Shown: in pieces, positions 1 through 64,000 of the stretch
Position numbering within the stretch: the first letter of the stretch is position 1
Layout of the letters: each line of letters starts with the position of its first letter
From: Bacteroidia bacterium
GTDB taxonomy: Bacteria; Bacteroidota; Bacteroidia; B-17B0; Aurantibacillaceae
Reading direction: 5' to 3'
NCBI GenBank assembly: GCA_022841465.1
Contig: JALHRL010000003.1
Location: 155,571 to 219,570, forward strand
Length of the DNA stretch: 64,000 nucleotides
Notes under the pieces: model-generated
What the model was told of the DNA's origin: nothing
Database searches by the model: none
What the model saw: only the letters and a program-made list of their open reading frames with translations
Translations under genes and position numbers: made by a program

Positions 1-885
1 CATTATTCGCGGTTCTACTCCCACTACTGCACTGGAAACTATTCTTGCTAATGGTTTTAAATTATTAGATTTTATTCCTTCCTCACTGGCAAATAAAAGA
101 GCCGCCGCTCCATCGTTTAATCCACTTGCATTTCCTGCTGTTACCGTTCCATCTTTTTTAAAAGAAGGTTTTAACCCAGCCAAGCCATCTAAGGTTGTTT
201 TAGGCTTTATAAACTCGTCTTTCGAAAAAAGAATGGGGTCGCCTTTTTTTTGAGGAATAGATAAACTTGTTATTTCTTTTTCAAATCTGCCTTCGGCCTG
301 CGCTTTTGTTGCTTTTGTTTGACTCCACAAAGCAAACTTATCTTGATCTTCCTTATTTATTTTAAATTTCTCTGCAACATTTTCGGCTGTTTCGCCCATT
401 GCATCAACACCATACATCTCTTTCATTCTTGGGTTAATAAACCTCCAACCAAAACTGCTATCATACATCTGCTGATCGCGACCAAAGGCCGATGAAGCTT
501 TTCCAAGAACCCAAGGACCACGCGTCATGTTTTCAACACCACCTGCTATCATTAAATTTTCATCGCCCACTTGTATTGCGCGAGCTGCATCTATAGAAGC
601 GCTTAAACCCGATGCACACAAACGATTTACAGTAACTCCCGGAATGCTTTGTGGTAAACCAGCCAATAATAAAGCCATACGGGCAACATTTCTATTGTCT
701 TCTCCGGCCTGATTGGCGCAACCCATTATCACATCACCCACCTCTTGCCAATTTACTTTTGGATTTTTTTGCGTTAATTCTTTTAAAACAAAGGCAGCTA
801 AATCATCTGTTCTTACGGCTGATAAAGTTCCTCCGAAATTTCCAATAGCTGTTCTTACGCCATCAATAATATAAGCTTGTTGCAT
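1..885 (-). CDS. Thiolase family protein (PcaF/PaaJ-type acetyl-CoA acyltransferase), truncated by the left edge
   Basis: The reading frame is open from an ATG at 883-885 to base 1, giving 295 residues without a stop, so the C-terminal quarter lies outside the window. The translation starts MQQAYIIDGVRTAIGNFGG, a thiolase N-terminus. The acyl-enzyme cysteine is C90 in NRLCASGLSA, followed by the GGVENMTRGP segment. The stretch resembling GRDQQMYDSSFGWRFINP, then GETAENVAEKF, is typical of the 3-oxoadipyl-CoA/3-oxo-dehydrosuberyl-CoA thiolases PcaF and PaaJ. The family cleaves 3-oxoacyl-CoA with CoA to acetyl-CoA. The C-terminal His and Cys motifs are not visible. A PaaI-like thioesterase lies directly upstream on the same strand, which fits aromatic-acid catabolism, but plain beta-oxidation is not excluded. 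Confidence 0.88.
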   Translation of the reverse strand, partial: MQQAYIIDGVRTAIGNFGGTLSAVRTDDLAAFVLKELTQKNPKVNWQEVGDVIMGCANQAGEDNRNVARMALLLAGLPQSIPGVTVNRLCASGLSASIDAARAIQVGDENLMIAGGVENMTRGPWVLGKASSAFGRDQQMYDSSFGWRFINPRMKEMYGVDAMGETAENVAEKFKINKEDQDKFALWSQTKATKAQAEGRFEKEITSLSIPQKKGDPILFSKDEFIKPKTTLDGLAGLKPSFKKDGTVTAGNASGLNDGAAALLFASEEGIKSNNLKPLARIVSSAVVGVEPRIM

Positions 886-950
886 ACAATTAGGTTTTGC
901 TGTAAAGTTAAAAATATAATTTAGGAGAAGTTAAGACTTGAAGAATTTTA

Positions 951-1358
951 TTACCAAACTTTATCGGTAATAAACACTGTACCTTTAAATAAACCCACGT
1001 TTCTTCCCTCTTGATTATGAATATTTACTTCATAAACTGCAATTTTGTTTCCTCTGTTCAGTTCTTTTGCTTCAGCAATTAAAACATCACCTTCCACAAC
1101 TTTAGATGTATGAGAAATAGATGTTTCTATCGATACACATTGTTTTCCGTAACTATTACTTGAAAAAGCCAAGGCACTATCGGCCAAACAATAGGTAATT
1201 CCTCCATGTGCTATGCCAAATCCGTTCAACATATCTTTTCTAACCGTAAGTTGAAGCTTACATTGCCCGTCTTTTATTTCTAAAACAATAATACCTAACC
1301 ACTGACTAAAAAAATCTTTCGTCATCATAGTTTCTACTATCTGCTTAGGCGTAGGCAT
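951..1358 (-). CDS. paaI: PaaI-type hotdog-fold acyl-CoA thioesterase
   Basis: A 135-residue single hotdog domain, the usual PaaI length. The active-site segment NGFGIAHGGITYCLADSALA (about residues 46-65) matches the PaaI pattern, in which Asn and His-Gly-Gly lie ahead of the helix carrying the catalytic Asp. PaaI hydrolyses ring-hydroxylated phenylacetyl-CoA and related CoA esters and works as a rescue enzyme in phenylacetate breakdown. Its start codon directly abuts the stop codon of the upstream adenosyltransferase gene with no bases between, so the two are probably translated from one message. The thiolase follows 65 bases downstream. Substrate specificity cannot be read from the sequence. 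Confidence 0.8.
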   Translation of the reverse strand: MPTPKQIVETMMTKDFFSQWLGIIVLEIKDGQCKLQLTVRKDMLNGFGIAHGGITYCLADSALAFSSNSYGKQCVSIETSISHTSKVVEGDVLIAEAKELNRGNKIAVYEVNIHNQEGRNVGLFKGTVFITDKVW

Positions 1359-1916
1359 TTACTTTTTAGAAATCCAAGGTATTTCAATGGTTTTGTAATC
1401 GAGGGAAAGTTGACGAGATAATGTAAAAAGATAATCAGACAATCTGTTTAAATATTTAAAAGCAAGTTCGTTTACAGGTGCATTCTCATTTAAATGTAAA
1501 ACTGCTCTTTCTGCTCTTCTGCAAATACATCGTGCAATGTGTGTGTGTGATATTGTTGCATGCCCGCCCGGTAAAATAAAATTTTTCATTTCGGGTAAAT
1601 TTTTATCCATTTCATCAATGGCTTTCTCTAAAACTTCTACATCTGATGCATGCAGTTCGGGTAATGTCATTTTATTTTTTTCAGGATCGGCAGCTAAAAT
1701 AGAACCCATTGTAAATAACCTATCTTGAACTTCCACTAACAATTTATAGTGATTGTGCTTTTCAGTAATTAAATCTCTAATCAATCCAATGTATGAATTT
1801 AATTCATCAACTGTTCCATAAGCCTCAATTCTAACATGGTGTTTGGGAACGCGAGTACCTCCTATTAAAGAAGTTTCTCCTTTATCGCCCGTTTTGGTGT
1901 AAATTTTAAATGCCAT
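1359..1916 (-). CDS. pduO: Cob(I)yrinic acid a,c-diamide adenosyltransferase, PduO type
   Basis: The protein has 185 residues. The N-terminal ATP-binding motif reads YTKTGDKGETSLIGGTRVPK, followed by RIEAYGTVDELNSYIG. The C-terminal half has FILPGGHATISHTHIARCIC then RRAER. These are the signature blocks of PduO-family ATP:cob(I)alamin adenosyltransferases, which attach the 5'-deoxyadenosyl group to reduced corrinoid. The length matches single-domain family members. No B12-dependent enzyme or corrinoid pathway gene is visible in the window, so it probably serves mutases encoded elsewhere. The gene appears to be first in a short minus-strand unit with the thioesterase. The symbol follows the family and does not imply propanediol use. 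Confidence 0.9.
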   Translation of the reverse strand: MAFKIYTKTGDKGETSLIGGTRVPKHHVRIEAYGTVDELNSYIGLIRDLITEKHNHYKLLVEVQDRLFTMGSILAADPEKNKMTLPELHASDVEVLEKAIDEMDKNLPEMKNFILPGGHATISHTHIARCICRRAERAVLHLNENAPVNELAFKYLNRLSDYLFTLSRQLSLDYKTIEIPWISKK

Positions 1917-1991
1917 TTGTTTTAGTTATTGTACTAAAGTTAGAAAAAATAAATTATTCTTTTAATTTGTAATGCCGAGAAGGTTTTTTAA

Positions 1992-4343
1992 TTAAAAAGA
2001 TAAACTAACATTTACATTAGGCATAAATGGTAATTGATCAATTCTTTTAAAAGTAAAACGATCTACATAAAAAATATTTGCACGATTTAAAACATTTGTA
2101 GCTCCAAAATTAGTTTCTAAAACAGATTTTTCGCTAATGTTGTATTTGTATTTACATCCAATATCAAACCTTGCAAAATCGGGTAATCTAGAACTGTTTA
2201 TATTGCCCGGAATATATCCCAGTAAACCATTTGCTGTGTTAAAATTATAATTAATATTTCCTTGTGGATTAAATTGGTTAATGAATCCTTGAGTTGGTGT
2301 AAACGGAAAACCGGAACCATAGTTAAAACGTGCATTTACTTCCCAATTATTTGTTTTGCCAAAAGTGTAAGATGTAACTAAATTCACATTATGTCTTCTG
2401 TCAAAATTAGGTGCATATTCTAAAATTTCTTTTGTTTCATTATTTCCAAACCATCTTTTGTTTAATCCTAATGAGTAAACTGCCCACAAGTAGAATTTCT
2501 TATGTTCAAATTTTAAGGCCACATCAAAACCTTGTGCTCTGCCTTGTTCAACAATAAATTCTTTTTTCTGAATTTCGGGTCTATTAATGTTTACTGCATT
2601 GTCATCAAAAACTTTTTCTCTGTTTACGTTTATTACTTCATTAAAATACTTTTGGTAAACTTCAATATTTAACTCAAAAAATTTTAAAATATCCAATTCA
2701 AAACCTGCAACAATATGCGTGGCTTTTTGCACCGATGAATTTACCGGTCGGGCATTTCCATCTTTATTTAAATATTCTTTTGACATGTTGTTTTTATCCG
2801 GACCATTTATAAATCCATAAAATAAATTCACAACATCTCTATCGCTGTTTGCACTAAATAAGGTTTGACTATATAACCCTCCTGCAGATTTAAATCTAAT
2901 TTTTGGTGTAATATTTACTTTTATAGAAGCTCGCGGCTCTGGAGAAATGGTATTAAGTGTTGCATAATATTGCATTCTTATACCGGGCTCAAAAACAATT
3001 CTTCTTTTTTCATCCATTAATTTAAATTTTACAAACGAACCAATATCGGTTGTAGATCTAAACATACTTATTTGTGCAAAATAAGGATTCGTTAAACTGT
3101 AAGTTGCGTTGGTTATTACACCTTCAAAACCAAAATTAAGTTCTTGCCTGCCAATAAACTTTGTAAAATTAAACCCGGTATTTACTCCACTTACTTTACT
3201 TGATTTTCTATCTGTTTCTAAGGAAGGGTTTTCAAATTTTATTTCATAATTAGAGTAAGCAAACACCCCTTCTATTAACAAACTAGAGGCCTCGGGAACC
3301 AAAACAAAATTGGTTCCAATACCTGTATTGTTCCATGAAAATTCTGCTATATCTTTAAAATCAACTCTGTCGTTAAAATTAAAACCGAACAAACTAAACT
3401 TGCTTCCGCTGTTTGCTTTAACAGTTGCCTTGCCGTAAATGTCGGTAAAATAAAAAGGAAGTCTGCCGCTTTCGTTAGCGTAGCTATACAAAAGGGGCGA
3501 AGTTTGGGGCAAATAAGAATGTTTTGCAGAAAATAAATAAGATGCGCTTACTCCTTTTTCTTCGTCTAATTTCTTAAACGGGCCTTCTAAAGTTAATTTA
3601 GCTCCAAAAGTAGATGCAGAAACTTTTCCGGAATGGCGTTTTTTATTCCCATCGCGTGTTGTAACATCCATAATAGAGGAAGTTCTTCCGCCGTATTCTG
3701 CACCAAATCCGGCAGAATAAACATCGGCGCTTTTCATTATTTCGCTATCAAAAACAGAAAACAAACCAATGGAGTGGAATGGATTGTAAACAATTAAACC
3801 ATCTAATAAAACTTTATTTTGTACGGGTAAACCACCACGAATGTATAATTGCCCGCCTTGGTCGCCTGTAAATACTACCCCCGGAATTACCTGTAAATAC
3901 TGGGCTAAATCGGGCTCACCTACACTAGGTAATTTATTAATAATAATGGGGTCAATTTTTTGAACACCAACATTGGTTTGCTCAACTTTATCTGCGGCTG
4001 TGGTAGATACAACTACTTCGGCTAATTTAATACCCCCTTTAGAAGCATAAAAGTTTTTTGAAATTAAATCGCCTGCTTTAATGTTTAGAGGGAATTTAAT
4101 GGTATCAAAATCTAAACTGGTAATAAGTAAAGTATAATCGCCGGGCTTAATACGCGAAATAGTATAAAACCCGTTTAAATCGGTATTTCCTCCAATGGTA
4201 GTGCCTTTCAGGTAAACATTGGCGTAAGGTAAGGGCTCTCCATCCGATTTATCATAAACAAAACCTTTAATTGTACCGGTTGTTTGGGCAATTGCAGAAA
4301 GGGTAAAAAGAAAAAATAGAGAAAATAAAACCTTAAATTTCAT
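1992..4343 (-). CDS. TonB-dependent receptor with N-terminal carboxypeptidase-regulatory-like domain
   Basis: A 783-residue outer-membrane protein. It begins with a signal peptide (MKFKVLFSLFFLFTLSAIAQ). Residues about 22-110 form a CarboxypepD_reg-like beta-sandwich (GFVYDKSDGEPLPYANVYLK, then TDLNGFYTI). A plug domain follows, with PDLAQYLQVIPGV, QLYIRGG and QNKVLLDGLIVYNP, and then a long barrel region. The last residue is phenylalanine (NVSLSF), as in most outer-membrane barrels. This architecture is common in Bacteroidota for TonB-energised import of unidentified ligands. There is no SusD partner on either side, so this is not a polysaccharide-utilisation locus. The gene stands alone with 183 bases upstream. 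The substrate is unknown. Confidence 0.88.
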   Translation of the reverse strand: MKFKVLFSLFFLFTLSAIAQTTGTIKGFVYDKSDGEPLPYANVYLKGTTIGGNTDLNGFYTISRIKPGDYTLLITSLDFDTIKFPLNIKAGDLISKNFYASKGGIKLAEVVVSTTAADKVEQTNVGVQKIDPIIINKLPSVGEPDLAQYLQVIPGVVFTGDQGGQLYIRGGLPVQNKVLLDGLIVYNPFHSIGLFSVFDSEIMKSADVYSAGFGAEYGGRTSSIMDVTTRDGNKKRHSGKVSASTFGAKLTLEGPFKKLDEEKGVSASYLFSAKHSYLPQTSPLLYSYANESGRLPFYFTDIYGKATVKANSGSKFSLFGFNFNDRVDFKDIAEFSWNNTGIGTNFVLVPEASSLLIEGVFAYSNYEIKFENPSLETDRKSSKVSGVNTGFNFTKFIGRQELNFGFEGVITNATYSLTNPYFAQISMFRSTTDIGSFVKFKLMDEKRRIVFEPGIRMQYYATLNTISPEPRASIKVNITPKIRFKSAGGLYSQTLFSANSDRDVVNLFYGFINGPDKNNMSKEYLNKDGNARPVNSSVQKATHIVAGFELDILKFFELNIEVYQKYFNEVINVNREKVFDDNAVNINRPEIQKKEFIVEQGRAQGFDVALKFEHKKFYLWAVYSLGLNKRWFGNNETKEILEYAPNFDRRHNVNLVTSYTFGKTNNWEVNARFNYGSGFPFTPTQGFINQFNPQGNINYNFNTANGLLGYIPGNINSSRLPDFARFDIGCKYKYNISEKSVLETNFGATNVLNRANIFYVDRFTFKRIDQLPFMPNVNVSLSF

Positions 4344-4477
4344 AGAATTAGTAAAGAGGTAAATTTAAACAATTTAGAAGAGAATAGGCCTAAAAATTTA
4401 ATAAGAGGTATTATTTAATTCAAAAATGATGTTTTCAAACTTTGTTTAGATTTAGATTTTAATTTAAGTAACCTTCT

Positions 4478-4509
4478 TTTGAAAGTTAGCGTAAAATTGC
4501 ATATATTTA
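4478..4509 (+). promoter_or_regulatory. Candidate Bacteroidota promoter for the T9SS cargo gene at 4528
   Basis: TTTG at 4478-4481 is followed after 20 bases by TATATTTA at 4502-4509, matching seven of eight positions of TAnnTTTG. Transcription would begin about 10-20 bases before the ATG at 4528. Confidence 0.45.
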
Positions 4510-4527
4510 CTACTATATTTTACTACT

Positions 4528-7137
4528 ATGAAAAAATTAAAATACTTAGGATTTTTTGTTGTTATATTTTTTGTAAACCATGTTATCGTTGGGCAAACTC
4601 ATTATTACTTAAGGACTTCTGGAACTCCAGCTAATATAACCAGTTGGACTCAGGATCCTACTGGTGCAACAATTTTAAATCCTCCTGCAAATTTTGGTTT
4701 AAGTAATGCGGTTTGGCATTTTGCTAATCGAATTACAGTTACCGCTCTAGGTGGTGTAATGGGCACTGACACTAGTTCAGCGAACCAATCAACTGTTATT
4801 ATTGAACCAGGATTCCACTTGAATTTTGTTGGTGGTGCACAAAGGGTATGTACAAGGAAATTACAAATTTCAAACACCGGTTCATTAACAATGCAAACTT
4901 TAGCATCACAAACTACTTTTACTTTTAATAATCTTGATATTAATAGTACTGTGATTTACAATGCTACTACAGGTGCTCCAAGACCAATAAAACAAACCAA
5001 TTACGGTAACTTAGTAATCGCTCAATCATGTTCTTTATCATCTAATATTGTCGTAGGCAGTTTATTCGTGAATGCAGCTAGAACATTAAGTCTAAGTGGA
5101 AATTCTCTTGTACTAAATGGAACAAACCAACTTTTAAACGGTACAGGAACAATTACTGGTGATCTTTCTTCAACAATGGAGTTCTATAATGGAAGTGCAT
5201 CGGGGAATGGAACTTTAAACCTAGCGTCAGGATCAAACACGTTAGATTTAGTTATTATTCAACTCAGTTCAGACAACTATAATTTTTCTTTGGGAAGCGA
5301 TTTATATATCAACACCACAAGCGCAGGAGGCTACTATCAATTTATTGGCTCTGTTAATTTGAATGGTTTTGATTTACATTTTGATTCATCATCAGATGTG
5401 TTTTTTCCAGGTGTGGTTACAGATGGATATATAATTGGAAACAGTAATTCAGGTATATTTATTAATGGTAATATTAGTGGCCCAACATTATTTATGGATC
5501 CATCAAATAATACACTTGGAGTTTTAAGTTTAAATAATCCTTTTTCAATTCTTGATATTAGTAATTCATTGAATATTGTTGACAGTTTGTCTATTCAAGG
5601 TGGTGCCACAATAAATACAAATAATTTTTTAACATTAGCTTCTTCTTTAAATAATAAAGGTCGCTTAGGTAATATGAATAATGGCACTTTAAGCGGTGAC
5701 CTTCGAGTTCAAACTTTTGCACGTGGCGGAACTACAGATTGGGTAAATATTGGCGTGAGTGGTGTTACCGGTGAAACTATACAAAATGGTTGGTACGGAC
5801 AAATACCAATGGCTATTGCAGGTTCAACAACCGATGTTACCTCAGCAGGTGGATATTATTTTGAATCGGTACAACGTTGGGAAGAACAAACCGGACTTTA
5901 TGATACTTCTGTAACTGTTTTTGATGCATTAATCCCGGGAGAAGGATATTGGGTATTTTTAGGTACAGGCTTAACCACAACTTCAGATATGGCTTGGACA
6001 GTAAGTGGCCCTGCAGTTACAGGTCCTCAAGTTATTAATCTTACAAACACCACGCCAGCGCCTACACAAACTCCTGCTCCAGTTAATGCTCCGGGTTGGA
6101 ATTTAATTGCTAATCCTTTTCCTTCTCCTATAGATTGGGCTAGTGTTTTGGCAAACAATTCATCTGCTCCAATTTATAATGCTTATTATATTTATGACCC
6201 AGATTTGGGTAATACTGTATCGTTTGTAGGTGGTGTTGCATCTCCGGGTAGCGGGCCATTGACTAACTATCAAACAATGGCAGATGTTATCCCTATGGGG
6301 CAGGCGTTTTACGTGTATGCATCTGCTAACACTAGCATTACAATTAGTGAAGGTGATAAATCTTCGAGTAATACTGCCAATTTCCAACTTTTAAAAACAA
6401 ATCAAGCTGCGAATATCGGAAGCCCAATTCGTTTAAACATTGATGGAAGCGGATACCATGATGATGCAGTTATTCGTTTCCATTCCAACGCAACTACCAA
6501 TTTTGATAAAGCGTTAGATGCTTATAAGATGTATACTTCCCCTGGTTACGTTGGTTACCCTGGCCAATGGTCATTAAGAACTGCTATTGCTACACAATCA
6601 AATAACGAAGATTTTTCTATCAACAGTATTCCTTATGCGCAAACACAAAACGCAGTAATACCTGTTGTTGCAAGAGTATATCAAAGTGGTACACATACAA
6701 TCAGCGCATCCGAATTGCAAAACTTACCTCCGGGAACTTGTGTAGATTTAAAAGATTTGTATACCAATACAGTTTACGACTTAACATCTGGTCCGTGCAT
6801 TGTTAACATGAGTGATACAACTTTTTATCCTCGTTTTGAATTAACAGTTTGTGCAAACGTTATTGCCTCAGTAAAAAACAACACAGTTAAAAATGCTCCT
6901 GCAATTGCTATTAGTAAAGATGCAGTAGGTATTTATTCTGATTTTAATTTTGCTGAACAATCAGATGCAAAAATTACCATTACAAATATTTTGGGTCAGA
7001 AAATAGTTGCTGATAAAAAAGTGAGCGTTAAAAATGAAAGAGTTTATATTGACGCTAACTTAAACGATAATTTAATTTTTGTTACAGTAGAAACTGCCAA
7101 CGAAAGAATAACAAGAAAGTTTATTAATATTAAATAA
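4528..7137 (+). CDS. Secreted T9SS cargo protein with type-A C-terminal sorting domain
   Basis: The protein has 869 residues, with a signal peptide ending near IVGQ (residues 1-23). Its middle is rich in Asn, Ser, Thr and Gly with parallel-beta-like stretches and no recognisable catalytic motif. Around residues 395-620 there are paired blocks (PGEGYWVFLG, PGWNLIANPFPSPIDW, MGQAFYVYA) that recur in Bacteroidota surface proteins. The last 75 residues form a T9SS type-A sorting domain, with ITITNILGQKIVADKK and a final RKFINIK. Such proteins are exported by T9SS and have the C-terminal domain removed by PorU, which is also encoded in this window. The gene has its own likely promoter and a strong terminator. 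Its function is unknown. Confidence 0.82.
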   Translation: MKKLKYLGFFVVIFFVNHVIVGQTHYYLRTSGTPANITSWTQDPTGATILNPPANFGLSNAVWHFANRITVTALGGVMGTDTSSANQSTVIIEPGFHLNFVGGAQRVCTRKLQISNTGSLTMQTLASQTTFTFNNLDINSTVIYNATTGAPRPIKQTNYGNLVIAQSCSLSSNIVVGSLFVNAARTLSLSGNSLVLNGTNQLLNGTGTITGDLSSTMEFYNGSASGNGTLNLASGSNTLDLVIIQLSSDNYNFSLGSDLYINTTSAGGYYQFIGSVNLNGFDLHFDSSSDVFFPGVVTDGYIIGNSNSGIFINGNISGPTLFMDPSNNTLGVLSLNNPFSILDISNSLNIVDSLSIQGGATINTNNFLTLASSLNNKGRLGNMNNGTLSGDLRVQTFARGGTTDWVNIGVSGVTGETIQNGWYGQIPMAIAGSTTDVTSAGGYYFESVQRWEEQTGLYDTSVTVFDALIPGEGYWVFLGTGLTTTSDMAWTVSGPAVTGPQVINLTNTTPAPTQTPAPVNAPGWNLIANPFPSPIDWASVLANNSSAPIYNAYYIYDPDLGNTVSFVGGVASPGSGPLTNYQTMADVIPMGQAFYVYASANTSITISEGDKSSSNTANFQLLKTNQAANIGSPIRLNIDGSGYHDDAVIRFHSNATTNFDKALDAYKMYTSPGYVGYPGQWSLRTAIATQSNNEDFSINSIPYAQTQNAVIPVVARVYQSGTHTISASELQNLPPGTCVDLKDLYTNTVYDLTSGPCIVNMSDTTFYPRFELTVCANVIASVKNNTVKNAPAIAISKDAVGIYSDFNFAEQSDAKITITNILGQKIVADKKVSVKNERVYIDANLNDNLIFVTVETANERITRKFINIK

Positions 7138-7151
7138 TTAAAATAAGCACT

Positions 7152-7190
7152 AAAAAAAGCCCCGAGAAAATTCTCGGGGCTTTTTTATTT
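7152..7190. terminator. Bidirectional intrinsic terminator
   Basis: A perfect 10-bp stem (GCCCCGAGAA at 7159-7168 with TTCTCGGGGC at 7171-7180) has an AA loop and is flanked by an A-run on the left and a T-run on the right. It lies between the convergent cargo gene and symporter gene and can stop transcription from both sides. Confidence 0.92.
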
Positions 7191-7203
7191 TATCTATTTC
7201 AAT

Positions 7204-8538
7204 TTAAAATTTCTCTCCCTCCAGTTTTGCAACCACCGCGCTTGCCACTGCATTACCTACTACATTGGTAGCGCTTCGGCCCATATCTAAAAGTTGATCA
7301 ACTGCCAATAACAATAATAAACCTTCTTGAGGAATATTAAACATGGTAAGCATTCCGGCAATTACAACCAAAGATGCTCTCGGAACACCGGCCATACCTT
7401 TGCTGGTTACCAATAAAATCAGCATCATTTTTATTTGGTCGCCTGCCGATAATTCAATTCCATAACTCTGGGCAATAAACATAGTTGCAAATGTCATGTA
7501 CATGATAGACCCATCTAAATTAAATGAGTAGCCTAATGGCAAAACAAAACTTACAATTCTATTGCTTATACCGTGTTTTTCTAAAGCCTCAATAGTTTTT
7601 GGCATGGCGCTTTCACTACTTGCCGTGCTAAAAGCCAGTAAAATAGGTTCTTTTACATCTTGTAATAATTTGTAAAATTTTATTTTAAACAGTTTGCAAA
7701 TACCAAACAAAATCACAAAAACAAAAAACAACAAGCCTCCAAAAAAACAAAGTATTAAATACAAATAGCCACTCAGTAAATCTAAGCCTTGTTGAATTAC
7801 AACAGCAGTAATTGCACCAAAAATTCCAATGGGCGCAAAAGCCATAACGTAATTGGTAACTTTAAACATTACATGTCCTAAACTTTCGCAGGCTTTAACT
7901 ATAGCTCTACCCTCTTCTTTTATTGAAGCAGCGGCCACACCAAAAAACAAAGCAAATACTACAATGGGTAAAATTTCATTATTTGCCATTGCCCCAACAA
8001 CACTCTCGGGAATGACATGAGATATAAAGTTTTTAGCCGTTTGTTGATTAGGTTTTACACCTAAAGATTCTGAACTATCCGGATGCTCTAAATTCATTAC
8101 TTTTCCCGGCTCAAATGCATTTACCAACACTAGACCTAAAGCCAATGCAATTATTGTTGCAGTAGTAAAATACACCATTGTTTTTATTCCAATTCGCCCA
8201 ACACTTTTAAAATCACCTAATTTAGCTACGCCTATTACAAGTACGGCAAACACTAAAGGAGCAATAATCATTTTTATCATTCGTAAAAAAATATCGCTTA
8301 AAATTGAGAAATTGTCAGAAACACTTTTTTTAGTTTCTTTAAAATAAGCTTGTTCTTGTTTTACTAAATAATTCTCTGCCTTTTTTCTAGCTTCTACGTT
8401 TTTTATTGATTGTAATGGAGTTTTATCTATTATTACTTTAGCCGATGTAACAGATTTATTAATTATAAATCCGGTTAAAATCCCTAAAGTCATAGAAATT
8501 ACTATCCATATAATTAACTTATTCTTCTTAAAATTCAT
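7204..8538 (-). CDS. Dicarboxylate/amino acid:cation symporter (DAACS family)
   Basis: A 444-residue inner-membrane transporter with about eight membrane spans and two re-entrant loops. Family motifs are in order: the HP1 serine-rich tip (STASSESAMPKTIE), the NLDGSIMYMTFATMF helix, the HP2 segment SKGMAGVPRASLVVIAG, and DQLLDMGRSATNVVGNAVAS. The final motif ends in GN where glutamate/aspartate transporters such as GltPh have GD; C4-dicarboxylate carriers such as DctA also have Asn there. That hints at dicarboxylate rather than amino-acid transport, but this is inference. A lysine-rich insertion at about residues 33-75 follows the first span. The start lies 11 bases after the murF stop, so the two may be co-transcribed. 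Confidence 0.88.
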   Translation of the reverse strand: MNFKKNKLIIWIVISMTLGILTGFIINKSVTSAKVIIDKTPLQSIKNVEARKKAENYLVKQEQAYFKETKKSVSDNFSILSDIFLRMIKMIIAPLVFAVLVIGVAKLGDFKSVGRIGIKTMVYFTTATIIALALGLVLVNAFEPGKVMNLEHPDSSESLGVKPNQQTAKNFISHVIPESVVGAMANNEILPIVVFALFFGVAAASIKEEGRAIVKACESLGHVMFKVTNYVMAFAPIGIFGAITAVVIQQGLDLLSGYLYLILCFFGGLLFFVFVILFGICKLFKIKFYKLLQDVKEPILLAFSTASSESAMPKTIEALEKHGISNRIVSFVLPLGYSFNLDGSIMYMTFATMFIAQSYGIELSAGDQIKMMLILLVTSKGMAGVPRASLVVIAGMLTMFNIPQEGLLLLLAVDQLLDMGRSATNVVGNAVASAVVAKLEGEKF

Positions 8539-8549
8539 ACTTCATTTTT

Positions 8550-9869
8550 TTAAAGTGCTTCTTGTAACTCTTCCATTTTCATACTTCTAGATCCCTTTAT
8601 TAAAACTGTTGCGTTTTCTATTTTATTCTCGGTAAGGAATTTTTTGCAATCTGCTGTTGTTTTAAATGTTTTAAATGGGTTATTTTCCAATACAGAAAAT
8701 TCATTGCCAACCAACAAAACATTACTTAATTTTTTTTCGTTTAATAAACTCACTATCACACCATGTTCTGATTTGCTATATGCTCCTAACTCAAACATAT
8801 CTCCCAACAATAACCACTTATTTTCTGAAGGATAACTGGCAAAATTTTCAATCGCAGCCTTCATGCTGTTTGGATTTGCGTTGTATGCATCCAGTAAAAT
8901 TTTGTTTGTTTTGGTAATTACGAGTTGAGAACGATTCATTTCAGGAACATAGTTACTTAATGCTTCGTTTATTAATTCATCTTCTACTTTAAAATAATTT
9001 CCAACACAAGTTGCGGCTAAACAATTGATAAAGTTGTAGGTTCCTGTAATTTGAGTTTTTATCAAGGGGAGTTTTGACCAGTTTTTTTCACCATATCGGG
9101 TTGTCCATTTAAAACAAACTGTTTCGCCTTCTTCCATTTGCTTACCAATTACATCGTATAGTTTTTTGCACCCGTATGATATTTTATCATTTTCCTTTGC
9201 TAAGTCATGTAATAAATCGTCATCTCCATTTGTAAAAACCCTCCCCCCTTTTTCTTTTACATAACGGTACATTTCACTTTTGCCTTTTATAACACCTTCT
9301 ATTCCGCCAAAACCTTCTAAATGTGCTTTACCTATATTGGTTATTAATCCAAAATCGGGCTCTGCAATTCTACATAACTCGTCAATTTCTCCTTGGTGAT
9401 TGGCGCCCATTTCAATAATTGCAAACTCGTGACAACTTCTAAGTTTTAATAATGTTAACGGAACACCTATGTGGTTATTTAAATTCCCAATTGTGGCCAG
9501 TGTCTTAAATTTTTTTGAAAGTACTGCATTAATTAGTTCCTTATGCGTTGTTTTAGCATTGCTTCCTGTAATTGCTAAAAAAGGAATAGTAAATTGTTTG
9601 CGATAGTAATTTGCTAAATTTTGTAATGCTTTTAAACCATGCTCTACAAAAAAAATATTTTTCCCATCGGCGAATTTCTCCTCATCAACAATTGCATATT
9701 TACAACCAGAATCAATTGCTTTTTGTGCAAATTCGTTGGCATTAAAATTTGGCCCTTTAATGCTAAAAAACAAGGAATTGTTTTCAAGTTTTCTTGTATC
9801 GGTGCATACATTGTAATCTGCTTCTGCATACAATTTATAAAGTTGTTCAATTTTCAATTTCTCAATCAT
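8550..9869 (-). CDS. murF: UDP-N-acetylmuramoyl-tripeptide--D-alanyl-D-alanine ligase
   Basis: MurF adds D-Ala-D-Ala to the UDP-MurNAc-tripeptide in the cytoplasm, the last soluble peptidoglycan precursor step. The protein has 439 residues from MIEKLKIEQL. Family features are the N-terminal domain (CTDTRKLENNSLFFSIKG), the Mur ligase segment NLNNHIGVPLTLLKL, IEMGANHQGEIDELC, ITNIGKAHLEGFGG and LLDAYNANPNSM. The P-loop reads GSNAKTTHKE: residue 105 is Ala where the Walker-A motif normally has Gly, and residue 109 is His where Thr is usual. An upstream in-frame ATG at 9929 would place the N-terminus inside the gldJ terminator hairpin, so the start at 9869 is preferred. Confidence 0.93.
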   Translation of the reverse strand: MIEKLKIEQLYKLYAEADYNVCTDTRKLENNSLFFSIKGPNFNANEFAQKAIDSGCKYAIVDEEKFADGKNIFFVEHGLKALQNLANYYRKQFTIPFLAITGSNAKTTHKELINAVLSKKFKTLATIGNLNNHIGVPLTLLKLRSCHEFAIIEMGANHQGEIDELCRIAEPDFGLITNIGKAHLEGFGGIEGVIKGKSEMYRYVKEKGGRVFTNGDDDLLHDLAKENDKISYGCKKLYDVIGKQMEEGETVCFKWTTRYGEKNWSKLPLIKTQITGTYNFINCLAATCVGNYFKVEDELINEALSNYVPEMNRSQLVITKTNKILLDAYNANPNSMKAAIENFASYPSENKWLLLGDMFELGAYSKSEHGVIVSLLNEKKLSNVLLVGNEFSVLENNPFKTFKTTADCKKFLTENKIENATVLIKGSRSMKMEELQEAL

Positions 9870-9880
9870 ACTACAAAATA

Positions 9881-9917
9881 AAAAACCCTTAAGCTTTAAA
9901 CTTAAGGGTTCTTTTTT
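9881..9917 (-). terminator. Intrinsic terminator downstream of gldJ
   Basis: A 10-bp stem (9884-9893 with 9901-9910, AACCCTTAAG/CTTAAGGGTT) has a 7-base loop. On the minus strand it is followed by a T-run. It sits between the gldJ stop and the murF start and separates the two transcripts. Confidence 0.87.
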
Positions 9918-9931
9918 ATTTTTCAACAATA

Positions 9932-11596
9932 TTATTTACCCATCCCTACAGGGCTACCCACTCGTGTCATTGCACAACGGAAACCTAACCAAGCATTCGC
10001 CTGACGTTGGTCTAAGTAACGACGAGTACCCGGATTTAAGAAATAAGCACGGTCTCTCCAGCTACCACCTTTAATAACACGCGACTTATCATTTACTAAA
10101 GATGTTTTTGCATACTCATACATCATTTTATCTGATTTGTCAGTATATGCATCTTCTCCTAATTCAAAATAAATACTAGACATAACATCACCATCTAAGT
10201 AATTTATGTAATCAGCAGTTTTATAATTTCTTCTTTCATCTAAGTTATCAGTTGCTACAGCTAAGGAAACTTCGCGCCATTGAACACGGCCCGGAATATC
10301 TGATTTTCCATCTGCAGATGCGTTATTGTTACCGTTAGGATCAACAGTCATAATTGTTAAAACGCTATCCACTACCTCAGCTGTTTCACCACTAGTACCA
10401 TGTGCTGTTGGAGGATTAACTTTATGTGTGAATTTTTGATAGATAGGCCCATCTACATTTGTTAAAATTTCTCCACCGTAACCACCAATCAGAGTTGTAC
10501 TATCTTTTTGTTGTGTAGTAAAAATATTTCCACGGAAAGGACGGAATTCATCCGCATCTTGACCTGTATTAGGGCGATAAACATCCATTACCCACTCCGT
10601 TACATTACCAGCCATGTTATATAAACCATAATCGTTTGGCCAATAAGAATATACCGGAGCTGTTACGTCGGCATTATCATTTAAGAAACCTGCTGTTCCC
10701 ATATAATCACCAGCTCCGCGAACAAAGTTGGCATTAATTTGCCCAATAAATGCATCGGTAGCATTACGCACGCCATGGCCATTCCAAGGATAAATTCTAC
10801 GATCGGTAATACGCTCACCTATTGTATTTCCAATTAAACCATAAGCAGCATATTCCCACTCCGCTTCTGTTGGAAGGCGGTACTTTGGTAAAAATATACC
10901 ATCTTCCATACGCACATCGCGCTCAGGGTTTTGATCATCAAATGAAGGTAATTTTTGTTTTAATTGACCTTGCCATTTACCGGCTAAATAAGCTTCTGTG
11001 CTAAAGTAATCTTGATCGGAAGGGCTAGGTGTGTGATCTAACAATCCCTCACGAACTAAAATAAATTCGTTTACACGATCGGTACGCCATGCGCAAAAAT
11101 CGTTGGCTTGTAACCAGTTAACGCCTACAACCGGGTAATCACGGTATGCAGGGTGACGTAAATAGTATTCTACATAAGGCTCGTTATAAGCTAATTTCTC
11201 ACGCCAAACCAAAGTATCGGGTAAGGCTTTATAATAAATATCCGGGAAAGTTGGACCAAATACTCTGGCTGTCCAGTATAAATATTCTAAATAACCTATA
11301 TTACTAACTTCGGTTTCATCCATATAAAAAGATGAAACGGTAACCTTTCTTGGAACATTATTCCATTCGTAAGTAACATCATGTTCGGTACGACCCATTG
11401 TAAAGGCACCACCTTCAATCAAAACCAATCCAGGTCCTGTTTCTTGCTCTTCGTAAGGAACCTTTTCAAAACCACCATTTGTAGGGTCGTTATAAGCCCA
11501 ACCTGAAACAGGTGAACGCTCCTGAGCACATGAAACCAAAATTACAGCCATAATAGCTGTTAATGTTTTTCGGTTTTTGATCCAATTTATATTCAT
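9932..11596 (-). CDS. gldJ: Gliding motility lipoprotein GldJ
   Basis: A 554-residue lipoprotein. The signal peptide ends in the lipobox LVSC, with the lipidated Cys at 23. The body is a formylglycine-generating-enzyme (sulfatase-modifying factor) fold: GPGLVLIEGGAFTMG, SSFYMDETEVSNIGYLEYL, VVGVNWLQANDFCAWR, RLPTEAEWEYAAYG, YNMAGNVTEWVMDVYR and RVIKGGSWRDRAYFLNPGTR. The opening WAYNDPTNGGFE and the length distinguish GldJ from GldK. GldJ is needed for gliding and stabilises other Gld/T9SS components, and is thought to be structural rather than catalytic. It lies downstream of a porP/sprF-type gene (134-base gap, no clear terminator) and next to porU-porV. This neighbourhood is also found in Flavobacterium johnsoniae. 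Confidence 0.93.
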   Translation of the reverse strand: MNINWIKNRKTLTAIMAVILVSCAQERSPVSGWAYNDPTNGGFEKVPYEEQETGPGLVLIEGGAFTMGRTEHDVTYEWNNVPRKVTVSSFYMDETEVSNIGYLEYLYWTARVFGPTFPDIYYKALPDTLVWREKLAYNEPYVEYYLRHPAYRDYPVVGVNWLQANDFCAWRTDRVNEFILVREGLLDHTPSPSDQDYFSTEAYLAGKWQGQLKQKLPSFDDQNPERDVRMEDGIFLPKYRLPTEAEWEYAAYGLIGNTIGERITDRRIYPWNGHGVRNATDAFIGQINANFVRGAGDYMGTAGFLNDNADVTAPVYSYWPNDYGLYNMAGNVTEWVMDVYRPNTGQDADEFRPFRGNIFTTQQKDSTTLIGGYGGEILTNVDGPIYQKFTHKVNPPTAHGTSGETAEVVDSVLTIMTVDPNGNNNASADGKSDIPGRVQWREVSLAVATDNLDERRNYKTADYINYLDGDVMSSIYFELGEDAYTDKSDKMMYEYAKTSLVNDKSRVIKGGSWRDRAYFLNPGTRRYLDQRQANAWLGFRCAMTRVGSPVGMGK

Positions 11597-11730
11597 ATCT
11601 CTATATTTCTAAAAAAGTACTAAATACTTATAATTCAATTTAACAGATTTAGTTACAGTTTATTTTACAATTAAAAACACTTTACTTAAGACGCTATAAC
11701 GTAATATAATTTAAAAGGTTACAAAATTTC

Positions 11731-12678
11731 TTAAAAAGATGGGCAGCTAATCGTTCTGTATTTCTTACGTTTAGGCTTACACTCGAACTGAATTTGTAAC
11801 GAAATTTCGTGTGAACCAGCAGTGTTACCGCTTAATTTTGAAACAGTTACATCATAACTATAACCAAACTTAAAGTTATTGTTTTGAACTCCAATTAATG
11901 CAATTACAGCATCTAAATTACGATACCATAAACCCGCTACAAAAGCTCCTTTTACATAATATAATCCTAAATTTAACTGTTGAAATTTCTGCTGAGCCTG
12001 AAATAAAATATTAGGTGATAAGTAACTCTCGTTTCCTTTTTCTAAAGGTATAATCATACCAGCATGTCCTGTAAACTTAGCCGGTAACTTAGAAACCCCT
12101 AAAAGCCCCTCATCTGGTTGAGTAATATGATGCGCTGCAAAACCAAAGAAATAGTTTTTACTGTATCCTAAAACACCGGCTGAAAAATCGGCATTTGCCT
12201 TTTTAGCTGCAGGTACAATTTCTGATGTATTCCAAACGAAACCTCTTCTTGCATCAATCATATCACCAAAGTTTAAACGGCCTCTATCTAATGTTTTTTG
12301 AAAATAAGTAGCCTGAATACCAAATTTTAATGAAAATTCACGTGTTATAGGTGCATGATACGAATAAACTAAACTGGCATTGGTGTTTCTTAACGTTCCT
12401 TTCGCCTGGTCGTCGCTCATTACAATAACACCCAAACCGCCACCCAAAAAATCTAAATGTTGATCATAGGATGCAGAGTATGTAACATAAGTTCCTGAAA
12501 TATTAGGCCATTGATTACGGTAGTTTAAGCAAACACGCGCGCATCTTGCGGTACCGGCAAATGCAGGATTTAAATATACCGGGTTAGCATAAAACTGGGT
12601 AAATTGCGGATCCTGAGCTTTCAAGTCGCCTAAAATTGCTGTAAAAACAAGCAATACGAGAATTATTCGTTTTGTCAT
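11731..12678 (-). CDS. PorP/SprF family T9SS-associated outer-membrane protein
   Basis: The protein has 315 residues from MTKRIILVLLVFTAILGDLKAQ, a normal signal peptide. The mature start DPQFTQFYANPVYLNPAFAG is the family signature. Strand-rich barrel sequence follows (FKFGYSYDVTVSKLSGNTAG, HEISLQIQFEC) and the protein ends KKYRTISCPSF. An ATG 60 bases upstream would add a poor N-terminus and would lie across the promoter, so it is rejected. PorP/SprF proteins are outer-membrane partners of T9SS and help export or attach adhesins of SprB type. Its position between gldJ and the divergent porU suggests a core T9SS role rather than service to one adhesin, but this is inference. Confidence 0.9.
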   Translation of the reverse strand: MTKRIILVLLVFTAILGDLKAQDPQFTQFYANPVYLNPAFAGTARCARVCLNYRNQWPNISGTYVTYSASYDQHLDFLGGGLGVIVMSDDQAKGTLRNTNASLVYSYHAPITREFSLKFGIQATYFQKTLDRGRLNFGDMIDARRGFVWNTSEIVPAAKKANADFSAGVLGYSKNYFFGFAAHHITQPDEGLLGVSKLPAKFTGHAGMIIPLEKGNESYLSPNILFQAQQKFQQLNLGLYYVKGAFVAGLWYRNLDAVIALIGVQNNNFKFGYSYDVTVSKLSGNTAGSHEISLQIQFECKPKRKKYRTISCPSF

Positions 12679-12703
12679 AAAAAGTTGTACCAATCCTACC
12701 TTA

Positions 12704-12733
12704 CAAATATAATAATGTATTTTTAAAAACAAA
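12704..12733 (-). promoter_or_regulatory. Bacteroidota promoter upstream of the porP/sprF-gldJ unit
   Basis: On the minus strand TTTG (12730-12733) is followed after 18 bases by TATATTTG (12704-12711), a perfect TAnnTTTG. The expected transcript starts about 20 bases before the chosen ATG at 12678, which also argues against the longer reading frame. Confidence 0.7.
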
Positions 12734-12799
12734 AACATTTTCTTAACAATATTTTACTGAAGTAAACGTTTTTAATTTGTTAATATTACGACTTTTAAT

Positions 12800-15700
12800 A
12801 TGAAATACCACTTATTTCTTCTTCTTTTTACTTGTTGCAACTTGCTTTTTTCGCAAAGAAGCGAATTTAACAATTTGAGCGGGTCAAAATCGGTTAATCC
12901 GTCTAATATTTTAAATTACAACGTAAATTTAGCAGAAAGGTTACTTTTAAAAAACGCATTATACAATTCCAAAAAGAATAATTTACCTTATTATTTACAC
13001 ACTACCGAAACAAATTTAAATGAAATTGCCATTCCTGAACTAAAGGTAAAATCAAGTATCACCCTTTCTGTTTCTTTAGCTGAGTTTATCAAAAACAATT
13101 ACTCAAACTATTTAAAAAACAATTATTTTATTTCAAACAACTCTATTATTTCTTCGTCAAAACGTATAAACAATTGTGAAGTAATCCCTTTTAGAATTAA
13201 TGAATTTAATCAGGTTGAAGAACTAATTGATTATGAAATTACATGGAAAAAAAAGCCTTCTGCTGAACGAATTTCTACAACAACCAATTTTAAAAACAAT
13301 TCTGTTTTGGCAAGTGGCAAATGGTATAAAATTGCAATTACTTCAACCGGAGTTCATAAAATTTCACATTCGTTTTTAGTAAACGCAGGTATTCCAATTG
13401 CAGGAATTAATCCGAAAAACATTCGCATATATGGTAATGGCGGGCAACAGCTTGCCGAAAAAAATATGAATTTCAGATATGATGACTTGGAGGAAAACGC
13501 AATTCAAGTTGTTGGAGAAAACGATAATAGTTTTGATAACGGTGATTATATTTTATTTTACGCACACGGAACAACAACTTGGCAAAAAACCAACTTGAAT
13601 AGTGGTTTAATTTTTAAACACTTTATTAATAATTACAGCGATACCGCTTTTTACTATTTAAATTTTGATATTGGTACAGGTAAACGAGTTGCAGTACAAA
13701 ATTCTTTAGCTACTCCTCCAAACGTTACAACTAATTCTTTTGATTATTATAATTTTCATGAATTAGATAAAACAAACTTTGTAAAAAGCGGAAGAAATTT
13801 TTATGGCGAATATTTTGACTTCACCACTAACTACAACTTTTCTTTTAACGATAATAATTTTATTGTTGGTGACACAATTAGATCAGAGTGCACCATTGCC
13901 GGTAGAGGAACTTTCTTAAACACTTATAATGTAAATGGCAATGGAATTAATTTTAATATCTCATGCAACGGCCTTAATATCTCAAATTATTTAGAAGATT
14001 ATGCAGCAGTTAAAACTGGCAGCGGAAAAAGTTTAAATACAAATCCTAACACCATTGGTTTTAATATTTCTAAACAAACAGCCAATGCAGTTGGTTACCT
14101 AGATAAACTTACAGTTAACGCCAGAAGAAATTTGGTATTCAATGGGCCGCAATTTTCTTTCAGAGATTTAAGAACTACCGGCACCGGAAATATTTGCGAA
14201 TATCAATTAAGCGCAGGAAATACAGATAATATTAATATATGGAATGTAACCGATCAGATAAATCCTACCAAACAATTATTTACAATTGCCGGAAACAACT
14301 TTTCTTTTGTATCTTCTAGTGACAGCTTAAATGAATATATAATTTTTAATGATTTTTTATTACCTCAACCGGTTTATTATGGTGAAGTTGCCAATCAAAA
14401 CCTACATGCATTGCAACAGGCAGATTACGTAATTGTAACGCCTCCACAATTTCTTGCGCAAGCAAACAGGTTAGCCGTTTTACATCAGCAAAATGAAGGT
14501 TTAACCTATGCTGTTGTTACAACTAACCAAGTTTACAACGAATTTGGAAGCGGAAAAGCAGATGCCGCTGCCATTAGAGATTTTACAAGAATGCTTTACA
14601 CCAGAGGTGCAGCTATTTCTAAACCAACAAAATATCTTTTATTATTTGGAAGAGGTTCTTATCACAACAAAAATGGGAGAAGTGGCAATTCAAACCTTAT
14701 TCCTACCTACCAATCTGAAAATTCAGTATCGGTTATTTATAGCGTAGCCTCCGATGATTTTTATTCGTTAATGGATGATAACGAAGGAGAACTTGCAGAA
14801 AGTTTTGGTGGAATGGATTTAGGTGTAGGAAGACTTGTTGTTTCTACTGTTTCGCAGGCAGAAGAAGTAACAAGAAAAATTGAAAACTATTACAAAAAGG
14901 GCGGCCTTCCTCCCCTTTCAATTGACAATTGTAATATTACCGAAAAAAACCAATTAATGGGAGATTGGCGAAACTACCTTCTGTTTTGTGCAGATGATGG
15001 TGATCTAGCATTACACATGTGGCAAGCAGATAATCTTTCCAATAAAGTAAAAAACTCAAATCCTGCATATAATATTGATAAAGTTTACATTGATGCTTAC
15101 AAGGGTTTAAGCACCCCAGGTGGAAAACGCTATCCGGATATGGTTGCCGCATTTAATAATAGAATTAACAAAGGATGCTTAATTATGAATTATACCGGAC
15201 ACGGAGGTGAAGTTGGATTATCTGCAGAACGTGTTGTGGATATTCCCGGCATAAACAGCTGGACCAATTTTAATAACCTCCCCTTATTTATTACGGCAAC
15301 TTGTGAGTTTAGCCGTTACGACGACCCCGACAGAATTTCGGCAGGAGAAATTTGTTTATTAAATCCAAGAGGCGGTTCAATTGCTATGTTAACAACATGC
15401 CGGCTAGCATTTTCTAATTTTAATGAAACTTTAAACAATAGGCTGTTTGATTTTGTTTTTAAAAAACAAGCAAACAATAAAATGCCTACTCTTGGTGATA
15501 TAATTAAGAATACAAAAGCATATTTGGGTCAAAATTTTTTCTACTCCAATTTTCATTTATTAGGAGATCCTGCTTTAACGCTTGCCTATCCGCAAAACAA
15601 AGTCTTTACATCAGAAATTAATGGCAATTCTGTTACCCCAACATCTACCGATACAATTAAAGGATTATCAAAAGTTACCATTAAGGGTTTTGTAGCTGAT

Positions 15701-16699
15701 ACAACGGGTTTAAAACTTACTAACTTTAATGGGTTTGTTTACCCTATGGTTTTTGATAAAAAAGAAATTATCACTTGTCAATTAAACGATCCGGGTTCTT
15801 CCATTAGCAGTGGAACCCTTGTTCCGTTTAAATTTATTGCCCAGCAAAATATTATTTACAAGGGCAAAGCAGAAGTAAAAAATGGTGATTTCACTTTCTC
15901 CTTTATGGTTCCAAAAGACGTTTCATTCTCTTACGGTAATGCTAAAATAAGCTATTATGCTACCGATGGCTATAGTGATGCACAAGGTAATCACGATAGT
16001 GTTAAAGTTGGTGGATTAGACCCCAACGCAATACCGGATGTTGTGGGTCCGCAGGTTAAATTGTATTTAAACAGTAAAACGTTTGTAAATGGCGGAACTA
16101 CCAATCAAAACCCAATTTTAATGGCAGAAGTTACCGATTCAAGTGGAATAAATACGGTTGGTACCGGTTTTGGGCATGATATAACAGCTATTATAGATAA
16201 TAATAGCAATTTGCCTTATGTTTTAAATGATTATTACGAAACCAATTTAAATAGTTATCAGAGTGGTATTATACGATATCAGTTATCCGATTTAGAAGAA
16301 GGCCCGCATCAATTAAGCCTTAAAGTTTGGGATGTGCAAAACAATTCGTCGCTTACCACCACCGATTTTGTTGTTGCGAAAAGTGCCGATTTAGCTTTAA
16401 ATATGGTTTTAAATTACCCAAATCCCTTCACTACAAATACTAAATTCTTTTTTGAACATAATCGCAATTGCGATGATATTAAAGTATTAATTCAAGTGTT
16501 TACAATAAGCGGAAAAATTGCTAAATCAATTTCTACCACCATTAATTGTGAAGGATTTAGAAATGAAGGGATTGTTTGGGACGGAAAAGATGATTTTGGT
16601 GATAAATTGGGCCGAGGGGTTTATTTGTATAAAGTTTCCATCTCTGATAGAGATAATAAAAAAGCAGAAAAAATTGAAAAATTGGTAATACTAAATTAG
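12800..16699 (+). CDS. porU: T9SS C-terminal signal peptidase/sortase PorU
   Basis: A 1299-residue surface protease of the gingipain C25 family. The signal peptide is MKYHLFLLLFTCCNLLFS. An N-terminal beta-rich prodomain-like region runs to about residue 530. The catalytic domain follows, with the His at 801 in NYTGHGGEVG and the Cys at 835 in FITATCEFSRYDDP. The C-terminus has a type-A-like domain (VLNYPNPFTTNTKF, GRGVYLYKV), as in other PorU proteins, which are not themselves cleaved there. PorU removes the sorting domain of T9SS cargo and attaches cargo to A-LPS. porV starts 39 bases downstream on the same strand, which fits the known PorU-PorV attachment complex. The divergent porP/sprF gene shares the upstream gap. 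Confidence 0.94.
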   Translation: MKYHLFLLLFTCCNLLFSQRSEFNNLSGSKSVNPSNILNYNVNLAERLLLKNALYNSKKNNLPYYLHTTETNLNEIAIPELKVKSSITLSVSLAEFIKNNYSNYLKNNYFISNNSIISSSKRINNCEVIPFRINEFNQVEELIDYEITWKKKPSAERISTTTNFKNNSVLASGKWYKIAITSTGVHKISHSFLVNAGIPIAGINPKNIRIYGNGGQQLAEKNMNFRYDDLEENAIQVVGENDNSFDNGDYILFYAHGTTTWQKTNLNSGLIFKHFINNYSDTAFYYLNFDIGTGKRVAVQNSLATPPNVTTNSFDYYNFHELDKTNFVKSGRNFYGEYFDFTTNYNFSFNDNNFIVGDTIRSECTIAGRGTFLNTYNVNGNGINFNISCNGLNISNYLEDYAAVKTGSGKSLNTNPNTIGFNISKQTANAVGYLDKLTVNARRNLVFNGPQFSFRDLRTTGTGNICEYQLSAGNTDNINIWNVTDQINPTKQLFTIAGNNFSFVSSSDSLNEYIIFNDFLLPQPVYYGEVANQNLHALQQADYVIVTPPQFLAQANRLAVLHQQNEGLTYAVVTTNQVYNEFGSGKADAAAIRDFTRMLYTRGAAISKPTKYLLLFGRGSYHNKNGRSGNSNLIPTYQSENSVSVIYSVASDDFYSLMDDNEGELAESFGGMDLGVGRLVVSTVSQAEEVTRKIENYYKKGGLPPLSIDNCNITEKNQLMGDWRNYLLFCADDGDLALHMWQADNLSNKVKNSNPAYNIDKVYIDAYKGLSTPGGKRYPDMVAAFNNRINKGCLIMNYTGHGGEVGLSAERVVDIPGINSWTNFNNLPLFITATCEFSRYDDPDRISAGEICLLNPRGGSIAMLTTCRLAFSNFNETLNNRLFDFVFKKQANNKMPTLGDIIKNTKAYLGQNFFYSNFHLLGDPALTLAYPQNKVFTSEINGNSVTPTSTDTIKGLSKVTIKGFVADTTGLKLTNFNGFVYPMVFDKKEIITCQLNDPGSSISSGTLVPFKFIAQQNIIYKGKAEVKNGDFTFSFMVPKDVSFSYGNAKISYYATDGYSDAQGNHDSVKVGGLDPNAIPDVVGPQVKLYLNSKTFVNGGTTNQNPILMAEVTDSSGINTVGTGFGHDITAIIDNNSNLPYVLNDYYETNLNSYQSGIIRYQLSDLEEGPHQLSLKVWDVQNNSSLTTTDFVVAKSADLALNMVLNYPNPFTTNTKFFFEHNRNCDDIKVLIQVFTISGKIAKSISTTINCEGFRNEGIVWDGKDDFGDKLGRGVYLYKVSISDRDNKKAEKIEKLVILN

Positions 16700-16738
16700 T
16701 ATATTTAGCGTTCTAAATTGAGACCGTTAGAAGTTGAC

Positions 16739-17980
16739 ATGAAAAAGATAGGATTATATGTTTTGGCAAGCCTTTTAAGTTTTAAAGGAGTTTCTCAAAT
16801 TAGCGCGCAGCAATTGGGTGGTAAAACGCTTAACCCTATTACTACCGCAGTGCCCTTTCTCTTAATTAGCCCAGATAGCAAACAAGGTGCATTAGGCGAT
16901 GCAGGTGTTGCTACGGACCCGGATGCCAACTCAACCTACTGGAATGGTAGTAAACTAGCTTTTGCCGATAAAAAATTTGGTGTGGCATTAACAGCAACGC
17001 CTTGGTTAAGAAATTTAGTACCCGACATTTATCTTTATTACCTCAGCGGTTATTCTAAAATTAATAAAAATCAAGCAATTAGTGCTTCCTTAAGATACTT
17101 TACTTTGGGAAATATTCAATTAACAGATGCGCAAGGAAACAGCACCGGAGATTTTAAACCTAACGAGTTTTCTTTTGATATTGGTTTCTCACAAAAACTT
17201 GCAAAAAATTTCTCCTTGGGGGTTGCATCTCGTTTTATCAATTCAAGTATTAGTCGTGTTTATTTTAACGGCCAACAAGGAAATGCTGCAAGTACCGTAG
17301 CTGTAGATTTAACCATGTTTTACAAAAGTGATGTGTTTAAACTTGGAGAAAAAAATGCATATGCCACCGGTGGTTTAGCTTTTACAAATTTAGGTGCTAA
17401 AATTAAATACAGCACTGAGAAAAATTTTATTCCTATGAACATGCGCTTAGGAGGTGGTTTAAAAGTTAATTTAGATGACTTTAACACCTTTGGCGTGTAC
17501 CTTGATTTTAATAAACTACTTGTTCCAACGCCTCCTATTTATGAATATGCAACAGACAGTTTAGGTAATACCACCCCTAACATTGCTATTGATCCAGTAA
17601 CTGGTGCAAAAATTATTAAAAAGGGCAAAGACCCAAATGTTCCCGTAGCACAAGGTATCTTCCAATCGTTTAACGATGCACCGGGTGGTTTAAAAGAAGA
17701 ATTACAAGAGGTAAACATAAGCGGAGGTATTGAATATGAATACAACAAAGTTTTTGCCGTACGTGCCGGATATTTTCATGAACCAAAAACAAAAGGAGCT
17801 CGTCAGTTTTTTACCTTAGGAATTGGATTTAAATACAGCGTTGGAAGTGTTGATATATCGTATTTAATTCCGCGCACAATAAACAATCCGCTTCAAAACA
17901 CTTTCCGTATTTCTTTAGCGTTTTATTTTGATGCTGATAAGAAAAAAGACGATGCGCAACCTGCGCTTATTCAACCTTAG
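16739..17980 (+). CDS. porV: T9SS outer-membrane shuttle protein PorV (LptO)
   Basis: The protein has 413 residues from MKKIGLYVLASLLS. An in-frame start 21 bases earlier would spoil the signal peptide. Mature-region hallmarks are TAVPFLLISPDSKQGALGDA, then GVATDPDANSTYWNGSKLAF and TPWLRNLVPDIYLYYLSGY. It is a FadL-like 14-strand barrel by family knowledge. PorV collects cargo from the SprA translocon by binding the sorting domain and hands it to PorU. It follows porU closely and is presumably co-transcribed with it. Its last 14 bases overlap the 3' end of the convergent DUF2779 gene, with no terminator between. Confidence 0.94.
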   Translation: MKKIGLYVLASLLSFKGVSQISAQQLGGKTLNPITTAVPFLLISPDSKQGALGDAGVATDPDANSTYWNGSKLAFADKKFGVALTATPWLRNLVPDIYLYYLSGYSKINKNQAISASLRYFTLGNIQLTDAQGNSTGDFKPNEFSFDIGFSQKLAKNFSLGVASRFINSSISRVYFNGQQGNAASTVAVDLTMFYKSDVFKLGEKNAYATGGLAFTNLGAKIKYSTEKNFIPMNMRLGGGLKVNLDDFNTFGVYLDFNKLLVPTPPIYEYATDSLGNTTPNIAIDPVTGAKIIKKGKDPNVPVAQGIFQSFNDAPGGLKEELQEVNISGGIEYEYNKVFAVRAGYFHEPKTKGARQFFTLGIGFKYSVGSVDISYLIPRTINNPLQNTFRISLAFYFDADKKKDDAQPALIQP

Positions 17981-19433
17981 AAAGTTGCATTAGTTTTTCG
18001 GCCAATAAAAAAGTAGCAAGTGTATCTGCTAAACAATAATTAATTAAATTGTCCTTAATAATTTGCCTTTCTATCTCGTTTTTTTCGAGTTTGTACGTTA
18101 CATATGCGTTCATCGCTTCTAATCCCGTTGAAATTTGCTCTGATTGAAATACATTCTCTTCTAATACTACTTTAGAAACTGCCTTTAGTGAAAAATTACC
18201 ATTAAATAAATGATGGAAATAATATTGCTTTTGTATGATTTCAGAAATGTCAAAAAACTTTTTGGTGATGTTTATCAACTGTTCTTTTAATTCAGGAATT
18301 AATAAAGCCAATTCGTTAATTACAGAACTCTCTAAGCTTTTATCATAAACTAATAATGAATTATAATTTTTTGTTTTTTCAATAAGCGCCAAAGCAAAGT
18401 TTTTACGGTCGTCTGTATTAAACTCCATAAACACATCATCTTTATAATCATTACTTTTTAAAGTAAACAAAAACGGAATTTTTTGAAACGGCTTTGTTCC
18501 ATTAATGGTAGGAACGGCAGCTCCCCAAACTTCTAAATCAAATGCAGCATAAGGTGTTTTTAATTTTGAGAAATAGTGTTGAATTATTTCCTTATTAATG
18601 ATTGGTTTTTTTTGTTTCCATGCCAATATTTGCTGCTGCAAGGGAAGTGATAAATTTTTTTCGTTATTTATTTCTGTTATTTCATAAACTCCATTGTGAT
18701 ACCAATTAAACAGTTCTTCCTTATTTACTTTTCCTAAATTAAAAATACTGTTTTCGGTAATTTTTCCTTTCCAACAGGTGTTAAAAAAATCACACTGGTA
18801 AGGTGAAAAACAATGTGGACCAATTTCGATGTTTGGAATAGATTGTCGCTCATCTACTAATTTTGCATGATTTATTCGCTCTTGCATGTATTGAATGTTT
18901 TTTAAAGCATCTTTTAAAATACTTCTTCTTTTAAAAAACTGTTTAATATCTAACTCATCTTTTAAAACATACTCACTGTTTACGGTAACCAAATAAAAGT
19001 CTCTAAAGTTTTTTAAACAATTGCTTAAAACATAAAACTGCAAACATGCATCTTTAATATACGTTTCAGAAATTTTAATAGAACTTTTTACTTCATAGGC
19101 TTCATAACCATCCTTTCCTAAAACTAAAATATCTACCATTACCAAAACACCGTTGTAAACAAAAGTTGCTTCGTAAATAACCGGTGCTTTTTCTTCAATA
19201 AATTTTAAGGTTAATGCTATGGCATTTTCTTTGCTGTTATTTTCTGAAACATCAATACCCCCCGGAAAAAGTTCGCGGGCTAAAAATCCAATATCATGCC
19301 CACGCTTAAAGGTTAATTGTTTATCAACGTCGGGCTTATCTCTTAAGTAATAATGATTTTTGTAAAGGAAAAACGACTTCTCGCATTGTTCAAACTTAAT
19401 AAAAGCTGTTTTGCTAATGTAAGAACCCGCCAC
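17967..19433 (-). CDS. DUF2779 domain protein: PD-(D/E)XK nuclease-like domain plus RNase H-like C-terminal domain
   Basis: A 488-residue cytoplasmic protein. The N-terminal half carries a PD-(D/E)XK-like core, D101 in MVDILVLG and E114-V115-K116 in YEVKSS. It also has Cys17 and a later trio C208, C214 and C220 (HCFSPYQCDFFNTC), recalling the iron-sulfur staple of Cas4/AddB nucleases. The C-terminal half is the DUF2779 region: FDLEVW with D299 and E301, and later NYCLADTLATFLL, typical of exonuclease-like RNase H folds. No activity has been assigned to the family with confidence. No CRISPR or defence genes are adjacent. The gene ends one base before the rpe region and overlaps the porV 3' end by 14 bases. 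Confidence 0.8.
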   Translation of the reverse strand: MAGSYISKTAFIKFEQCEKSFFLYKNHYYLRDKPDVDKQLTFKRGHDIGFLARELFPGGIDVSENNSKENAIALTLKFIEEKAPVIYEATFVYNGVLVMVDILVLGKDGYEAYEVKSSIKISETYIKDACLQFYVLSNCLKNFRDFYLVTVNSEYVLKDELDIKQFFKRRSILKDALKNIQYMQERINHAKLVDERQSIPNIEIGPHCFSPYQCDFFNTCWKGKITENSIFNLGKVNKEELFNWYHNGVYEITEINNEKNLSLPLQQQILAWKQKKPIINKEIIQHYFSKLKTPYAAFDLEVWGAAVPTINGTKPFQKIPFLFTLKSNDYKDDVFMEFNTDDRKNFALALIEKTKNYNSLLVYDKSLESSVINELALLIPELKEQLINITKKFFDISEIIQKQYYFHHLFNGNFSLKAVSKVVLEENVFQSEQISTGLEAMNAYVTYKLEKNEIERQIIKDNLINYCLADTLATFLLAEKLMQLSKVE

Positions 19434-19434
19434 T

Positions 19435-20082
19435 TTAACTTTTTAATTTAGCAATTGTTTCCGTTGGATTAGAAGAACCAAAAACAGTATTGCCGGCCAC
19501 TAAAACATTTGCACCACATTCGAGCAGTTTTTTATAATTGTTTAAATCAACTCCACCGTCAATTTCAATTAAAGCGTTTGAATGGTGTTTCAATTTCAAG
19601 GCATTTAACTGTTGAACTTTATTATACGTATTTTCAATAAATTTCTGACCGCCAAAACCCGGGTTCACGCTCATTACACAAATTAAATCAATGTCTTTAA
19701 TTACATCTTCTAACAAACTAGCGGAAGTATGCGGATTAATTGCAACGCCTGCTTTCATTCCATTATTTTTAATGTTTTGAATGCTTCGGTGTAAATGGGT
19801 GCAAGCCTCGTAATGTACAGTTAATATTTCTGCTCCTGCTTCTTTAAATTGTTGTACGTATCTATCGGGGTCAACAATCATTAAATGTACATCTAAGGGT
19901 TTTTTAGCATGTTTTTGAATGGCCTTTAAAACCGGAAAGCCGAAAGAAATGTTAGGCACAAATACGCCATCCATAATATCAATATGAAACCAATCGGCAG
20001 AACTGTTGTTCAACATCTCGCAATCGCGTTGAAGGTTTGCAAAATCGGCAGATAAAATAGATGGTGCTATTATAGAAGGCAT
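19435..20082 (-). CDS. rpe: Ribulose-phosphate 3-epimerase
   Basis: The protein has 215 residues from MPSIIAPSILSADFANLQRD. A GTG/ATG further upstream would add nine unlikely residues. Motifs of the TIM-barrel epimerase are all present: HIDIMDGVFVPNISFG with the catalytic Asp and metal-binding His, DVHLMIVDPDRY, VMSVNPGFGGQKF, and LIEIDGGVDLNN with the second catalytic Asp. The enzyme interconverts ribulose 5-phosphate and xylulose 5-phosphate in the pentose phosphate pathway. The stop codon is one base from the start of the DUF2779 gene downstream, suggesting the two are on one transcript. Confidence 0.96.
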   Translation of the reverse strand: MPSIIAPSILSADFANLQRDCEMLNNSSADWFHIDIMDGVFVPNISFGFPVLKAIQKHAKKPLDVHLMIVDPDRYVQQFKEAGAEILTVHYEACTHLHRSIQNIKNNGMKAGVAINPHTSASLLEDVIKDIDLICVMSVNPGFGGQKFIENTYNKVQQLNALKLKHHSNALIEIDGGVDLNNYKKLLECGANVLVAGNTVFGSSNPTETIAKLKS

Positions 20083-20195
20083 AATTTTTAGTTTGTGTAA
20101 ATTTACCAATAATGTTTTACACCTCTTTTTTATTAATTAAGATGCTGTTAACTAAATCTGATTTTACTTTAAAGCACTGATAATCAGTCAATTTT

Positions 20196-20224
20196 TTTGG
20201 ACTTACAAAATTTTTCTATATTTT
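20196..20224 (+). promoter_or_regulatory. Candidate promoter for the lipoprotein gene at 20286
   Basis: TTTG at 20196-20199 is followed after 17 bases by TATATTTT at 20217-20224, matching seven of eight positions of TAnnTTTG. It implies a leader of about 55 bases in the 203-base gap between rpe and the lipoprotein gene. Confidence 0.42.
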
Positions 20225-20285
20225 TATAAAACTAAATTAAACCTTTCATCTGTTTACACATCAAAGCTAATATAAAACTAAAAAC

Positions 20286-21260
20286 ATGAAAACAACTAAA
20301 TTATTTCTATCACTTTCGGTAATTACCTTAGCAGCCGGCTTAATGTTTACTTCTTGTAAAAAAAGACAAGCCTTTAAAGATGAAGACGGACAAGCATCTG
20401 CTGATAACAGTGCTGCAAATAGTGAAAACGATGCTGCCATTAGCGATGTTAACGATGTTATAAGTAACACTCCTTTAATGAAAGGGAAATCATCTGACCC
20501 AAATAATACCAATGGAACAAATGGAATATTAGGAAATATTTGTGGTTTAGCTGTAGATACAAATGGTGCATATATGGGAACCATTATGTTAAACTATCAA
20601 GGAATTGTTTGTAACAACAGAAAACGTGAAGGTTCTATTAAGTTAACCATTCAAGATTATGCCTCAGGTAAACGTTGGAAACAAGCTAATACCATATTGC
20701 AAGTAGATTATATTAATTACAAAGTTACACGATCTTCTGACGGTAAAAGCGTGAAATTAAACGGAACACAATATGTAACCAATATTAGTGGCGGAACTTG
20801 GTTTGAATTAATTTTTCTAGGACAAGCAGATTTAGTTCATTCTGTTACTGGCACTAATTTAAAAGTAACTTTTGATGACGATAAAACTGCAACCTATAAC
20901 ATTCATCGTAAATTTACTTACACTTGGGCTAACACAGTATTAACAGCTAAAGGAGAAGGTATTGGTTCATCAAACAGTTTATCTAACTTAGAGAATTATG
21001 GTACAACAAGAGATGGCGATTCATTCACCAGCCAAGTTAAAACCCCAATTATTTGGAACACAACCTGCGGTGCCTGGGCTCCTATTCAAGGAAATGTTGA
21101 AATAAAAGTAGACAGTAAAGAGTTTGCATTAAACGTAACATTTGGTGTAGATGGAAGCGGAAATCCGGTTAATGTTGGTGCTAATGCTTGCCCTTACGGA
21201 TGGAAAGTGGAATGGACAAGAAAAAACAAAACCAAGAAAAAAATTATTGGTTACAAATAA
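20286..21260 (+). CDS. Hypothetical lipoprotein
   Basis: I do not recognise the family. The protein has 324 residues. The signal peptide ends in FTSC, giving a lipidated Cys at about residue 20. It is followed by KKRQAFKDEDGQ: an acidic patch close to the Cys recalls the surface-export signal of Bacteroidota lipoproteins (K-D/E type). A flexible Ser/Asn/Asp linker extends to about residue 80. The rest is strand-rich with alternating hydrophobics (SIKLTIQDYASGKRWKQAN, TATYNIHRKFTYTW) and ends in a basic KKNKTKKKIIGYK tail. Two cysteines in the linker-distal part (ICG, IVCN) and two near the end (TTCGAW, NACPYG) could pair. It appears monocistronic, with its own promoter and terminator. Confidence 0.78.
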   Translation: MKTTKLFLSLSVITLAAGLMFTSCKKRQAFKDEDGQASADNSAANSENDAAISDVNDVISNTPLMKGKSSDPNNTNGTNGILGNICGLAVDTNGAYMGTIMLNYQGIVCNNRKREGSIKLTIQDYASGKRWKQANTILQVDYINYKVTRSSDGKSVKLNGTQYVTNISGGTWFELIFLGQADLVHSVTGTNLKVTFDDDKTATYNIHRKFTYTWANTVLTAKGEGIGSSNSLSNLENYGTTRDGDSFTSQVKTPIIWNTTCGAWAPIQGNVEIKVDSKEFALNVTFGVDGSGNPVNVGANACPYGWKVEWTRKNKTKKKIIGYK

Positions 21261-21282
21261 TAGAAATACGCATAACTTAATT

Positions 21283-21313
21283 AAAACCCCTGCTCCTTTT
21301 GTAGGGGTTTTTT
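21283..21313 (+). terminator. Intrinsic terminator after the lipoprotein gene
   Basis: A stem of about 8 bp (ACCCCTGC at 21286-21293 with GTAGGGGT at 21301-21308, one G-U pair) has a 7-base loop and is followed by TTTTT. It lies 23 bases after the stop codon. Confidence 0.85.
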
Positions 21314-21377
21314 GTTAAAGTATTTTTCCAAATTACTCTTTAGAATAGATTTTGTATCTTTAAGTAAATATAAAATC

Positions 21378-22163
21378 ATGAAAAATTTATATCTGTTTGT
21401 TTTTTTACTTTTAAATTATTCGGCTTTTTCTCAAAGTCAAACTTTAAATTCTAACACCGTAACCCTATGCGGATGCCCGGGTGAATTATGGAATATTTCT
21501 GTGCCAAACAAACCCATAATATCTTTTAGTGTTGTTGGTGCATCAAAAAGAGTTATGTTTAGTAATTATGGGTTTAGTATTCCGGCAAATGCAACAATTA
21601 AGGGTATTGAAGTTGAATATGATTTTAACACAAATTCAACCGGAACATTATTAGAAGATGCTAATGTACAATTATTGTATTGGGGGAATATGGGTGGAAC
21701 AGATAAATCAACTATTACGCCGGCTTATACCGGAAGCAATACAATAATATTAGGTGGGCCAACGGATACATGGGGATGGTTTTGGGCACCCGCAGATATA
21801 AATGATACAGGATTTGGATTCAATTTTAAATTATTAGCAAATCAGTCAGGTTTACACTACTCGTTTTTAAACGGTGCTCAAATTACCGTTTATTACGAAT
21901 TACCTAATGGAATTAATGAATTTCAGAAATCAAACTCAAGTGCAAAAATTAGTGTAAAGGATAAGCACGTTAATTTTATTTCAGAAAGCCATAAAAATTC
22001 GGAAATAAGCATTTACAATATACTTGGTAAGAAAATTTACACTGCAACAAAATCAACAGTAGATTCAAAGGAAATTGATTTAAGTACTTTTGAAAGTGGT
22101 ATATATGTTTACACTATTAAATCTGAAGAAAAAGAAAAAACAGGAAAGTTTTTATTAGATTGA
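21378..22163 (+). CDS. Small secreted T9SS cargo protein with type-A sorting domain
   Basis: The protein has 261 residues from MKNLYLFVFLLLNYSAFSQ; a longer reading frame from 21312 lacks a sensible signal peptide and starts inside the preceding terminator. Residues about 20-180 look like one beta-sandwich (GFSIPANATIKGIEVEYDF, GAQITVYYELPNG). Similar 'sheet plus I-x-G-I-E-V' wording occurs in many secreted and phage-like proteins of unknown function. The last 75 residues are a T9SS type-A sorting domain (SEISIYNILGKKIYTATK, FESGIYVYTIKSEEK, ending GKFLLD). A CGCPGE motif near the mature N-terminus could bind metal or form a disulfide. The function is unknown. Confidence 0.78.
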   Translation: MKNLYLFVFLLLNYSAFSQSQTLNSNTVTLCGCPGELWNISVPNKPIISFSVVGASKRVMFSNYGFSIPANATIKGIEVEYDFNTNSTGTLLEDANVQLLYWGNMGGTDKSTITPAYTGSNTIILGGPTDTWGWFWAPADINDTGFGFNFKLLANQSGLHYSFLNGAQITVYYELPNGINEFQKSNSSAKISVKDKHVNFISESHKNSEISIYNILGKKIYTATKSTVDSKEIDLSTFESGIYVYTIKSEEKEKTGKFLLD

Positions 22164-22180
22164 TAATTCCATTAAAAACA

Positions 22181-22213
22181 AAAAATGCCTTACATTTTGT
22201 AAGGCATTTTTTG
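22181..22213. terminator. Bidirectional intrinsic terminator
   Basis: A hairpin AATGCCTTACA (22184-22194) pairs with TGTAAGGCATT (22198-22208) around a TTT loop, with A-rich sequence before and T-rich after. It separates the convergent T9SS cargo gene and the acyl-CoA dehydrogenase gene. Confidence 0.9.
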
Positions 22214-22227
22214 TTTAATTATGTTTT

Positions 22228-23406
22228 TTAACCAAAGGCGTTAAACCCGGTAACATCCATTCCTGTTATTAATAAATGTATATCGTGTGTTCCTTCGTAA
22301 GTTATTACGCTTTCTAAATTCATCATGTGGCGCATAATTGGATATTCACCGGTAATACCCATACCTCCATGTATTTGACGCGCTTCTCTAGCAATTTGCA
22401 AAGCCATATTTACATTATTACGTTTGGCCATACTAATTTGCGCAGGTGTTGCTCTGTTTTCATTTTTTAATACACCCAAACGCCAAGTTAATAATTGTGC
22501 CTTGGTTATTTCAGTTATCATTTCAGCCAATTTTTTTTGTGTTAACTGAAATGCACCAATTGGTTTTCCAAACTGAATTCTTTCCTTACTGTAACGCAAA
22601 GCACTATCGTAACAATCCATTGCTGCACCAATTGCACCCCATGCAATTCCAAAGCGTGCACTGTTTAAGCAGCCCAATGGGCCTTTTAAGCCTTTTACAT
22701 TCGGAAAAATATTTTCTTTCGGTACTTTTACATTATCAAAAACCAACTCTCCTGTTGCACTTGCGCGTAAACTCCATTTACCATGGGTTTCAGGAGTGGT
22801 AAAACCTTCGTAACCTCGTTCAACAATCATTCCTCTAATTTCTCCGGCTTCGTCTTTTGCCCAAACCACTGCAATATCAGCAAAAGGTGAATTACTAATC
22901 CACATTTTTGCACCATTTAATAAATAATGATCGCCTTTATCTTTAATGGTGGTAATCATACCGGATGGATTACTTCCGTGATCGGGTTCTGTTAAACCAA
23001 AACAACCCATCATATCTCCACTTGCTAACTTTGGTAAATATTTTTTCTTTTGTTCTTCACTTCCGTATGCATAAATAGGATACATCACCAAAGAACTTTG
23101 AACAGAAGCAGTAGAACGTAACCCGCTATCGCCTCTTTCTAACTCTTGCATAATTAATCCATAAGAAATTTGATCTAAACCCGGACCACCATATTCTGCC
23201 GGTATATATGGGCCAAAAGCTCCTATTTCTGCTAAACCTTTAATCCATTGCTTAGGAAATTTTGCATTTTGACAAGCGTCTTCCACAATAGGACTCACTT
23301 CTTTTTTTACCCAGGCACGCGCTGTTTCTCTAATTAATTTATGCTCATCGCTAAGCAATTCGTCCATTAAATAGTAATCGTGCGGTTGAAAATTATCAGT
23401 AGCCAT
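22228..23406 (-). CDS. Glutaryl-CoA dehydrogenase-type acyl-CoA dehydrogenase
   Basis: A 392-residue flavoenzyme. FAD and substrate motifs are GCFGLTEPDHGSNPSGM and MWISNSPFADIAVVWAKD. The catalytic base is E371 in VITYEGTHDIHLL. The segment DSGLRSTASVQSSLVMYPIY contains the Arg characteristic of glutaryl-CoA dehydrogenases, and the C-terminus (GMDVTGFNAF) also resembles that group. The reaction is oxidative decarboxylation of glutaryl-CoA to crotonyl-CoA during lysine and tryptophan breakdown, with electrons passed to ETF. A plain short-chain acyl-CoA dehydrogenase is the alternative. No other genes of the pathway are adjacent. A shared terminator follows its 3' end. Confidence 0.85.
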   Translation of the reverse strand: MATDNFQPHDYYLMDELLSDEHKLIRETARAWVKKEVSPIVEDACQNAKFPKQWIKGLAEIGAFGPYIPAEYGGPGLDQISYGLIMQELERGDSGLRSTASVQSSLVMYPIYAYGSEEQKKKYLPKLASGDMMGCFGLTEPDHGSNPSGMITTIKDKGDHYLLNGAKMWISNSPFADIAVVWAKDEAGEIRGMIVERGYEGFTTPETHGKWSLRASATGELVFDNVKVPKENIFPNVKGLKGPLGCLNSARFGIAWGAIGAAMDCYDSALRYSKERIQFGKPIGAFQLTQKKLAEMITEITKAQLLTWRLGVLKNENRATPAQISMAKRNNVNMALQIAREARQIHGGMGITGEYPIMRHMMNLESVITYEGTHDIHLLITGMDVTGFNAFG

Positions 23407-23468
23407 AATTTTTAAGTTTTGGTAAATTTAAGGATAATTGTTGGTTCAATAAACGAAAGATTTTGAGC

Positions 23469-23705
23469 TTATTTTATCTCTTCAAAATCAATGTATTCCC
23501 CATCAGTTGGCATTTCTTTTGGCTTTTTAGCATTTGCATTTTCACCTGGAGTATCCACCGTTACACTTCCTTCCGGTTTTTTTTGATACGACTGAGTGTT
23601 TTGGTAAGAATGTGTTTTTTTTGCGCTTATACTTCTAAATGCTTCTATAAGACGAAACACTACCCAAATAATAATTATAGTCCAAATTATATCGCGCATT
23701 TTCAA
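23469..23705 (-). CDS. Small DUF4834-like membrane protein
   Basis: The protein has 78 residues (76 if translation starts at the second Met, 23699). There is one hydrophobic span at about residues 5-20 (DIIWTIIIIWVVFRLIEAF), then a polar, lysine-rich and disordered tail ending in DGEYIDFEEIK. The single span plus the terminal G-E-Y-(V/I)-D-(Y/F)-E-E-I motif matches the DUF4834 family of Bacteroidota, which has no assigned role. It sits between the acyl-CoA dehydrogenase and aroE on the same strand, 80 bases downstream of aroE. The conserved tail suggests a protein-binding site, but this is inference. Confidence 0.68.
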   Translation of the reverse strand: MKMRDIIWTIIIIWVVFRLIEAFRSISAKKTHSYQNTQSYQKKPEGSVTVDTPGENANAKKPKEMPTDGEYIDFEEIK

Positions 23706-23785
23706 TTACAAATATCGGCAATTTTTGTGTTTTTAATTGATATTTAAACAATTTTAGCAAGAGACGCAAAATGAATACATTTCGG

Positions 23786-24526
23786 CTAATTTTCCATCCA
23801 AATTTCCCAACTTTTTTCTGCTTGTAATTGAAGCATACTATATCCATTAATGGTAGTTGCGCCTTTTGCTGCTGCGTATTTTAAAAACAGGGTTTGCTCT
23901 GGATTATAAATTAAATCGTAACACAAATGTTGATGGGTAAGAAATGAATAAGGAATGTTAGGAAATTCTTCTGTTTTTGGAAACATGCCTAATGGAGAAG
24001 TATTTACAATTAATTTAAAAGCATTCATAACATGCTCGTTCAAATCTTCATAATTAAATTCGTTTGGTTTACTTTTTGGTTTAGTGCTTACAAAAAAAAC
24101 TTCTACACCAATATGTTTTAATGAATAGGCAACGGCTTTTGAAGCCCCGCCTGTGCCCAATATTAAAGCTTTAGAATGGTGAGGTTCCAGAAATGGTTTA
24201 ATGCTGGACGAGAAACCAAAGGCATCTGTGTTGTATCCTTTTATTCTCCCCTTTTTAATTTTAATGCAATTAACTGCGCCAATTACTTTTGCTTCCTCAC
24301 TTAATTCATTTAAATAAGGAATGATTCTTTCCTTATAAGGTAAAGTTACATTACATCCAATTAAATTCTGATTCAGTTTTATTAATTCAGAAAACTCAGT
24401 AATTGATTTTAATTCAAAATTTGAATACGCACAATCACTGATTTTTAACTTTCTGAATTTTTCTTCAAAATATTTTTTTGAAAAGGAATGAGAAAGATTG
24501 TTTCCTATTAATCCAAAAGCACGCAT
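23786..24526 (-). CDS. aroE: Shikimate dehydrogenase
   Basis: A 246-residue NADP-dependent enzyme reducing 3-dehydroshikimate to shikimate, the fourth step of aromatic amino acid synthesis. Shikimate-binding motifs are GLIGNNLSHSFSKKYF and GCNVTLPYKERI, the latter with the catalytic Lys, and GYNTDAFGFSSS with the catalytic Asp. The nucleotide-binding loop is LILGTGGASKAVAYSL. The C-terminus has NGYSMLQLQAEKSWEIW. At 246 residues it is slightly short for the family, as is common in Bacteroidota. Its ATG overlaps the tex stop codon by one base (TAATG), so translational coupling to tex is likely. Confidence 0.95.
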   Translation of the reverse strand: MRAFGLIGNNLSHSFSKKYFEEKFRKLKISDCAYSNFELKSITEFSELIKLNQNLIGCNVTLPYKERIIPYLNELSEEAKVIGAVNCIKIKKGRIKGYNTDAFGFSSSIKPFLEPHHSKALILGTGGASKAVAYSLKHIGVEVFFVSTKPKSKPNEFNYEDLNEHVMNAFKLIVNTSPLGMFPKTEEFPNIPYSFLTHQHLCYDLIYNPEQTLFLKYAAAKGATTINGYSMLQLQAEKSWEIWMEN

Positions 24527-26784
24527 TATTTTTTAAACTTTCCTTTTAATGCTGCCAATGCCGAAGCCATGTCATTCGGGTCGTATGAAACTTCTTCTTT
24601 TTGTTTTGAATTAACTGACGGTTTGCTGCCAATAGATGCCTGTATTCCTTCTCCTTTCATTGATAAAGCAATGCGTTTTCTTTTTTCATCAACTTCCGTT
24701 ACAGTAACCCAAACTTTTTGTCCTACTTTCACTACTTTATTTGGGTCATCAACAAATGTATCGCTTAACTGAGAAATATGTACCAAACCATCCTGATGAA
24801 CACCTACATCAACAAAAGCTCCAAAATTAGTTACATTGGTTACTATTCCCGGCAAGCGCATTCCTTCGCGTAAGTCTCTAATTTCATGAACATTTTCATC
24901 AAAACTAAATACTTCAAAACCTTTACGTGGGTCGCGCCCCGGTTTTTCCAACTCATTTAAAATATCTTTTAAAGTTGGTAAACCTACCGTTTCAGTTACA
25001 TAATTTTGCAATTGAATTTTTTTACGCAGTTCTTTATTGTTTATCAAATCATCTATCCCGCAATTTAAATCTGCCGCCATTTTTTCTACAATGTGATAAC
25101 TCTCTGGGTGTACGGCACTTTTATCTAATGGATGAACACCGTCACGAATTCTTAAAAAGCCTGCACATTGTTCAAAAACTTTTTCACCCATACGCGGCAC
25201 TTTTAATAATTGTTTACGCGAATTAAATGCACCGTTTTCATTTCTAAATTCAACAATATTTTGTGCTAATGAAGAACCAATACCGGAAACATAAGACAGC
25301 AATTGTTTAGATGCGGTATTTAATTCCACACCTACTGCGTTTACACAACTCTCTACCACATCATCTAACTTTTGTTTTAAAAGTGTTTGTTCTACATCGT
25401 GTTGATACTGCCCTACTCCAATTGATTTTGGATCTATTTTTACTAACTCCGCTAATGGGTCTGCCAGTCTTCGTCCAATAGAAACGGCGCCACGCACTGT
25501 TAAATCGTAATTTGCAAATTCTTCGCGCGCCACTTCAGATGCCGAATATACAGATGCACCAGCCTCACTCACTACAATAACCGGAATTGATTTTGGTAAT
25601 ACATCAATATTTCTAATAAACTGTTCCGTTTCACGTGAAGCAGTTCCATTACCAATTGCAACGGCTTCTAGATTGTGTTTGGCGCACAATGCTAATACTA
25701 CATTTTCAGCTTCCACTACCTTTCGTTGTGGTTCATGCGGATAAATAACTGTTTCTTCCAATAATTTACCTTGTGCATCTAATGCAACAACTTTACAACC
25801 TGTTCTAAATCCGGGGTCAATTGCCAAAATAGATTTTTGCCCCAGCGGAGATGCTAATAATAATTCTCTTAAATTATCAGCAAAAACCTGAATTGCTTTT
25901 TCGTCGGCTTGTTGTTTTGCAGTTAATCTAACTTCTGCTTCAATAGAAGGTGATAATAATCGCTTATAGCCATCAGCAATGGCTTCTTTTATTTGTTCTG
26001 CGCATTCTCCTCTATTTGTTATAAATTTCTTTTCAATTGCGTGAAGAGCGCTTTCTTCATCAATCACCAAATCTAAAATTAAAATATCTTCCTTTTCACC
26101 GCGACGCATGGCTAACATACGGTGACTAGGACAAGCTACCAAAGGCTCTTCCCATTCAAAATAATCTTCAAACTTTTCACCTGCCTCTTCTTTTCCTCTT
26201 ATAACTCTACTTTTTATAATGGCCGATTTTTTATACATCTCTCGAATAGTATCGCGAATCACTGCATCTTCACTAATTATTTCAGAAATAATATCGCGTG
26301 CGCCATGTAATGCATCATCCGGATTTTCTACTTCCTTTTCTTTGTTTACATACTTTAAAGCCTCGTCAAAAACATTTTGATTTTTTTGTTCTAAAATAAA
26401 TTGAGCTAAGGGTTCTAACCCTTTTTCACGTGCAATCGTTGCTTTCGTTCTACGCTTTGGTTTATAAGGCAAGTATAAGTCTTCTAATTTAGAAAGCGTT
26501 TCTGCTTCCAAAATTTTTTCTTTTAATTCCTCAGTCAGTTTCCCCTGTGATTCAATTGATTTTAAAATGCTTTCTTTTCGCGATTCCAATTGTCTTAATC
26601 TTTCAATTTCGGTTTTAATGGTTAGAATTTGAACTTCATCTAAACTTCCGGTAGCTTCTTTACGATACCTGGATATAAACGGAACAGTACCTCCTTCATC
26701 TAATAATTTAACGGTAGCATTTACTTGCTGCGTACTAATTTTTAAATCGTCTGCAATTTTAAAATACAATTTTACTTCGCTCAT
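24526..26784 (-). CDS. tex: Tex family RNA-binding transcription accessory protein
   Basis: A 752-residue cytoplasmic nucleic-acid-binding protein of normal Tex length. The N-terminal helical region contains VPFISRYRKEATGSLDE. The YqgF/RNase H-like domain has SILAIDPGFRTGCKVVALDA. Helix-hairpin-helix segments follow (NTASKQLLSYVSGIGSSLAQ, LLKVPRMGEKVFEQCAGFLR). The S1 domain near residues 640-715 reads GIVTNVTNFGAFVDVGVHQD and VKVGQKVWVTVTEVD. The tail of about 35 residues is low-complexity. Tex/Spt6-like proteins act in transcription and RNA handling, but the molecular role in Bacteroidota is unclear. It is the first gene of a unit with aroE. Confidence 0.95.
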   Translation of the reverse strand: MSEVKLYFKIADDLKISTQQVNATVKLLDEGGTVPFISRYRKEATGSLDEVQILTIKTEIERLRQLESRKESILKSIESQGKLTEELKEKILEAETLSKLEDLYLPYKPKRRTKATIAREKGLEPLAQFILEQKNQNVFDEALKYVNKEKEVENPDDALHGARDIISEIISEDAVIRDTIREMYKKSAIIKSRVIRGKEEAGEKFEDYFEWEEPLVACPSHRMLAMRRGEKEDILILDLVIDEESALHAIEKKFITNRGECAEQIKEAIADGYKRLLSPSIEAEVRLTAKQQADEKAIQVFADNLRELLLASPLGQKSILAIDPGFRTGCKVVALDAQGKLLEETVIYPHEPQRKVVEAENVVLALCAKHNLEAVAIGNGTASRETEQFIRNIDVLPKSIPVIVVSEAGASVYSASEVAREEFANYDLTVRGAVSIGRRLADPLAELVKIDPKSIGVGQYQHDVEQTLLKQKLDDVVESCVNAVGVELNTASKQLLSYVSGIGSSLAQNIVEFRNENGAFNSRKQLLKVPRMGEKVFEQCAGFLRIRDGVHPLDKSAVHPESYHIVEKMAADLNCGIDDLINNKELRKKIQLQNYVTETVGLPTLKDILNELEKPGRDPRKGFEVFSFDENVHEIRDLREGMRLPGIVTNVTNFGAFVDVGVHQDGLVHISQLSDTFVDDPNKVVKVGQKVWVTVTEVDEKRKRIALSMKGEGIQASIGSKPSVNSKQKEEVSYDPNDMASALAALKGKFKK

Positions 26785-26801
26785 AATTTTAACTTGTAAA
26801 A

Positions 26802-26809
26802 CAAATTTA
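26802..26809 (-). promoter_or_regulatory. Candidate -7 element upstream of tex
   Basis: TAAATTTG on the minus strand is a perfect TAnnTTTG, 17 bases before the tex ATG. No TTTG lies at the usual distance upstream, only a TTG at 13 bases, so the call is tentative. Confidence 0.38.
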
Positions 26810-26890
26810 TAAGAATGGATACAAGTAAAAAGTTTGATTTATTAACAGAAAACAAGAGTAGCAAACAATTTTTGGAAAAGAAAAAACTAA

Positions 26891-27496
26891 TTATCCCGGT
26901 AAAACTATTTTCAATTTTTTAAAAAACTCGTTTTCTTCAACTTCTCTTACTTCGCCGGGCTTCATATCTTCAATTTCCAAATCTTCAATGGAAATTCTAA
27001 TTAATCGCTTGCAATCGTGATAAACAGAGGAAACCATTTTACGAATTTGATGATATTTACCTTCGGTTAAAGTCATTTTTAACCAGGTATTTGGTAAATC
27101 TTCCCTATACTCGTGATGGCGGGGAGCTAAATTGTTTGGCTTAGGAACTATTTCTACTTCGCAGGGAGTTGTAGTATAATATTTTCCGCCTTTAATTCTA
27201 ATAGAAACACCATTACGTAATTTTTCTACCGTTTCGGCACTTACTATTTTTTCTACTTGCACTAAATAAGTTCTTTTATGCGGTACATCCGATTCAAATA
27301 ACAATTTGGTGACCCGTTTATCGGTAGTTAAAATTAAAAGTCCTTCTGAATTATTATCTAACCGGCCAATAGCATGCGTTCCCTCAGGGAAATTGTAATC
27401 TAATTGTCCGAGTAAATTTACATTTGCAGGACTAATAAACTGCGAAACCATTTTATAAGGTTTGTAAATAACAAAGTACTGTTTTACAATTTCCAT
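26891..27496 (-). CDS. 23S rRNA pseudouridine synthase, RluE/RsuA family
   Basis: The protein has 201 residues, starting MEIVKQYFVIYKPYKMVSQF; an ATG one codon earlier is equally possible. The catalytic Asp lies in AIGRLDNNSEGLLILTTD. Other motifs are KRTYLVQVEK, LKMTLTEGKYHQIRKMVSSV and LIRISIEDLEIEDMKPGEVR. There is no N-terminal S4 domain, which fits RluE rather than RsuA or RluB. RluE makes pseudouridine 2457 in E. coli 23S rRNA; the target here is inferred. A near-perfect promoter sits so close that the message may be leaderless. Confidence 0.9.
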   Translation of the reverse strand: MEIVKQYFVIYKPYKMVSQFISPANVNLLGQLDYNFPEGTHAIGRLDNNSEGLLILTTDKRVTKLLFESDVPHKRTYLVQVEKIVSAETVEKLRNGVSIRIKGGKYYTTTPCEVEIVPKPNNLAPRHHEYREDLPNTWLKMTLTEGKYHQIRKMVSSVYHDCKRLIRISIEDLEIEDMKPGEVREVEENEFFKKLKIVLPG

Positions 27497-27500
27497 CAAA

Positions 27501-27529
27501 CAAAGGTAGGGTTTCTAGTTTAATGCAAA
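27501..27529 (-). promoter_or_regulatory. Bacteroidota promoter directly abutting the pseudouridine synthase start
   Basis: On the minus strand TTTG (27526-27529) is followed after 17 bases by TACCTTTG (27501-27508), a perfect TAnnTTTG. The -7 box ends one base before the first ATG (27499), so the predicted transcript begins at about 27494-27497. Confidence 0.62.
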
Positions 27530-27620
27530 CAAAAAACACTTGATATATAAAACTAATAAATAAACATTAACTTCTACTGAAATAAAAAAACAATATCTTT
27601 ACTCAGTTGTTAAAAAAAAT

Positions 27621-29408
27621 ATGGGCTATAAATCGCTAGATGAGTGCATAAATGATTTAGAAAAAAACGGACACTTAATTCGAATAAAAGAAGAAGTTGA
27701 TCCGGATTTGGAAATGGCCACCATTCATTTAAAAGTATTTGAAGCAAAAGGAAAAGCCATTTTATTTGAAAAAGTAAAAGGAAGTAAATATAAAGCAGTA
27801 AGTAATTTATTTGGTACTGTTGAACGCAGCAAATTTATATTTAGAGATACTTTTGCGGTGATGCAAGACTTGGTTCAGCTGCGCAATAACCCCATGGCTG
27901 CATTAAAAAAACCCTTCAGTTATATTTCTACGGGAATATCTGCATTAAAAGCATTACCAAAAAAATCATCCTTTAATTCAGCCGGTTTTAATGAAGTAAA
28001 AATTGAAGATTTACCTTTAATAAAACACTGGCCCATGGATGGCGGTGCTTTTGTAACTTTACCGCAAGTATATAGTGAAGATATTGATAAGCCCGGAGTA
28101 ATGCAATCTAACCTAGGAATGTATCGCATACAATTGAATGGAAACGATTATGTTTTAAATAAAGAAATTGGTTTACATTATCAGTTACACAGAGGGATTG
28201 GAGTACATCAAAGTAAAAGTAACGCAGCAGGAAAACCTTTAAAGGTGAGTATTTTTGTTGGTGGCCCTCCATCGCACACACTTGCGGCCGTTATGCCATT
28301 ACCGGAAGGAATAAGCGAACTTACTTTTGCAGGCGCTTTAAATGCAAGAAGATTTAGGTATGATTACAAAGATGGCTACTGTATTTCGTTAGATGCTGAT
28401 TTTGTAATTACCGGAGATGTTTACCCTAATGAAAATAAACCGGAAGGACCCTTTGGAGACCACTTAGGTTATTACAGTTTAAAACACGAATTTCCATTAA
28501 TGCGTGTGCACAAAGTATACGCAAAGGAAAATGCAATATGGCCTTTTACGGTTGTAGGAAGGCCGCCACAAGAAGATACTGCGTTTGGTGCATTAATACA
28601 TGAAATTAGCGGTAGCGCTATACCTCACGAGATTCCGGGTGTTAAAGAAGTTCATGCGGTAGATGCTGCCGGAGTTCACCCGTTATTGTTGGCAATAGGA
28701 AGCGAGCGATATACCCCATACTTAAAAGAAAAACGTCCCTCAGAACTTTTAACGCAAGCAAATAGAATTTTAGGTACAGGGCAGTTAAGTCTTGCAAAAT
28801 ATTTATTTATTAGCGGTGATGATAAAAAAGAAATGAATTGCCATAACATTCAAGAGTTTTTAATTCATGTATTTGAACGAATAGATTTTAAACGCGATTT
28901 GCATTTTTATACTAAAACAAGTATTGATACACTGGATTACAGCGGTGAAAAAATAAATGAAGGAAGTAAATTGGTATTAGCAGCTTACGGTGAAAAAATA
29001 AGAGAACTATGTAGAAACTTACCGGATGTTTTAAGCAAAGGGAAGCTTATTTTTCCGGGAGTAATTATGCTGCCTTTTAATACATTTAGTAATTACGTTA
29101 ATGCTAAAAATGAAATTAAAGCGTTAACAGAAAAATTACATGATTTAGATTCAGTAGCGCAAATAGTATTGCACGATAATTTTAATTTTGGTAAAAATAC
29201 ATTGCAAGATTACTTGTGGTTAACATATACCCGAAGCAACCCATCGCACGATGTTTACGGCGTCGAGGAATTTTACGAAAACAAACACTGGGCTTGCAAA
29301 GGCCCTATGATTATTGACGCGCGCATAAAACCACATCACGCACCGGAATTGGTTTTAAACAAAACAGTAGAAGAAAAAGTAAATGCTTTGCTTAAAAAGT
29401 ATTTTTAA
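27621..29408 (+). CDS. UbiD family decarboxylase
   Basis: A 595-residue member of the prenylated-FMN-dependent UbiD decarboxylases. Visible family motifs are YRIQLNGNDYVLNKEIGLHY, FVGGPPSHTLAAVMPLPEG, and ITGDVYPNENKPEGPFGDHL with GYYS, where the conserved Glu-Asp pair lies. Others are WPFTVVGRPPQEDTAFGALI and VDAAGVHPLLLAIGSERY. The family removes carboxyl groups from aromatic or alpha,beta-unsaturated acids; in Bacteroidota such genes are often annotated for menaquinone synthesis. No UbiX (flavin prenyltransferase) or men gene is in the window, so the substrate remains open. The stop overlaps the convergent neighbour by four bases. Confidence 0.88.
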   Translation: MGYKSLDECINDLEKNGHLIRIKEEVDPDLEMATIHLKVFEAKGKAILFEKVKGSKYKAVSNLFGTVERSKFIFRDTFAVMQDLVQLRNNPMAALKKPFSYISTGISALKALPKKSSFNSAGFNEVKIEDLPLIKHWPMDGGAFVTLPQVYSEDIDKPGVMQSNLGMYRIQLNGNDYVLNKEIGLHYQLHRGIGVHQSKSNAAGKPLKVSIFVGGPPSHTLAAVMPLPEGISELTFAGALNARRFRYDYKDGYCISLDADFVITGDVYPNENKPEGPFGDHLGYYSLKHEFPLMRVHKVYAKENAIWPFTVVGRPPQEDTAFGALIHEISGSAIPHEIPGVKEVHAVDAAGVHPLLLAIGSERYTPYLKEKRPSELLTQANRILGTGQLSLAKYLFISGDDKKEMNCHNIQEFLIHVFERIDFKRDLHFYTKTSIDTLDYSGEKINEGSKLVLAAYGEKIRELCRNLPDVLSKGKLIFPGVIMLPFNTFSNYVNAKNEIKALTEKLHDLDSVAQIVLHDNFNFGKNTLQDYLWLTYTRSNPSHDVYGVEEFYENKHWACKGPMIIDARIKPHHAPELVLNKTVEEKVNALLKKYF

Positions 29409-31495
29409 TTAATGGTGTTGCCTAAAAAATCAAGTGTTATTAATTCTTCAAGTGTGTAACGCTTTCCGTTTACAAATGCAACAATCCACGCATCTTTTTG
29501 TCCCTTTGCGATTACTTTTTGCCTTAGCGCTTCAGCGGATTTAATGGTTGTAAATTGTTGTTGAGTAAATCGTGTAATGCCATCGGGATATCCTGAGGTT
29601 TCGGCTGTTCCAAATTCTTTTAAATTAGTGTATTTAAAATTTTGAGGATTTCTGTAAGCTCCAATTTGCACTTTAAACACTAAACCTTCTCTGCAATAAT
29701 CACCTGCAGTTGAAAGCAATGTTGAGTATACTTCCGGGATATTTAACGACTTCCCTTTTATGGGATTAAAATTCGGCAAAGGCATTCCTGAGCAAGGTGT
29801 TACTTGTGGTGTTTCGGTTACTGTAACTGTAACAACTTCTGTAGTTGGTGTTGGGGTGGCGGTAGGTGTTTCTGCAACGGTTGGTGTTGGCGCGGTAGTA
29901 GTAGTTGCAACAGCAGGTTTATCAGTATATAAATAAAAATCTTTTTTTACCTCCATGTATTTATCAAGCTTTTCAATATCTAAATCTTCTGTTAAAGATT
30001 CGAAGCCGGGAGCTACCACTTTAATTCTGTATGATGAACCAGGGCTAATAGCCAATAAATATTTTCCGGTAATATTATTCGAAAAATAAGGCCCAATTAA
30101 CTTCTCTTCCTTGTTTTTAGTAACTTCTAATGTGGCTTCAATTGGTTTATCATTTCCAAAAACTGTACCTTTTAATAAAGCCAAAATTGGTTTTTCGCCG
30201 GCAAATCCGGGTTTAACAATGTAAATATCTTGATCGCCTTTTCCACCGGGCCTATTACTACTAAAATATCCTCTGTCTCCTCTTGAATTAATTACATAAT
30301 ACCTATCATCATCGGTAGTATTTAATGGCATTCCCATGTTTTTTGTTTCTGTCCAATCATTTTCTTTATAAACATTATAAAAAATATCATAGCCACCAAT
30401 GCTATTATGGCCCTTAGAACTAAAAAATAAAGTTATTCCATCAGGGTGTATAAAAGGGTCGTCATCATCTAACTCGGTATTAATTTTAGAACCTAAATTA
30501 ATTGCCGGCCCCCACTCGTTATTAATTTTTACACTGGCCCAAATATCTCTGCCTCCTTTTCCACCCGGCCGTTCACTCGCAAAATAAAGCACTTGCCCAT
30601 CCGCAGAAATAGAACAACTTCCTTCCCAATGCTCCGAATTTATTTCTTGGTTTAAAGGCTCAGGAGTAGAAAAAGTTGTTCCGTTTAAAACACTCATGTA
30701 AATATCTCCCGAGTTCTTATCATCGCTTTTATACAAAAACAAATATTTACCATCAGGTGAAATAGAAATAGCGGCTTCGTGTCCTTTTGTGTTTATTCCT
30801 TCTATGCTAATTGGTGCAGACCAAGTTGAATCCGGGTTCATAAAAGTAATAAATACATCTTGTGTGTAGGCGCCTTCTTTTTCATCCGGTAGCAATTGTT
30901 CATTCATTAACCCTCCGGTACTGTTTTTTCCTTGATAAGTATAAACCATAAACGATTCATCGGTTGTAATTGCCGGCACACCTTCCACAAACTCTGTATT
31001 TACTGGGCTACCTATGTTGTTAACGCCAGCTAAGGATGCTGACTCTTTCAAAATTAATCCGGCTCTGCAATTTTTAATATAACCTGTTGCATTTTCATTT
31101 AACTCCTTTTCATACTTTGTAGCATTTTTACTATTCATTTTATACTCTTCAAATTCCTTTATCGCTTCTTCAAACTTATAATTTAAATGGTATGCGCGTC
31201 CTAAATAAAAAGGAATGTCTTCAGATTTCACACTTTCTTTTAATTCCGTAAAAACTTCAATTGCCCTGTCCTTTTTCTCGGGAAAATTTATACAACAAAT
31301 CCCCAATCTGAATTTAAAATCAACATCTTTAGGATATTTAGCATTTAGCTTATCATAAATAAAATATGCTTTGTCATAATCCTTATTTTCATAATACAAT
31401 TGAGCCTCTTCAATCATATCATTTTTACTTTGCGATAATGCAGTAAAAGAGCAAAATATCACAAATAAGAGCGTTAATTTATTTTTCACATTCAT
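29405..31495 (-). CDS. PorE-like protein: TPR, PD40 beta-propeller, CarboxypepD-like domain and C-terminal SPOR-like domain
   Basis: The protein has 696 residues after a signal peptide ending TALSQ. Domains in order: TPR-type helices (about residues 25-130, YYENKDYDKAYFIYDKLN); a WD40-like PD40 propeller (about 165-430) with the repeated signatures ISISPDGKYLFLY, YFASERPGGKGGRDIW and YFSSNRPGGKGDQDIY; a beta-sandwich (LKGTVFGNDKPIEATLEV); a Thr/Pro-rich linker; and a C-terminal SPOR-like domain (VFKVQIGAYRNPQ, GITRFTQQQFTT, KDAWIVAFVNGKRY). The first three match T9SS protein PorE, but PorE ends in an OmpA-type peptidoglycan-binding domain. SPOR also binds peptidoglycan, so an analogous anchoring role is inferred. 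Start taken at 31495; 31501 is possible. Confidence 0.82.
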   Translation of the reverse strand: MNVKNKLTLLFVIFCSFTALSQSKNDMIEEAQLYYENKDYDKAYFIYDKLNAKYPKDVDFKFRLGICCINFPEKKDRAIEVFTELKESVKSEDIPFYLGRAYHLNYKFEEAIKEFEEYKMNSKNATKYEKELNENATGYIKNCRAGLILKESASLAGVNNIGSPVNTEFVEGVPAITTDESFMVYTYQGKNSTGGLMNEQLLPDEKEGAYTQDVFITFMNPDSTWSAPISIEGINTKGHEAAISISPDGKYLFLYKSDDKNSGDIYMSVLNGTTFSTPEPLNQEINSEHWEGSCSISADGQVLYFASERPGGKGGRDIWASVKINNEWGPAINLGSKINTELDDDDPFIHPDGITLFFSSKGHNSIGGYDIFYNVYKENDWTETKNMGMPLNTTDDDRYYVINSRGDRGYFSSNRPGGKGDQDIYIVKPGFAGEKPILALLKGTVFGNDKPIEATLEVTKNKEEKLIGPYFSNNITGKYLLAISPGSSYRIKVVAPGFESLTEDLDIEKLDKYMEVKKDFYLYTDKPAVATTTTAPTPTVAETPTATPTPTTEVVTVTVTETPQVTPCSGMPLPNFNPIKGKSLNIPEVYSTLLSTAGDYCREGLVFKVQIGAYRNPQNFKYTNLKEFGTAETSGYPDGITRFTQQQFTTIKSAEALRQKVIAKGQKDAWIVAFVNGKRYTLEELITLDFLGNTIN

Positions 31496-31599
31496 GGTCA
31501 TAATTCTTAAAGAATTTAACTTTAAATATTTGAAAATAAGTCTTTAGTTTTCAGTGCTTTAAAAAAAAGATATTAAGAACTGCTTTTTAATAACCATAA

Positions 31600-31633
31600 T
31601 TTGTGGTTATGTGTTAATTTTCGCTTATTTTAG
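31600..31633 (+). promoter_or_regulatory. Candidate promoter for the PAS-GAF-SpoIIE gene
   Basis: TTTG at 31600-31603 is followed after 22 bases by TATTTTAG at 31626-31633, seven of eight matches to TAnnTTTG. It lies 10 bases before the ATG at 31643, so the leader would be very short. Confidence 0.35.
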
Positions 31634-31642
31634 AGTTTCCGA

Positions 31643-34600
31643 ATGAATACACAACTTACAGATAATCAGCAACTTTGGATAACAATTGCAGTAATTTTAT
31701 TTTACGTGTGTTTTTTTGCATCCATCGGATATTTTCTTTTTAAAGAAAAAAAGGAAATAATGAATGTAAATAAAACAGAACCCTTTCTTCATATTAATTT
31801 AATTAGGTATACTCTACTTTTTGGAGCTTTTGTTTTACCAATTGCAGGTTGGCTGCGTTTATTAATAAATCCAACTTTATATGCTTACGATTTAATTATA
31901 CTTTCAGTTAATGGAGGATTAACGCTGTTACTATTTATCTACACCTATATCCAAAAAACTAAATTAAATATTATTAAATATTTAATTTTTATTAATTACA
32001 CCTTAATTTGTTTTGGCTTAATTGCCTGCCTTTATCTTACACACTTGCATTGGTTTTATGCAATTGGTTTTATTATTTTTCTTTCTCTTTGCACTTCCTT
32101 TATTAACGCTATTAAAAGCTTTTTGTTTTTTGGATTGTTAATTACCGCTGCCAATTTTACAATTGCATATACCATTTATCAGCCACAGTTAAACCCCGGA
32201 TTGTACTTATTTGCGGTAGCTTTTGTTTTATTTATCTCCTTAATTTTATTCATAAAAAACAATCAACGAATTTCTTTTTCTGAAACTATTTTAAATTCAA
32301 CCAAAGCACTTGTTATAGTATCTAACGGAAAAGGTGAAATTGTATTTGTAAATAATACTTTTAAAGAAACCCTTGGTTATACTGATCAAGAAGTGCTTGG
32401 CGAAGGTTGGTGGAAAATTAGAAACTTAATAGAGGGTGAAAAAAACCTGCGAGAAAAACTAAAGCGAGGTATTGTAGCAAAAACATCGTTGGTTTTACTA
32501 GAAACTAAAAACAAAAGAAGATTTTGGATCCAATGGGAAAACAATCGTTTACCCGATGGTACAACTGTAGCTATAGGTGCTGATGTTACTGAAAAACAAG
32601 AAAAAGAAAGAGAGTTTAAACATATTGTAGAAAATGCCAAAGACATTATTTACACCACTGATAACAATGGAAAATTCACCTATGTAAATGAAATTGCATT
32701 AAAAGCAACGGGTTACAGTAAAATTGATTTTTCTAAATTAGATTTTAAAGAGTTAATACATCCGAATCATCTTCAAAGGGTATTAGAGCATAACGTTGCT
32801 GAATTAAAGAAAAATAATTTTGAGACGTATATAGAGTTTCCTGTAATAAAGAAAGACGGTTCTGAATTATGGCTAGGCCAACAAATTATTTTTAAAATAG
32901 ACCCTATTACTAAAAAACTGGCAGGAGCGCAAGCTATTTGCAGAGATATTACCGAAAGGGTTCAGGCAGAAAATCAGTTAAATAAATATTACGAAGATTT
33001 AAAAAGTAACTACGAATTAAAACAAGCAATATTAAGTGCGCGCACCTTAGAATCATTATCAGATACTGTATTAACGAGCTTAATTAAAATTGCTACCCAC
33101 ACTCAATTCATCACTTTAAATTTAATTGAAGCAGATACAACTTTAAATATTTTTTACATTGATGTGTTTGGAAAAAAAGTAAAGCACACCAGCCAGCCGA
33201 TAAACAATAGCATAAAAGAAGGAATAAAAAAATTCACCAAATCAACATATCATCATTTTGAAAGTAAAGAAGATGTTTTATCGCTTTACATGTTAGATCA
33301 ACCAAAACTTGCAAAAAGTGCATTGGTGCACGAGTTTAAAGACGGCGAACAAATTATTGGGTTTATGTGTTTGTATACCGATTTTCATTTTGATTTTTCT
33401 ACAAGCGATACCCATTTTATAAGTGACGTATGTAATTATATAAAAACGTACATCATTGAGTTTGAAAAAAACAAAATCATTGAAAGAAAAAACAAACAGA
33501 TTGAAGCCTACTCTAAGCAATTAGAAGTATCTAATGAAAATCTTGAAACACGTAATCGCTTTCAAAAAATTGTAATTCAAGCTAACTCGTTTGATGAACT
33601 AAACAATACCATTTTAAAAGATGTTATTAAAGAAAGCCATAGTGCCAAGGCTTATACTTTCAATTATCTTAATATTGAAAAAAAGGAATTAGAATCATAT
33701 ATCATCCATCGCAACAATACCTTCACCTTCCAGAATAAAATACAATTAAGTAATGAAAAAATTGATTTTTTACTGAATTTAAGAAATGGTATTTTAAATG
33801 ATTGGAAAGAAGAAGACCGAGATCATTTTTTAAATCTACAAGCACTACAACAGCCGGTAGCTAACATTAAATGTATAATAATTGCAAACATTAAACCCAA
33901 ATTGGTTAACAGCGGTTTTGTTGCAGTGTATTCACAAAAACAAAATGTATACTCTAATTATGAGTTAAGTACCATAGAAGAAATTGCGAATGTATTACAA
34001 ATAGCATTAAACCAATTTGAAAACAAGCAATTAATTGATCAAAAAAATATTGAAATTGAAAAGCAAAACAAAAATCTTGCGATTTTAAATGAAGCGCAAA
34101 ATAAACTAATTAATAACTTATTGGTAGAAGAGGTTTTTAATGATTTGCTGCACCTGTTGTTTAATAAGTTAAGCAACATTGAAAGAGCTTCCGTTTTAAA
34201 ATATGATTTTGATAAACAAATTGGATTATTACATTACATAAGCAAAAAGAAAAAGGAAATGCGATTTAGAGATTTACCTTTTTCTCAGCTATTTATTTTA
34301 AATGCTTTTATGGAAAAGGGTATTTATGATGTAGCCGATTTTGATTTAAAACCTGATTTAAATGAAGATGAAAAAGATTGGTACTATCAAGGTATACGCT
34401 CCGGATATGCAATTCCAATTTATATCAACAATAGAATTTACGCTTCCATAAATTTATTTTCAACAGAGCCCGGAAATTTTAACGATATAAAAACAACTAT
34501 CAATCAAATTGTTTCTTCAACTCAATTAATTATTGATCAATTAATCAATAAAAATATTATTTCCGAAAAAAATAAGAAAATTTCAGATAATATCAATTAC

Positions 34601-35335
34601 GCGAAAAGAATTCAAGATGCATTTTTACCGAACGAAGATTCACTTAAAAAAGTATTTTCTAAATCGTATGCCATATTATTGCAACGTGATGCTTTAGGAG
34701 GCGATTTTTATTGGGTTAAGGAATCTAATCATTTATCACTATTAGCAGTTGGTGATTGTACCGGACATGGTGTTTCCGGCGCATTACTATCTATTTTAGC
34801 TACAAGTTATTTAAATACCATTATTGATAAATGGCAGAATTATAATCCGGGAGTTATTTTAGATTTTTTAAGTAACAGTATTTACAATTCCTTCCATCAA
34901 AAAAATACCGACGACGATGTGAATGATGGATTAGACATTTCGTTAATTGCTTACAACAAAAAAGAAAAAACCTTACTTTTTGCTGGCGCTATGCAAACTA
35001 TGTATATTGTTAGAAACAATGAAATACTTGAGTTTAAAGGAACCAGAAAACCAATTGGAATAGAAAATAAAAACCTAAAAGCTAGTTACGATACCATTGA
35101 AATACCTTTAGAAATTGGCGACAAAGTATACATGCTTTCTGATGGCGCTATTGATCAGTTTAGTTCGGTAACTGAAAAACGATTAGGAAACAAACGATTA
35201 AAAGAAATTCTATTAAGCTGTAGCACCCATCCGTTTAAAGACAGAAAGAGACAGATTTTATCGAAGCTAAATGATTGGCGAACAAACGCAAATCAAACAG
35301 ATGATATTTGTATTGTTTCTATTGAGGTTGACTAA
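31643..35335 (+). CDS. Membrane PAS-GAF sensor with SpoIIE-type PP2C phosphatase output
   Basis: The protein has 1230 residues. About seven membrane spans occupy residues 10-210. PAS domains follow at about 213-320 (VIVSNGKGEIVFVNNTFKET) and 322-440 (GKFTYVNEIALKATGYS). Three GAF-like units are joined by similar coiled-coil linkers at about 612, 797 and 973 (for example IERKNKQIEAYSKQLE). The C-terminal phosphatase at about 980-1228 has its metal-binding motifs: GGDFYW, GDCTGHGVSGALLS, MLSDGAIDQF and TDDICIVS. It probably dephosphorylates an anti-anti-sigma or similar protein in response to a membrane or cytoplasmic signal. No partner switch genes are in the window. Its 3' end overlaps the convergent symporter gene by four bases. 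Confidence 0.88.
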   Translation: MNTQLTDNQQLWITIAVILFYVCFFASIGYFLFKEKKEIMNVNKTEPFLHINLIRYTLLFGAFVLPIAGWLRLLINPTLYAYDLIILSVNGGLTLLLFIYTYIQKTKLNIIKYLIFINYTLICFGLIACLYLTHLHWFYAIGFIIFLSLCTSFINAIKSFLFFGLLITAANFTIAYTIYQPQLNPGLYLFAVAFVLFISLILFIKNNQRISFSETILNSTKALVIVSNGKGEIVFVNNTFKETLGYTDQEVLGEGWWKIRNLIEGEKNLREKLKRGIVAKTSLVLLETKNKRRFWIQWENNRLPDGTTVAIGADVTEKQEKEREFKHIVENAKDIIYTTDNNGKFTYVNEIALKATGYSKIDFSKLDFKELIHPNHLQRVLEHNVAELKKNNFETYIEFPVIKKDGSELWLGQQIIFKIDPITKKLAGAQAICRDITERVQAENQLNKYYEDLKSNYELKQAILSARTLESLSDTVLTSLIKIATHTQFITLNLIEADTTLNIFYIDVFGKKVKHTSQPINNSIKEGIKKFTKSTYHHFESKEDVLSLYMLDQPKLAKSALVHEFKDGEQIIGFMCLYTDFHFDFSTSDTHFISDVCNYIKTYIIEFEKNKIIERKNKQIEAYSKQLEVSNENLETRNRFQKIVIQANSFDELNNTILKDVIKESHSAKAYTFNYLNIEKKELESYIIHRNNTFTFQNKIQLSNEKIDFLLNLRNGILNDWKEEDRDHFLNLQALQQPVANIKCIIIANIKPKLVNSGFVAVYSQKQNVYSNYELSTIEEIANVLQIALNQFENKQLIDQKNIEIEKQNKNLAILNEAQNKLINNLLVEEVFNDLLHLLFNKLSNIERASVLKYDFDKQIGLLHYISKKKKEMRFRDLPFSQLFILNAFMEKGIYDVADFDLKPDLNEDEKDWYYQGIRSGYAIPIYINNRIYASINLFSTEPGNFNDIKTTINQIVSSTQLIIDQLINKNIISEKNKKISDNINYAKRIQDAFLPNEDSLKKVFSKSYAILLQRDALGGDFYWVKESNHLSLLAVGDCTGHGVSGALLSILATSYLNTIIDKWQNYNPGVILDFLSNSIYNSFHQKNTDDDVNDGLDISLIAYNKKEKTLLFAGAMQTMYIVRNNEILEFKGTRKPIGIENKNLKASYDTIEIPLEIGDKVYMLSDGAIDQFSSVTEKRLGNKRLKEILLSCSTHPFKDRKRQILSKLNDWRTNANQTDDICIVSIEVD

Positions 35336-36822
35336 GCTTTTATCTTTTTTACTTTTACTAACAAAAGCATTAGCCCGGTTATTAAAGCATTTAAAATTAT
35401 TAATTCCATTCCAATTTGATAATCGCCAAATATTGATTTTGAATTAGAGCTTATTAAATAACAAAGAATGGGTCCGGCTACACAAATTATGGGAACCCAC
35501 TTATCGGTTAAACTAATTTTAGTAAATAAACCAATTGTAAACAGCGCCAGTAAAGGGCCGTAAGTATATCCTGCTACCATTAAAATAGTATCAACCAATG
35601 CTCCGGTATTAAACTCTTTAAAAAATAAAATAATAATCCAAAGCAAAAAAGTAAATCCAATATGAATTACATTTCTAAACTTTTTCTTCTTCGCTTCATC
35701 CAATCGTTGGTTGGTATCTAATCCTAAAACATCTATGTAGGTAGATGTAGTAAGTGTAGTTAATACACTATCAGCACTGCTAAATGTGGCAGCGGTTAAA
35801 CCTATAATAAAAACCATTCCGGAAAACACCCCTAAATGATTTAAAGCTAAATTTGGAAACACCTGATCGGTTATTATTTTCCCGGTTTCAGGATTTACTG
35901 GTAGTGGAATTCCGGATGAGTTGTAAAACGCAAACAGTAATACTCCTAACGAAAGAAAAAACACGTTTACAACCACCATAATTAAACTAAACCAAAAAAT
36001 ATTTTTTTGCGCTTCCCCTAATGATTTACAACTTAGGTTTTTTTGCATCATGTTTTGATCAAGCCCTGTCATTGCCACCGCGGTAAATATTCCACCAATA
36101 AAATCTTTAAAAAAGAAATTAGATTTATTAAAATCAAAGAAAAAAGTATTTGAATAATCAGAATTTACAACAAGTTTGGCCGCATCGGAATAAGAAATAT
36201 TCATTTTACTTACAATGGCTACAATTGAAAGTACAACACCCAATACTAAAAAAACACTTTGTAAGGTATCAGTATAAACCAAGGTTTTTATTCCACCTCT
36301 ATAGGTATACAATAACATTAAAATTAAAATTAGAGAAACACTTAAGGCAAATGGAACAGAGTTATTAAACAATCTGTCGAACACAAAAAACTGAATTACA
36401 CCTGCGGCCAAATACAATCTTCCGGCGGCTCCTAACAATCTGGATACAATAAACAATAAACTGCCCGTTTTTTGGGTTATCTTACCAAAACGTTGTAATA
36501 AATACTCGTAAATGGAAGTTAAATTTAAGCGGTAATATAAAGGAAGTAAAATATGTGAGATTACGAAATAACCTACAAAATAACCCAATACAATTTGCAG
36601 ATAAGAGAACTGAGCCGTGCCAACTTTTCCGGGAACAGAAATGTATGTAACTCCACTTAAAGAATCGCCAATCATTCCTATGGCTACCAATATCCATGGC
36701 GAAGATTTATTCCCTAAAAAATAAGAACTGGCGGTACTTTTTCGCGATGTTACATAACCCAACAAAAGCAAGGCCAGAAAATAACAAATAATAAATAAAA
36801 CTATTACCCCTGGAGAAATCAT
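35332..36822 (-). CDS. Sodium:solute symporter (SSS family)
   Basis: A 496-residue inner-membrane protein with about 13 hydrophobic spans and the LeuT-type fold expected for the family. Motifs include SYFLGNKSSPWILVAIGMIG, the early discontinuous helix with DSLSGVTYISVPG, PLYYRLNLTSIYEYLLQRFG, and SLILILMLLYTYRGGIKTLV with VYTDTLQSVF, which is the SSS signature region. A later stretch reads GLTAATFSSADSVLTTLTTS, where Ser/Thr residues commonly line the sodium site. The solute is not predictable; sugar, sialic acid and amino acid carriers all share these motifs. The gene is monocistronic, with a plausible promoter just upstream. Confidence 0.9.
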   Translation of the reverse strand: MISPGVIVLFIICYFLALLLLGYVTSRKSTASSYFLGNKSSPWILVAIGMIGDSLSGVTYISVPGKVGTAQFSYLQIVLGYFVGYFVISHILLPLYYRLNLTSIYEYLLQRFGKITQKTGSLLFIVSRLLGAAGRLYLAAGVIQFFVFDRLFNNSVPFALSVSLILILMLLYTYRGGIKTLVYTDTLQSVFLVLGVVLSIVAIVSKMNISYSDAAKLVVNSDYSNTFFFDFNKSNFFFKDFIGGIFTAVAMTGLDQNMMQKNLSCKSLGEAQKNIFWFSLIMVVVNVFFLSLGVLLFAFYNSSGIPLPVNPETGKIITDQVFPNLALNHLGVFSGMVFIIGLTAATFSSADSVLTTLTTSTYIDVLGLDTNQRLDEAKKKKFRNVIHIGFTFLLWIIILFFKEFNTGALVDTILMVAGYTYGPLLALFTIGLFTKISLTDKWVPIICVAGPILCYLISSNSKSIFGDYQIGMELIILNALITGLMLLLVKVKKIKA

Positions 36823-36827
36823 TGTAT

Positions 36828-36857
36828 CAAATTTGCTTATTTAAAACCCGAATCAAA
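36828..36857 (-). promoter_or_regulatory. Candidate promoter for the SSS symporter gene
   Basis: On the minus strand TTTG (36854-36857) is followed after 18 bases by CAAATTTG (36828-36835), which differs from TAnnTTTG only in its first base. It lies 6 bases before the ATG at 36822. Confidence 0.45.
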
Positions 36858-36960
36858 CACCTTTCACTTTTATTTCTAAACATCGTTTTTTGAATAAGTT
36901 TTTATAAACAAGAGCCCTACTAACAAAGGCTTTTTTGTAACTTACAGTGTTAAATAATTA

Positions 36961-37578
36961 ATGGAATTTAGCTCTAAAATATTAGAACAAGCTGTAGAAG
37001 CCTTTGCCGGATTACCCGGAGTAGGAAAAAAAACCGCGTTAAGACACGTGTTGCATTTAATTAAACAAGGCCCAAAAGAAATGGACGCTTTTATGCATGC
37101 CATTAATCAACTAAAAAACAATTTAAAATTTTGTATTAAGTGCCATAATATCAGCGAAACCGAAATTTGCACCATATGCAGTAATTCAAAGCGCGACAGT
37201 ACCACCATTTGTTTAGTTCAAGATTTTAGAGATATTTTAGCAATTGAAAGCACTGGGCAATATAAAGGGGTTTATCATGTTTTAGGTGGCTTAATCTCTC
37301 CATTAGATGGTATTGGTCCAAATGAGTTAAACATAAATGGTTTAGTAGAAAAAGTTGCAGCAGGAGGAATTAAAGAAATTATCTTGGCATTAAACGCAAC
37401 CATGGAAGGTGAAACAACTTCATTTTTTATTTTTAGAAAACTTGCGCCGTTTAATGTAGAGCTTAGCGCAATTGCTCGCGGCTTAGCAGTTGGTGATGAA
37501 TTAGAATATGCCGATGAAATAACGCTTGCTCGTTCTATTGCAAACAGAGTTCCTTTTCAAACTGCGTTAAAAAAGTAG
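36961..37578 (+). CDS. recR: Recombination mediator protein RecR
   Basis: A 205-residue protein of normal RecR length. The N-terminal helix-hairpin-helix reads EAFAGLPGVGKKTALRHVLH. A four-cysteine zinc finger follows (FCIKCHNISETEICTICSN). The Toprim domain comes next, with ICLVQDFRDILAIESTGQYK, YHVLGGLISPLDGIGP and EIILALNATMEGETTSFFI. The C-terminal segment is ARGLAVGDELEYADEITLAR. RecR forms a ring on DNA and, with RecO, loads RecA at gaps. The gene is monocistronic here, 6 bases from the end of the convergent channel gene. No dnaX or ybaB neighbour is present, unlike in Proteobacteria and Firmicutes. Confidence 0.97.
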   Translation: MEFSSKILEQAVEAFAGLPGVGKKTALRHVLHLIKQGPKEMDAFMHAINQLKNNLKFCIKCHNISETEICTICSNSKRDSTTICLVQDFRDILAIESTGQYKGVYHVLGGLISPLDGIGPNELNINGLVEKVAAGGIKEIILALNATMEGETTSFFIFRKLAPFNVELSAIARGLAVGDELEYADEITLARSIANRVPFQTALKK

Positions 37579-37584
37579 TGATTT

Positions 37585-39267
37585 TTATCGGAGTATTTTT
37601 CGAACAAATGCTACAGTAAAATAACTCATTAAAAACACCCCCGTAAATCCTTCCAGTGTTGCAATTAATTTTAAAATACCATAAGGGAAATAATCTCCAT
37701 AGCCAATTGTAAGAAATGTAATTGCGCTATAATAAATGCAATTCCAAAACTCTTGTAATCTGTTTAAATTGCTAGGCAAAGTACTTTCAACTGAACCTAT
37801 GGTATGAAAATAAGTAGTTGTGACATAAAAAATAATTCCGAAAACAAAAATTGTTAAGATAGCATTTAAAAGTACACGTGATGGGGCAGTTGCATACCTA
37901 CCAACAAAATCAAAAACATATTTTTGAAAATAATATTTTGGATAAGCAAATAAAGCTTGAAGAGCGTTCCCTTTTTTTTCTTCATTTAAATTGGCTAAAG
38001 CCTCGCATCTTTTAAATTCAATATATGCTAAATCTTCGTCCTCGTACTGACCATTAACTCTAAAATTTTCTTTTAATACCCTAAACTGTTCTGCTTTCTG
38101 TAAAAAAGTAGATGTTTCTTGATTGTAAATTATATCTTTTACTTCGTTTTCTCTCCAATTAATAAACAAGCGACCTAAAATTCTTGTGTTAATTAAATTC
38201 AGCTCTTTAATTATTACAGTTTCATTTTCCGGTACAATATCAATTATATCTCTTATCACCGAATTATTTAAGTTTAATACTTTGCAATTAGCAAATCTAA
38301 AATCAACAAAACTATTAAAGGAACAAGAATTAAATGAAATATGATTTGCATTTGCTTGATTGTATGAAAGCAACCCAATGCCAAAATCAACATCATCAAA
38401 ATTAATTTCGCTTTTTGAAAAATCTGAAAGATTAAAGTTTTTATTTCCTTTCCCAAAAACAGAGCCCCTAAAATTTACTTTTCCGTTTCCAAATTCAGCA
38501 CCCTCAAAAGAAACATCACCATCATTAAAATCTATACGCTTAAAATCTACTCTACCTCCACCAAATTCAACATTCTTAAAATCTTTTTTTCCTATTCCAA
38601 AACTTGCCTTTTCAAATGAAATATTTCCTTCTGAAAATTTTGCAAACTTAAAATCAATATTTCCTGCACCATATATTGTATTTTTAAAATCAACGTTGCC
38701 GTTACTAAATCTTGCATCTGCAAAAATTAAATTTCCATTTCCAAAATTTGTTCCTGAAAAAGTTATATCTCCATCACCAAAAATAACAGATTGAAAATTA
38801 TTAGTACCGCTACCAAATCTGGTGCTTTTAAATTGAACGGAACCATGACCAAAATCAGCGTAAATAAAATTATTAAAACCATTGCCAAAAACGCAATTAT
38901 TAAACTGAGTTTTTGTTCCTTCAAATTTTGCATAACTAAAATCTGATACCGAATAGCAATCAAAAAATGTACGGTGTGCCCTAAAGTTTTTTAAAGCAAC
39001 GTACTCGTGTTCTTTTAACCCTCGCTTATAACGATATTCGGAAAGTGAGAAATTAAAAACATATGCATCCTCTAAAATAAAATCTAATCCATTATCAATT
39101 CGATTATACAACTCATCTGCATCAATAACTTTTAATTTAACAATATTTACTTTATTGTTTCTATCATCAAAGAATTCAATATTCACATATTTAGATTCGC
39201 TATTAGAATCTTCTATGTTAACATTGTACTTTAATGAGGGACTTTCGTGTAATTGACTTTCGAGCAT
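37585..39267 (-). CDS. Potassium channel fused to an N-terminal 12-residue-repeat beta-solenoid
   Basis: The protein has 560 residues. After about 118 residues of leader come fifteen uninterrupted 12-residue units (119-298) with Phe at position 4, Phe/Tyr at position 9 and usually Gly at 12 (for example DITFSGTNFGNG, KVNFRGSVFGKG). A less regular stretch (299-365) and a helical, charged linker (385-440) follow. The C-terminus is a two-span channel: a span at about 464-485, a pore helix and filter TIGYGD at 520-525, and a span at about 533-555. The pore motif is diagnostic of a K+-type channel (Ion_trans_2). The repeat part is related in style to pentapeptide-repeat solenoids but has a 12-residue period. 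No signal peptide is seen, so the solenoid should be cytoplasmic. Gating ligand unknown. Confidence 0.85.
   Translation of the reverse strand: MLESQLHESPSLKYNVNIEDSNSESKYVNIEFFDDRNNKVNIVKLKVIDADELYNRIDNGLDFILEDAYVFNFSLSEYRYKRGLKEHEYVALKNFRAHRTFFDCYSVSDFSYAKFEGTKTQFNNCVFGNGFNNFIYADFGHGSVQFKSTRFGSGTNNFQSVIFGDGDITFSGTNFGNGNLIFADARFSNGNVDFKNTIYGAGNIDFKFAKFSEGNISFEKASFGIGKKDFKNVEFGGGRVDFKRIDFNDGDVSFEGAEFGNGKVNFRGSVFGKGNKNFNLSDFSKSEINFDDVDFGIGLLSYNQANANHISFNSCSFNSFVDFRFANCKVLNLNNSVIRDIIDIVPENETVIIKELNLINTRILGRLFINWRENEVKDIIYNQETSTFLQKAEQFRVLKENFRVNGQYEDEDLAYIEFKRCEALANLNEEKKGNALQALFAYPKYYFQKYVFDFVGRYATAPSRVLLNAILTIFVFGIIFYVTTTYFHTIGSVESTLPSNLNRLQEFWNCIYYSAITFLTIGYGDYFPYGILKLIATLEGFTGVFLMSYFTVAFVRKILR
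38374..38913 (-). repeat. Fifteen tandem 36-bp coding repeats (12-residue F-x4-F-G-x-G units)
   Basis: Residues 119-298 of the channel protein align in 15 consecutive 12-residue frames with no insertion. Position 4 is Phe in all fifteen, position 9 is Phe or Tyr in all, and position 12 is Gly in fourteen. Codons differ between units, so the repetition is conserved at protein level rather than being a recent DNA expansion. Confidence 0.93.
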
Positions 39268-39338
39268 AGTTGCACAACTATAATGGAAGTGAATATAAGA
39301 AAATTGTACTCACTTAATATTTTGATTCTCTTGAAAAC

Positions 39339-39370
39339 AAAAAAGTCTCAAAACTAATTTGAGACTTTTT
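39339..39370 (-). terminator. Intrinsic terminator after tRNA-Asp
   Basis: A 9-bp stem (39344-39352 with 39358-39366, AGTCTCAAA/TTTGAGACT) has a 5-base loop and is followed on the minus strand by a T-run. It begins within a few bases of the tRNA 3' end. Confidence 0.88.
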
Positions 39371-39371
39371 G

Positions 39372-39445
39372 CGGTCCGGACGGGACTCGAACCCGCGACC
39401 TCCGCCGTGACAGGGCGGCATTCTAACCAGCTGAACTACCGGACC
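39372..39445 (-). tRNA. tRNA-Asp (anticodon GTC)
   Basis: A 74-base cloverleaf read on the minus strand. The acceptor stem GGTCCGG pairs with CCGGACC, and the discriminator base is G, as expected for Asp. The D arm contains AGTTCAGCTGGTTAGAA. The anticodon stem-loop is CCGCCCTGTCACGGCGG with anticodon GTC. The T arm is GCGGGTTCGAGTCCCGT. The CCA tail is not encoded. A well-formed promoter lies upstream and a terminator directly downstream, so it is an independent transcription unit. Confidence 0.98.
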
Positions 39446-39465
39446 AATTTCTTCAATTGGGATTG

Positions 39466-39496
39466 CAAATGTATAGATTTTATATAAATCGACAAA
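39466..39496 (-). promoter_or_regulatory. Bacteroidota promoter of tRNA-Asp
   Basis: On the minus strand TTTG (39493-39496) is followed after 19 bases by TACATTTG (39466-39473), a perfect match to TTTG-N19-TAnnTTTG. It lies about 20 bases before the mature tRNA 5' end. Confidence 0.78.
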
Positions 39497-39517
39497 ATTT
39501 TAACTCGCTTTTATGGC

Positions 39518-39907
39518 CTATTTTGTATAAAACTCTTTCATAGGTTCAAAATAATGCTGTTTCCAACCTTCTTTATACTTTTTTCCATCACCTTTTTGTA
39601 AACCATAATGAAATAAATCCAGTTTCGTTTTACCTGCCGTTTCCGTTAAAGTAATCTCTAAAATTGAATCAGGCCAATTCTTATTAAACTCCACAGTACG
39701 CCAATTTTGTTTAATAAACTTGTCTTTAATTAACTCCAAGTTTTTCCCACTTATATAACCATCCCAAGCGGTAAATAAGGCATTCTTTTTATTACTAATA
39801 TTCGCCTCACCTCCGGTAAACAATGTATGCCCTTTACTGTTTAACCATGCCTTATAAATTTCACTTGCTTTTACAGGAATTGTAATTGATAATTTTATTT
39901 CTTCCAT
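39518..39907 (-). CDS. SRPBCC (START-like, AHSA1-type) domain protein
   Basis: A 129-residue single-domain protein. It opens with LSITIPVKASEIYKAWLNSK, the usual start of the AHSA1/SRPBCC helix-grip fold. The middle is YISGKNLELIKDKFIKQNWR, followed by the strands ILEITLTETAGKTKLDLFHY. It ends with the long C-terminal helix GWKQHYFEPMKEFYTK. Members bind small hydrophobic ligands or act as Hsp90 co-chaperone-like domains, but no specific function can be assigned. The gene sits between the tRNA-Asp unit and the terminator of the cytochrome oxidase operon, and looks separately transcribed. Confidence 0.85.
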   Translation of the reverse strand: MEEIKLSITIPVKASEIYKAWLNSKGHTLFTGGEANISNKKNALFTAWDGYISGKNLELIKDKFIKQNWRTVEFNKNWPDSILEITLTETAGKTKLDLFHYGLQKGDGKKYKEGWKQHYFEPMKEFYTK

Positions 39908-39921
39908 ATTGCTAAAATAAA

Positions 39922-39950
39922 AAATCCCGGAAATTTTCCGGGATTTAATT
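39922..39950 (-). terminator. Intrinsic terminator of the act-cox operon
   Basis: A 7-8 bp hairpin (CCCGGAA at 39926-39932 with TTCCGGG at 39936-39942) is extended by flanking A/T pairs and followed on the minus strand by TTTTTTATTTT. It is 15 bases past the coxA stop codon. Confidence 0.9.
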
Positions 39951-39961
39951 TAATTGTTTAT

Positions 39962-41785
39962 TTAGTGTCCTCCACCGTCAACTTCGCCTTCTTCTAAAGG
40001 AACTGTTTGAGGAACAAAATCTGTACTCTTACCAGGCTTACTGTAATCATACGACCAACGGTGAACTACAGGCAATGCTCCAGGCCAGTTACCATGAATA
40101 TTTGCCATTGGTGTAGTCCATTCTAAAGTGGTTGAATTCCAAGGGTTTTGAGGAGCTTTTTCTCCGCGGAAAATGCTGTAGAAAAAGTTAAACAAGAAAA
40201 TACCTTGTGCCAATGCTCCTAAAATTGCAGATATTGTACAAATTTCATTAATATCTACTAGGTTATCAAACATTGGGAAATTACTGTTTGTATAATAACG
40301 ACGTGGTACACCAGCCATTCCTAAAAAGTGTTGAGGGAAGAATGTTCCATAAGCACAAACTAAAGTAAACCAAAAATGCACGAATCCTAATTTTTTATTC
40401 ATCATTCGTAAAAACAATTTTGGAAACCAATGGTAAACACCTGCAAACATTCCAAAAATGGCACTTAAGCCCATTACAATATGGAAGTGAGCAACAACGA
40501 AATAAGTATCATGTACGTTAATATCTAATGTTGAATCGGCAAGAATAATACCGGTTACACCACCTGTAATAAACGATGAAACCAATCCTATTGAAAACAA
40601 CATAGCAGGAGTAAATTGTACGTTACCTTTCCAAAGAGTGGTTATGTAGTTAAATGCTTTAACCGCAGAAGGAATTGCAATTAATAAGGTTGTGAATACG
40701 AATACCGATCCTAAGAATGGATTCATACCTGTCATGTACATATGATGACCCCAAACAATAAATGATAAGAATCCAATTGCTAACATTGAACCAATCATTG
40801 CTCGATAACCGAAAATTGGCTTACGTGAATTTGTTGCAATAATTTCAGATGTAATACCTAAAGCAGGTAATAATACGATATATACCTCAGGATGACCTAA
40901 GAACCAGAATAAATGCTCAAATAAAATTGGACTACCCCCAATGTTATCTAAAGGACGACCTCCAATATAAATATCAGATAAATAGAAAGAAGTACCAAAA
41001 CCTCTATCCATAATTAATAATAACACACATGATACAAGAACCGGGAAAGATAACACTCCTAAAATTGCGGTAATTAAAAACGCCCAAACAGTAAGAGGCA
41101 TACGCGTCATTTTCATTCCCTTAGTTCTAAGGTTAATGATGGTGATGATATAATTTAAACTACCTAATAAAGAAGAAACAACGAAAATTGTCATTGAAAT
41201 TAACCAAAGAGTCATCCCTAACTTAGAACCCGGCATTGCCTCAGGTACTGCAGATAATGGAGGGTAAATTGTCCATCCACCCGAAGCAGGTCCGTCATCA
41301 ATAAATAAAGATGATAACATAATTACACTTGAAAGGAAAAAGAACCAATAAGATAACATGTTCAAAAAACCTGAAGCCATATCACGAGCTCCAATTTGAT
41401 AAGGAATCAATAAGTTACTAAACGTTCCACTTAATCCACCGGTTAGTACAAAGAACACCATAATTGTTCCGTGTATTGTAACCAAAGCTAAATACATATT
41501 AGGATCTAAAATTCCGTCTTTTGCCCATTTATCCCCTAATAAAGCATTTACAAAAGCGAACTTTTCACCTGGCCAGGCCAATTGCATACGGAAAATAACA
41601 GACATCGTCATAGCTATAACCGCCATAACAACAGCAGTAATCAAAAACTGGCGTGAGATCATCTTGTGATCCATGCTGAAAATATATTTGCTTACAAAAC
41701 TTTCCTCATGATCATCATGATGATGAACATGGTCGTGATGTACCATATGTTCATGTTCTGTTTGAGTGTGTGTATGAGTAGCCAT
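39962..41785 (-). CDS. coxA: Cytochrome c oxidase subunit I
   Basis: A 607-residue integral membrane protein with about 12 spans. Haem-copper oxidase motifs are complete. The binuclear-centre His and cross-linked Tyr lie in WFLGHPEVYIVLLPALG. The CuB His pair is in WGHHMYMTGM. The haem ligands are in DTYFVVAHFHIVMG, and WTIYPPLS is present. The enzyme reduces oxygen at the haem a3-CuB site and pumps protons. The first 26 residues are unusual, with eleven histidines, and the C-terminus ends GGGH. The gene is last in the act-cox operon, and no subunit III or IV gene follows. In Flavobacterium this oxidase forms a supercomplex with Alternative Complex III. Confidence 0.97.
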   Translation of the reverse strand: MATHTHTQTEHEHMVHHDHVHHHDDHEESFVSKYIFSMDHKMISRQFLITAVVMAVIAMTMSVIFRMQLAWPGEKFAFVNALLGDKWAKDGILDPNMYLALVTIHGTIMVFFVLTGGLSGTFSNLLIPYQIGARDMASGFLNMLSYWFFFLSSVIMLSSLFIDDGPASGGWTIYPPLSAVPEAMPGSKLGMTLWLISMTIFVVSSLLGSLNYIITIINLRTKGMKMTRMPLTVWAFLITAILGVLSFPVLVSCVLLLIMDRGFGTSFYLSDIYIGGRPLDNIGGSPILFEHLFWFLGHPEVYIVLLPALGITSEIIATNSRKPIFGYRAMIGSMLAIGFLSFIVWGHHMYMTGMNPFLGSVFVFTTLLIAIPSAVKAFNYITTLWKGNVQFTPAMLFSIGLVSSFITGGVTGIILADSTLDINVHDTYFVVAHFHIVMGLSAIFGMFAGVYHWFPKLFLRMMNKKLGFVHFWFTLVCAYGTFFPQHFLGMAGVPRRYYTNSNFPMFDNLVDINEICTISAILGALAQGIFLFNFFYSIFRGEKAPQNPWNSTTLEWTTPMANIHGNWPGALPVVHRWSYDYSKPGKSTDFVPQTVPLEEGEVDGGGH

Positions 41786-41810
41786 ATTTATTTATTTAAA
41801 TTTTTACTAA

Positions 41811-42842
41811 TTATTTTTGTGCAACAGTTTTAAAGGTTTTTTGTTTTGCAATCCAATTATTGTAATCTGCTTCGCTTTCAACAATAATTGTCATTGCCAT
41901 TGCGTAATGAGATGAACCACAAATTTTATTACACAACAATGTATAATCAAATTCAACGGGTTCTTCTCCGTTAATTTTTCTTTGTGCGTTAATTCCGGCC
42001 ATTAATTGTTTTACATAAGGATCATTTCGCATTTCTGCAGTAGTTTTAATTGGTTTGAATTTAAAAAACGTAACCATACCAGGAACACAATTCATTTGTG
42101 CTCTAAAATGCGGCATATAAGCACTGTGAATTACATCTCTTGAACGCATTTCAAATACAATTTCTTTATTAACAGGAATATGAAATTCATTTTTTACCAA
42201 AATATCATCACTTCCTAATACATCAGCAGTATCCATACCTACAGAATTACTTCCCGAAATTTGACGAAAATCTGTTGTTCCTAATTTGCCATCTTTTCCT
42301 GCATAACGGGCAGTCCAATCAAATTGCTTCGCATACAATTCAACTAATACTTTATTTGGATCTTCAGAAACAGAAGTAATTTCGTTCCAATATTTTAATC
42401 CGAAAATAATAATAAAAGCCAATGCAGATGCCGGAATAATTGTCCAAGCCATTTCTAATTTGTTGTTATGAGGAAAGTAAACTGCTTTTGCTTTTGCGTG
42501 GCCACGATATTTATAAGCGAACCAAAATAAAAAGAAATTAGTTACTAAAAAGATAAATGTAACTAAGTAAATATTTGCATCCCATAATAAATCTATTTTT
42601 AAACCATGCTCTGAAGCAGCTGCCGGTAATGATCTATCGTTCCATCTTGCAACTTGCCAAAAGAAAAATGCAAAAAACAACACCATAAACACAAGCATCG
42701 CTTTACCCATTCTATCATTATCAGAATCGGTTAATTCCCACTCTTTGGTTTTCTTTAAGCCTCTGCTTAACTCAATTATTCTTAATAATTGATGGCCGGC
42801 TATTATTAACAAAACGATGGCTAAAAGGACTAATAGTTTCAT
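41811..42842 (-). CDS. coxB: Cytochrome c oxidase subunit II
   Basis: The protein has 343 residues. The N-terminus has a membrane span (LLVLLAIVLLIIAGHQLL), followed by two further spans near residues 45-65 and 85-110. A cupredoxin domain follows. The CuA site is complete: the upstream His in DVIHSAYMPHF, then C304, C308, H312 and M315 in CNKICGSSHYAM. There is no haem c domain, so this is an aa3-type rather than a caa3-type subunit. It accepts electrons from the mono-haem cytochrome of ActE or a soluble carrier and passes them to subunit I. It lies between actF and coxA with short gaps. Confidence 0.96.
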   Translation of the reverse strand: MKLLVLLAIVLLIIAGHQLLRIIELSRGLKKTKEWELTDSDNDRMGKAMLVFMVLFFAFFFWQVARWNDRSLPAAASEHGLKIDLLWDANIYLVTFIFLVTNFFLFWFAYKYRGHAKAKAVYFPHNNKLEMAWTIIPASALAFIIIFGLKYWNEITSVSEDPNKVLVELYAKQFDWTARYAGKDGKLGTTDFRQISGSNSVGMDTADVLGSDDILVKNEFHIPVNKEIVFEMRSRDVIHSAYMPHFRAQMNCVPGMVTFFKFKPIKTTAEMRNDPYVKQLMAGINAQRKINGEEPVEFDYTLLCNKICGSSHYAMAMTIIVESEADYNNWIAKQKTFKTVAQK

Positions 42843-42893
42843 TGCTTTAAATTTTAATTTCTAAATATTTTGTTTTTCAAATTCTGATTTAAA

Positions 42894-44129
42894 TTAGGTT
42901 GAATGATGTAAGCTTTCGTCTAAGAATGGATGATTTTTCACCATTAATGGAGCTTTTGAAAGCGCATTCATTACAACATAAATAAATAAGCCAAGGAAGA
43001 AAAAGAAAGTTCCGAATTCCATCCAACTTAATCCTGTCCAAGCGTGCCCAACTGTACCCGGCATAACTATCATTATTAAATCTAAATAATGACCAATGAA
43101 AATAATGGTACCAACAAACATTAAGAAAAAGAAATTGCGTTTGCAATCGCGGCTCATTAACATAATCATTGGGAATGCAAAGTTTACAAATAAAACAGTC
43201 CACATTAACGTTTTGTAACTCTCCCAACGTGTTTGGAAATAAATAACTTCTTCAGGAATATCTGAATACCAAATCAACATGAATTGAGAGAAATATAAGT
43301 AAGTCCATAAGAAAGAAATTGCAAACATCCATTTACCCATGTCGTGAATAGTGCTTTCAGTTACCGACTCTAAATAACCTAATTTCTTTAACCAAATAAT
43401 AAAAACAGTAATTGCTACTAACGCGCTAATCCACATTCCCGAGAAGATATACCAGCCAAATAAAGTAGAGAACCAGTGTGTGTCAATACTCATTAACCAA
43501 TCCCAAGAAGCAGTTGAAGATGTTACAGCAAATAAAACCATAAACCATGCACCCAACTTCACATTTTTCCAATGATAACTGTTGTTTACATCTATCTCCA
43601 ATTTATCAGCTTCTAGAGAGTTTTTACGTAATTTAAACGTAAACCATAACCAACCAATCATGTATAATATTGTTCTTATCCACCAAAACGTTCCGAAGTA
43701 ACCACTTTTTGCTGCAATTACAGCATCGTAATTCGGACTTGTTGGATCGCTAATTCCAGGAGCCATCCAATGATAAATATGGTGCATATGGAATTGCCCT
43801 AAAAGGAATAAAAGCATCATAAAACTTAAACCCCAAGGTAAATACATGGCAACCGATTCAATAACACGTTTAATTGTGGTAGCCCACCCTGCTTCTGCCG
43901 CATACTGTAATCCTAAGAAAAACGCAGCTGCTAAAGCTAAAGCCATAAAGAAAAAAGAGCCTGCAAATACATTAGACCATGCACGTGTTCCTGCATGATA
44001 ATGTTCAGCTTCATTTCCTTTATCCATTGCAAACATTGCAACGATGGAAATTAAACCTATACCCATTAGTATGAACGAAGCTAACTTAGCTTTAGATGGT
44101 ATGGTGAATTTTAAATTTTCTGTACTCAT
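42894..44129 (-). CDS. actF: Alternative Complex III subunit ActF (NrfD-like)
   Basis: A 411-residue polytopic protein with about ten spans and no cofactor motifs, as expected for the smaller NrfD-like membrane subunit of Alternative Complex III. Recognisable stretches are RAWSNVFAGSFFFMALALAA, LPWGLSFMMLLFLLGQFHMH and WLMSIDTHWFSTLFGWYIFS, plus LWTYLYFSQFMLIWYSDIPE in the second half. In structures of the complex, ActC and ActF form the membrane core and ActC carries the quinol site. The gene follows actE by 26 bases. The C-terminus is DESLHHST. Confidence 0.93.
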   Translation of the reverse strand: MSTENLKFTIPSKAKLASFILMGIGLISIVAMFAMDKGNEAEHYHAGTRAWSNVFAGSFFFMALALAAAFFLGLQYAAEAGWATTIKRVIESVAMYLPWGLSFMMLLFLLGQFHMHHIYHWMAPGISDPTSPNYDAVIAAKSGYFGTFWWIRTILYMIGWLWFTFKLRKNSLEADKLEIDVNNSYHWKNVKLGAWFMVLFAVTSSTASWDWLMSIDTHWFSTLFGWYIFSGMWISALVAITVFIIWLKKLGYLESVTESTIHDMGKWMFAISFLWTYLYFSQFMLIWYSDIPEEVIYFQTRWESYKTLMWTVLFVNFAFPMIMLMSRDCKRNFFFLMFVGTIIFIGHYLDLIMIVMPGTVGHAWTGLSWMEFGTFFFFLGLFIYVVMNALSKAPLMVKNHPFLDESLHHST

Positions 44130-44155
44130 AATATTGTCTTTTCTATAAGTTAATT

Positions 44156-44824
44156 TTAATGTGTTGCGCTAGTTGTTGCAGCCGGTGCAGCAGAAGGTGT
44201 TGCAACTGCAGTTGTGGTTGCAGCAGCCGTTGAATCAGCACCCGGTAGATTTTTACCCTGTAATTTTTGTACGTAAAACACAAGCTTCCAACGCTCTTCA
44301 GCAGTTAGCTGACTTGCATGCGACCCCATAGAACCTTTACCATATGTTATTGAATGGAATATTTTTCCTTCCGGTAAATTTTTTAATGCGCCATCATATG
44401 CAGGAGGAGGTCCTGGTAATTTAGCTGCCACTTTTCCGTCACCGGCACCAGCAGCACCATGACAATGAACACAAAATTTTCCGTATAAAACTTCACCATC
44501 TTTTTCGTGTAATTCACGATCTGCAATAGCCAAAGGATTTTTTAATTGTAATCCTGCCGTTTCATATCCTTCTGGTGTATTTTCATAAGTATACGGTTTG
44601 TATCCACGTGCAACAGTACCTTTAACAGGTAACATTGCGTTGTTAGAAGTGTCTCCATCAATTGTATGTGTACTGTAATATTCCAAAGATGGAGAGCGGT
44701 ACATGTCTGGCATAAATTCTACACCCGGACTGTTTTGATCTTTTTTACCGCAAGAACTCAAGCCTGCAAGTAAAATAAAAGCAAAACCACCTGCTATAAT
44801 AAATTTAATATTTTTATAATTCAT
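44156..44824 (-). CDS. actE: Alternative Complex III subunit ActE, mono-haem cytochrome c lipoprotein
   Basis: The protein has 222 residues from MNYKNIKFIIAGGFAFILLA, with lipobox LSSC. A longer reading frame from 44854 would overlap actD by 17 bases and add residues ahead of the signal peptide, so the later ATG is preferred; it lies 13 bases after the actD stop. One haem c site is visible in GKFCVHCHGAAGAGDG, with the axial Met probably in GSMGSHASQL. The C-terminal 30 residues are an Ala/Thr/Pro-rich tail ending TSATH. ActE carries electrons out of the complex towards the oxidase, as shown for Flavobacterium and Rhodothermus complexes. Confidence 0.92.
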   Translation of the reverse strand: MNYKNIKFIIAGGFAFILLAGLSSCGKKDQNSPGVEFMPDMYRSPSLEYYSTHTIDGDTSNNAMLPVKGTVARGYKPYTYENTPEGYETAGLQLKNPLAIADRELHEKDGEVLYGKFCVHCHGAAGAGDGKVAAKLPGPPPAYDGALKNLPEGKIFHSITYGKGSMGSHASQLTAEERWKLVFYVQKLQGKNLPGADSTAAATTTAVATPSAAPAATTSATH

Positions 44825-44837
44825 AATCATTAATGAT

Positions 44838-45386
44838 TTAATATTGTGGTTCAATGTGTAAGGTTCCTTTGTAGTTTACTTCTTCTACTCCATTTTCTCT
44901 TAATATAGATTCTGCTTTTTTAGCTTGCTCATCATTTAATTCTAAGTAAACTAAAAATTTATCATCGGTAGTTCTTGGATCAGGATTTTTTGCCTTTGCG
45001 CCCGGTACCAACCAACAACGTAATAAATACGTTAATGCCATTCCGTGAGCAGCACAAAATACAGTTGCTTCAAATGTAATTGGGATGAATGCCGGAACGT
45101 TCATGTAATATGTCCAGTTTGGCTTACCTCCAATATCATTAGGCCAATCGCTTACCATCATGTACCACATCATTAATGTTGCTAAAGACGTTCCGGTAAT
45201 TCCGTAAATGAAAGCACAAATTGCCATTCGCGTACGAGGTAATCCAATTACTCCATCAATACCATGTACAGGCATTGGTGAAAATACATCCTTAATACGG
45301 ATACCGGCGCTTCTTAATTTTTTGCAAGCTTCCAGCATTGGCACCTCATCGCCAAAAACTCCGTGTATAATTTGTTTAGTTGCCAT
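44838..45386 (-). CDS. actD: Alternative Complex III subunit ActD (DUF3341)
   Basis: A 182-residue protein. The N-terminal soluble domain (VFGDEVPMLEACKKLRSAGI, DVFSPMPVHGIDGVIGLPRT) is the DUF3341 signature. Two membrane spans follow (about residues 57-77 and 98-120). The last part is a small soluble domain (FLVYLELNDEQAKKAESILR). ActD is a structural, cofactor-free subunit of Alternative Complex III. The gene lies between actC and actE in the conserved order. Confidence 0.94.
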   Translation of the reverse strand: MATKQIIHGVFGDEVPMLEACKKLRSAGIRIKDVFSPMPVHGIDGVIGLPRTRMAICAFIYGITGTSLATLMMWYMMVSDWPNDIGGKPNWTYYMNVPAFIPITFEATVFCAAHGMALTYLLRCWLVPGAKAKNPDPRTTDDKFLVYLELNDEQAKKAESILRENGVEEVNYKGTLHIEPQY

Positions 45387-45411
45387 ATCTTTTATCTATT
45401 CTTAAATATTA

Positions 45412-46812
45412 TTAATGTGCTGCTGCACCATGTGAATGTTTAGCAGCATCTAATTTTTGTTGTTGACCTGAAGATTTCAAAATTGTTTTTAATTCTGCCT
45501 GAGCAATTACAGGGAAATAACGAGAGAACAACAAGAATAAAGTTCCGAACATACCAATGGTACCAACAAATATTCCGATATCAATAAATGAAGGAGTATA
45601 AGTGTTCCAGGTTGAAGGCAAGAATGTACGACATAATGTAGGAACGATGATTACGAAACGCTCGAACCACATACCAATATTTACAACAATTGATAAAATA
45701 AATGTTGCTAAAATTGAAGTACGAATCTTTTTAAACCAGAACAATTGCGGAGACAATACGTTACAAGACATCATAATCCAGTAACTCCAAGCTAAAGGTC
45801 CGGTAGCACGATTTAAGAATGCGTATTGTTCCCATTCTACACCACTATACCAAGCAACAAATAATTCTGTTAAATAAGCAACACCAACAATTGAACCTGT
45901 AACAATAATTACAATGTTCATGTATTCAATATGCTTAATGGTTAAATAATGTTCTAATTTGTATATTTTTCTAACTACCAACATTAAGGTTAATACCATT
46001 GCGAAACCAGAGAATACTGCACCTGATACGAAATAAGGAGGGAAGATGGTAGTGTGCCAACCCGGTACAATGGATGTAGCGAAGTCGAAGGATACTATGG
46101 AGTGAACCGAGAAAACTAATGGAGTTGATAAACCTGCAAGTACTAAAGAAACTTCTTCGAAACGGCTCCAGTGACGTGCACTTCCACCCCAACCAAAAGA
46201 AAGTAAACCATACATTTTCTTTTGCCAAGGCTTAATTACTCTATCGCGAATCATTGCAAAGTCTGGAATTAAACCAATGTACCAGAATACAATTGAAACT
46301 GTTGCGTAAGTAGATACCGCAAAAACGTCCCATAATAATGGTGAGTTAAAGTTAGGCCATAAGCTACCAAATTGATTTGGTAAAGGGAATAACATATAAT
46401 CTAACCAAGGGCGACCAGTGTGTAAGGTTACGAAAATAGCGGCACAAAGTACAGCAAAGATGGTCATAGCCTCTGCAGAACGGTTAATTGCCATACGCCA
46501 CTTCTGACGGAACAATAACAATACTGCTGAAATTAAAGTACCGGCGTGACCAATACCAATCCACCAAACGAAGTTGGTGATGTCCCAAGCCCAGTCAACA
46601 CCATTGTTACTTCCCCAAGCACCAATACCTACGCCAATAGTGTAAGCCAAGCTGCCTATTCCCCAAAGGAAAGCCAATCCGCATAAGGTTATTAATGTGT
46701 ACCAACCTTTTGCAGCCTTGCCCTCAATTGGCGCAATAATATCGTCAGAGATTTGTCGGTAAGATTTATTACCGATTATCAATGGTTGCCTAATTTCTGA
46801 TTCTGCGTGCAT
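45412..46812 (-). CDS. actC: Alternative Complex III quinol-site subunit ActC (NrfD family)
   Basis: A 466-residue NrfD-type membrane protein with about ten spans. Characteristic segments are WDITNFVWWIGIGHAGTLIS, LLFRQKWRMAINRSAEAMTI, HTGRPWLDYMLFPLPNQFG, and LVLAGLSTPLVFSVHSIVSF followed by DFATSIVPGWHTTIFPPYFV. The WWIGIGHAGT and HSIVSFDFA motifs are those of the large NrfD-like subunit, whose periplasmic-side pocket oxidises menaquinol. The C-terminus is a His/Ala-rich tail (AAKHSHGAAAH). The gene follows actB by 33 bases. Confidence 0.95.
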   Translation of the reverse strand: MHAESEIRQPLIIGNKSYRQISDDIIAPIEGKAAKGWYTLITLCGLAFLWGIGSLAYTIGVGIGAWGSNNGVDWAWDITNFVWWIGIGHAGTLISAVLLLFRQKWRMAINRSAEAMTIFAVLCAAIFVTLHTGRPWLDYMLFPLPNQFGSLWPNFNSPLLWDVFAVSTYATVSIVFWYIGLIPDFAMIRDRVIKPWQKKMYGLLSFGWGGSARHWSRFEEVSLVLAGLSTPLVFSVHSIVSFDFATSIVPGWHTTIFPPYFVSGAVFSGFAMVLTLMLVVRKIYKLEHYLTIKHIEYMNIVIIVTGSIVGVAYLTELFVAWYSGVEWEQYAFLNRATGPLAWSYWIMMSCNVLSPQLFWFKKIRTSILATFILSIVVNIGMWFERFVIIVPTLCRTFLPSTWNTYTPSFIDIGIFVGTIGMFGTLFLLFSRYFPVIAQAELKTILKSSGQQQKLDAAKHSHGAAAH

Positions 46813-46845
46813 ATTATTTTATAATAAGTATTTCTAATTAATTAA

Positions 46846-49800
46846 TTACGAGTGTTTTTCTTCTTTGTGATCTTCGTGTTTTTCTGCACCGTGCCCGCCA
46901 TGTTCGCCATGTCCGGATGCTGCATTAATTTCTTCGTTATAATAAGTTACACGCTCATCTACATTTCTTACTTTCAATAAATAAGAAACAGTAGGTTTAA
47001 CGCCTAATTCTTCTAATAAGAAATAATTTTTGTCGTCAGAACGCCACTTAGATACTTCTGATTTTTCATCATTCACATCTCCAAAAATAATTGCGTTTGT
47101 AGGACAAGCTTGTTGACATGCAGTTTTAATAGATCCGTCTTGCAAAGGCATTCCTGCTTTTTTAGCAGCTAATTTTCCAGCTTGTAAACGTTGTTGACAC
47201 ATAGAGCATTTTTCCATTACACCACGTGAACGAACAACTACATCTGGGTTTAATACCATTCGACCTAATTCTTGTTGTGCCGGATTTACATCTGCAAAAT
47301 CAGTATTTTCGTTATAATTAAACCAGTTAAAACGACGTACTTTAAACGGACAGTTGTTAGCGCAATAACGTGTTCCAATACAACGGTTATAGGTCATCAT
47401 ATTTAATCCTTCTGAACTATGGCTGGTTGCTAAAACCGGACAAACTGTTTCACAAGGAGCATGATTACAATGTTGGCACATCATTGGTTGGAAAGTAACG
47501 GTTGGGTTAGCCGATGGGTTTTCCATATCGATGTACATTTTCTTGGTTTGCATTAAACCGCTTGCATTTGCAGAATGTTTTGTAACATCTGAACTGTAAT
47601 AGCGATCTATTCGTAACCAAGCCATATCACGTGTTTTAGCAACTTCTTCCTTACCTACAACTGCAACGTTGTTTTCAGAAGTACATGCTACTACACAAGC
47701 AGAACAACCAATACATGAAGTCATGTCGATTGTTAATCCCCACTTATGATTTAAACGCTCATGTTCATTCCATAAATCAATTTCATTTACATGCTTCTTT
47801 CCACCACCGTGAACTGGAAGTAATGAAGTGGGATTGTAATATTCTTTGTCTTTTGACTTATATTCAGCTAATGATGTTTCGCGCAATAAATATTCTTCGC
47901 GACCCATAATTGTATGTTGAATTTGTGTTGCAGCAAACTTATGTGTTTCTGATGTTTTTGTGATAGTTGCGTTTCCGCCAAAAGCTTGAATGCTGTCGTT
48001 AGAAACACTCATAAATTGGAATGCATTAACACCAACACCATTGGCAACCTTTAATGAAGCAACGTTTCTACCGTATCCCAATGCTAAACCAATTGTACCT
48101 TGTGCTTGACCTGGTTGAGGATAAACGGGTGCAGTTACTTTAACTCCATTTACAGTTAACTCAACAATACTTCCGATTATATCTTGACGTAACATTTCGT
48201 TTAATCCCATGTTTTTTACGTCAATAGGATTCATAGTAATATAATTATCCCAGGTTACTTTACTGATAGGATCCGGTAATTCCATTAGCCATGGATTGTT
48301 GCTTGCATTACCATTACCAATACCAATTTTTTCATATACACTTAACTCCATTGCTCCACCTTTTGCAGATGTTGCCATTGAAGCTGCTTTGTTATAATCT
48401 GGAGTTGGAATTTCTTCAACAGCAATTGGAGTAACAGGTTTTACTTCAGCAACGGGAGCTTCAACCCCTAATGAATCGCTAACCGCTTCAACAATAGCCG
48501 TAGCAACACCACTTAAAATAGGTTTACCGCTTGTGTCTTTTGCAATTGGTTCAACTGTAGTTACTGCTTTGTGTACCGCAACTTTTACTACACCATCGTG
48601 CAATGCATTCGCCCAAAAGCTTGCAAAATCTAAGTACTTACCTTGTGCAGGGAATACTCTGTTTTGCCAATACGCTTGTAAATAAGTTAAGAAATCTGTT
48701 TTTACTCCAGCCCACTTTAATATGCTGTCTTGAAACTGACGAGTACCTTCGTGACGAGGTTGTGCAAAAATTGGATTAATTGCAGGTTGTTGCAATGAAT
48801 AATGTCCTCTTTTCGGATTTGCATCGTTCCAAGATTCTAAATAATGGTTATCCGGACAAACGATGTCGGCCATTGCAGCAGTTTCATCTAATACTTGTGC
48901 AAACGAAACTTTAGAAGCAACCTTTTTAAAAGCATCTGAAAATTTTAAAGAAGCAGGTGCAGTATAAACAGGGTTACAATTGTAGGTCATTAATACATTC
49001 ACCTTTCCTGCCGCCATATCAGCAACCAAATCAGTAAATGCTTTATCATTACCTTGTTTTAAGTTGTAATGCATATCAACATCTACAGTTTTTCCATAGT
49101 TGTCTAACATTTTATTAATTCCATTTACTAATGTTTGAATTCCTTCATCATTAACACCTGAAACTACTAAAGAATTACCTTTATTTTTTAGCAAATCTTC
49201 TGCTACTTTTTTAATTGCTTTTGATGCATCTGCATTCGATAATTTTTCATCTCCGCTAGCCTTTGAATTTCCTGTTGCACCAGCAATTTCATTAAATAAT
49301 GCTAATGTTGCTTTACCAAGTTCAGAAGGTTTAACTGCATATCTATAATCTGCATTAGCACCGGTTAAAGATAAATTTGATTCAAAATGATAATGCTTAC
49401 TCATTTCAGGTTTCTCTTTAGAAACTTTACGAGTAGTAGCATATTGTTTTGCGAATTCAATTGGGTTTAACCAGTTTCCTAAAAAGTCGCAAGCGATACC
49501 AACAATTGTTTTTGCTTTTGCGAAATTGTATGAAGAAACAACTGACTTACCAAATACATTTTTATTTGCTTTATTTAATGCGCTGTAAGACACAGCATCA
49601 TAAGTAACGTGTTCTACATTAGGGTATTTAGCAGAAAACTCGGCAATAACTGCTTTTGTTGCAGGGCTAATAATTGTTGATGTTAATATTCGAATTGCAC
49701 CGCCGGCTTTAACAGCTGCTGCAACTGCATCATCTGTAGCTGACCAAGTTGCATCTTTTCCTTTTACTAAAGGGCCTCTTAATCTTGCACCATCATATAA

Positions 49801-50226
49801 ACCTAAAACCGATGCTTGTATACGAGCTGTTGTTCCGCCGTGTGAAACCATTGAAAGGTCATTCCCTTCAATTTTAACCGGACGTCCTTCTCTTGTTTTT
49901 ACTAAGATAGAAGCGTAATCATGGCCATCATAAAAAGTAGAAGCGTAAAAGTTAGCAACCCCAGGAGTAACTTCTTCCGGCTTTACCACGTAAGGGATAG
50001 AGCGGTTAACTGGCGTTTCACATGCAGCCAATGCAACTGCTGCTGTAGAAAAGCCCATTACTTTTAAGAAATCACGGCGAGAAGTGCCTTTTGTTTCGGC
50101 TTCGCTGTTATTTAAAAACTCATCAATAGGAAGAGGTTCAGCAAACTCATTTTTTTGTTGTTCTTGAAACTCCGGGCTATTGTGTAACTCCGGTAAGCCT
50201 CTCCAATATTTCTTTGACATAGACAT
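46846..50226 (-). CDS. actB: Alternative Complex III subunit ActB (Mo-oxidoreductase-like plus iron-sulfur domain)
   Basis: A 1126-residue fusion. The N-terminus has a Tat motif (TSRRDFLKVMGFSTAAVALA). Residues about 60-800 form a molybdopterin-oxidoreductase-like domain, which in known ActB proteins binds no molybdenum. From about residue 835 comes a ferredoxin-like domain with four Cys groups: CIGCSACVVACTSENN, CQHCNHAPCETVCP, CIGTRYCANNCPFK and CSMCQQR with CQQACPTNAI. The third group has Thr at the position of one Cys, in line with the [3Fe-4S] cluster known for ActB. The tail is His-rich (GHGEHGGHGAEKHEDHK). It conducts electrons from ActC to ActA. Confidence 0.95.
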   Translation of the reverse strand: MSMSKKYWRGLPELHNSPEFQEQQKNEFAEPLPIDEFLNNSEAETKGTSRRDFLKVMGFSTAAVALAACETPVNRSIPYVVKPEEVTPGVANFYASTFYDGHDYASILVKTREGRPVKIEGNDLSMVSHGGTTARIQASVLGLYDGARLRGPLVKGKDATWSATDDAVAAAVKAGGAIRILTSTIISPATKAVIAEFSAKYPNVEHVTYDAVSYSALNKANKNVFGKSVVSSYNFAKAKTIVGIACDFLGNWLNPIEFAKQYATTRKVSKEKPEMSKHYHFESNLSLTGANADYRYAVKPSELGKATLALFNEIAGATGNSKASGDEKLSNADASKAIKKVAEDLLKNKGNSLVVSGVNDEGIQTLVNGINKMLDNYGKTVDVDMHYNLKQGNDKAFTDLVADMAAGKVNVLMTYNCNPVYTAPASLKFSDAFKKVASKVSFAQVLDETAAMADIVCPDNHYLESWNDANPKRGHYSLQQPAINPIFAQPRHEGTRQFQDSILKWAGVKTDFLTYLQAYWQNRVFPAQGKYLDFASFWANALHDGVVKVAVHKAVTTVEPIAKDTSGKPILSGVATAIVEAVSDSLGVEAPVAEVKPVTPIAVEEIPTPDYNKAASMATSAKGGAMELSVYEKIGIGNGNASNNPWLMELPDPISKVTWDNYITMNPIDVKNMGLNEMLRQDIIGSIVELTVNGVKVTAPVYPQPGQAQGTIGLALGYGRNVASLKVANGVGVNAFQFMSVSNDSIQAFGGNATITKTSETHKFAATQIQHTIMGREEYLLRETSLAEYKSKDKEYYNPTSLLPVHGGGKKHVNEIDLWNEHERLNHKWGLTIDMTSCIGCSACVVACTSENNVAVVGKEEVAKTRDMAWLRIDRYYSSDVTKHSANASGLMQTKKMYIDMENPSANPTVTFQPMMCQHCNHAPCETVCPVLATSHSSEGLNMMTYNRCIGTRYCANNCPFKVRRFNWFNYNENTDFADVNPAQQELGRMVLNPDVVVRSRGVMEKCSMCQQRLQAGKLAAKKAGMPLQDGSIKTACQQACPTNAIIFGDVNDEKSEVSKWRSDDKNYFLLEELGVKPTVSYLLKVRNVDERVTYYNEEINAASGHGEHGGHGAEKHEDHKEEKHS

Positions 50227-50260
50227 CAGTTATTTCGTTCTTAATGTTTTCTAATTAAAA

Positions 50261-51544
50261 TTAATAGTGGCATTTACCACACTCTAATCCACCAATTTTA
50301 TCAACTGTAAATTTCACATCGTATTTACCTGCGTACTTTTCTTTTAACGCCGCATGTAAACGATCGTAATAAGCATTACCCTCCATTGAAACTTGAGTAT
50401 TTCTGTGGCAATCAATACACCATTTCATTGTTAATGGGTTCTTTTGTTCTGCAACCGTCATTTCTTTTAAATTACCATGACATGTAGCACAATCTATTTT
50501 ACCTACTACCACGTGTTGCGAGTGATTAAAATAAACATGATCCGGTAAATTGTGAACCTTAATCCATTTTAAAGGATTTTGTTTACTTGGATCATAAGTG
50601 TTTTTAGAAGGGTCGAAACCTGCCGCTTCGTAAATTTTTGCAATTTCTTTTTCGCCGTATTGAGGACCTTTTTGTATTCCCTTGTGACAGTTCATACAAA
50701 TGTTAACTGAAGGAATTCCTGCATGACGCGATTTTTCAACTGAACTGTGGCAATATTGACAAGCGATTTCGTTATCGCCTGCATGTAATTTGTGTGAGAA
50801 TTTAATTGGTTGCTCAGGCTTATACCCTTTTTGAGTTTTCCAATCGTAATAAACACCAATGTTGTAGCAAGCATCCCAACACGATTTCATACCGCCAAAT
50901 ACAATGATGATAGCAAAAACACCAACTAATCTGCGATGACCTTGCATCCATTGTTTTGCTTCTTCGAAAAATGATACTTCAGGAGTTTCCTCTTTACCTT
51001 CTGCACGATTAGCAGAGTTTTGTAAAGAATGACGTACACCACGTAAAGCGTACAATAAAATAATTAAAATAACTATAGAACCTAAGATTAAATAAATTGG
51101 CTCGATACCACCTTTTGAGGCTTCAGCAACACCTTCATCTGCACCAGCAGCAGGGCCACCTGTTACTACTTTTTCAACCGGAGGAGTTTTAATGTAAGTT
51201 AAAATTGCATCTACATCTGCATCTGTTAATTGGCCTTCAAACACAGTCATAGCTGCTTTTCCGTACTTGGCATAAATTTGTGTAGCGTAAGCATCTCCGC
51301 CTTTGATTAACTTTTCGTTATTCAAAATCCATTTCTTTAACCAATCGCCTTTTGGTGCCCTGTCAAAAATACCCTTTAAACCAGGCCCTGTAAGCATCTG
51401 GTCGGTATGCGCAGCGTGACAAACAGCACAATTTTGCTTAAATAATTTTTCTCCGTCCTGAGCCGAAAGCTTAATGCTAAAACTTAAAAAGAAAACAGCT
51501 GCAAACAAGATTTGGAGGGGACTACAACACTTATAATTTTTCAT
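50261..51544 (-). CDS. actA: Alternative Complex III multihaem cytochrome ActA with an extra N-terminal cytochrome c domain
   Basis: A 427-residue protein with six CxxCH motifs, at residues 39, 262, 283, 352, 376 and 422. After a signal peptide ending near LSAQ, residues 30-120 form a mono-haem cytochrome c domain (CAVCH, GPGLKGIF). Membrane spans lie at about 149-167 and 206-220. The C-terminal part holds the five-haem ActA domain of Alternative Complex III. Rhodothermus ActA has five haems, so the N-terminal domain is an addition; similar fusions are known in Bacteroidota. It is the first gene of the operon, behind a 204-base AT-rich gap. Confidence 0.93.
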   Translation of the reverse strand: MKNYKCCSPLQILFAAVFFLSFSIKLSAQDGEKLFKQNCAVCHAAHTDQMLTGPGLKGIFDRAPKGDWLKKWILNNEKLIKGGDAYATQIYAKYGKAAMTVFEGQLTDADVDAILTYIKTPPVEKVVTGGPAAGADEGVAEASKGGIEPIYLILGSIVILIILLYALRGVRHSLQNSANRAEGKEETPEVSFFEEAKQWMQGHRRLVGVFAIIIVFGGMKSCWDACYNIGVYYDWKTQKGYKPEQPIKFSHKLHAGDNEIACQYCHSSVEKSRHAGIPSVNICMNCHKGIQKGPQYGEKEIAKIYEAAGFDPSKNTYDPSKQNPLKWIKVHNLPDHVYFNHSQHVVVGKIDCATCHGNLKEMTVAEQKNPLTMKWCIDCHRNTQVSMEGNAYYDRLHAALKEKYAGKYDVKFTVDKIGGLECGKCHY

Positions 51545-51609
51545 ATTTCGAATAAAAAGAGTCTTTAAAAACCTAGGATTTATGACAATTTAATGACACA
51601 AACCGGGAG

Positions 51610-51617
51610 CAAATTTA
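51610..51617 (-). promoter_or_regulatory. Candidate -7 element of the act-cox operon
   Basis: TAAATTTG on the minus strand is a perfect TAnnTTTG, 65 bases before the actA ATG. The upstream partner TTTG is absent at the usual distance and only a T-rich tract is present. The rest of the 204-base gap (51545-51748) is AT-rich and shows nothing else I can name. Confidence 0.4.
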
Positions 51618-51748
51618 GCAGAAGATTAATAAAAAAATAAGGTTTTTTTTATTTTTTTTAACAACAATTCATATTTATAATGATTCTAAATAAATAGAAT
51701 TTTGAAAGAAAAATTGGTGGGGAAAAAAGTGCAGTTAATCGTACGGAA

Positions 51749-52675
51749 TTATTTCGTTTTTTCTTGTTGTTCCCAAGTAGCCGATTGCTTTTTGGAGAAA
51801 CGAATACCAAACATTATCTCGTGCGTACCCGATGAGTAGTTTCGAATATTGGTTGTAGAAAAATCGTAAGAGTAACCAAACAACAAGTAATTTTTATATA
51901 AATACCCAACAAGTGCAGTAAATGCATCTTTATGACGGTATGCGCCGCCTATCCAAATTTCTTCTTTATAAATCGCTCTAAAACCCACATCTAACTTAGG
52001 TGGTGCGGGAATTGCATATTTCAACAAGAAAGATGGTTCAACTTGAAAATCGTCTCCTATATCAAAAATATAAGCCCCGTTAACGTTTAAGTGAGAAACA
52101 ATTCTGCTTTTCGTATATCCTTTTTCGTAAAGTTTAATTGGAGCCTGATATAATTGGGGTACTGCAATTCCAAAATAAAAACGTTTGGCTTTATAAAAAT
52201 TTAAACCTGCACCAAAATCGGGCACCATGGTGTTCCTATAAGAAGTAAGTAAATGTAAATCTCCTTCTTCCCGTAAAATTAATTTAGAACCGTCTATACC
52301 CCATTGTAAAATACCTGCACTTAAACCCATAGCCAAATGCATATCTTCTTTAATTTTTAAATGATAAGCATAAGAAAAGTTTAAACCTGTTCTTCTGGTA
52401 GGGCCAACTATATCAGTAAACAAATGCATTCCCAAACCCATATTTTTTGCTTTTAATGGTCCGTGGGCTGTAAGCATATAAGTGCGAGGAGCATCTGTTA
52501 TCCCCACCCATTGGTAGCGATTATTAGACCTTACATCTGTATATTCTTCTTTTCCGGCAACAGCAGGATTAATGGCCATTTCATTTAGCATATACTGCGT
52601 ATACTGAGGCAACTGTTGCGCAAATAACGAAGCGGATGCTACAACAAAAATAAATATGTAAACTATTTTCCTCAT
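51749..52675 (-). CDS. sprF: SprF-type PorP/SprF family protein
   Basis: A 308-residue outer-membrane protein. The signal peptide is MRKIVYIFIFVVASASLFAQ. The mature start LPQYTQYMLNEMAINPAVAG is the family hallmark, followed by NRYQWVGITDAPRTYMLTAH and late strands LFGYSYDFSTTNIRNYSSGT with HEIMFGIRFSKK. In Flavobacterium johnsoniae, sprF sits directly downstream of sprB and is needed for export or attachment of SprB. The same arrangement occurs here: the ATG is seven bases after the stop of the giant adhesin. It shares only family-level similarity with the other porP/sprF gene at 11731-12678. Confidence 0.92.
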   Translation of the reverse strand: MRKIVYIFIFVVASASLFAQQLPQYTQYMLNEMAINPAVAGKEEYTDVRSNNRYQWVGITDAPRTYMLTAHGPLKAKNMGLGMHLFTDIVGPTRRTGLNFSYAYHLKIKEDMHLAMGLSAGILQWGIDGSKLILREEGDLHLLTSYRNTMVPDFGAGLNFYKAKRFYFGIAVPQLYQAPIKLYEKGYTKSRIVSHLNVNGAYIFDIGDDFQVEPSFLLKYAIPAPPKLDVGFRAIYKEEIWIGGAYRHKDAFTALVGYLYKNYLLFGYSYDFSTTNIRNYSSGTHEIMFGIRFSKKQSATWEQQEKTK

Positions 52676-52682
52676 ACTACTT

Positions 52683-55600
52683 TTATCTGAATATGGTTAA
52701 TGGTCCGGTATAAGGCTTTGGATAAGCCACATGGTTTAATTTTATGATGTAATAATAGGTTCCAACAGGTAAATCTTTACCATTGTATCTTCCATCAAAT
52801 TGATTTTTATATGGTTTTTCCCTCAATAATAATTCACCCCATCTATTATAAACCTCTACTTCATTTTCAGGGAATTGATTTAAATTATCTATGATCCAGG
52901 TATCGTTTCTTCCATCTGAATTAGGACTGAAGCCATTCGGGATTTTTATTTCCGGATAAATTGAAACCAGAATAGTATCACTTGCTGTACATCCGTTTGC
53001 GTCGGTAATAAACACTGTATATGTTGTAGTAATTGTATTAGAAGCTGTTGGGTTTGGGATGTTTGCGTTATCTAATGTTGATGAAGGTAACCAAGTATAA
53101 CTTACGGCACTTCCTGAGGTAGGATTTCCGCCAATTACAGTAGATGAAAACAATGAAATGGTTAATGATGGCCCTGCATCTGCATTTGGTAAGGCAAACA
53201 CATTTACCACAACCGTATCATAATCAAAACAGGCAGCAATAGAAGAAGTAACTAATAAAACATAGGTGTTTGTTCCTGCGGGAGGTAATACCTGTGCAGT
53301 AGAAGTTAAAGCTATAGTTGCTGCAGGAATTGTTTCCCATTGATACGTTAATGCATTAATAGAATTATTTCCATTTAATAATAAAGGATTATTTAAACAG
53401 AAACTGGTATCTAAACCTGCATCTGCCAAAACAGTAAACGATGGCATAATCGTTAATACTGTATCTTTTACACATCCTTTAGAATCGATGGTAGAAAAAG
53501 TATAGGTTCCTGAAGGTATATTAGACAAACTCTGCGCCGTAGAAGTAGCAGGTCCGTTCCAAGTAAATGTATATGCAGGAGTACCTCCACTTACAGTTGT
53601 TGTAATTGCACCGTCAATTGAAGAATTACAGGTTGCATCTGTTATAACGGCATCTACAGTAAATGATGGCGGATTAACCAAATTAAATGTAGCTGTTTTT
53701 ACACAACCTTCACTGTCTGTTATAATACCGGTATAACTTCCGGCACACAAATTATTAAGAGGGTTTGAAGGGGTTACCGTTGTTGCCGGATTCCAACTAA
53801 TAACATAAGGCATTGTACCACCACTAGGAACTAATGCAATTGAACCGTTGCAATCGTTATTACAATTTAATTCAGCTATTATTGGTAAACTTAAATTTAA
53901 AGGATCTGACTCGTTTATTGTGAAAGACTGGGCAGCTATACAACCCGCAGCATCTGTTACTGTAACTGTTATAACACCTTGACATAAGTTTGTTACGGTG
54001 TTTGTTGTGTTTCCATTACTCCAATTAACCGTATACCCCGGAGTTCCCAAGGTTGGTGTTATTGCAACCATACCTGTACAAGAACCACTACAAGCAACAT
54101 CTAATTGATTAAAGAATATTAGTGGTGCATCAAATGAATTAATTACTACTACTGCAGATTGTGTACATGTACCATCATTTACCAATAAAGTGTAAGTACC
54201 CGGGCCAACATTAGATAAGGTAGGAGTGCTCCCTGCTATTGGAGACCACGTATATGTATAAATTCCACTACCACCCGTAACGTTTGCAACTATAACACCA
54301 TTGGTTGCGCCACAATCAGGAGGAGTTAAATTAGGTGTGATTGTTATGTTAACCGCAGAGTTTACATTAACTGAACTTGTTCGTATACACCCTTGCGCAT
54401 CTGTCATTTGAACAAAATAAGTACCACCACATAAATTTGTAATAACACTATTTGTAGAAACAGGGTTTATCCAATTAAACGTTATTGGTAAATTGCCTCC
54501 AATTGGCGTTACGGTAACTGAACCATCGCATTGATTAAAACAATCTTCATCATCAATATTAAAAGTTTCTCCGGTAATACCAGAAGAATTACTTATTAAT
54601 ACATTCTGAACCTGAGTACATCCATTAAAATCAGTAACCAAAACTTGATTTACACCAGCACATAAATCAGTAACAACTGTTCCTGTTCCACCGCTTGACC
54701 AAGAGTATGTATAAGGTGCTGTACCACCTGCAACGTTTATACTAGATGAACCATTACACAATCCACAAGACGGTGAAGAAACACCAGGTGTTAATGTAAT
54801 TGCAGCAGGAGATATGATAGGTGTTGTAAAAGTATTTGTACAACCGTTATTATCTGTTATAGTAACTGAATAAGTTCCATTACACAAATTATTTGCAACC
54901 GGACCTGTTTGTGAATTACTCCACACAAAATTATAAGGTGCAGTACCACCACCTGCAGCTACAACTGTTGAACTTGCTAAACAATTTCCAGCGCAAAGAT
55001 TTGAAGAACTAGCCACAGCCCCAGTAACATTAATATTTCCATTAATGGTGTAAGTTGCCGTAAACGGACAATTTAAAGCATCTAAAATTTGTACTGTATG
55101 CGTGCCCACACATAAGTTTGTTACAACTGAAGTCGTTGCAGACGAATTCCATAAATAGGTAAATGGACCTGTTCCGCCCGTTGGAGCTAATACAATACTT
55201 CCGGTACAAACACCATTACAAATAGCATTGGTAATGGTCTCATTATCGTCAATTGCCGTAGGTTGATTTATTGCAACATCTTCAAATAAAATACAACCAT
55301 TTGCATCTGTAATTTGAGCCGTGTATGTTCCGGCACACAAATTAGTAATTGGATTTACCGAAGAACTTGCAGGAGGAACCAGCCAACTTACTGTATAGCC
55401 AGGAGTACCTCCAGTTATGGTAGAAACAGAAGCAGTTCCGTTACAAACATTAAAACAATTTAAACTTGTTGAAATAATAGCAGCTGAACTAGGTCCGTTT
55501 GAATTACTTAATGGTATGCTTAATGTATTTGTACAATTTTGAGAATCAGAAACAACTACTGTGTATACTCCTGCCGGTAAATTAGTAACAAAGGAATTAT

Positions 55601-58600
55601 TTCCTACTGCCGGAGGGAACCATGTGTAAGAATAAGCCGGTGTACCACCACTTGGTGCAACATTTATTCCACCATTAGAAAAACTACAAGTTGCAGGTAC
55701 AACAGATGGCGCTACTGTTAATGCAGGAGGTGCAGTTAAAGTAAAAGATTGAGTGTCGGTACAACCGTTATTATCAATTAAAACAACTGAATGAGCTCCC
55801 GCACACAAAGCAGTAGCCGAATTTGTAGTGCTTGCATTAGACCAAGTATATGATATTGGAGCCGTTGCATTTAACGGATTACTTATTGCAACACCGTTAC
55901 AACCTGTGTTACACGATGGATTTGTAAATGTAATATTTGCTGAAACAGCCGGAGGATTTGTAAGTGTTACAACTGCATTACCTATACACATACTTGCATC
56001 GGTTACAGTTAAGGTATATATTTGAGGGCATAATCCTGTTGGATTTGGGCCCGTACCTGTTGGTACCCATGAATAATTATAACCTCCATTACCACCAGAT
56101 ACATTAGTTGTAATTGAACCATTACAACTTCCATTACACAATGGTTGAGTTGGAGTTGCTGTAACACTAATTGCAGCAGGTTGTGTTAAGGTAAATGCAG
56201 TGCTTGCCTGACATCCATTTCCATCAACTACCGTTGCGGTGTAATTTCCGGCACACATTGCCCCTAAAGATTGACTTGTTGCTGCACTGCTAGACCAACT
56301 GAATGAGTATGTTGGTGTGCCACCTGTTACAACTTGAGAAGCGGTACCACTACAAACCAAATTACATGTTAAATTAGTGGTATTTACAGTATGAGTTAAT
56401 GCTGTTGGTTGTGTAATTGTAAATGTTCGTTGAACAGGGCAATTATTAATATCTAAAATATTTACAGTATAATTGCCTGCACATAAATTTGTAACTGTTC
56501 CTGAACCTTGACCAACAGGATTTCCTGGAGACCATGCAAATGAATAACCAGGTGAACCTCCTGAAACATTTAATGCTATTACAGCTGTACAAGTTCCGTT
56601 ACAAGGAGCATTTGTTTGAGAAGAAACAACAGTTATTGAAGACGGTTGTGTAACATTAAATGTTCTTGTGGTAACACAATTGTTTGCGTCTGTTATATTA
56701 ACTGTATAACCACCAGCCCCTAAGTTGCTAATGGTGGCAGTACCCTGCCCTGTTGGATTACCCGGCGACCATGTATAGCTATATCCCGGTGTTCCACCAC
56801 TAACAACAATTCCTATAGAACCATTTAATGCTGCAGCACATAACGGACTTGATACATTTTGAGTTATTGTTGTTGCCGGAGGCTGTGAAATATTTAAAGA
56901 CTGACTAGTTATACAACCATTATTATCAGTAACAGTAATGTTGTAATTGCCGGAACCTAATCCTGTTGCTGTGGTTGTTACACCTGCAACTAAACTGGTA
57001 GTTGCTGGGCTCCATGTAAAGGTAAACGGCCCTGCACCGGAAGCAACTGCAACAGCAGAGCCACTACTTGAGGCAAAACAGGTTACAGATGCCGAAGTAA
57101 CATTTACAGTAGGTCCTGCAGGATTAGATAATGTTGTTGCTAATGTTGTTGTACAACCCGCCCCATCTTGAATTATAACTGAAAAGTTTCCTGAACTTAA
57201 GTTTACATTGCACGGATTATTAGCTCCGCCTGTTCCGGCAGGAGTCCATGTATAAGTGTACCCTGCTCCGCTACCACCAGATGCAGTAGCACAAATTGTT
57301 CCATTTGCTAAAACGCAACCACTTGGATTGGTTGATGTAAACGAAGCTGTTAAAGAAGGGGATTCAGTTACGGTAAAAATTCTAATTTGATTACATCCAT
57401 TTAAATCGGTTAAACTAAGTGTGTAAACTCCTGCAGATAAATTTGTGAGAGAGGTAGTTGTCTGTCCTCCAGGGCTCCAAGAATAAGATATTAAACCTGT
57501 TCCACCACTTACTGTTGTTGTAATTGCACCACTAGTTCCACCAAAACAAGGGATATTGGTTTGCGAAGAATTAACCGTTAAACTGGCAGGTTGGGTAATA
57601 TTTACGGTTCCGGTATTAAAACAACCCAATTGATCTGTAACTGTTACCGTATAAGGTCCGGCACATAAGTTTGTTGCTGTTTGAGCGTTTTGAACCGGAG
57701 CACTATTCCAAGTATAGGTATAAGGAGCCGTTCCTCCAATTGCATTGGCTGTAGCAGAAGCGGTACAAGCACCAAAACAAAGTATACCTGAACCACCTGT
57801 AATAACAGTAACGCTAACTGTGTTTACTATTTGTAAAGATGCTGTGGCCGTGCAACCTTGAGCGTCTATTACATTTGCGGTATAATTTCCTAAACACAAA
57901 TTTGCAGCAGTTGAACCAGTAGCAACGGTTGCAGAAACAGTGTTTGTCCAGTTAATTGTATATGTTGGAGTACCTCCACCTACTGTAACGGTTGCAGCAC
58001 CTGTACATACATTACATGTTGGAACAGAACCGGTGATTGCAGCAGTCAATAATGCAGGGGAAACAATGTTGAAGTTAGTAGAAGTTGGGCATCCATTTAA
58101 ATCTGTAACATTTACTAAATAAGGATTAGCGCACAAACCGGTTAAAATACCTGTGGTATTGGTTACAACCGGAGGACTAAACTGAAAATTAAAAGGTGCA
58201 GTGCCACCGGTAGCTGTAACAGTTACAGAGCCATCGCACAATCCTGCACACGTAGTTGAAGCAGTATTAATTGATAATGTTATAGCCGGAGGAGCAATTA
58301 ATGCAGCTGTAAATGATTTATTACATCCATTTGCATCAGTTACAAACAAGGTATAAGTTCCGGCTCCTAATCCTGTATTTGGGTTTCCTGAACCAGTAGA
58401 CCAATTTAATGTATATCCGGGAGTGCCTCCTGCTGTTATCACGCCAATAGAACCATTATTTCCGCCATTACAAGTAGGATTAGTAATGTTTAATGTTGTA
58501 GTAATATCAGTAGGTTGTGCCAATGTTACCACTGTTGATGTTACACAATTGTTAGCATCAATGGCAATAAAGGTATATGTTCCTGCACATTGGTTAGTTA

Positions 58601-61235
58601 ATACTCCACCAATAATAGAACTTGTAGCCGTGTTCCAAGACAAGGTATACGATGGTGTTCCTCCACTTACACTTCCTGCTAATGAACCATTGCAAGCATT
58701 AAAACATGTTATAGAATTTGTACTAACGGTAGGCACCAAAGGATTTGGTTGTTGAATATTAACTGTTCTGGTAACCGGACATTGCAACGCATCTCTAATA
58801 ATTAAAGTATAAATACCGGCACATAAATTGGTAAATGGTGGTGCTGCTGTAATAGTAGATGCAGAAGGTGTAATTAATGTAAAAGTATAGGGCGCAGAAC
58901 CTCCTGTAGGATTGGCGTTAATTGAACCATTACATGCAGCATTACACGTAACAGAGCTACTAATAATATTTGGAGTTACACTTGTTGGTTGTGTAATTGT
59001 AATAACTGATGAAATTGCACAAGCAGAAGCATCTGTTACTGCCAAGGTATAATTAGCCGCGCATAAATTTGATACGGTAGCAGTTCCTTGCCCTGTAACA
59101 GTTCCTGTTGTCCAAACAAACGTAAATGGAGCTCCATTACCGCCTGTTACTATCGCTGTGGCAGAGCCTGCACAAGAAGAGAAACAAGTGTTATCTGTTT
59201 TAGAAATAGTAATAGTTAATGGTGGTGGTTGAAGTATGTTTACTGTTTGTGAAGCAATACAACCACCGGCATCTGTGGCGTTAATTGTATAAACACCTGC
59301 ACATAAATTGGTAATTAAACTGTTTGTTGTAGTTACAAATGGCGCAGGCCCCGACCATGTATAAGTGAATGCCCCTATTCCGCCGGAACCTAAGGCAGAT
59401 GCAGAACCCGTACAAGGCGTATTACACGTTAAATTTTTACTATTTATAGTTAAGGTTATTGGTGGCGGGGAAGTAATTGTAAATACTCTTGTTGCAGGAC
59501 AACCATTATTATCTGTTAAGTTTACAGTTTGAACACCGGCACATAATCCGGTAATACCGGCTGAGCTTCCGGGTCCGGGCGACCATGTAAAACTATAAGG
59601 CGATGTGCCACCGGAAACAGCAACCGAAGCAGCTCCTGTGCAATTAGAAAAACAAGTTAAATTCGTTTGAGACGGAGTTGCTGTAATAGAAGTTGGCTGA
59701 GTAATGTTTGAACTAGCAACTTGCGTACATCCATTAGCATCTGTAATCGTTGCGCTTACAGGGCCTAAACATAAAGAGTTTATTCCTGCAGAACTTGCAG
59801 CACCAATTACAGAAGATGCAGAAGTGCTAAATGCAACCGTATATCCGGGAGTGCCTCCTGAAGGATTTACAGTGAAGCCGCCGCTGCAAATACCAAAACA
59901 AGAAATACTATTCGTAACTGCATTTGCTAAAATAGGTGCAGGGCCTGTTAAAGTTCTTGTAAGTGTAGTACTACATCCATTGGCATCAACAATATTAAAA
60001 GTATAAACACCTGCACACATATTGGTTAATGTGTACGTTAAGGCAGTTGTAAAGGTAGATGGTGTTAAAGAAGCACTTGGTGTAACGGTTACTGAAAATG
60101 GCGGATTACCAAAAATATTACCGGTCATCATACCCGTGCAACTATTAGGACATAAAGGAGTGGTATTTACATTGGTTAAAAATGCCGGATTAGGAATAAA
60201 GTTTACGTTTTGCGACACAAAATTATTTAGCACGTCAAAAACTAAAACCTGATAATTTTGAAGAGGACATGCGCAAGCATTGGATGCGGTATACACACTT
60301 GTAGTAGCAGTATTTACAATACCCGCCAAGGTACCGGCTGTAGCCGCACAACTTGGATCGGGATTATTTACAAAAATATTATACGGATTATCAGTACATC
60401 CTGGTGAAAAGCTTATGGTTAATACACCGGTACAAGGGCCAAAACAAGAAGGTACTGTTGAGATGGTTAAGTTACAAATTGGCGCCACATAATTTACAAA
60501 CGTATTAGAAGTTTGGCTTTTTAGTGCTGCCGGAACCGAAAACTTTTCAGGTGAGTTAATATTAGCTACCAAATAAAATTTATCGGAACTGATGGTGTTA
60601 TTTTCATTTAACTTAAAATAACCCGTTGATTTAAAAAATGAATTATATAATTGGAAATTAGCATAAGGACTTGTACCACTAATGTTTCCGGCAACTACTA
60701 CCGCTCTGTTAAAGTTATAATCTCCATCTGCAAAATGAATAGAATTTTTTTCACTTAAATGCAACGATCTAAAAACATACTCGCCCTTATTAAAATACAA
60801 ATTACAGTTGAGTGTATTTAATCCGAATTCAATTACAGCAGTTTTGCCGGAATTGTTATTGAAAATCATTTCCGCGCTTGATTCAAATTTTACCAGCTGA
60901 GATAAATGAATGCCTTGACTTATGTATACAACGGATTGAGAACTGCCGGTAAACTTTACTAAATTAGAGAAAGAAATAGCCTTTAAATTTTTTAAAGAAT
61001 TGGAATTGCTGAAATTCACTTCATAATAACCTTGGGCTGAATTATCATCAAAAATAACATCTGTGTTAATATCAGGAACAACAAAGGCAGGAGTTCCACC
61101 CGATTTTTGCGACCAATGTTTAGGGTCGTTAAAACTACCTGAACCACCTACCCAATACAATGTTTGAGAAAAAACAAAGCTCGTAAGCAAAGAAAATAAA
61201 ATAGTAAACGAAACTTTATAAAGAGAGCGATTCAT
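52683..61235 (-). CDS. Giant SprB-like repeat adhesin with gliding-associated type-B C-terminal domain
   Basis: A 2850-residue surface protein. The signal peptide ends VFSQ and is followed by the common Bacteroidota opening TLYWVGGSGSFNDPKHWSQ and about 230 strand-rich residues. Residues about 252-2600 contain some 30 SprB-type repeats of 74-82 residues. Each typically has C-x2,3-C-x-G near the start, GG-x-PY-x-x-x-W in the middle and LCAG-x-Y then D-x-x-GC near the end. Two Ig/PKD-like domains follow, then the C-terminal domain IPNGFSPNSDGRNDTWIIDN, VYNRWGELLL, PVGTYYYIIKL (type-B sorting, CHU_C family). SprB is the mobile gliding adhesin; this protein is under half the length of F. johnsoniae SprB (about 6500 residues). 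sprF follows seven bases downstream. Confidence 0.92.
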   Translation of the reverse strand: MNRSLYKVSFTILFSLLTSFVFSQTLYWVGGSGSFNDPKHWSQKSGGTPAFVVPDINTDVIFDDNSAQGYYEVNFSNSNSLKNLKAISFSNLVKFTGSSQSVVYISQGIHLSQLVKFESSAEMIFNNNSGKTAVIEFGLNTLNCNLYFNKGEYVFRSLHLSEKNSIHFADGDYNFNRAVVVAGNISGTSPYANFQLYNSFFKSTGYFKLNENNTISSDKFYLVANINSPEKFSVPAALKSQTSNTFVNYVAPICNLTISTVPSCFGPCTGVLTISFSPGCTDNPYNIFVNNPDPSCAATAGTLAGIVNTATTSVYTASNACACPLQNYQVLVFDVLNNFVSQNVNFIPNPAFLTNVNTTPLCPNSCTGMMTGNIFGNPPFSVTVTPSASLTPSTFTTALTYTLTNMCAGVYTFNIVDANGCSTTLTRTLTGPAPILANAVTNSISCFGICSGGFTVNPSGGTPGYTVAFSTSASSVIGAASSAGINSLCLGPVSATITDANGCTQVASSNITQPTSITATPSQTNLTCFSNCTGAASVAVSGGTSPYSFTWSPGPGSSAGITGLCAGVQTVNLTDNNGCPATRVFTITSPPPITLTINSKNLTCNTPCTGSASALGSGGIGAFTYTWSGPAPFVTTTNSLITNLCAGVYTINATDAGGCIASQTVNILQPPPLTITISKTDNTCFSSCAGSATAIVTGGNGAPFTFVWTTGTVTGQGTATVSNLCAANYTLAVTDASACAISSVITITQPTSVTPNIISSSVTCNAACNGSINANPTGGSAPYTFTLITPSASTITAAPPFTNLCAGIYTLIIRDALQCPVTRTVNIQQPNPLVPTVSTNSITCFNACNGSLAGSVSGGTPSYTLSWNTATSSIIGGVLTNQCAGTYTFIAIDANNCVTSTVVTLAQPTDITTTLNITNPTCNGGNNGSIGVITAGGTPGYTLNWSTGSGNPNTGLGAGTYTLFVTDANGCNKSFTAALIAPPAITLSINTASTTCAGLCDGSVTVTATGGTAPFNFQFSPPVVTNTTGILTGLCANPYLVNVTDLNGCPTSTNFNIVSPALLTAAITGSVPTCNVCTGAATVTVGGGTPTYTINWTNTVSATVATGSTAANLCLGNYTANVIDAQGCTATASLQIVNTVSVTVITGGSGILCFGACTASATANAIGGTAPYTYTWNSAPVQNAQTATNLCAGPYTVTVTDQLGCFNTGTVNITQPASLTVNSSQTNIPCFGGTSGAITTTVSGGTGLISYSWSPGGQTTTSLTNLSAGVYTLSLTDLNGCNQIRIFTVTESPSLTASFTSTNPSGCVLANGTICATASGGSGAGYTYTWTPAGTGGANNPCNVNLSSGNFSVIIQDGAGCTTTLATTLSNPAGPTVNVTSASVTCFASSSGSAVAVASGAGPFTFTWSPATTSLVAGVTTTATGLGSGNYNITVTDNNGCITSQSLNISQPPATTITQNVSSPLCAAALNGSIGIVVSGGTPGYSYTWSPGNPTGQGTATISNLGAGGYTVNITDANNCVTTRTFNVTQPSSITVVSSQTNAPCNGTCTAVIALNVSGGSPGYSFAWSPGNPVGQGSGTVTNLCAGNYTVNILDINNCPVQRTFTITQPTALTHTVNTTNLTCNLVCSGTASQVVTGGTPTYSFSWSSSAATSQSLGAMCAGNYTATVVDGNGCQASTAFTLTQPAAISVTATPTQPLCNGSCNGSITTNVSGGNGGYNYSWVPTGTGPNPTGLCPQIYTLTVTDASMCIGNAVVTLTNPPAVSANITFTNPSCNTGCNGVAISNPLNATAPISYTWSNASTTNSATALCAGAHSVVLIDNNGCTDTQSFTLTAPPALTVAPSVVPATCSFSNGGINVAPSGGTPAYSYTWFPPAVGNNSFVTNLPAGVYTVVVSDSQNCTNTLSIPLSNSNGPSSAAIISTSLNCFNVCNGTASVSTITGGTPGYTVSWLVPPASSSVNPITNLCAGTYTAQITDANGCILFEDVAINQPTAIDDNETITNAICNGVCTGSIVLAPTGGTGPFTYLWNSSATTSVVTNLCVGTHTVQILDALNCPFTATYTINGNINVTGAVASSSNLCAGNCLASSTVVAAGGGTAPYNFVWSNSQTGPVANNLCNGTYSVTITDNNGCTNTFTTPIISPAAITLTPGVSSPSCGLCNGSSSINVAGGTAPYTYSWSSGGTGTVVTDLCAGVNQVLVTDFNGCTQVQNVLISNSSGITGETFNIDDEDCFNQCDGSVTVTPIGGNLPITFNWINPVSTNSVITNLCGGTYFVQMTDAQGCIRTSSVNVNSAVNITITPNLTPPDCGATNGVIVANVTGGSGIYTYTWSPIAGSTPTLSNVGPGTYTLLVNDGTCTQSAVVVINSFDAPLIFFNQLDVACSGSCTGMVAITPTLGTPGYTVNWSNGNTTNTVTNLCQGVITVTVTDAAGCIAAQSFTINESDPLNLSLPIIAELNCNNDCNGSIALVPSGGTMPYVISWNPATTVTPSNPLNNLCAGSYTGIITDSEGCVKTATFNLVNPPSFTVDAVITDATCNSSIDGAITTTVSGGTPAYTFTWNGPATSTAQSLSNIPSGTYTFSTIDSKGCVKDTVLTIMPSFTVLADAGLDTSFCLNNPLLLNGNNSINALTYQWETIPAATIALTSTAQVLPPAGTNTYVLLVTSSIAACFDYDTVVVNVFALPNADAGPSLTISLFSSTVIGGNPTSGSAVSYTWLPSSTLDNANIPNPTASNTITTTYTVFITDANGCTASDTILVSIYPEIKIPNGFSPNSDGRNDTWIIDNLNQFPENEVEVYNRWGELLLREKPYKNQFDGRYNGKDLPVGTYYYIIKLNHVAYPKPYTGPLTIFR
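53430..60480 (-). repeat. About 30 tandem SprB-type repeats (coding, about 230 bp each)
   Basis: Counting by the recurring C-x2,3-C-x-G opening gives 30 units over about 7 kb, a mean of about 78 residues each. Sequence identity between units is moderate: motif residues are shared but wording varies. The array is therefore old or diversified, not a fresh tandem duplication. Boundaries are approximate to within about 30 bases. Confidence 0.88.
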
Positions 61236-61361
61236 ATTCGGGTTATGATTACGAAATTACCTGTTAAAAGTTACTAAATTAATCATTATTAATGAAATAA
61301 TTAACATTTTGACCGTGTAAAAAGAACCTTACTAAACATATTTAAATAATTTAGTGCTTTT

Positions 61362-61913
61362 ATGGAAGAAAACCCCTGGATAACCCTTAAGTCGGAAGAT
61401 GTTTACGAATCACAATGGATTAAAGTAGTTAAACACGATTGTTTGAATCCTGCCAACAAACCTGCTATTTACAGTGTTGTAAACTTTAAAAATTTAGCGA
61501 TAGGTATTTTACCCTTGGATAAAGAAAATTTTACCTGGCTGGTAGGTCAGTGGCGCTATCCATTAAACGAATATTCGTGGGAAATTCCTGAAGGTGGAGG
61601 GCCATTAGGATCCAAACCAATAGAATCTGCCAAAAGAGAATTAAAAGAAGAAACAGGCATTATTGCTTCTAATTTTGAAGAAATAATGCGTTTGCATTTA
61701 AGCAATTCGGCCACCGATGAATTAGCCATTGTTTATTTGGCAACCGATTTACAATTTGAAAATAGCGAACCGGAAGAAAGTGAGGTATTGCAAATAAAAA
61801 AAGTGCATATAAACGAGGCATTTGATATGACCATGAAGGGCCTAATTACAGATGCAATAAGCGTTGCCGCCATACAACGTGTTTGGATGAGTGTGAACGG
61901 CAAGTTGAAATAA
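61362..61913 (+). CDS. NUDIX hydrolase (ADP-ribose pyrophosphatase-like)
   Basis: A 183-residue enzyme. The Nudix region is IPEGGGPLGSKPIESAKREL then KEETGI. The metal-binding Glu residues of RELKEE are intact, but the outermost Glu of the canonical box (G-x5-E) is Ser here. The surrounding layout, with FTWLVGQWRYPLNEYSWEIP just before the box, is that of ADP-ribose/nucleoside-diphosphate-sugar pyrophosphatases. The substrate is inferred only. The gene is the first of a plus-strand group with the sugar-phosphate isomerase (26-base gap) and lipB, and diverges from the SprB-like gene. Confidence 0.87.
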   Translation: MEENPWITLKSEDVYESQWIKVVKHDCLNPANKPAIYSVVNFKNLAIGILPLDKENFTWLVGQWRYPLNEYSWEIPEGGGPLGSKPIESAKRELKEETGIIASNFEEIMRLHLSNSATDELAIVYLATDLQFENSEPEESEVLQIKKVHINEAFDMTMKGLITDAISVAAIQRVWMSVNGKLK

Positions 61914-61939
61914 TTTTTGTAATTTTACCACCTTACGTT

Positions 61940-62917
61940 ATGAAAGAGCTTGTAGAATCATTTACCACACAATTAAAAACTGCAAAACAAATTGCAGAAA
62001 AAGCAATTATAACATCCGGAAAAAATATTTCCAATGTTGTTATTACAGGTTTAGGCGGTTCAGGAATTGGCGGAACCATTATTACTGAATTAGTAGATAA
62101 TTGCCCTACACCTGTTACAATAAATAAAGGATATTTTTTACCAAACTTTGTAAACGAAAATACTTTAGTAATAGTTTCCTCATACAGTGGAAACACAGAA
62201 GAAACATTACAAGCATTTCAAGATGCACTAACTAAAAAAGCGCAAATTATTTGTGTAACCAGCGGAGGCAAAATTTTAGAATTGGCCAAACAAAATCAAT
62301 TAGAATTTATAGAAATACCCGGCGGATTTCCTCCACGCTCTTGCATTGGTTATTCTTTAATTCAGTTAATAAAAATATTTATTGCAAAAGGTTTAGCATC
62401 AAAAGACTTAATGAATGATATTGATGCTTCCATTCATTTATTAAATACTGAGAATGCATCCATTAAAAATGATGCACAAGTAATTGCCAAAAAACTGGTA
62501 AATAAAATAGCTGTTCTTTACTCTTTAGGTTCTGCTGAAGGCGTTAGTGTAAGGTTCAGACAACAAATTAACGAAAACTCAAAAGCACTTTGTTGGCATC
62601 ATGTTTTTCCGGAAATGAACCACAATGAATTGGTGGGTTGGACAGAAGTAAATAAAGATTTGTGTGTTGTTACATTTCACACATCTTTTGACTACGACAG
62701 AAATAAAAAACGCTATGCTGTTTGTAAACCGGTATTTGAAAAATATGCAAATGAGGTAATTGACATTCACGCCAAGGGAAATTCTAAATTGGAACAATTT
62801 ATGTACCTAATAAATATTGGCGATTGGATAAGTTGTTTCATTGCCGATTTAAAAGCAATTGATCCGGTTGAAGTAAACATTATAGATTACCTTAAAAAAG
62901 AACTATCTAAATTTTAA
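61940..62917 (+). CDS. Bifunctional phosphoglucose/phosphomannose isomerase
   Basis: The protein has 325 residues from MKELVESFTTQLKTAKQIAE; an earlier start at 61883 would overlap the NUDIX gene and adds no recognisable sequence. It contains two SIS domains: VVITGLGGSGIGGTIITELV with SSYSGNTEETLQAF, and later CWHHVFPEMNHNELVGWTEV, which carries the catalytic Glu/His signature of the bifunctional PGI/PMI family. IPGGFPPRSCIGYSL is a further family motif. The enzyme interconverts fructose 6-phosphate with glucose 6-phosphate and mannose 6-phosphate. It lies between a NUDIX hydrolase and lipB on the plus strand. Confidence 0.93.
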   Translation: MKELVESFTTQLKTAKQIAEKAIITSGKNISNVVITGLGGSGIGGTIITELVDNCPTPVTINKGYFLPNFVNENTLVIVSSYSGNTEETLQAFQDALTKKAQIICVTSGGKILELAKQNQLEFIEIPGGFPPRSCIGYSLIQLIKIFIAKGLASKDLMNDIDASIHLLNTENASIKNDAQVIAKKLVNKIAVLYSLGSAEGVSVRFRQQINENSKALCWHHVFPEMNHNELVGWTEVNKDLCVVTFHTSFDYDRNKKRYAVCKPVFEKYANEVIDIHAKGNSKLEQFMYLINIGDWISCFIADLKAIDPVEVNIIDYLKKELSKF

Positions 62918-62957
62918 TCTGCAAAACAAAAAAATCATATTTAAAGATTTAGGTGTG

Positions 62958-63626
62958 ATGGATTATAAAACTTGCTGGAATTACCAGGAAGAATTATTTA
63001 ATTCCATTATTGAACTAAAAATTAAAAACCGTGATTTACCGGATGCAGAAAAAAAACAAACTCCTAATTATTTATTATTTGTTGAACATCCGCACGTTTA
63101 TACTTTAGGCAAGAGCGGTAATGAAACTAACTTATTGGTAAACGAACAACAATTACTAGAAAAAAAAGCAACGTATTATAAAATTAACAGGGGTGGCGAT
63201 ATAACCTATCATGGACCGGGACAAATAGTTGCCTACCCTATTTTAGATTTGGATAATTTTTTCACCGATATTCATCAATACCTTCGCTTGTTAGAAGAAA
63301 CCATTATTCTTACTTTAAAAGAATATGGCCTTAATGCACAAAGAAGTAAAGGCGAAACCGGTGTTTGGTTAGACGCCGAAAATATTTTAAAAGCCAGAAA
63401 AATTTGCGCCTTTGGCGTGCGTTGCAGCAGATGGGTAACGATGCACGGTTGGGGCTTTAATGTTAACTCTAATTTAGATTATTTTTCCAACATTATACCC
63501 TGCGGAATTTCAAACAAAGCGGTAACCAGTTTAAATAAAGAATTAGGGCATGATGTTGAAATAAGTGAAATAAAAACGAAATTGAAAAATAATTTTTCGA
63601 AACTGTTTAACGCAGAATTAGTTTAA
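62958..63626 (+). CDS. lipB: Lipoyl(octanoyl) transferase LipB
   Basis: The protein has 222 residues from the first ATG, MDYKTCWNYQEELF; a GTG one codon earlier is possible. Motifs are FVEHPHVYTLGKSGNETNLL, INRGGDITYHGPGQIVAYPI, KICAFGVRCSRWVTMHGWGF with the catalytic Lys, and NIIPCGISNKAVTSLN with the catalytic Cys. LipB transfers octanoate from acyl carrier protein to lipoyl domains. The frame upstream reads NKKIIFKDLGV, matching the conserved N-terminus of the family, yet holds no ATG, GTG or TTG back to the in-frame stop at 62883. A CTG start at 62919, one base after the preceding stop, would restore it. The 3' end overlaps the convergent gene by four bases. Confidence 0.93.
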   Translation: MDYKTCWNYQEELFNSIIELKIKNRDLPDAEKKQTPNYLLFVEHPHVYTLGKSGNETNLLVNEQQLLEKKATYYKINRGGDITYHGPGQIVAYPILDLDNFFTDIHQYLRLLEETIILTLKEYGLNAQRSKGETGVWLDAENILKARKICAFGVRCSRWVTMHGWGFNVNSNLDYFSNIIPCGISNKAVTSLNKELGHDVEISEIKTKLKNNFSKLFNAELV

Positions 63627-64000
63627 TCTTGCTCTTCTTTAAATGGATTTCGCGGTATCCATTGTTTAGGCTTCAAAAATTCTATAAATGGGCTTACCAA
63701 TATTTTAGATAAAGTATTTTGAGGCTGTATGTAACAAATTAAATCTTTAGGTTTCGCACCAATAGTAGTTTTTATTTCTGCCGCTGTTCTTCCAAAATTA
63801 ATTGCTTTTACACCTGCTTTAATTCCTGCATCAACATAATCATATAAAATATTTTGATAAAGATTTAAATTTTCGTTTACCTCATAATCTAAACCAATAT
63901 AATGTGTTTCTAATGCATCTTTATTAATTTCAAACCAAGTAGAAAAACCAACCAATTTTCCGGAATTAAAAAAAGCTTTAAATAAAAATTTATCTTCAAA
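63623..64000 (-). CDS. Partial GNAT/FemAB-like acyltransferase, cut by the right edge
   Basis: The reading frame is open from base 64000 to a stop at 63623, leaving 125 residues of a C-terminal part; the start lies beyond the window. The fragment reads FEDKFLFKAFFNSGKLVGFS, followed by HYIGLDYEVNENLNLYQNIL, AGVKAINFGRTAAEIKTTIG and AKPKDLICYIQPQ. The 'G-k-L-v-G-F... Y-x-G-l' and 'i-n-F-G-r-t-a-x-e-x-K' wording resembles the C-terminal lobe of GNAT/FemAB-like transferases of peptidoglycan or other acceptors. With no active site or N-terminus visible, the exact family is uncertain. Its 3' end overlaps that of lipB by four bases. Confidence 0.6.
   Translation of the reverse strand, partial: FEDKFLFKAFFNSGKLVGFSTWFEINKDALETHYIGLDYEVNENLNLYQNILYDYVDAGIKAGVKAINFGRTAAEIKTTIGAKPKDLICYIQPQNTLSKILVSPFIEFLKPKQWIPRNPFKEEQD

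Follow-up and report, generated by a model that had tools for sequence, protein, structure and literature searches.

What kind of repeat precedes the pore of the predicted potassium channel encoded at positions 37585-39267 (reverse strand) of the window, and what might that repeat do for the channel? The window is the whole 64,000-nucleotide stretch of Bacteroidia DNA analysed here. The ORF encodes a protein of 560 aa, starting with ATG, and its parts are listed in Table 1. The first 85 residues, for which a Pfam scan gave no match, are modelled by AlphaFold2 as a short helix, three strands, a helix, a strand and a helix, in that order.

Table 1. Parts of the channel protein, with residue numbers, window coordinates and the evidence for each
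Feature	Residues	Window coordinates	Strand	Evidence
N-terminal domain	1-85	39013..39267	(-)	AlphaFold2 secondary structure
Predicted beta-solenoid entry, irregular	86-118	38914..39012	(-)	Repeat count and solenoid model
Fifteen 12-residue (5+7) units, probably of pentapeptide type	119-298	38374..38913	(-)	Repeat count, alignment, model, Foldseek, Pfam
Predicted C-terminal part of solenoid, irregular	299-372	38152..38373	(-)	Solenoid model from alignment A3
Linker, mostly helical in the model	373-455	37903..38151	(-)	Alignment A1 and AlphaFold2 model
First transmembrane (outer) helix	462-486	37810..37884	(-)	Pfam and AlphaFold2 model
Pore helix and selectivity filter TIGYGD (520-525)	503-528	37684..37761	(-)	Ion_trans_2 match; T[IV]G[YF]G in 54/54 rows
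Inner helix, protein terminus	532-560	37588..37674	(-)	AlphaFold2 model and 54-row alignment

The repeat itself is as regular as the original prediction had described it, with fifteen consecutive units of 12 residues and no insertion or deletion between residues 119 and 298. Phe occupies position 4 in 15/15 of these units; position 9 is Phe in 14 and Tyr in one; Gly is found at position 12 in 14/15 and at position 10 in 11/15. When compared with 300 shuffles, the largest excess of order was obtained at a period of 12 (z 17.9), while period 24 gave a z of 13.6 and period 5 a z of -3.0.

A scan of genome contigs yielded 32 loci with related genes, all from MAG records, which are titled as Bacteroidota groups apart from one titled just 'bacterium'. 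Unbroken full-length proteins, 48-75% identical to the window protein, were obtained from 31 of them, and these proteins, together with that of the window, constitute alignment A1 and the 32-member family referred to below. The remaining locus, L032 (3899-5550, from a groundwater Bacteroidetes MAG), has an interrupted frame and was excluded from A1 and from all counts; its gene copy lies in two ORFs with no continuous frame, which perhaps reflects decay of the gene or a fault of assembly.

Within the order, a threshold of E ≤ 1e-20 gave matches in 37 of 87 genomes, the gene being present in two of these as partial pieces, and many relatives are without the gene. Matches at E ≤ 1e-15 were found in 27 of 395 genomes sampled from the class, one being a remnant with eight stops. 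A sample of the phylum gave matches in 28 of 247 genomes, 27 of which matched solely from profile position 444 onward. An alignment of 54 rows was assembled from the window protein, the 31 genome-scan loci and 22 class loci (L082-L103), the last admitted by a pore-and-C-terminus motif that 22/22 passed. Of the 27 class matches, L033 is the window itself, and L078, G642, G657 and the degenerate G359 were left out of the alignment, as were the order loci L053-L081. The rows are partly redundant (L084 and L030 look identical), with 48 of them less than 90% identical to each other; the least similar pair shares about 31% identity.

It is apparent from the 54 rows that the units are shared by the family: an aromatic residue is present at position 4 in 802 of 810 units and at position 9 in 788, and Gly is present at position 12 in 713. 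Since relatives carry the same units, the repeat is no assembly artefact. The repeat region is 180 residues long in 44 rows, 179 in nine and 178 in one, and because its length stays at 178-180 residues the number of repeats is fixed in this set.

The original prediction had also held that this pattern is not that of pentapeptide repeats, a distinction that the comparisons do not uphold. Judging from sequence, each 12-residue unit is probably two pentapeptides plus two residues (5+7), and not a new kind of repeat. Unit positions 2-6 and 7-11 are each pentapeptide-like, opening with a residue that is usually small or hydrophobic, followed by one that is usually polar, then Phe and two variable residues, with the Phe residues spaced 5 and then 7 apart; positions 12 and 1 make up the additional pair between pentapeptide pairs. 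As in pentapeptide repeats, a small or hydrophobic residue is situated two residues before the central L/F: position 7 is chiefly A, V, T, S or C, and position 2 chiefly V, I, T or L, yet K in 72 of 810 units. Ordinary pentapeptide proteins, as described in the accessible part of PMC8145042, have at least eight contiguous 5-residue repeats, four per coil. This arrangement was not found in the window protein, with its strict 5+7 spacing and a coil of probably about 24 residues, in contrast to the HetL-type coil of four 5-residue repeats given in the same part of that paper.

The Pfam results differ between the window protein and its relatives. No Pentapeptide match was obtained with the window protein's own sequence, whether the whole protein or the solenoid was scanned. 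At E ≤ 10, however, Pentapeptide_3 was found in the solenoids of 18 of the 32 family members (that of the window not among them), and Pentapeptide_4 in 9 of the 32 solenoids scanned alone; whole-protein scans at the same threshold gave 5/32 and 6/32, respectively. Among ten members scanned singly, L002, at 52.7 bits, exceeded the Pentapeptide_3 cut-off of 27, whereas L018, at 24.3, fell short of it. Diverged members gave comparable results, L094, L097 and L099 being above the Pentapeptide_3 cut-off at 42.3-54.5 bits and L085 having no match. At the level of the family, membership in PF13576 is thus indicated by those orthologues that exceed the curated cut-off.

A tblastn search of plasmids with the window protein matched 86 records, 67 of them from Streptomyces, with E values down to 2e-21. 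None of the records reached 80% query coverage, and 29 of the 30 plasmid records among the matches listed are annotated 'pentapeptide repeat protein'. Two Actinobacterial proteins, Streptomyces WP_153182134.1 (E 2e-21 to the window protein) and Nocardiopsis QKW32468.1 (E 3e-20), have the same F-x4-F-x6 12-residue period as the window protein, and both exceed the Pentapeptide_3 (PF13576) cut-off, at 1.4e-31 and 9e-17, respectively. Unlike the window protein, neither has a channel domain at E ≤ 0.01 (QKW32468.1 without its first residues).

Other candidate names for the repeat were rejected. Weak Pfam matches on the solenoids to DUF4097 (9/32, best E 0.022) and CDtoxinA (4/32, best E 0.0014) were attributed to chance. 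The RTX beta-roll has the motif GGxGxDxUx with a calcium-binding Asp, and of the 810 units, 510 have V or I at position 2, which is taken as equivalent to that Asp. A scan of NCBIfam gave a single match, far under its cut-off, and a comparison of the 5+7 repeat with solved chains by sequence gave a best match of E 0.37.

Structural models were made with AlphaFold2 for the whole protein on alignment A1 (pLDDT 86.8, with smaller values in the membrane part and 56-86 per block in the pore region) and for the solenoid alone on alignment A3 (pLDDT 94.8, pTM 0.88). The regular solenoid, helical linker and two-span TIGYGD pore of the original prediction are all borne out by the model and by an Ion_trans_2 match. 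In a Foldseek search with the solenoid model, HetL (3du1) was first (E 1.7e-5, probability 1.00), and the six matches at E ≤ 0.001 were HetL, then synthetic Beta1 solenoids, which we take to be designed on the pentapeptide pattern, and then QnrB1. Four solved pentapeptide proteins are among the best matches, their first chains ranking 1 (HetL), 6 (QnrB1), 13 (MfpA) and 18 (AlbG), with a lyase entering at 12, and the TM-scores are low (0.30/0.34 for HetL, rmsd 10.1). To our knowledge, none of these four proteins is associated with a channel. The whole model gave no Foldseek match in the PDB at E ≤ 0.001, the best being QnrB1 at 7.5e-3, and among viral predicted structures there was likewise no match at E ≤ 0.001.

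VIA-align gave a different order. HetL was matched to the solenoid with Z 18.2 and an rmsd of 2.8 over 221 residues, and was the sole pentapeptide protein among the 50 matches listed; it was outranked by eleven tailspike, lyase and NosD rows, the best of them that of the Sf6 tailspike, which aligned over 263 residues with Z 20.6 and an rmsd of 2.9. With the whole model, no pentapeptide protein was among the 50 matches listed. Since the matches from both Foldseek and VIA-align are beta-helices, the fold class of the modelled solenoid is that of a beta-helix, presumably right-handed by analogy with the matched structures, and the specific kinship with pentapeptide proteins rests on sequence plus Foldseek. 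The higher score of the Sf6 tailspike by VIA-align, together with the window protein's want of a Pentapeptide match, could be taken to indicate a novel family of 12-residue solenoids, unrelated to pentapeptide repeats and nearer to the right-handed beta-helices of tailspikes and lyases. We consider this quite improbable: the Pentapeptide_3 matches in close and distant relatives count heavily against it, as do the scores of the two Actinobacterial proteins of 12-residue period and the pentapeptide proteins at the head of the Foldseek ranking.

One turn of the solenoid had been proposed to equal 12 residues; the data favour a longer coil. The autocorrelation of the predicted strands is 0.70 at a lag of 24 residues, 0.53 at 48, 0.41 at 12 and 0.36 at 36. 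Conservation of the positions taken as outward is correlated at lag 24 (r 0.27, p 0.0014 from 5000 shuffles of unit order, uncorrected for the four lags examined), and no correlation was obtained at lags 12, 36 or 48. In contrast, BLOSUM similarity between units in the 54 rows peaks at a lag of three units, or 36 residues (p 0.03; p 0.73 at lag 2), as it did in an earlier set of 40 rows. This peak is not what a simple coil of 24 residues would give. A coil of 36 residues was nevertheless set aside because the strand pattern and the surface conservation favour 24, and one coil appears to comprise about 24 residues, not 12, in which case the fifteen units would make about 7.5 coils.

The pore is that of a 2TM K+ channel in its sequence features, with two membrane helices and a T-[IV]-G-[YF]-G filter. 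The Ion_trans_2 match has an E value of 4.6e-11 and a score of 42.9 bits, against a Pfam cut-off of 22.5; the domain is matched by 32/32 family members, the T[IV]G[YF]G filter is present in 54/54 aligned rows, and two long helices lie around TIGYGD in the AlphaFold2 model. The conserved co-occurrence of solenoid and Ion_trans_2 pore that the original prediction had envisaged is evident in both the A1 family and the class search. RCK-gated channels have a C-terminal RCK/TrkA domain after TM2. The Pfam scan of the window protein detected neither RCK nor any other C-terminal domain, but only Ion_trans_2 and a sub-threshold Ion_trans match, and the protein stops at the end of the inner helix with the near-invariant YFTVAFVRKILR. 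Over the final 14 residues, 47 of the 54 rows are identical and the remaining seven similar. Between solenoid and pore, near-invariant residues of the linker are Q383, Q394, K399, E400, G406, Y408, E411, D412, Y415, R420, F452 and D453.

Conservation is also seen at positions taken as outward on the solenoid, namely D205, F208, D229, K231, E234, D241, R244, E258, K263, R267 and D282. These residues are mostly charged and fall on units 8-14, in the C-terminal half of the rod. Together with the conservation of the linker and inner helix, this surface suggests a specific contact and a coupling to the pore. The interpretation to which we incline, with modest confidence, is that a 2TM K+ channel carries an N-terminal docking or sensor rod of the 5+7 pentapeptide type, each coil comprising about 24 residues. 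The protein would be a channel subunit, presumably tetrameric, with a large N-terminal beta-helix domain that is presumably cytoplasmic. A partner protein or ligand would bind units 8-14 at their conserved and largely charged surface, the helical linker would transmit the effect of binding both to the stretch that precedes TM1 and to the end of the inner helix, and the pore would open or close in response. The repeat, type of fold, coil length (indirectly), pore, linker, conserved surface and near-fixed length on which this interpretation draws are supported by the alignments and the models; the tetramer, the cytoplasmic side, the ion selectivity, the direction of gating and the existence of a ligand are presumed, and we infer the docking or sensing role and gating through the linker.

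The solenoid could also be a passive cap or anchor. The main alternative to a docking or sensor rod is a structural or assembly module that keeps the tetramer stable or in place, or fixes the channel to a site in the cell, with no part in gating. A near-fixed length and a conserved core would be expected of such a scaffold as well, but the outward, mostly charged residues conserved on units 8-14 and the strong conservation of linker and inner helix are less readily expected of it, unless they reflect contacts between subunits, which would explain them equally well. On balance this alternative is possible but rather unlikely. An elaboration of the docking rod, in which four rods of fixed length form a gating ring about the axis of the pore, with the conserved charged surface of units 8-14 read by a partner in the cytosol, is put forward only tentatively and seems doubtful. 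If true, it would provide Bacteroidia K+ channels with an N-terminal gating module unlike the RCK and cyclic-nucleotide domains.

The original prediction had raised a DNA-mimic type of gate, which receives little encouragement from the composition of the repeat. Gyrase-protecting DNA mimics have a strongly acidic, DNA-like surface. The window's units at residues 119-298 contain 19 K+R and 21 D+E by residue count, and 45 rows are similarly near neutral, with 16-25 K+R and 19-28 D+E per 180 residues. On these charge counts a DNA-mimic function is unlikely. A module of the MfpA/Qnr type, sensing or binding gyrase or another DNA-binding protein, would accord with the presence of QnrB1 and MfpA among the Foldseek matches, but QnrB1 was ranked below HetL and synthetic Beta1 solenoids, and we regard such a module as very improbable indeed.

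Pentapeptide regions joined to channels are found in other organisms. Haloprofundus WP_233340543.1, Halorubrum WP_168654377.1 and Priestia WP_323874026.1 resemble the window protein in having an N-terminal pentapeptide region followed by a 2TM pore, and in each of the three, when scanned, pentapeptide and Ion_trans_2 matches were both above cut-off. The Haloprofundus and Halorubrum proteins also share with it, by eye, a Y-x-x-x-P before TM1. The repeats of the haloarchaeal and Priestia fusions differ, however, being ordinary contiguous 5-residue repeats without the F-x4-F-x6-F units of the window protein. Another beta-solenoid with inward Phe is that of the Knotted Solenoid proteins of Brevundimonas, the nearest unknotted relatives of which are pentapeptide proteins; in contrast to the window protein, these are triangular, knotted and dimeric, and a fused ion channel is not mentioned in the accessible part of their description (PMC13123833).

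No pentapeptide-repeat potassium channel was found among the best full-text literature matches, as judged from titles and the beginnings of abstracts in a collection that leaves most subscription papers outside. The word 'channel' is absent from the main text of PMC8145042, so far as that text is accessible, and the accessible part of PMC11237479 has one mention of pentapeptide domains and none of a channel fusion. The pentapeptide-channel fusion, in its ordinary form, and the 5+7 repeat are each already in public annotation. As both are known in public sequence, what is distinct here is that the two are combined, and with the number of units fixed at fifteen. The family might serve as a compact test case for the control of a pore by a rigid beta-solenoid, and also for the coil geometry of 5+7 pentapeptides.

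The surroundings of the gene were analysed with ORFs of at least 120 aa from 55 loci, including the window, grouped in BLAST clusters; the test is a weak one, several flanks being short. Apart from the gene and the ORFs antisense to it, no neighbour was conserved in more than 7 of the 55 loci, and no candidate partner emerged from the neighbourhood. No PADLOC match indicative of a role in defence was obtained. The antisense ORFs form recurrent clusters (22, 21 and 8 loci), that of the window being a 144-aa ORF overlying the repeats (38360-38794, forward strand); they are probably a by-product of codon periodicity. A tRNA-Asp gene (39371-39445, reverse strand) is situated about 100 bases upstream of the channel gene on the same strand. 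A tRNA-Asp lies just upstream of the gene in L003 as well, and a tRNA-Ser in L005 and L007; any tRNA is present in 5 of 31 relative loci. Elsewhere in the window is an ORF of 2850 aa (52683-61235, reverse strand). Finally, L034, a 517-aa open frame in another genome, encodes a different channel in which one can see by eye a Y-x-x-x-P ahead of TM1, a linker that looks helical and a stretch that may be solenoid-like, and which is perhaps a distant relative of the solenoid-channel design.
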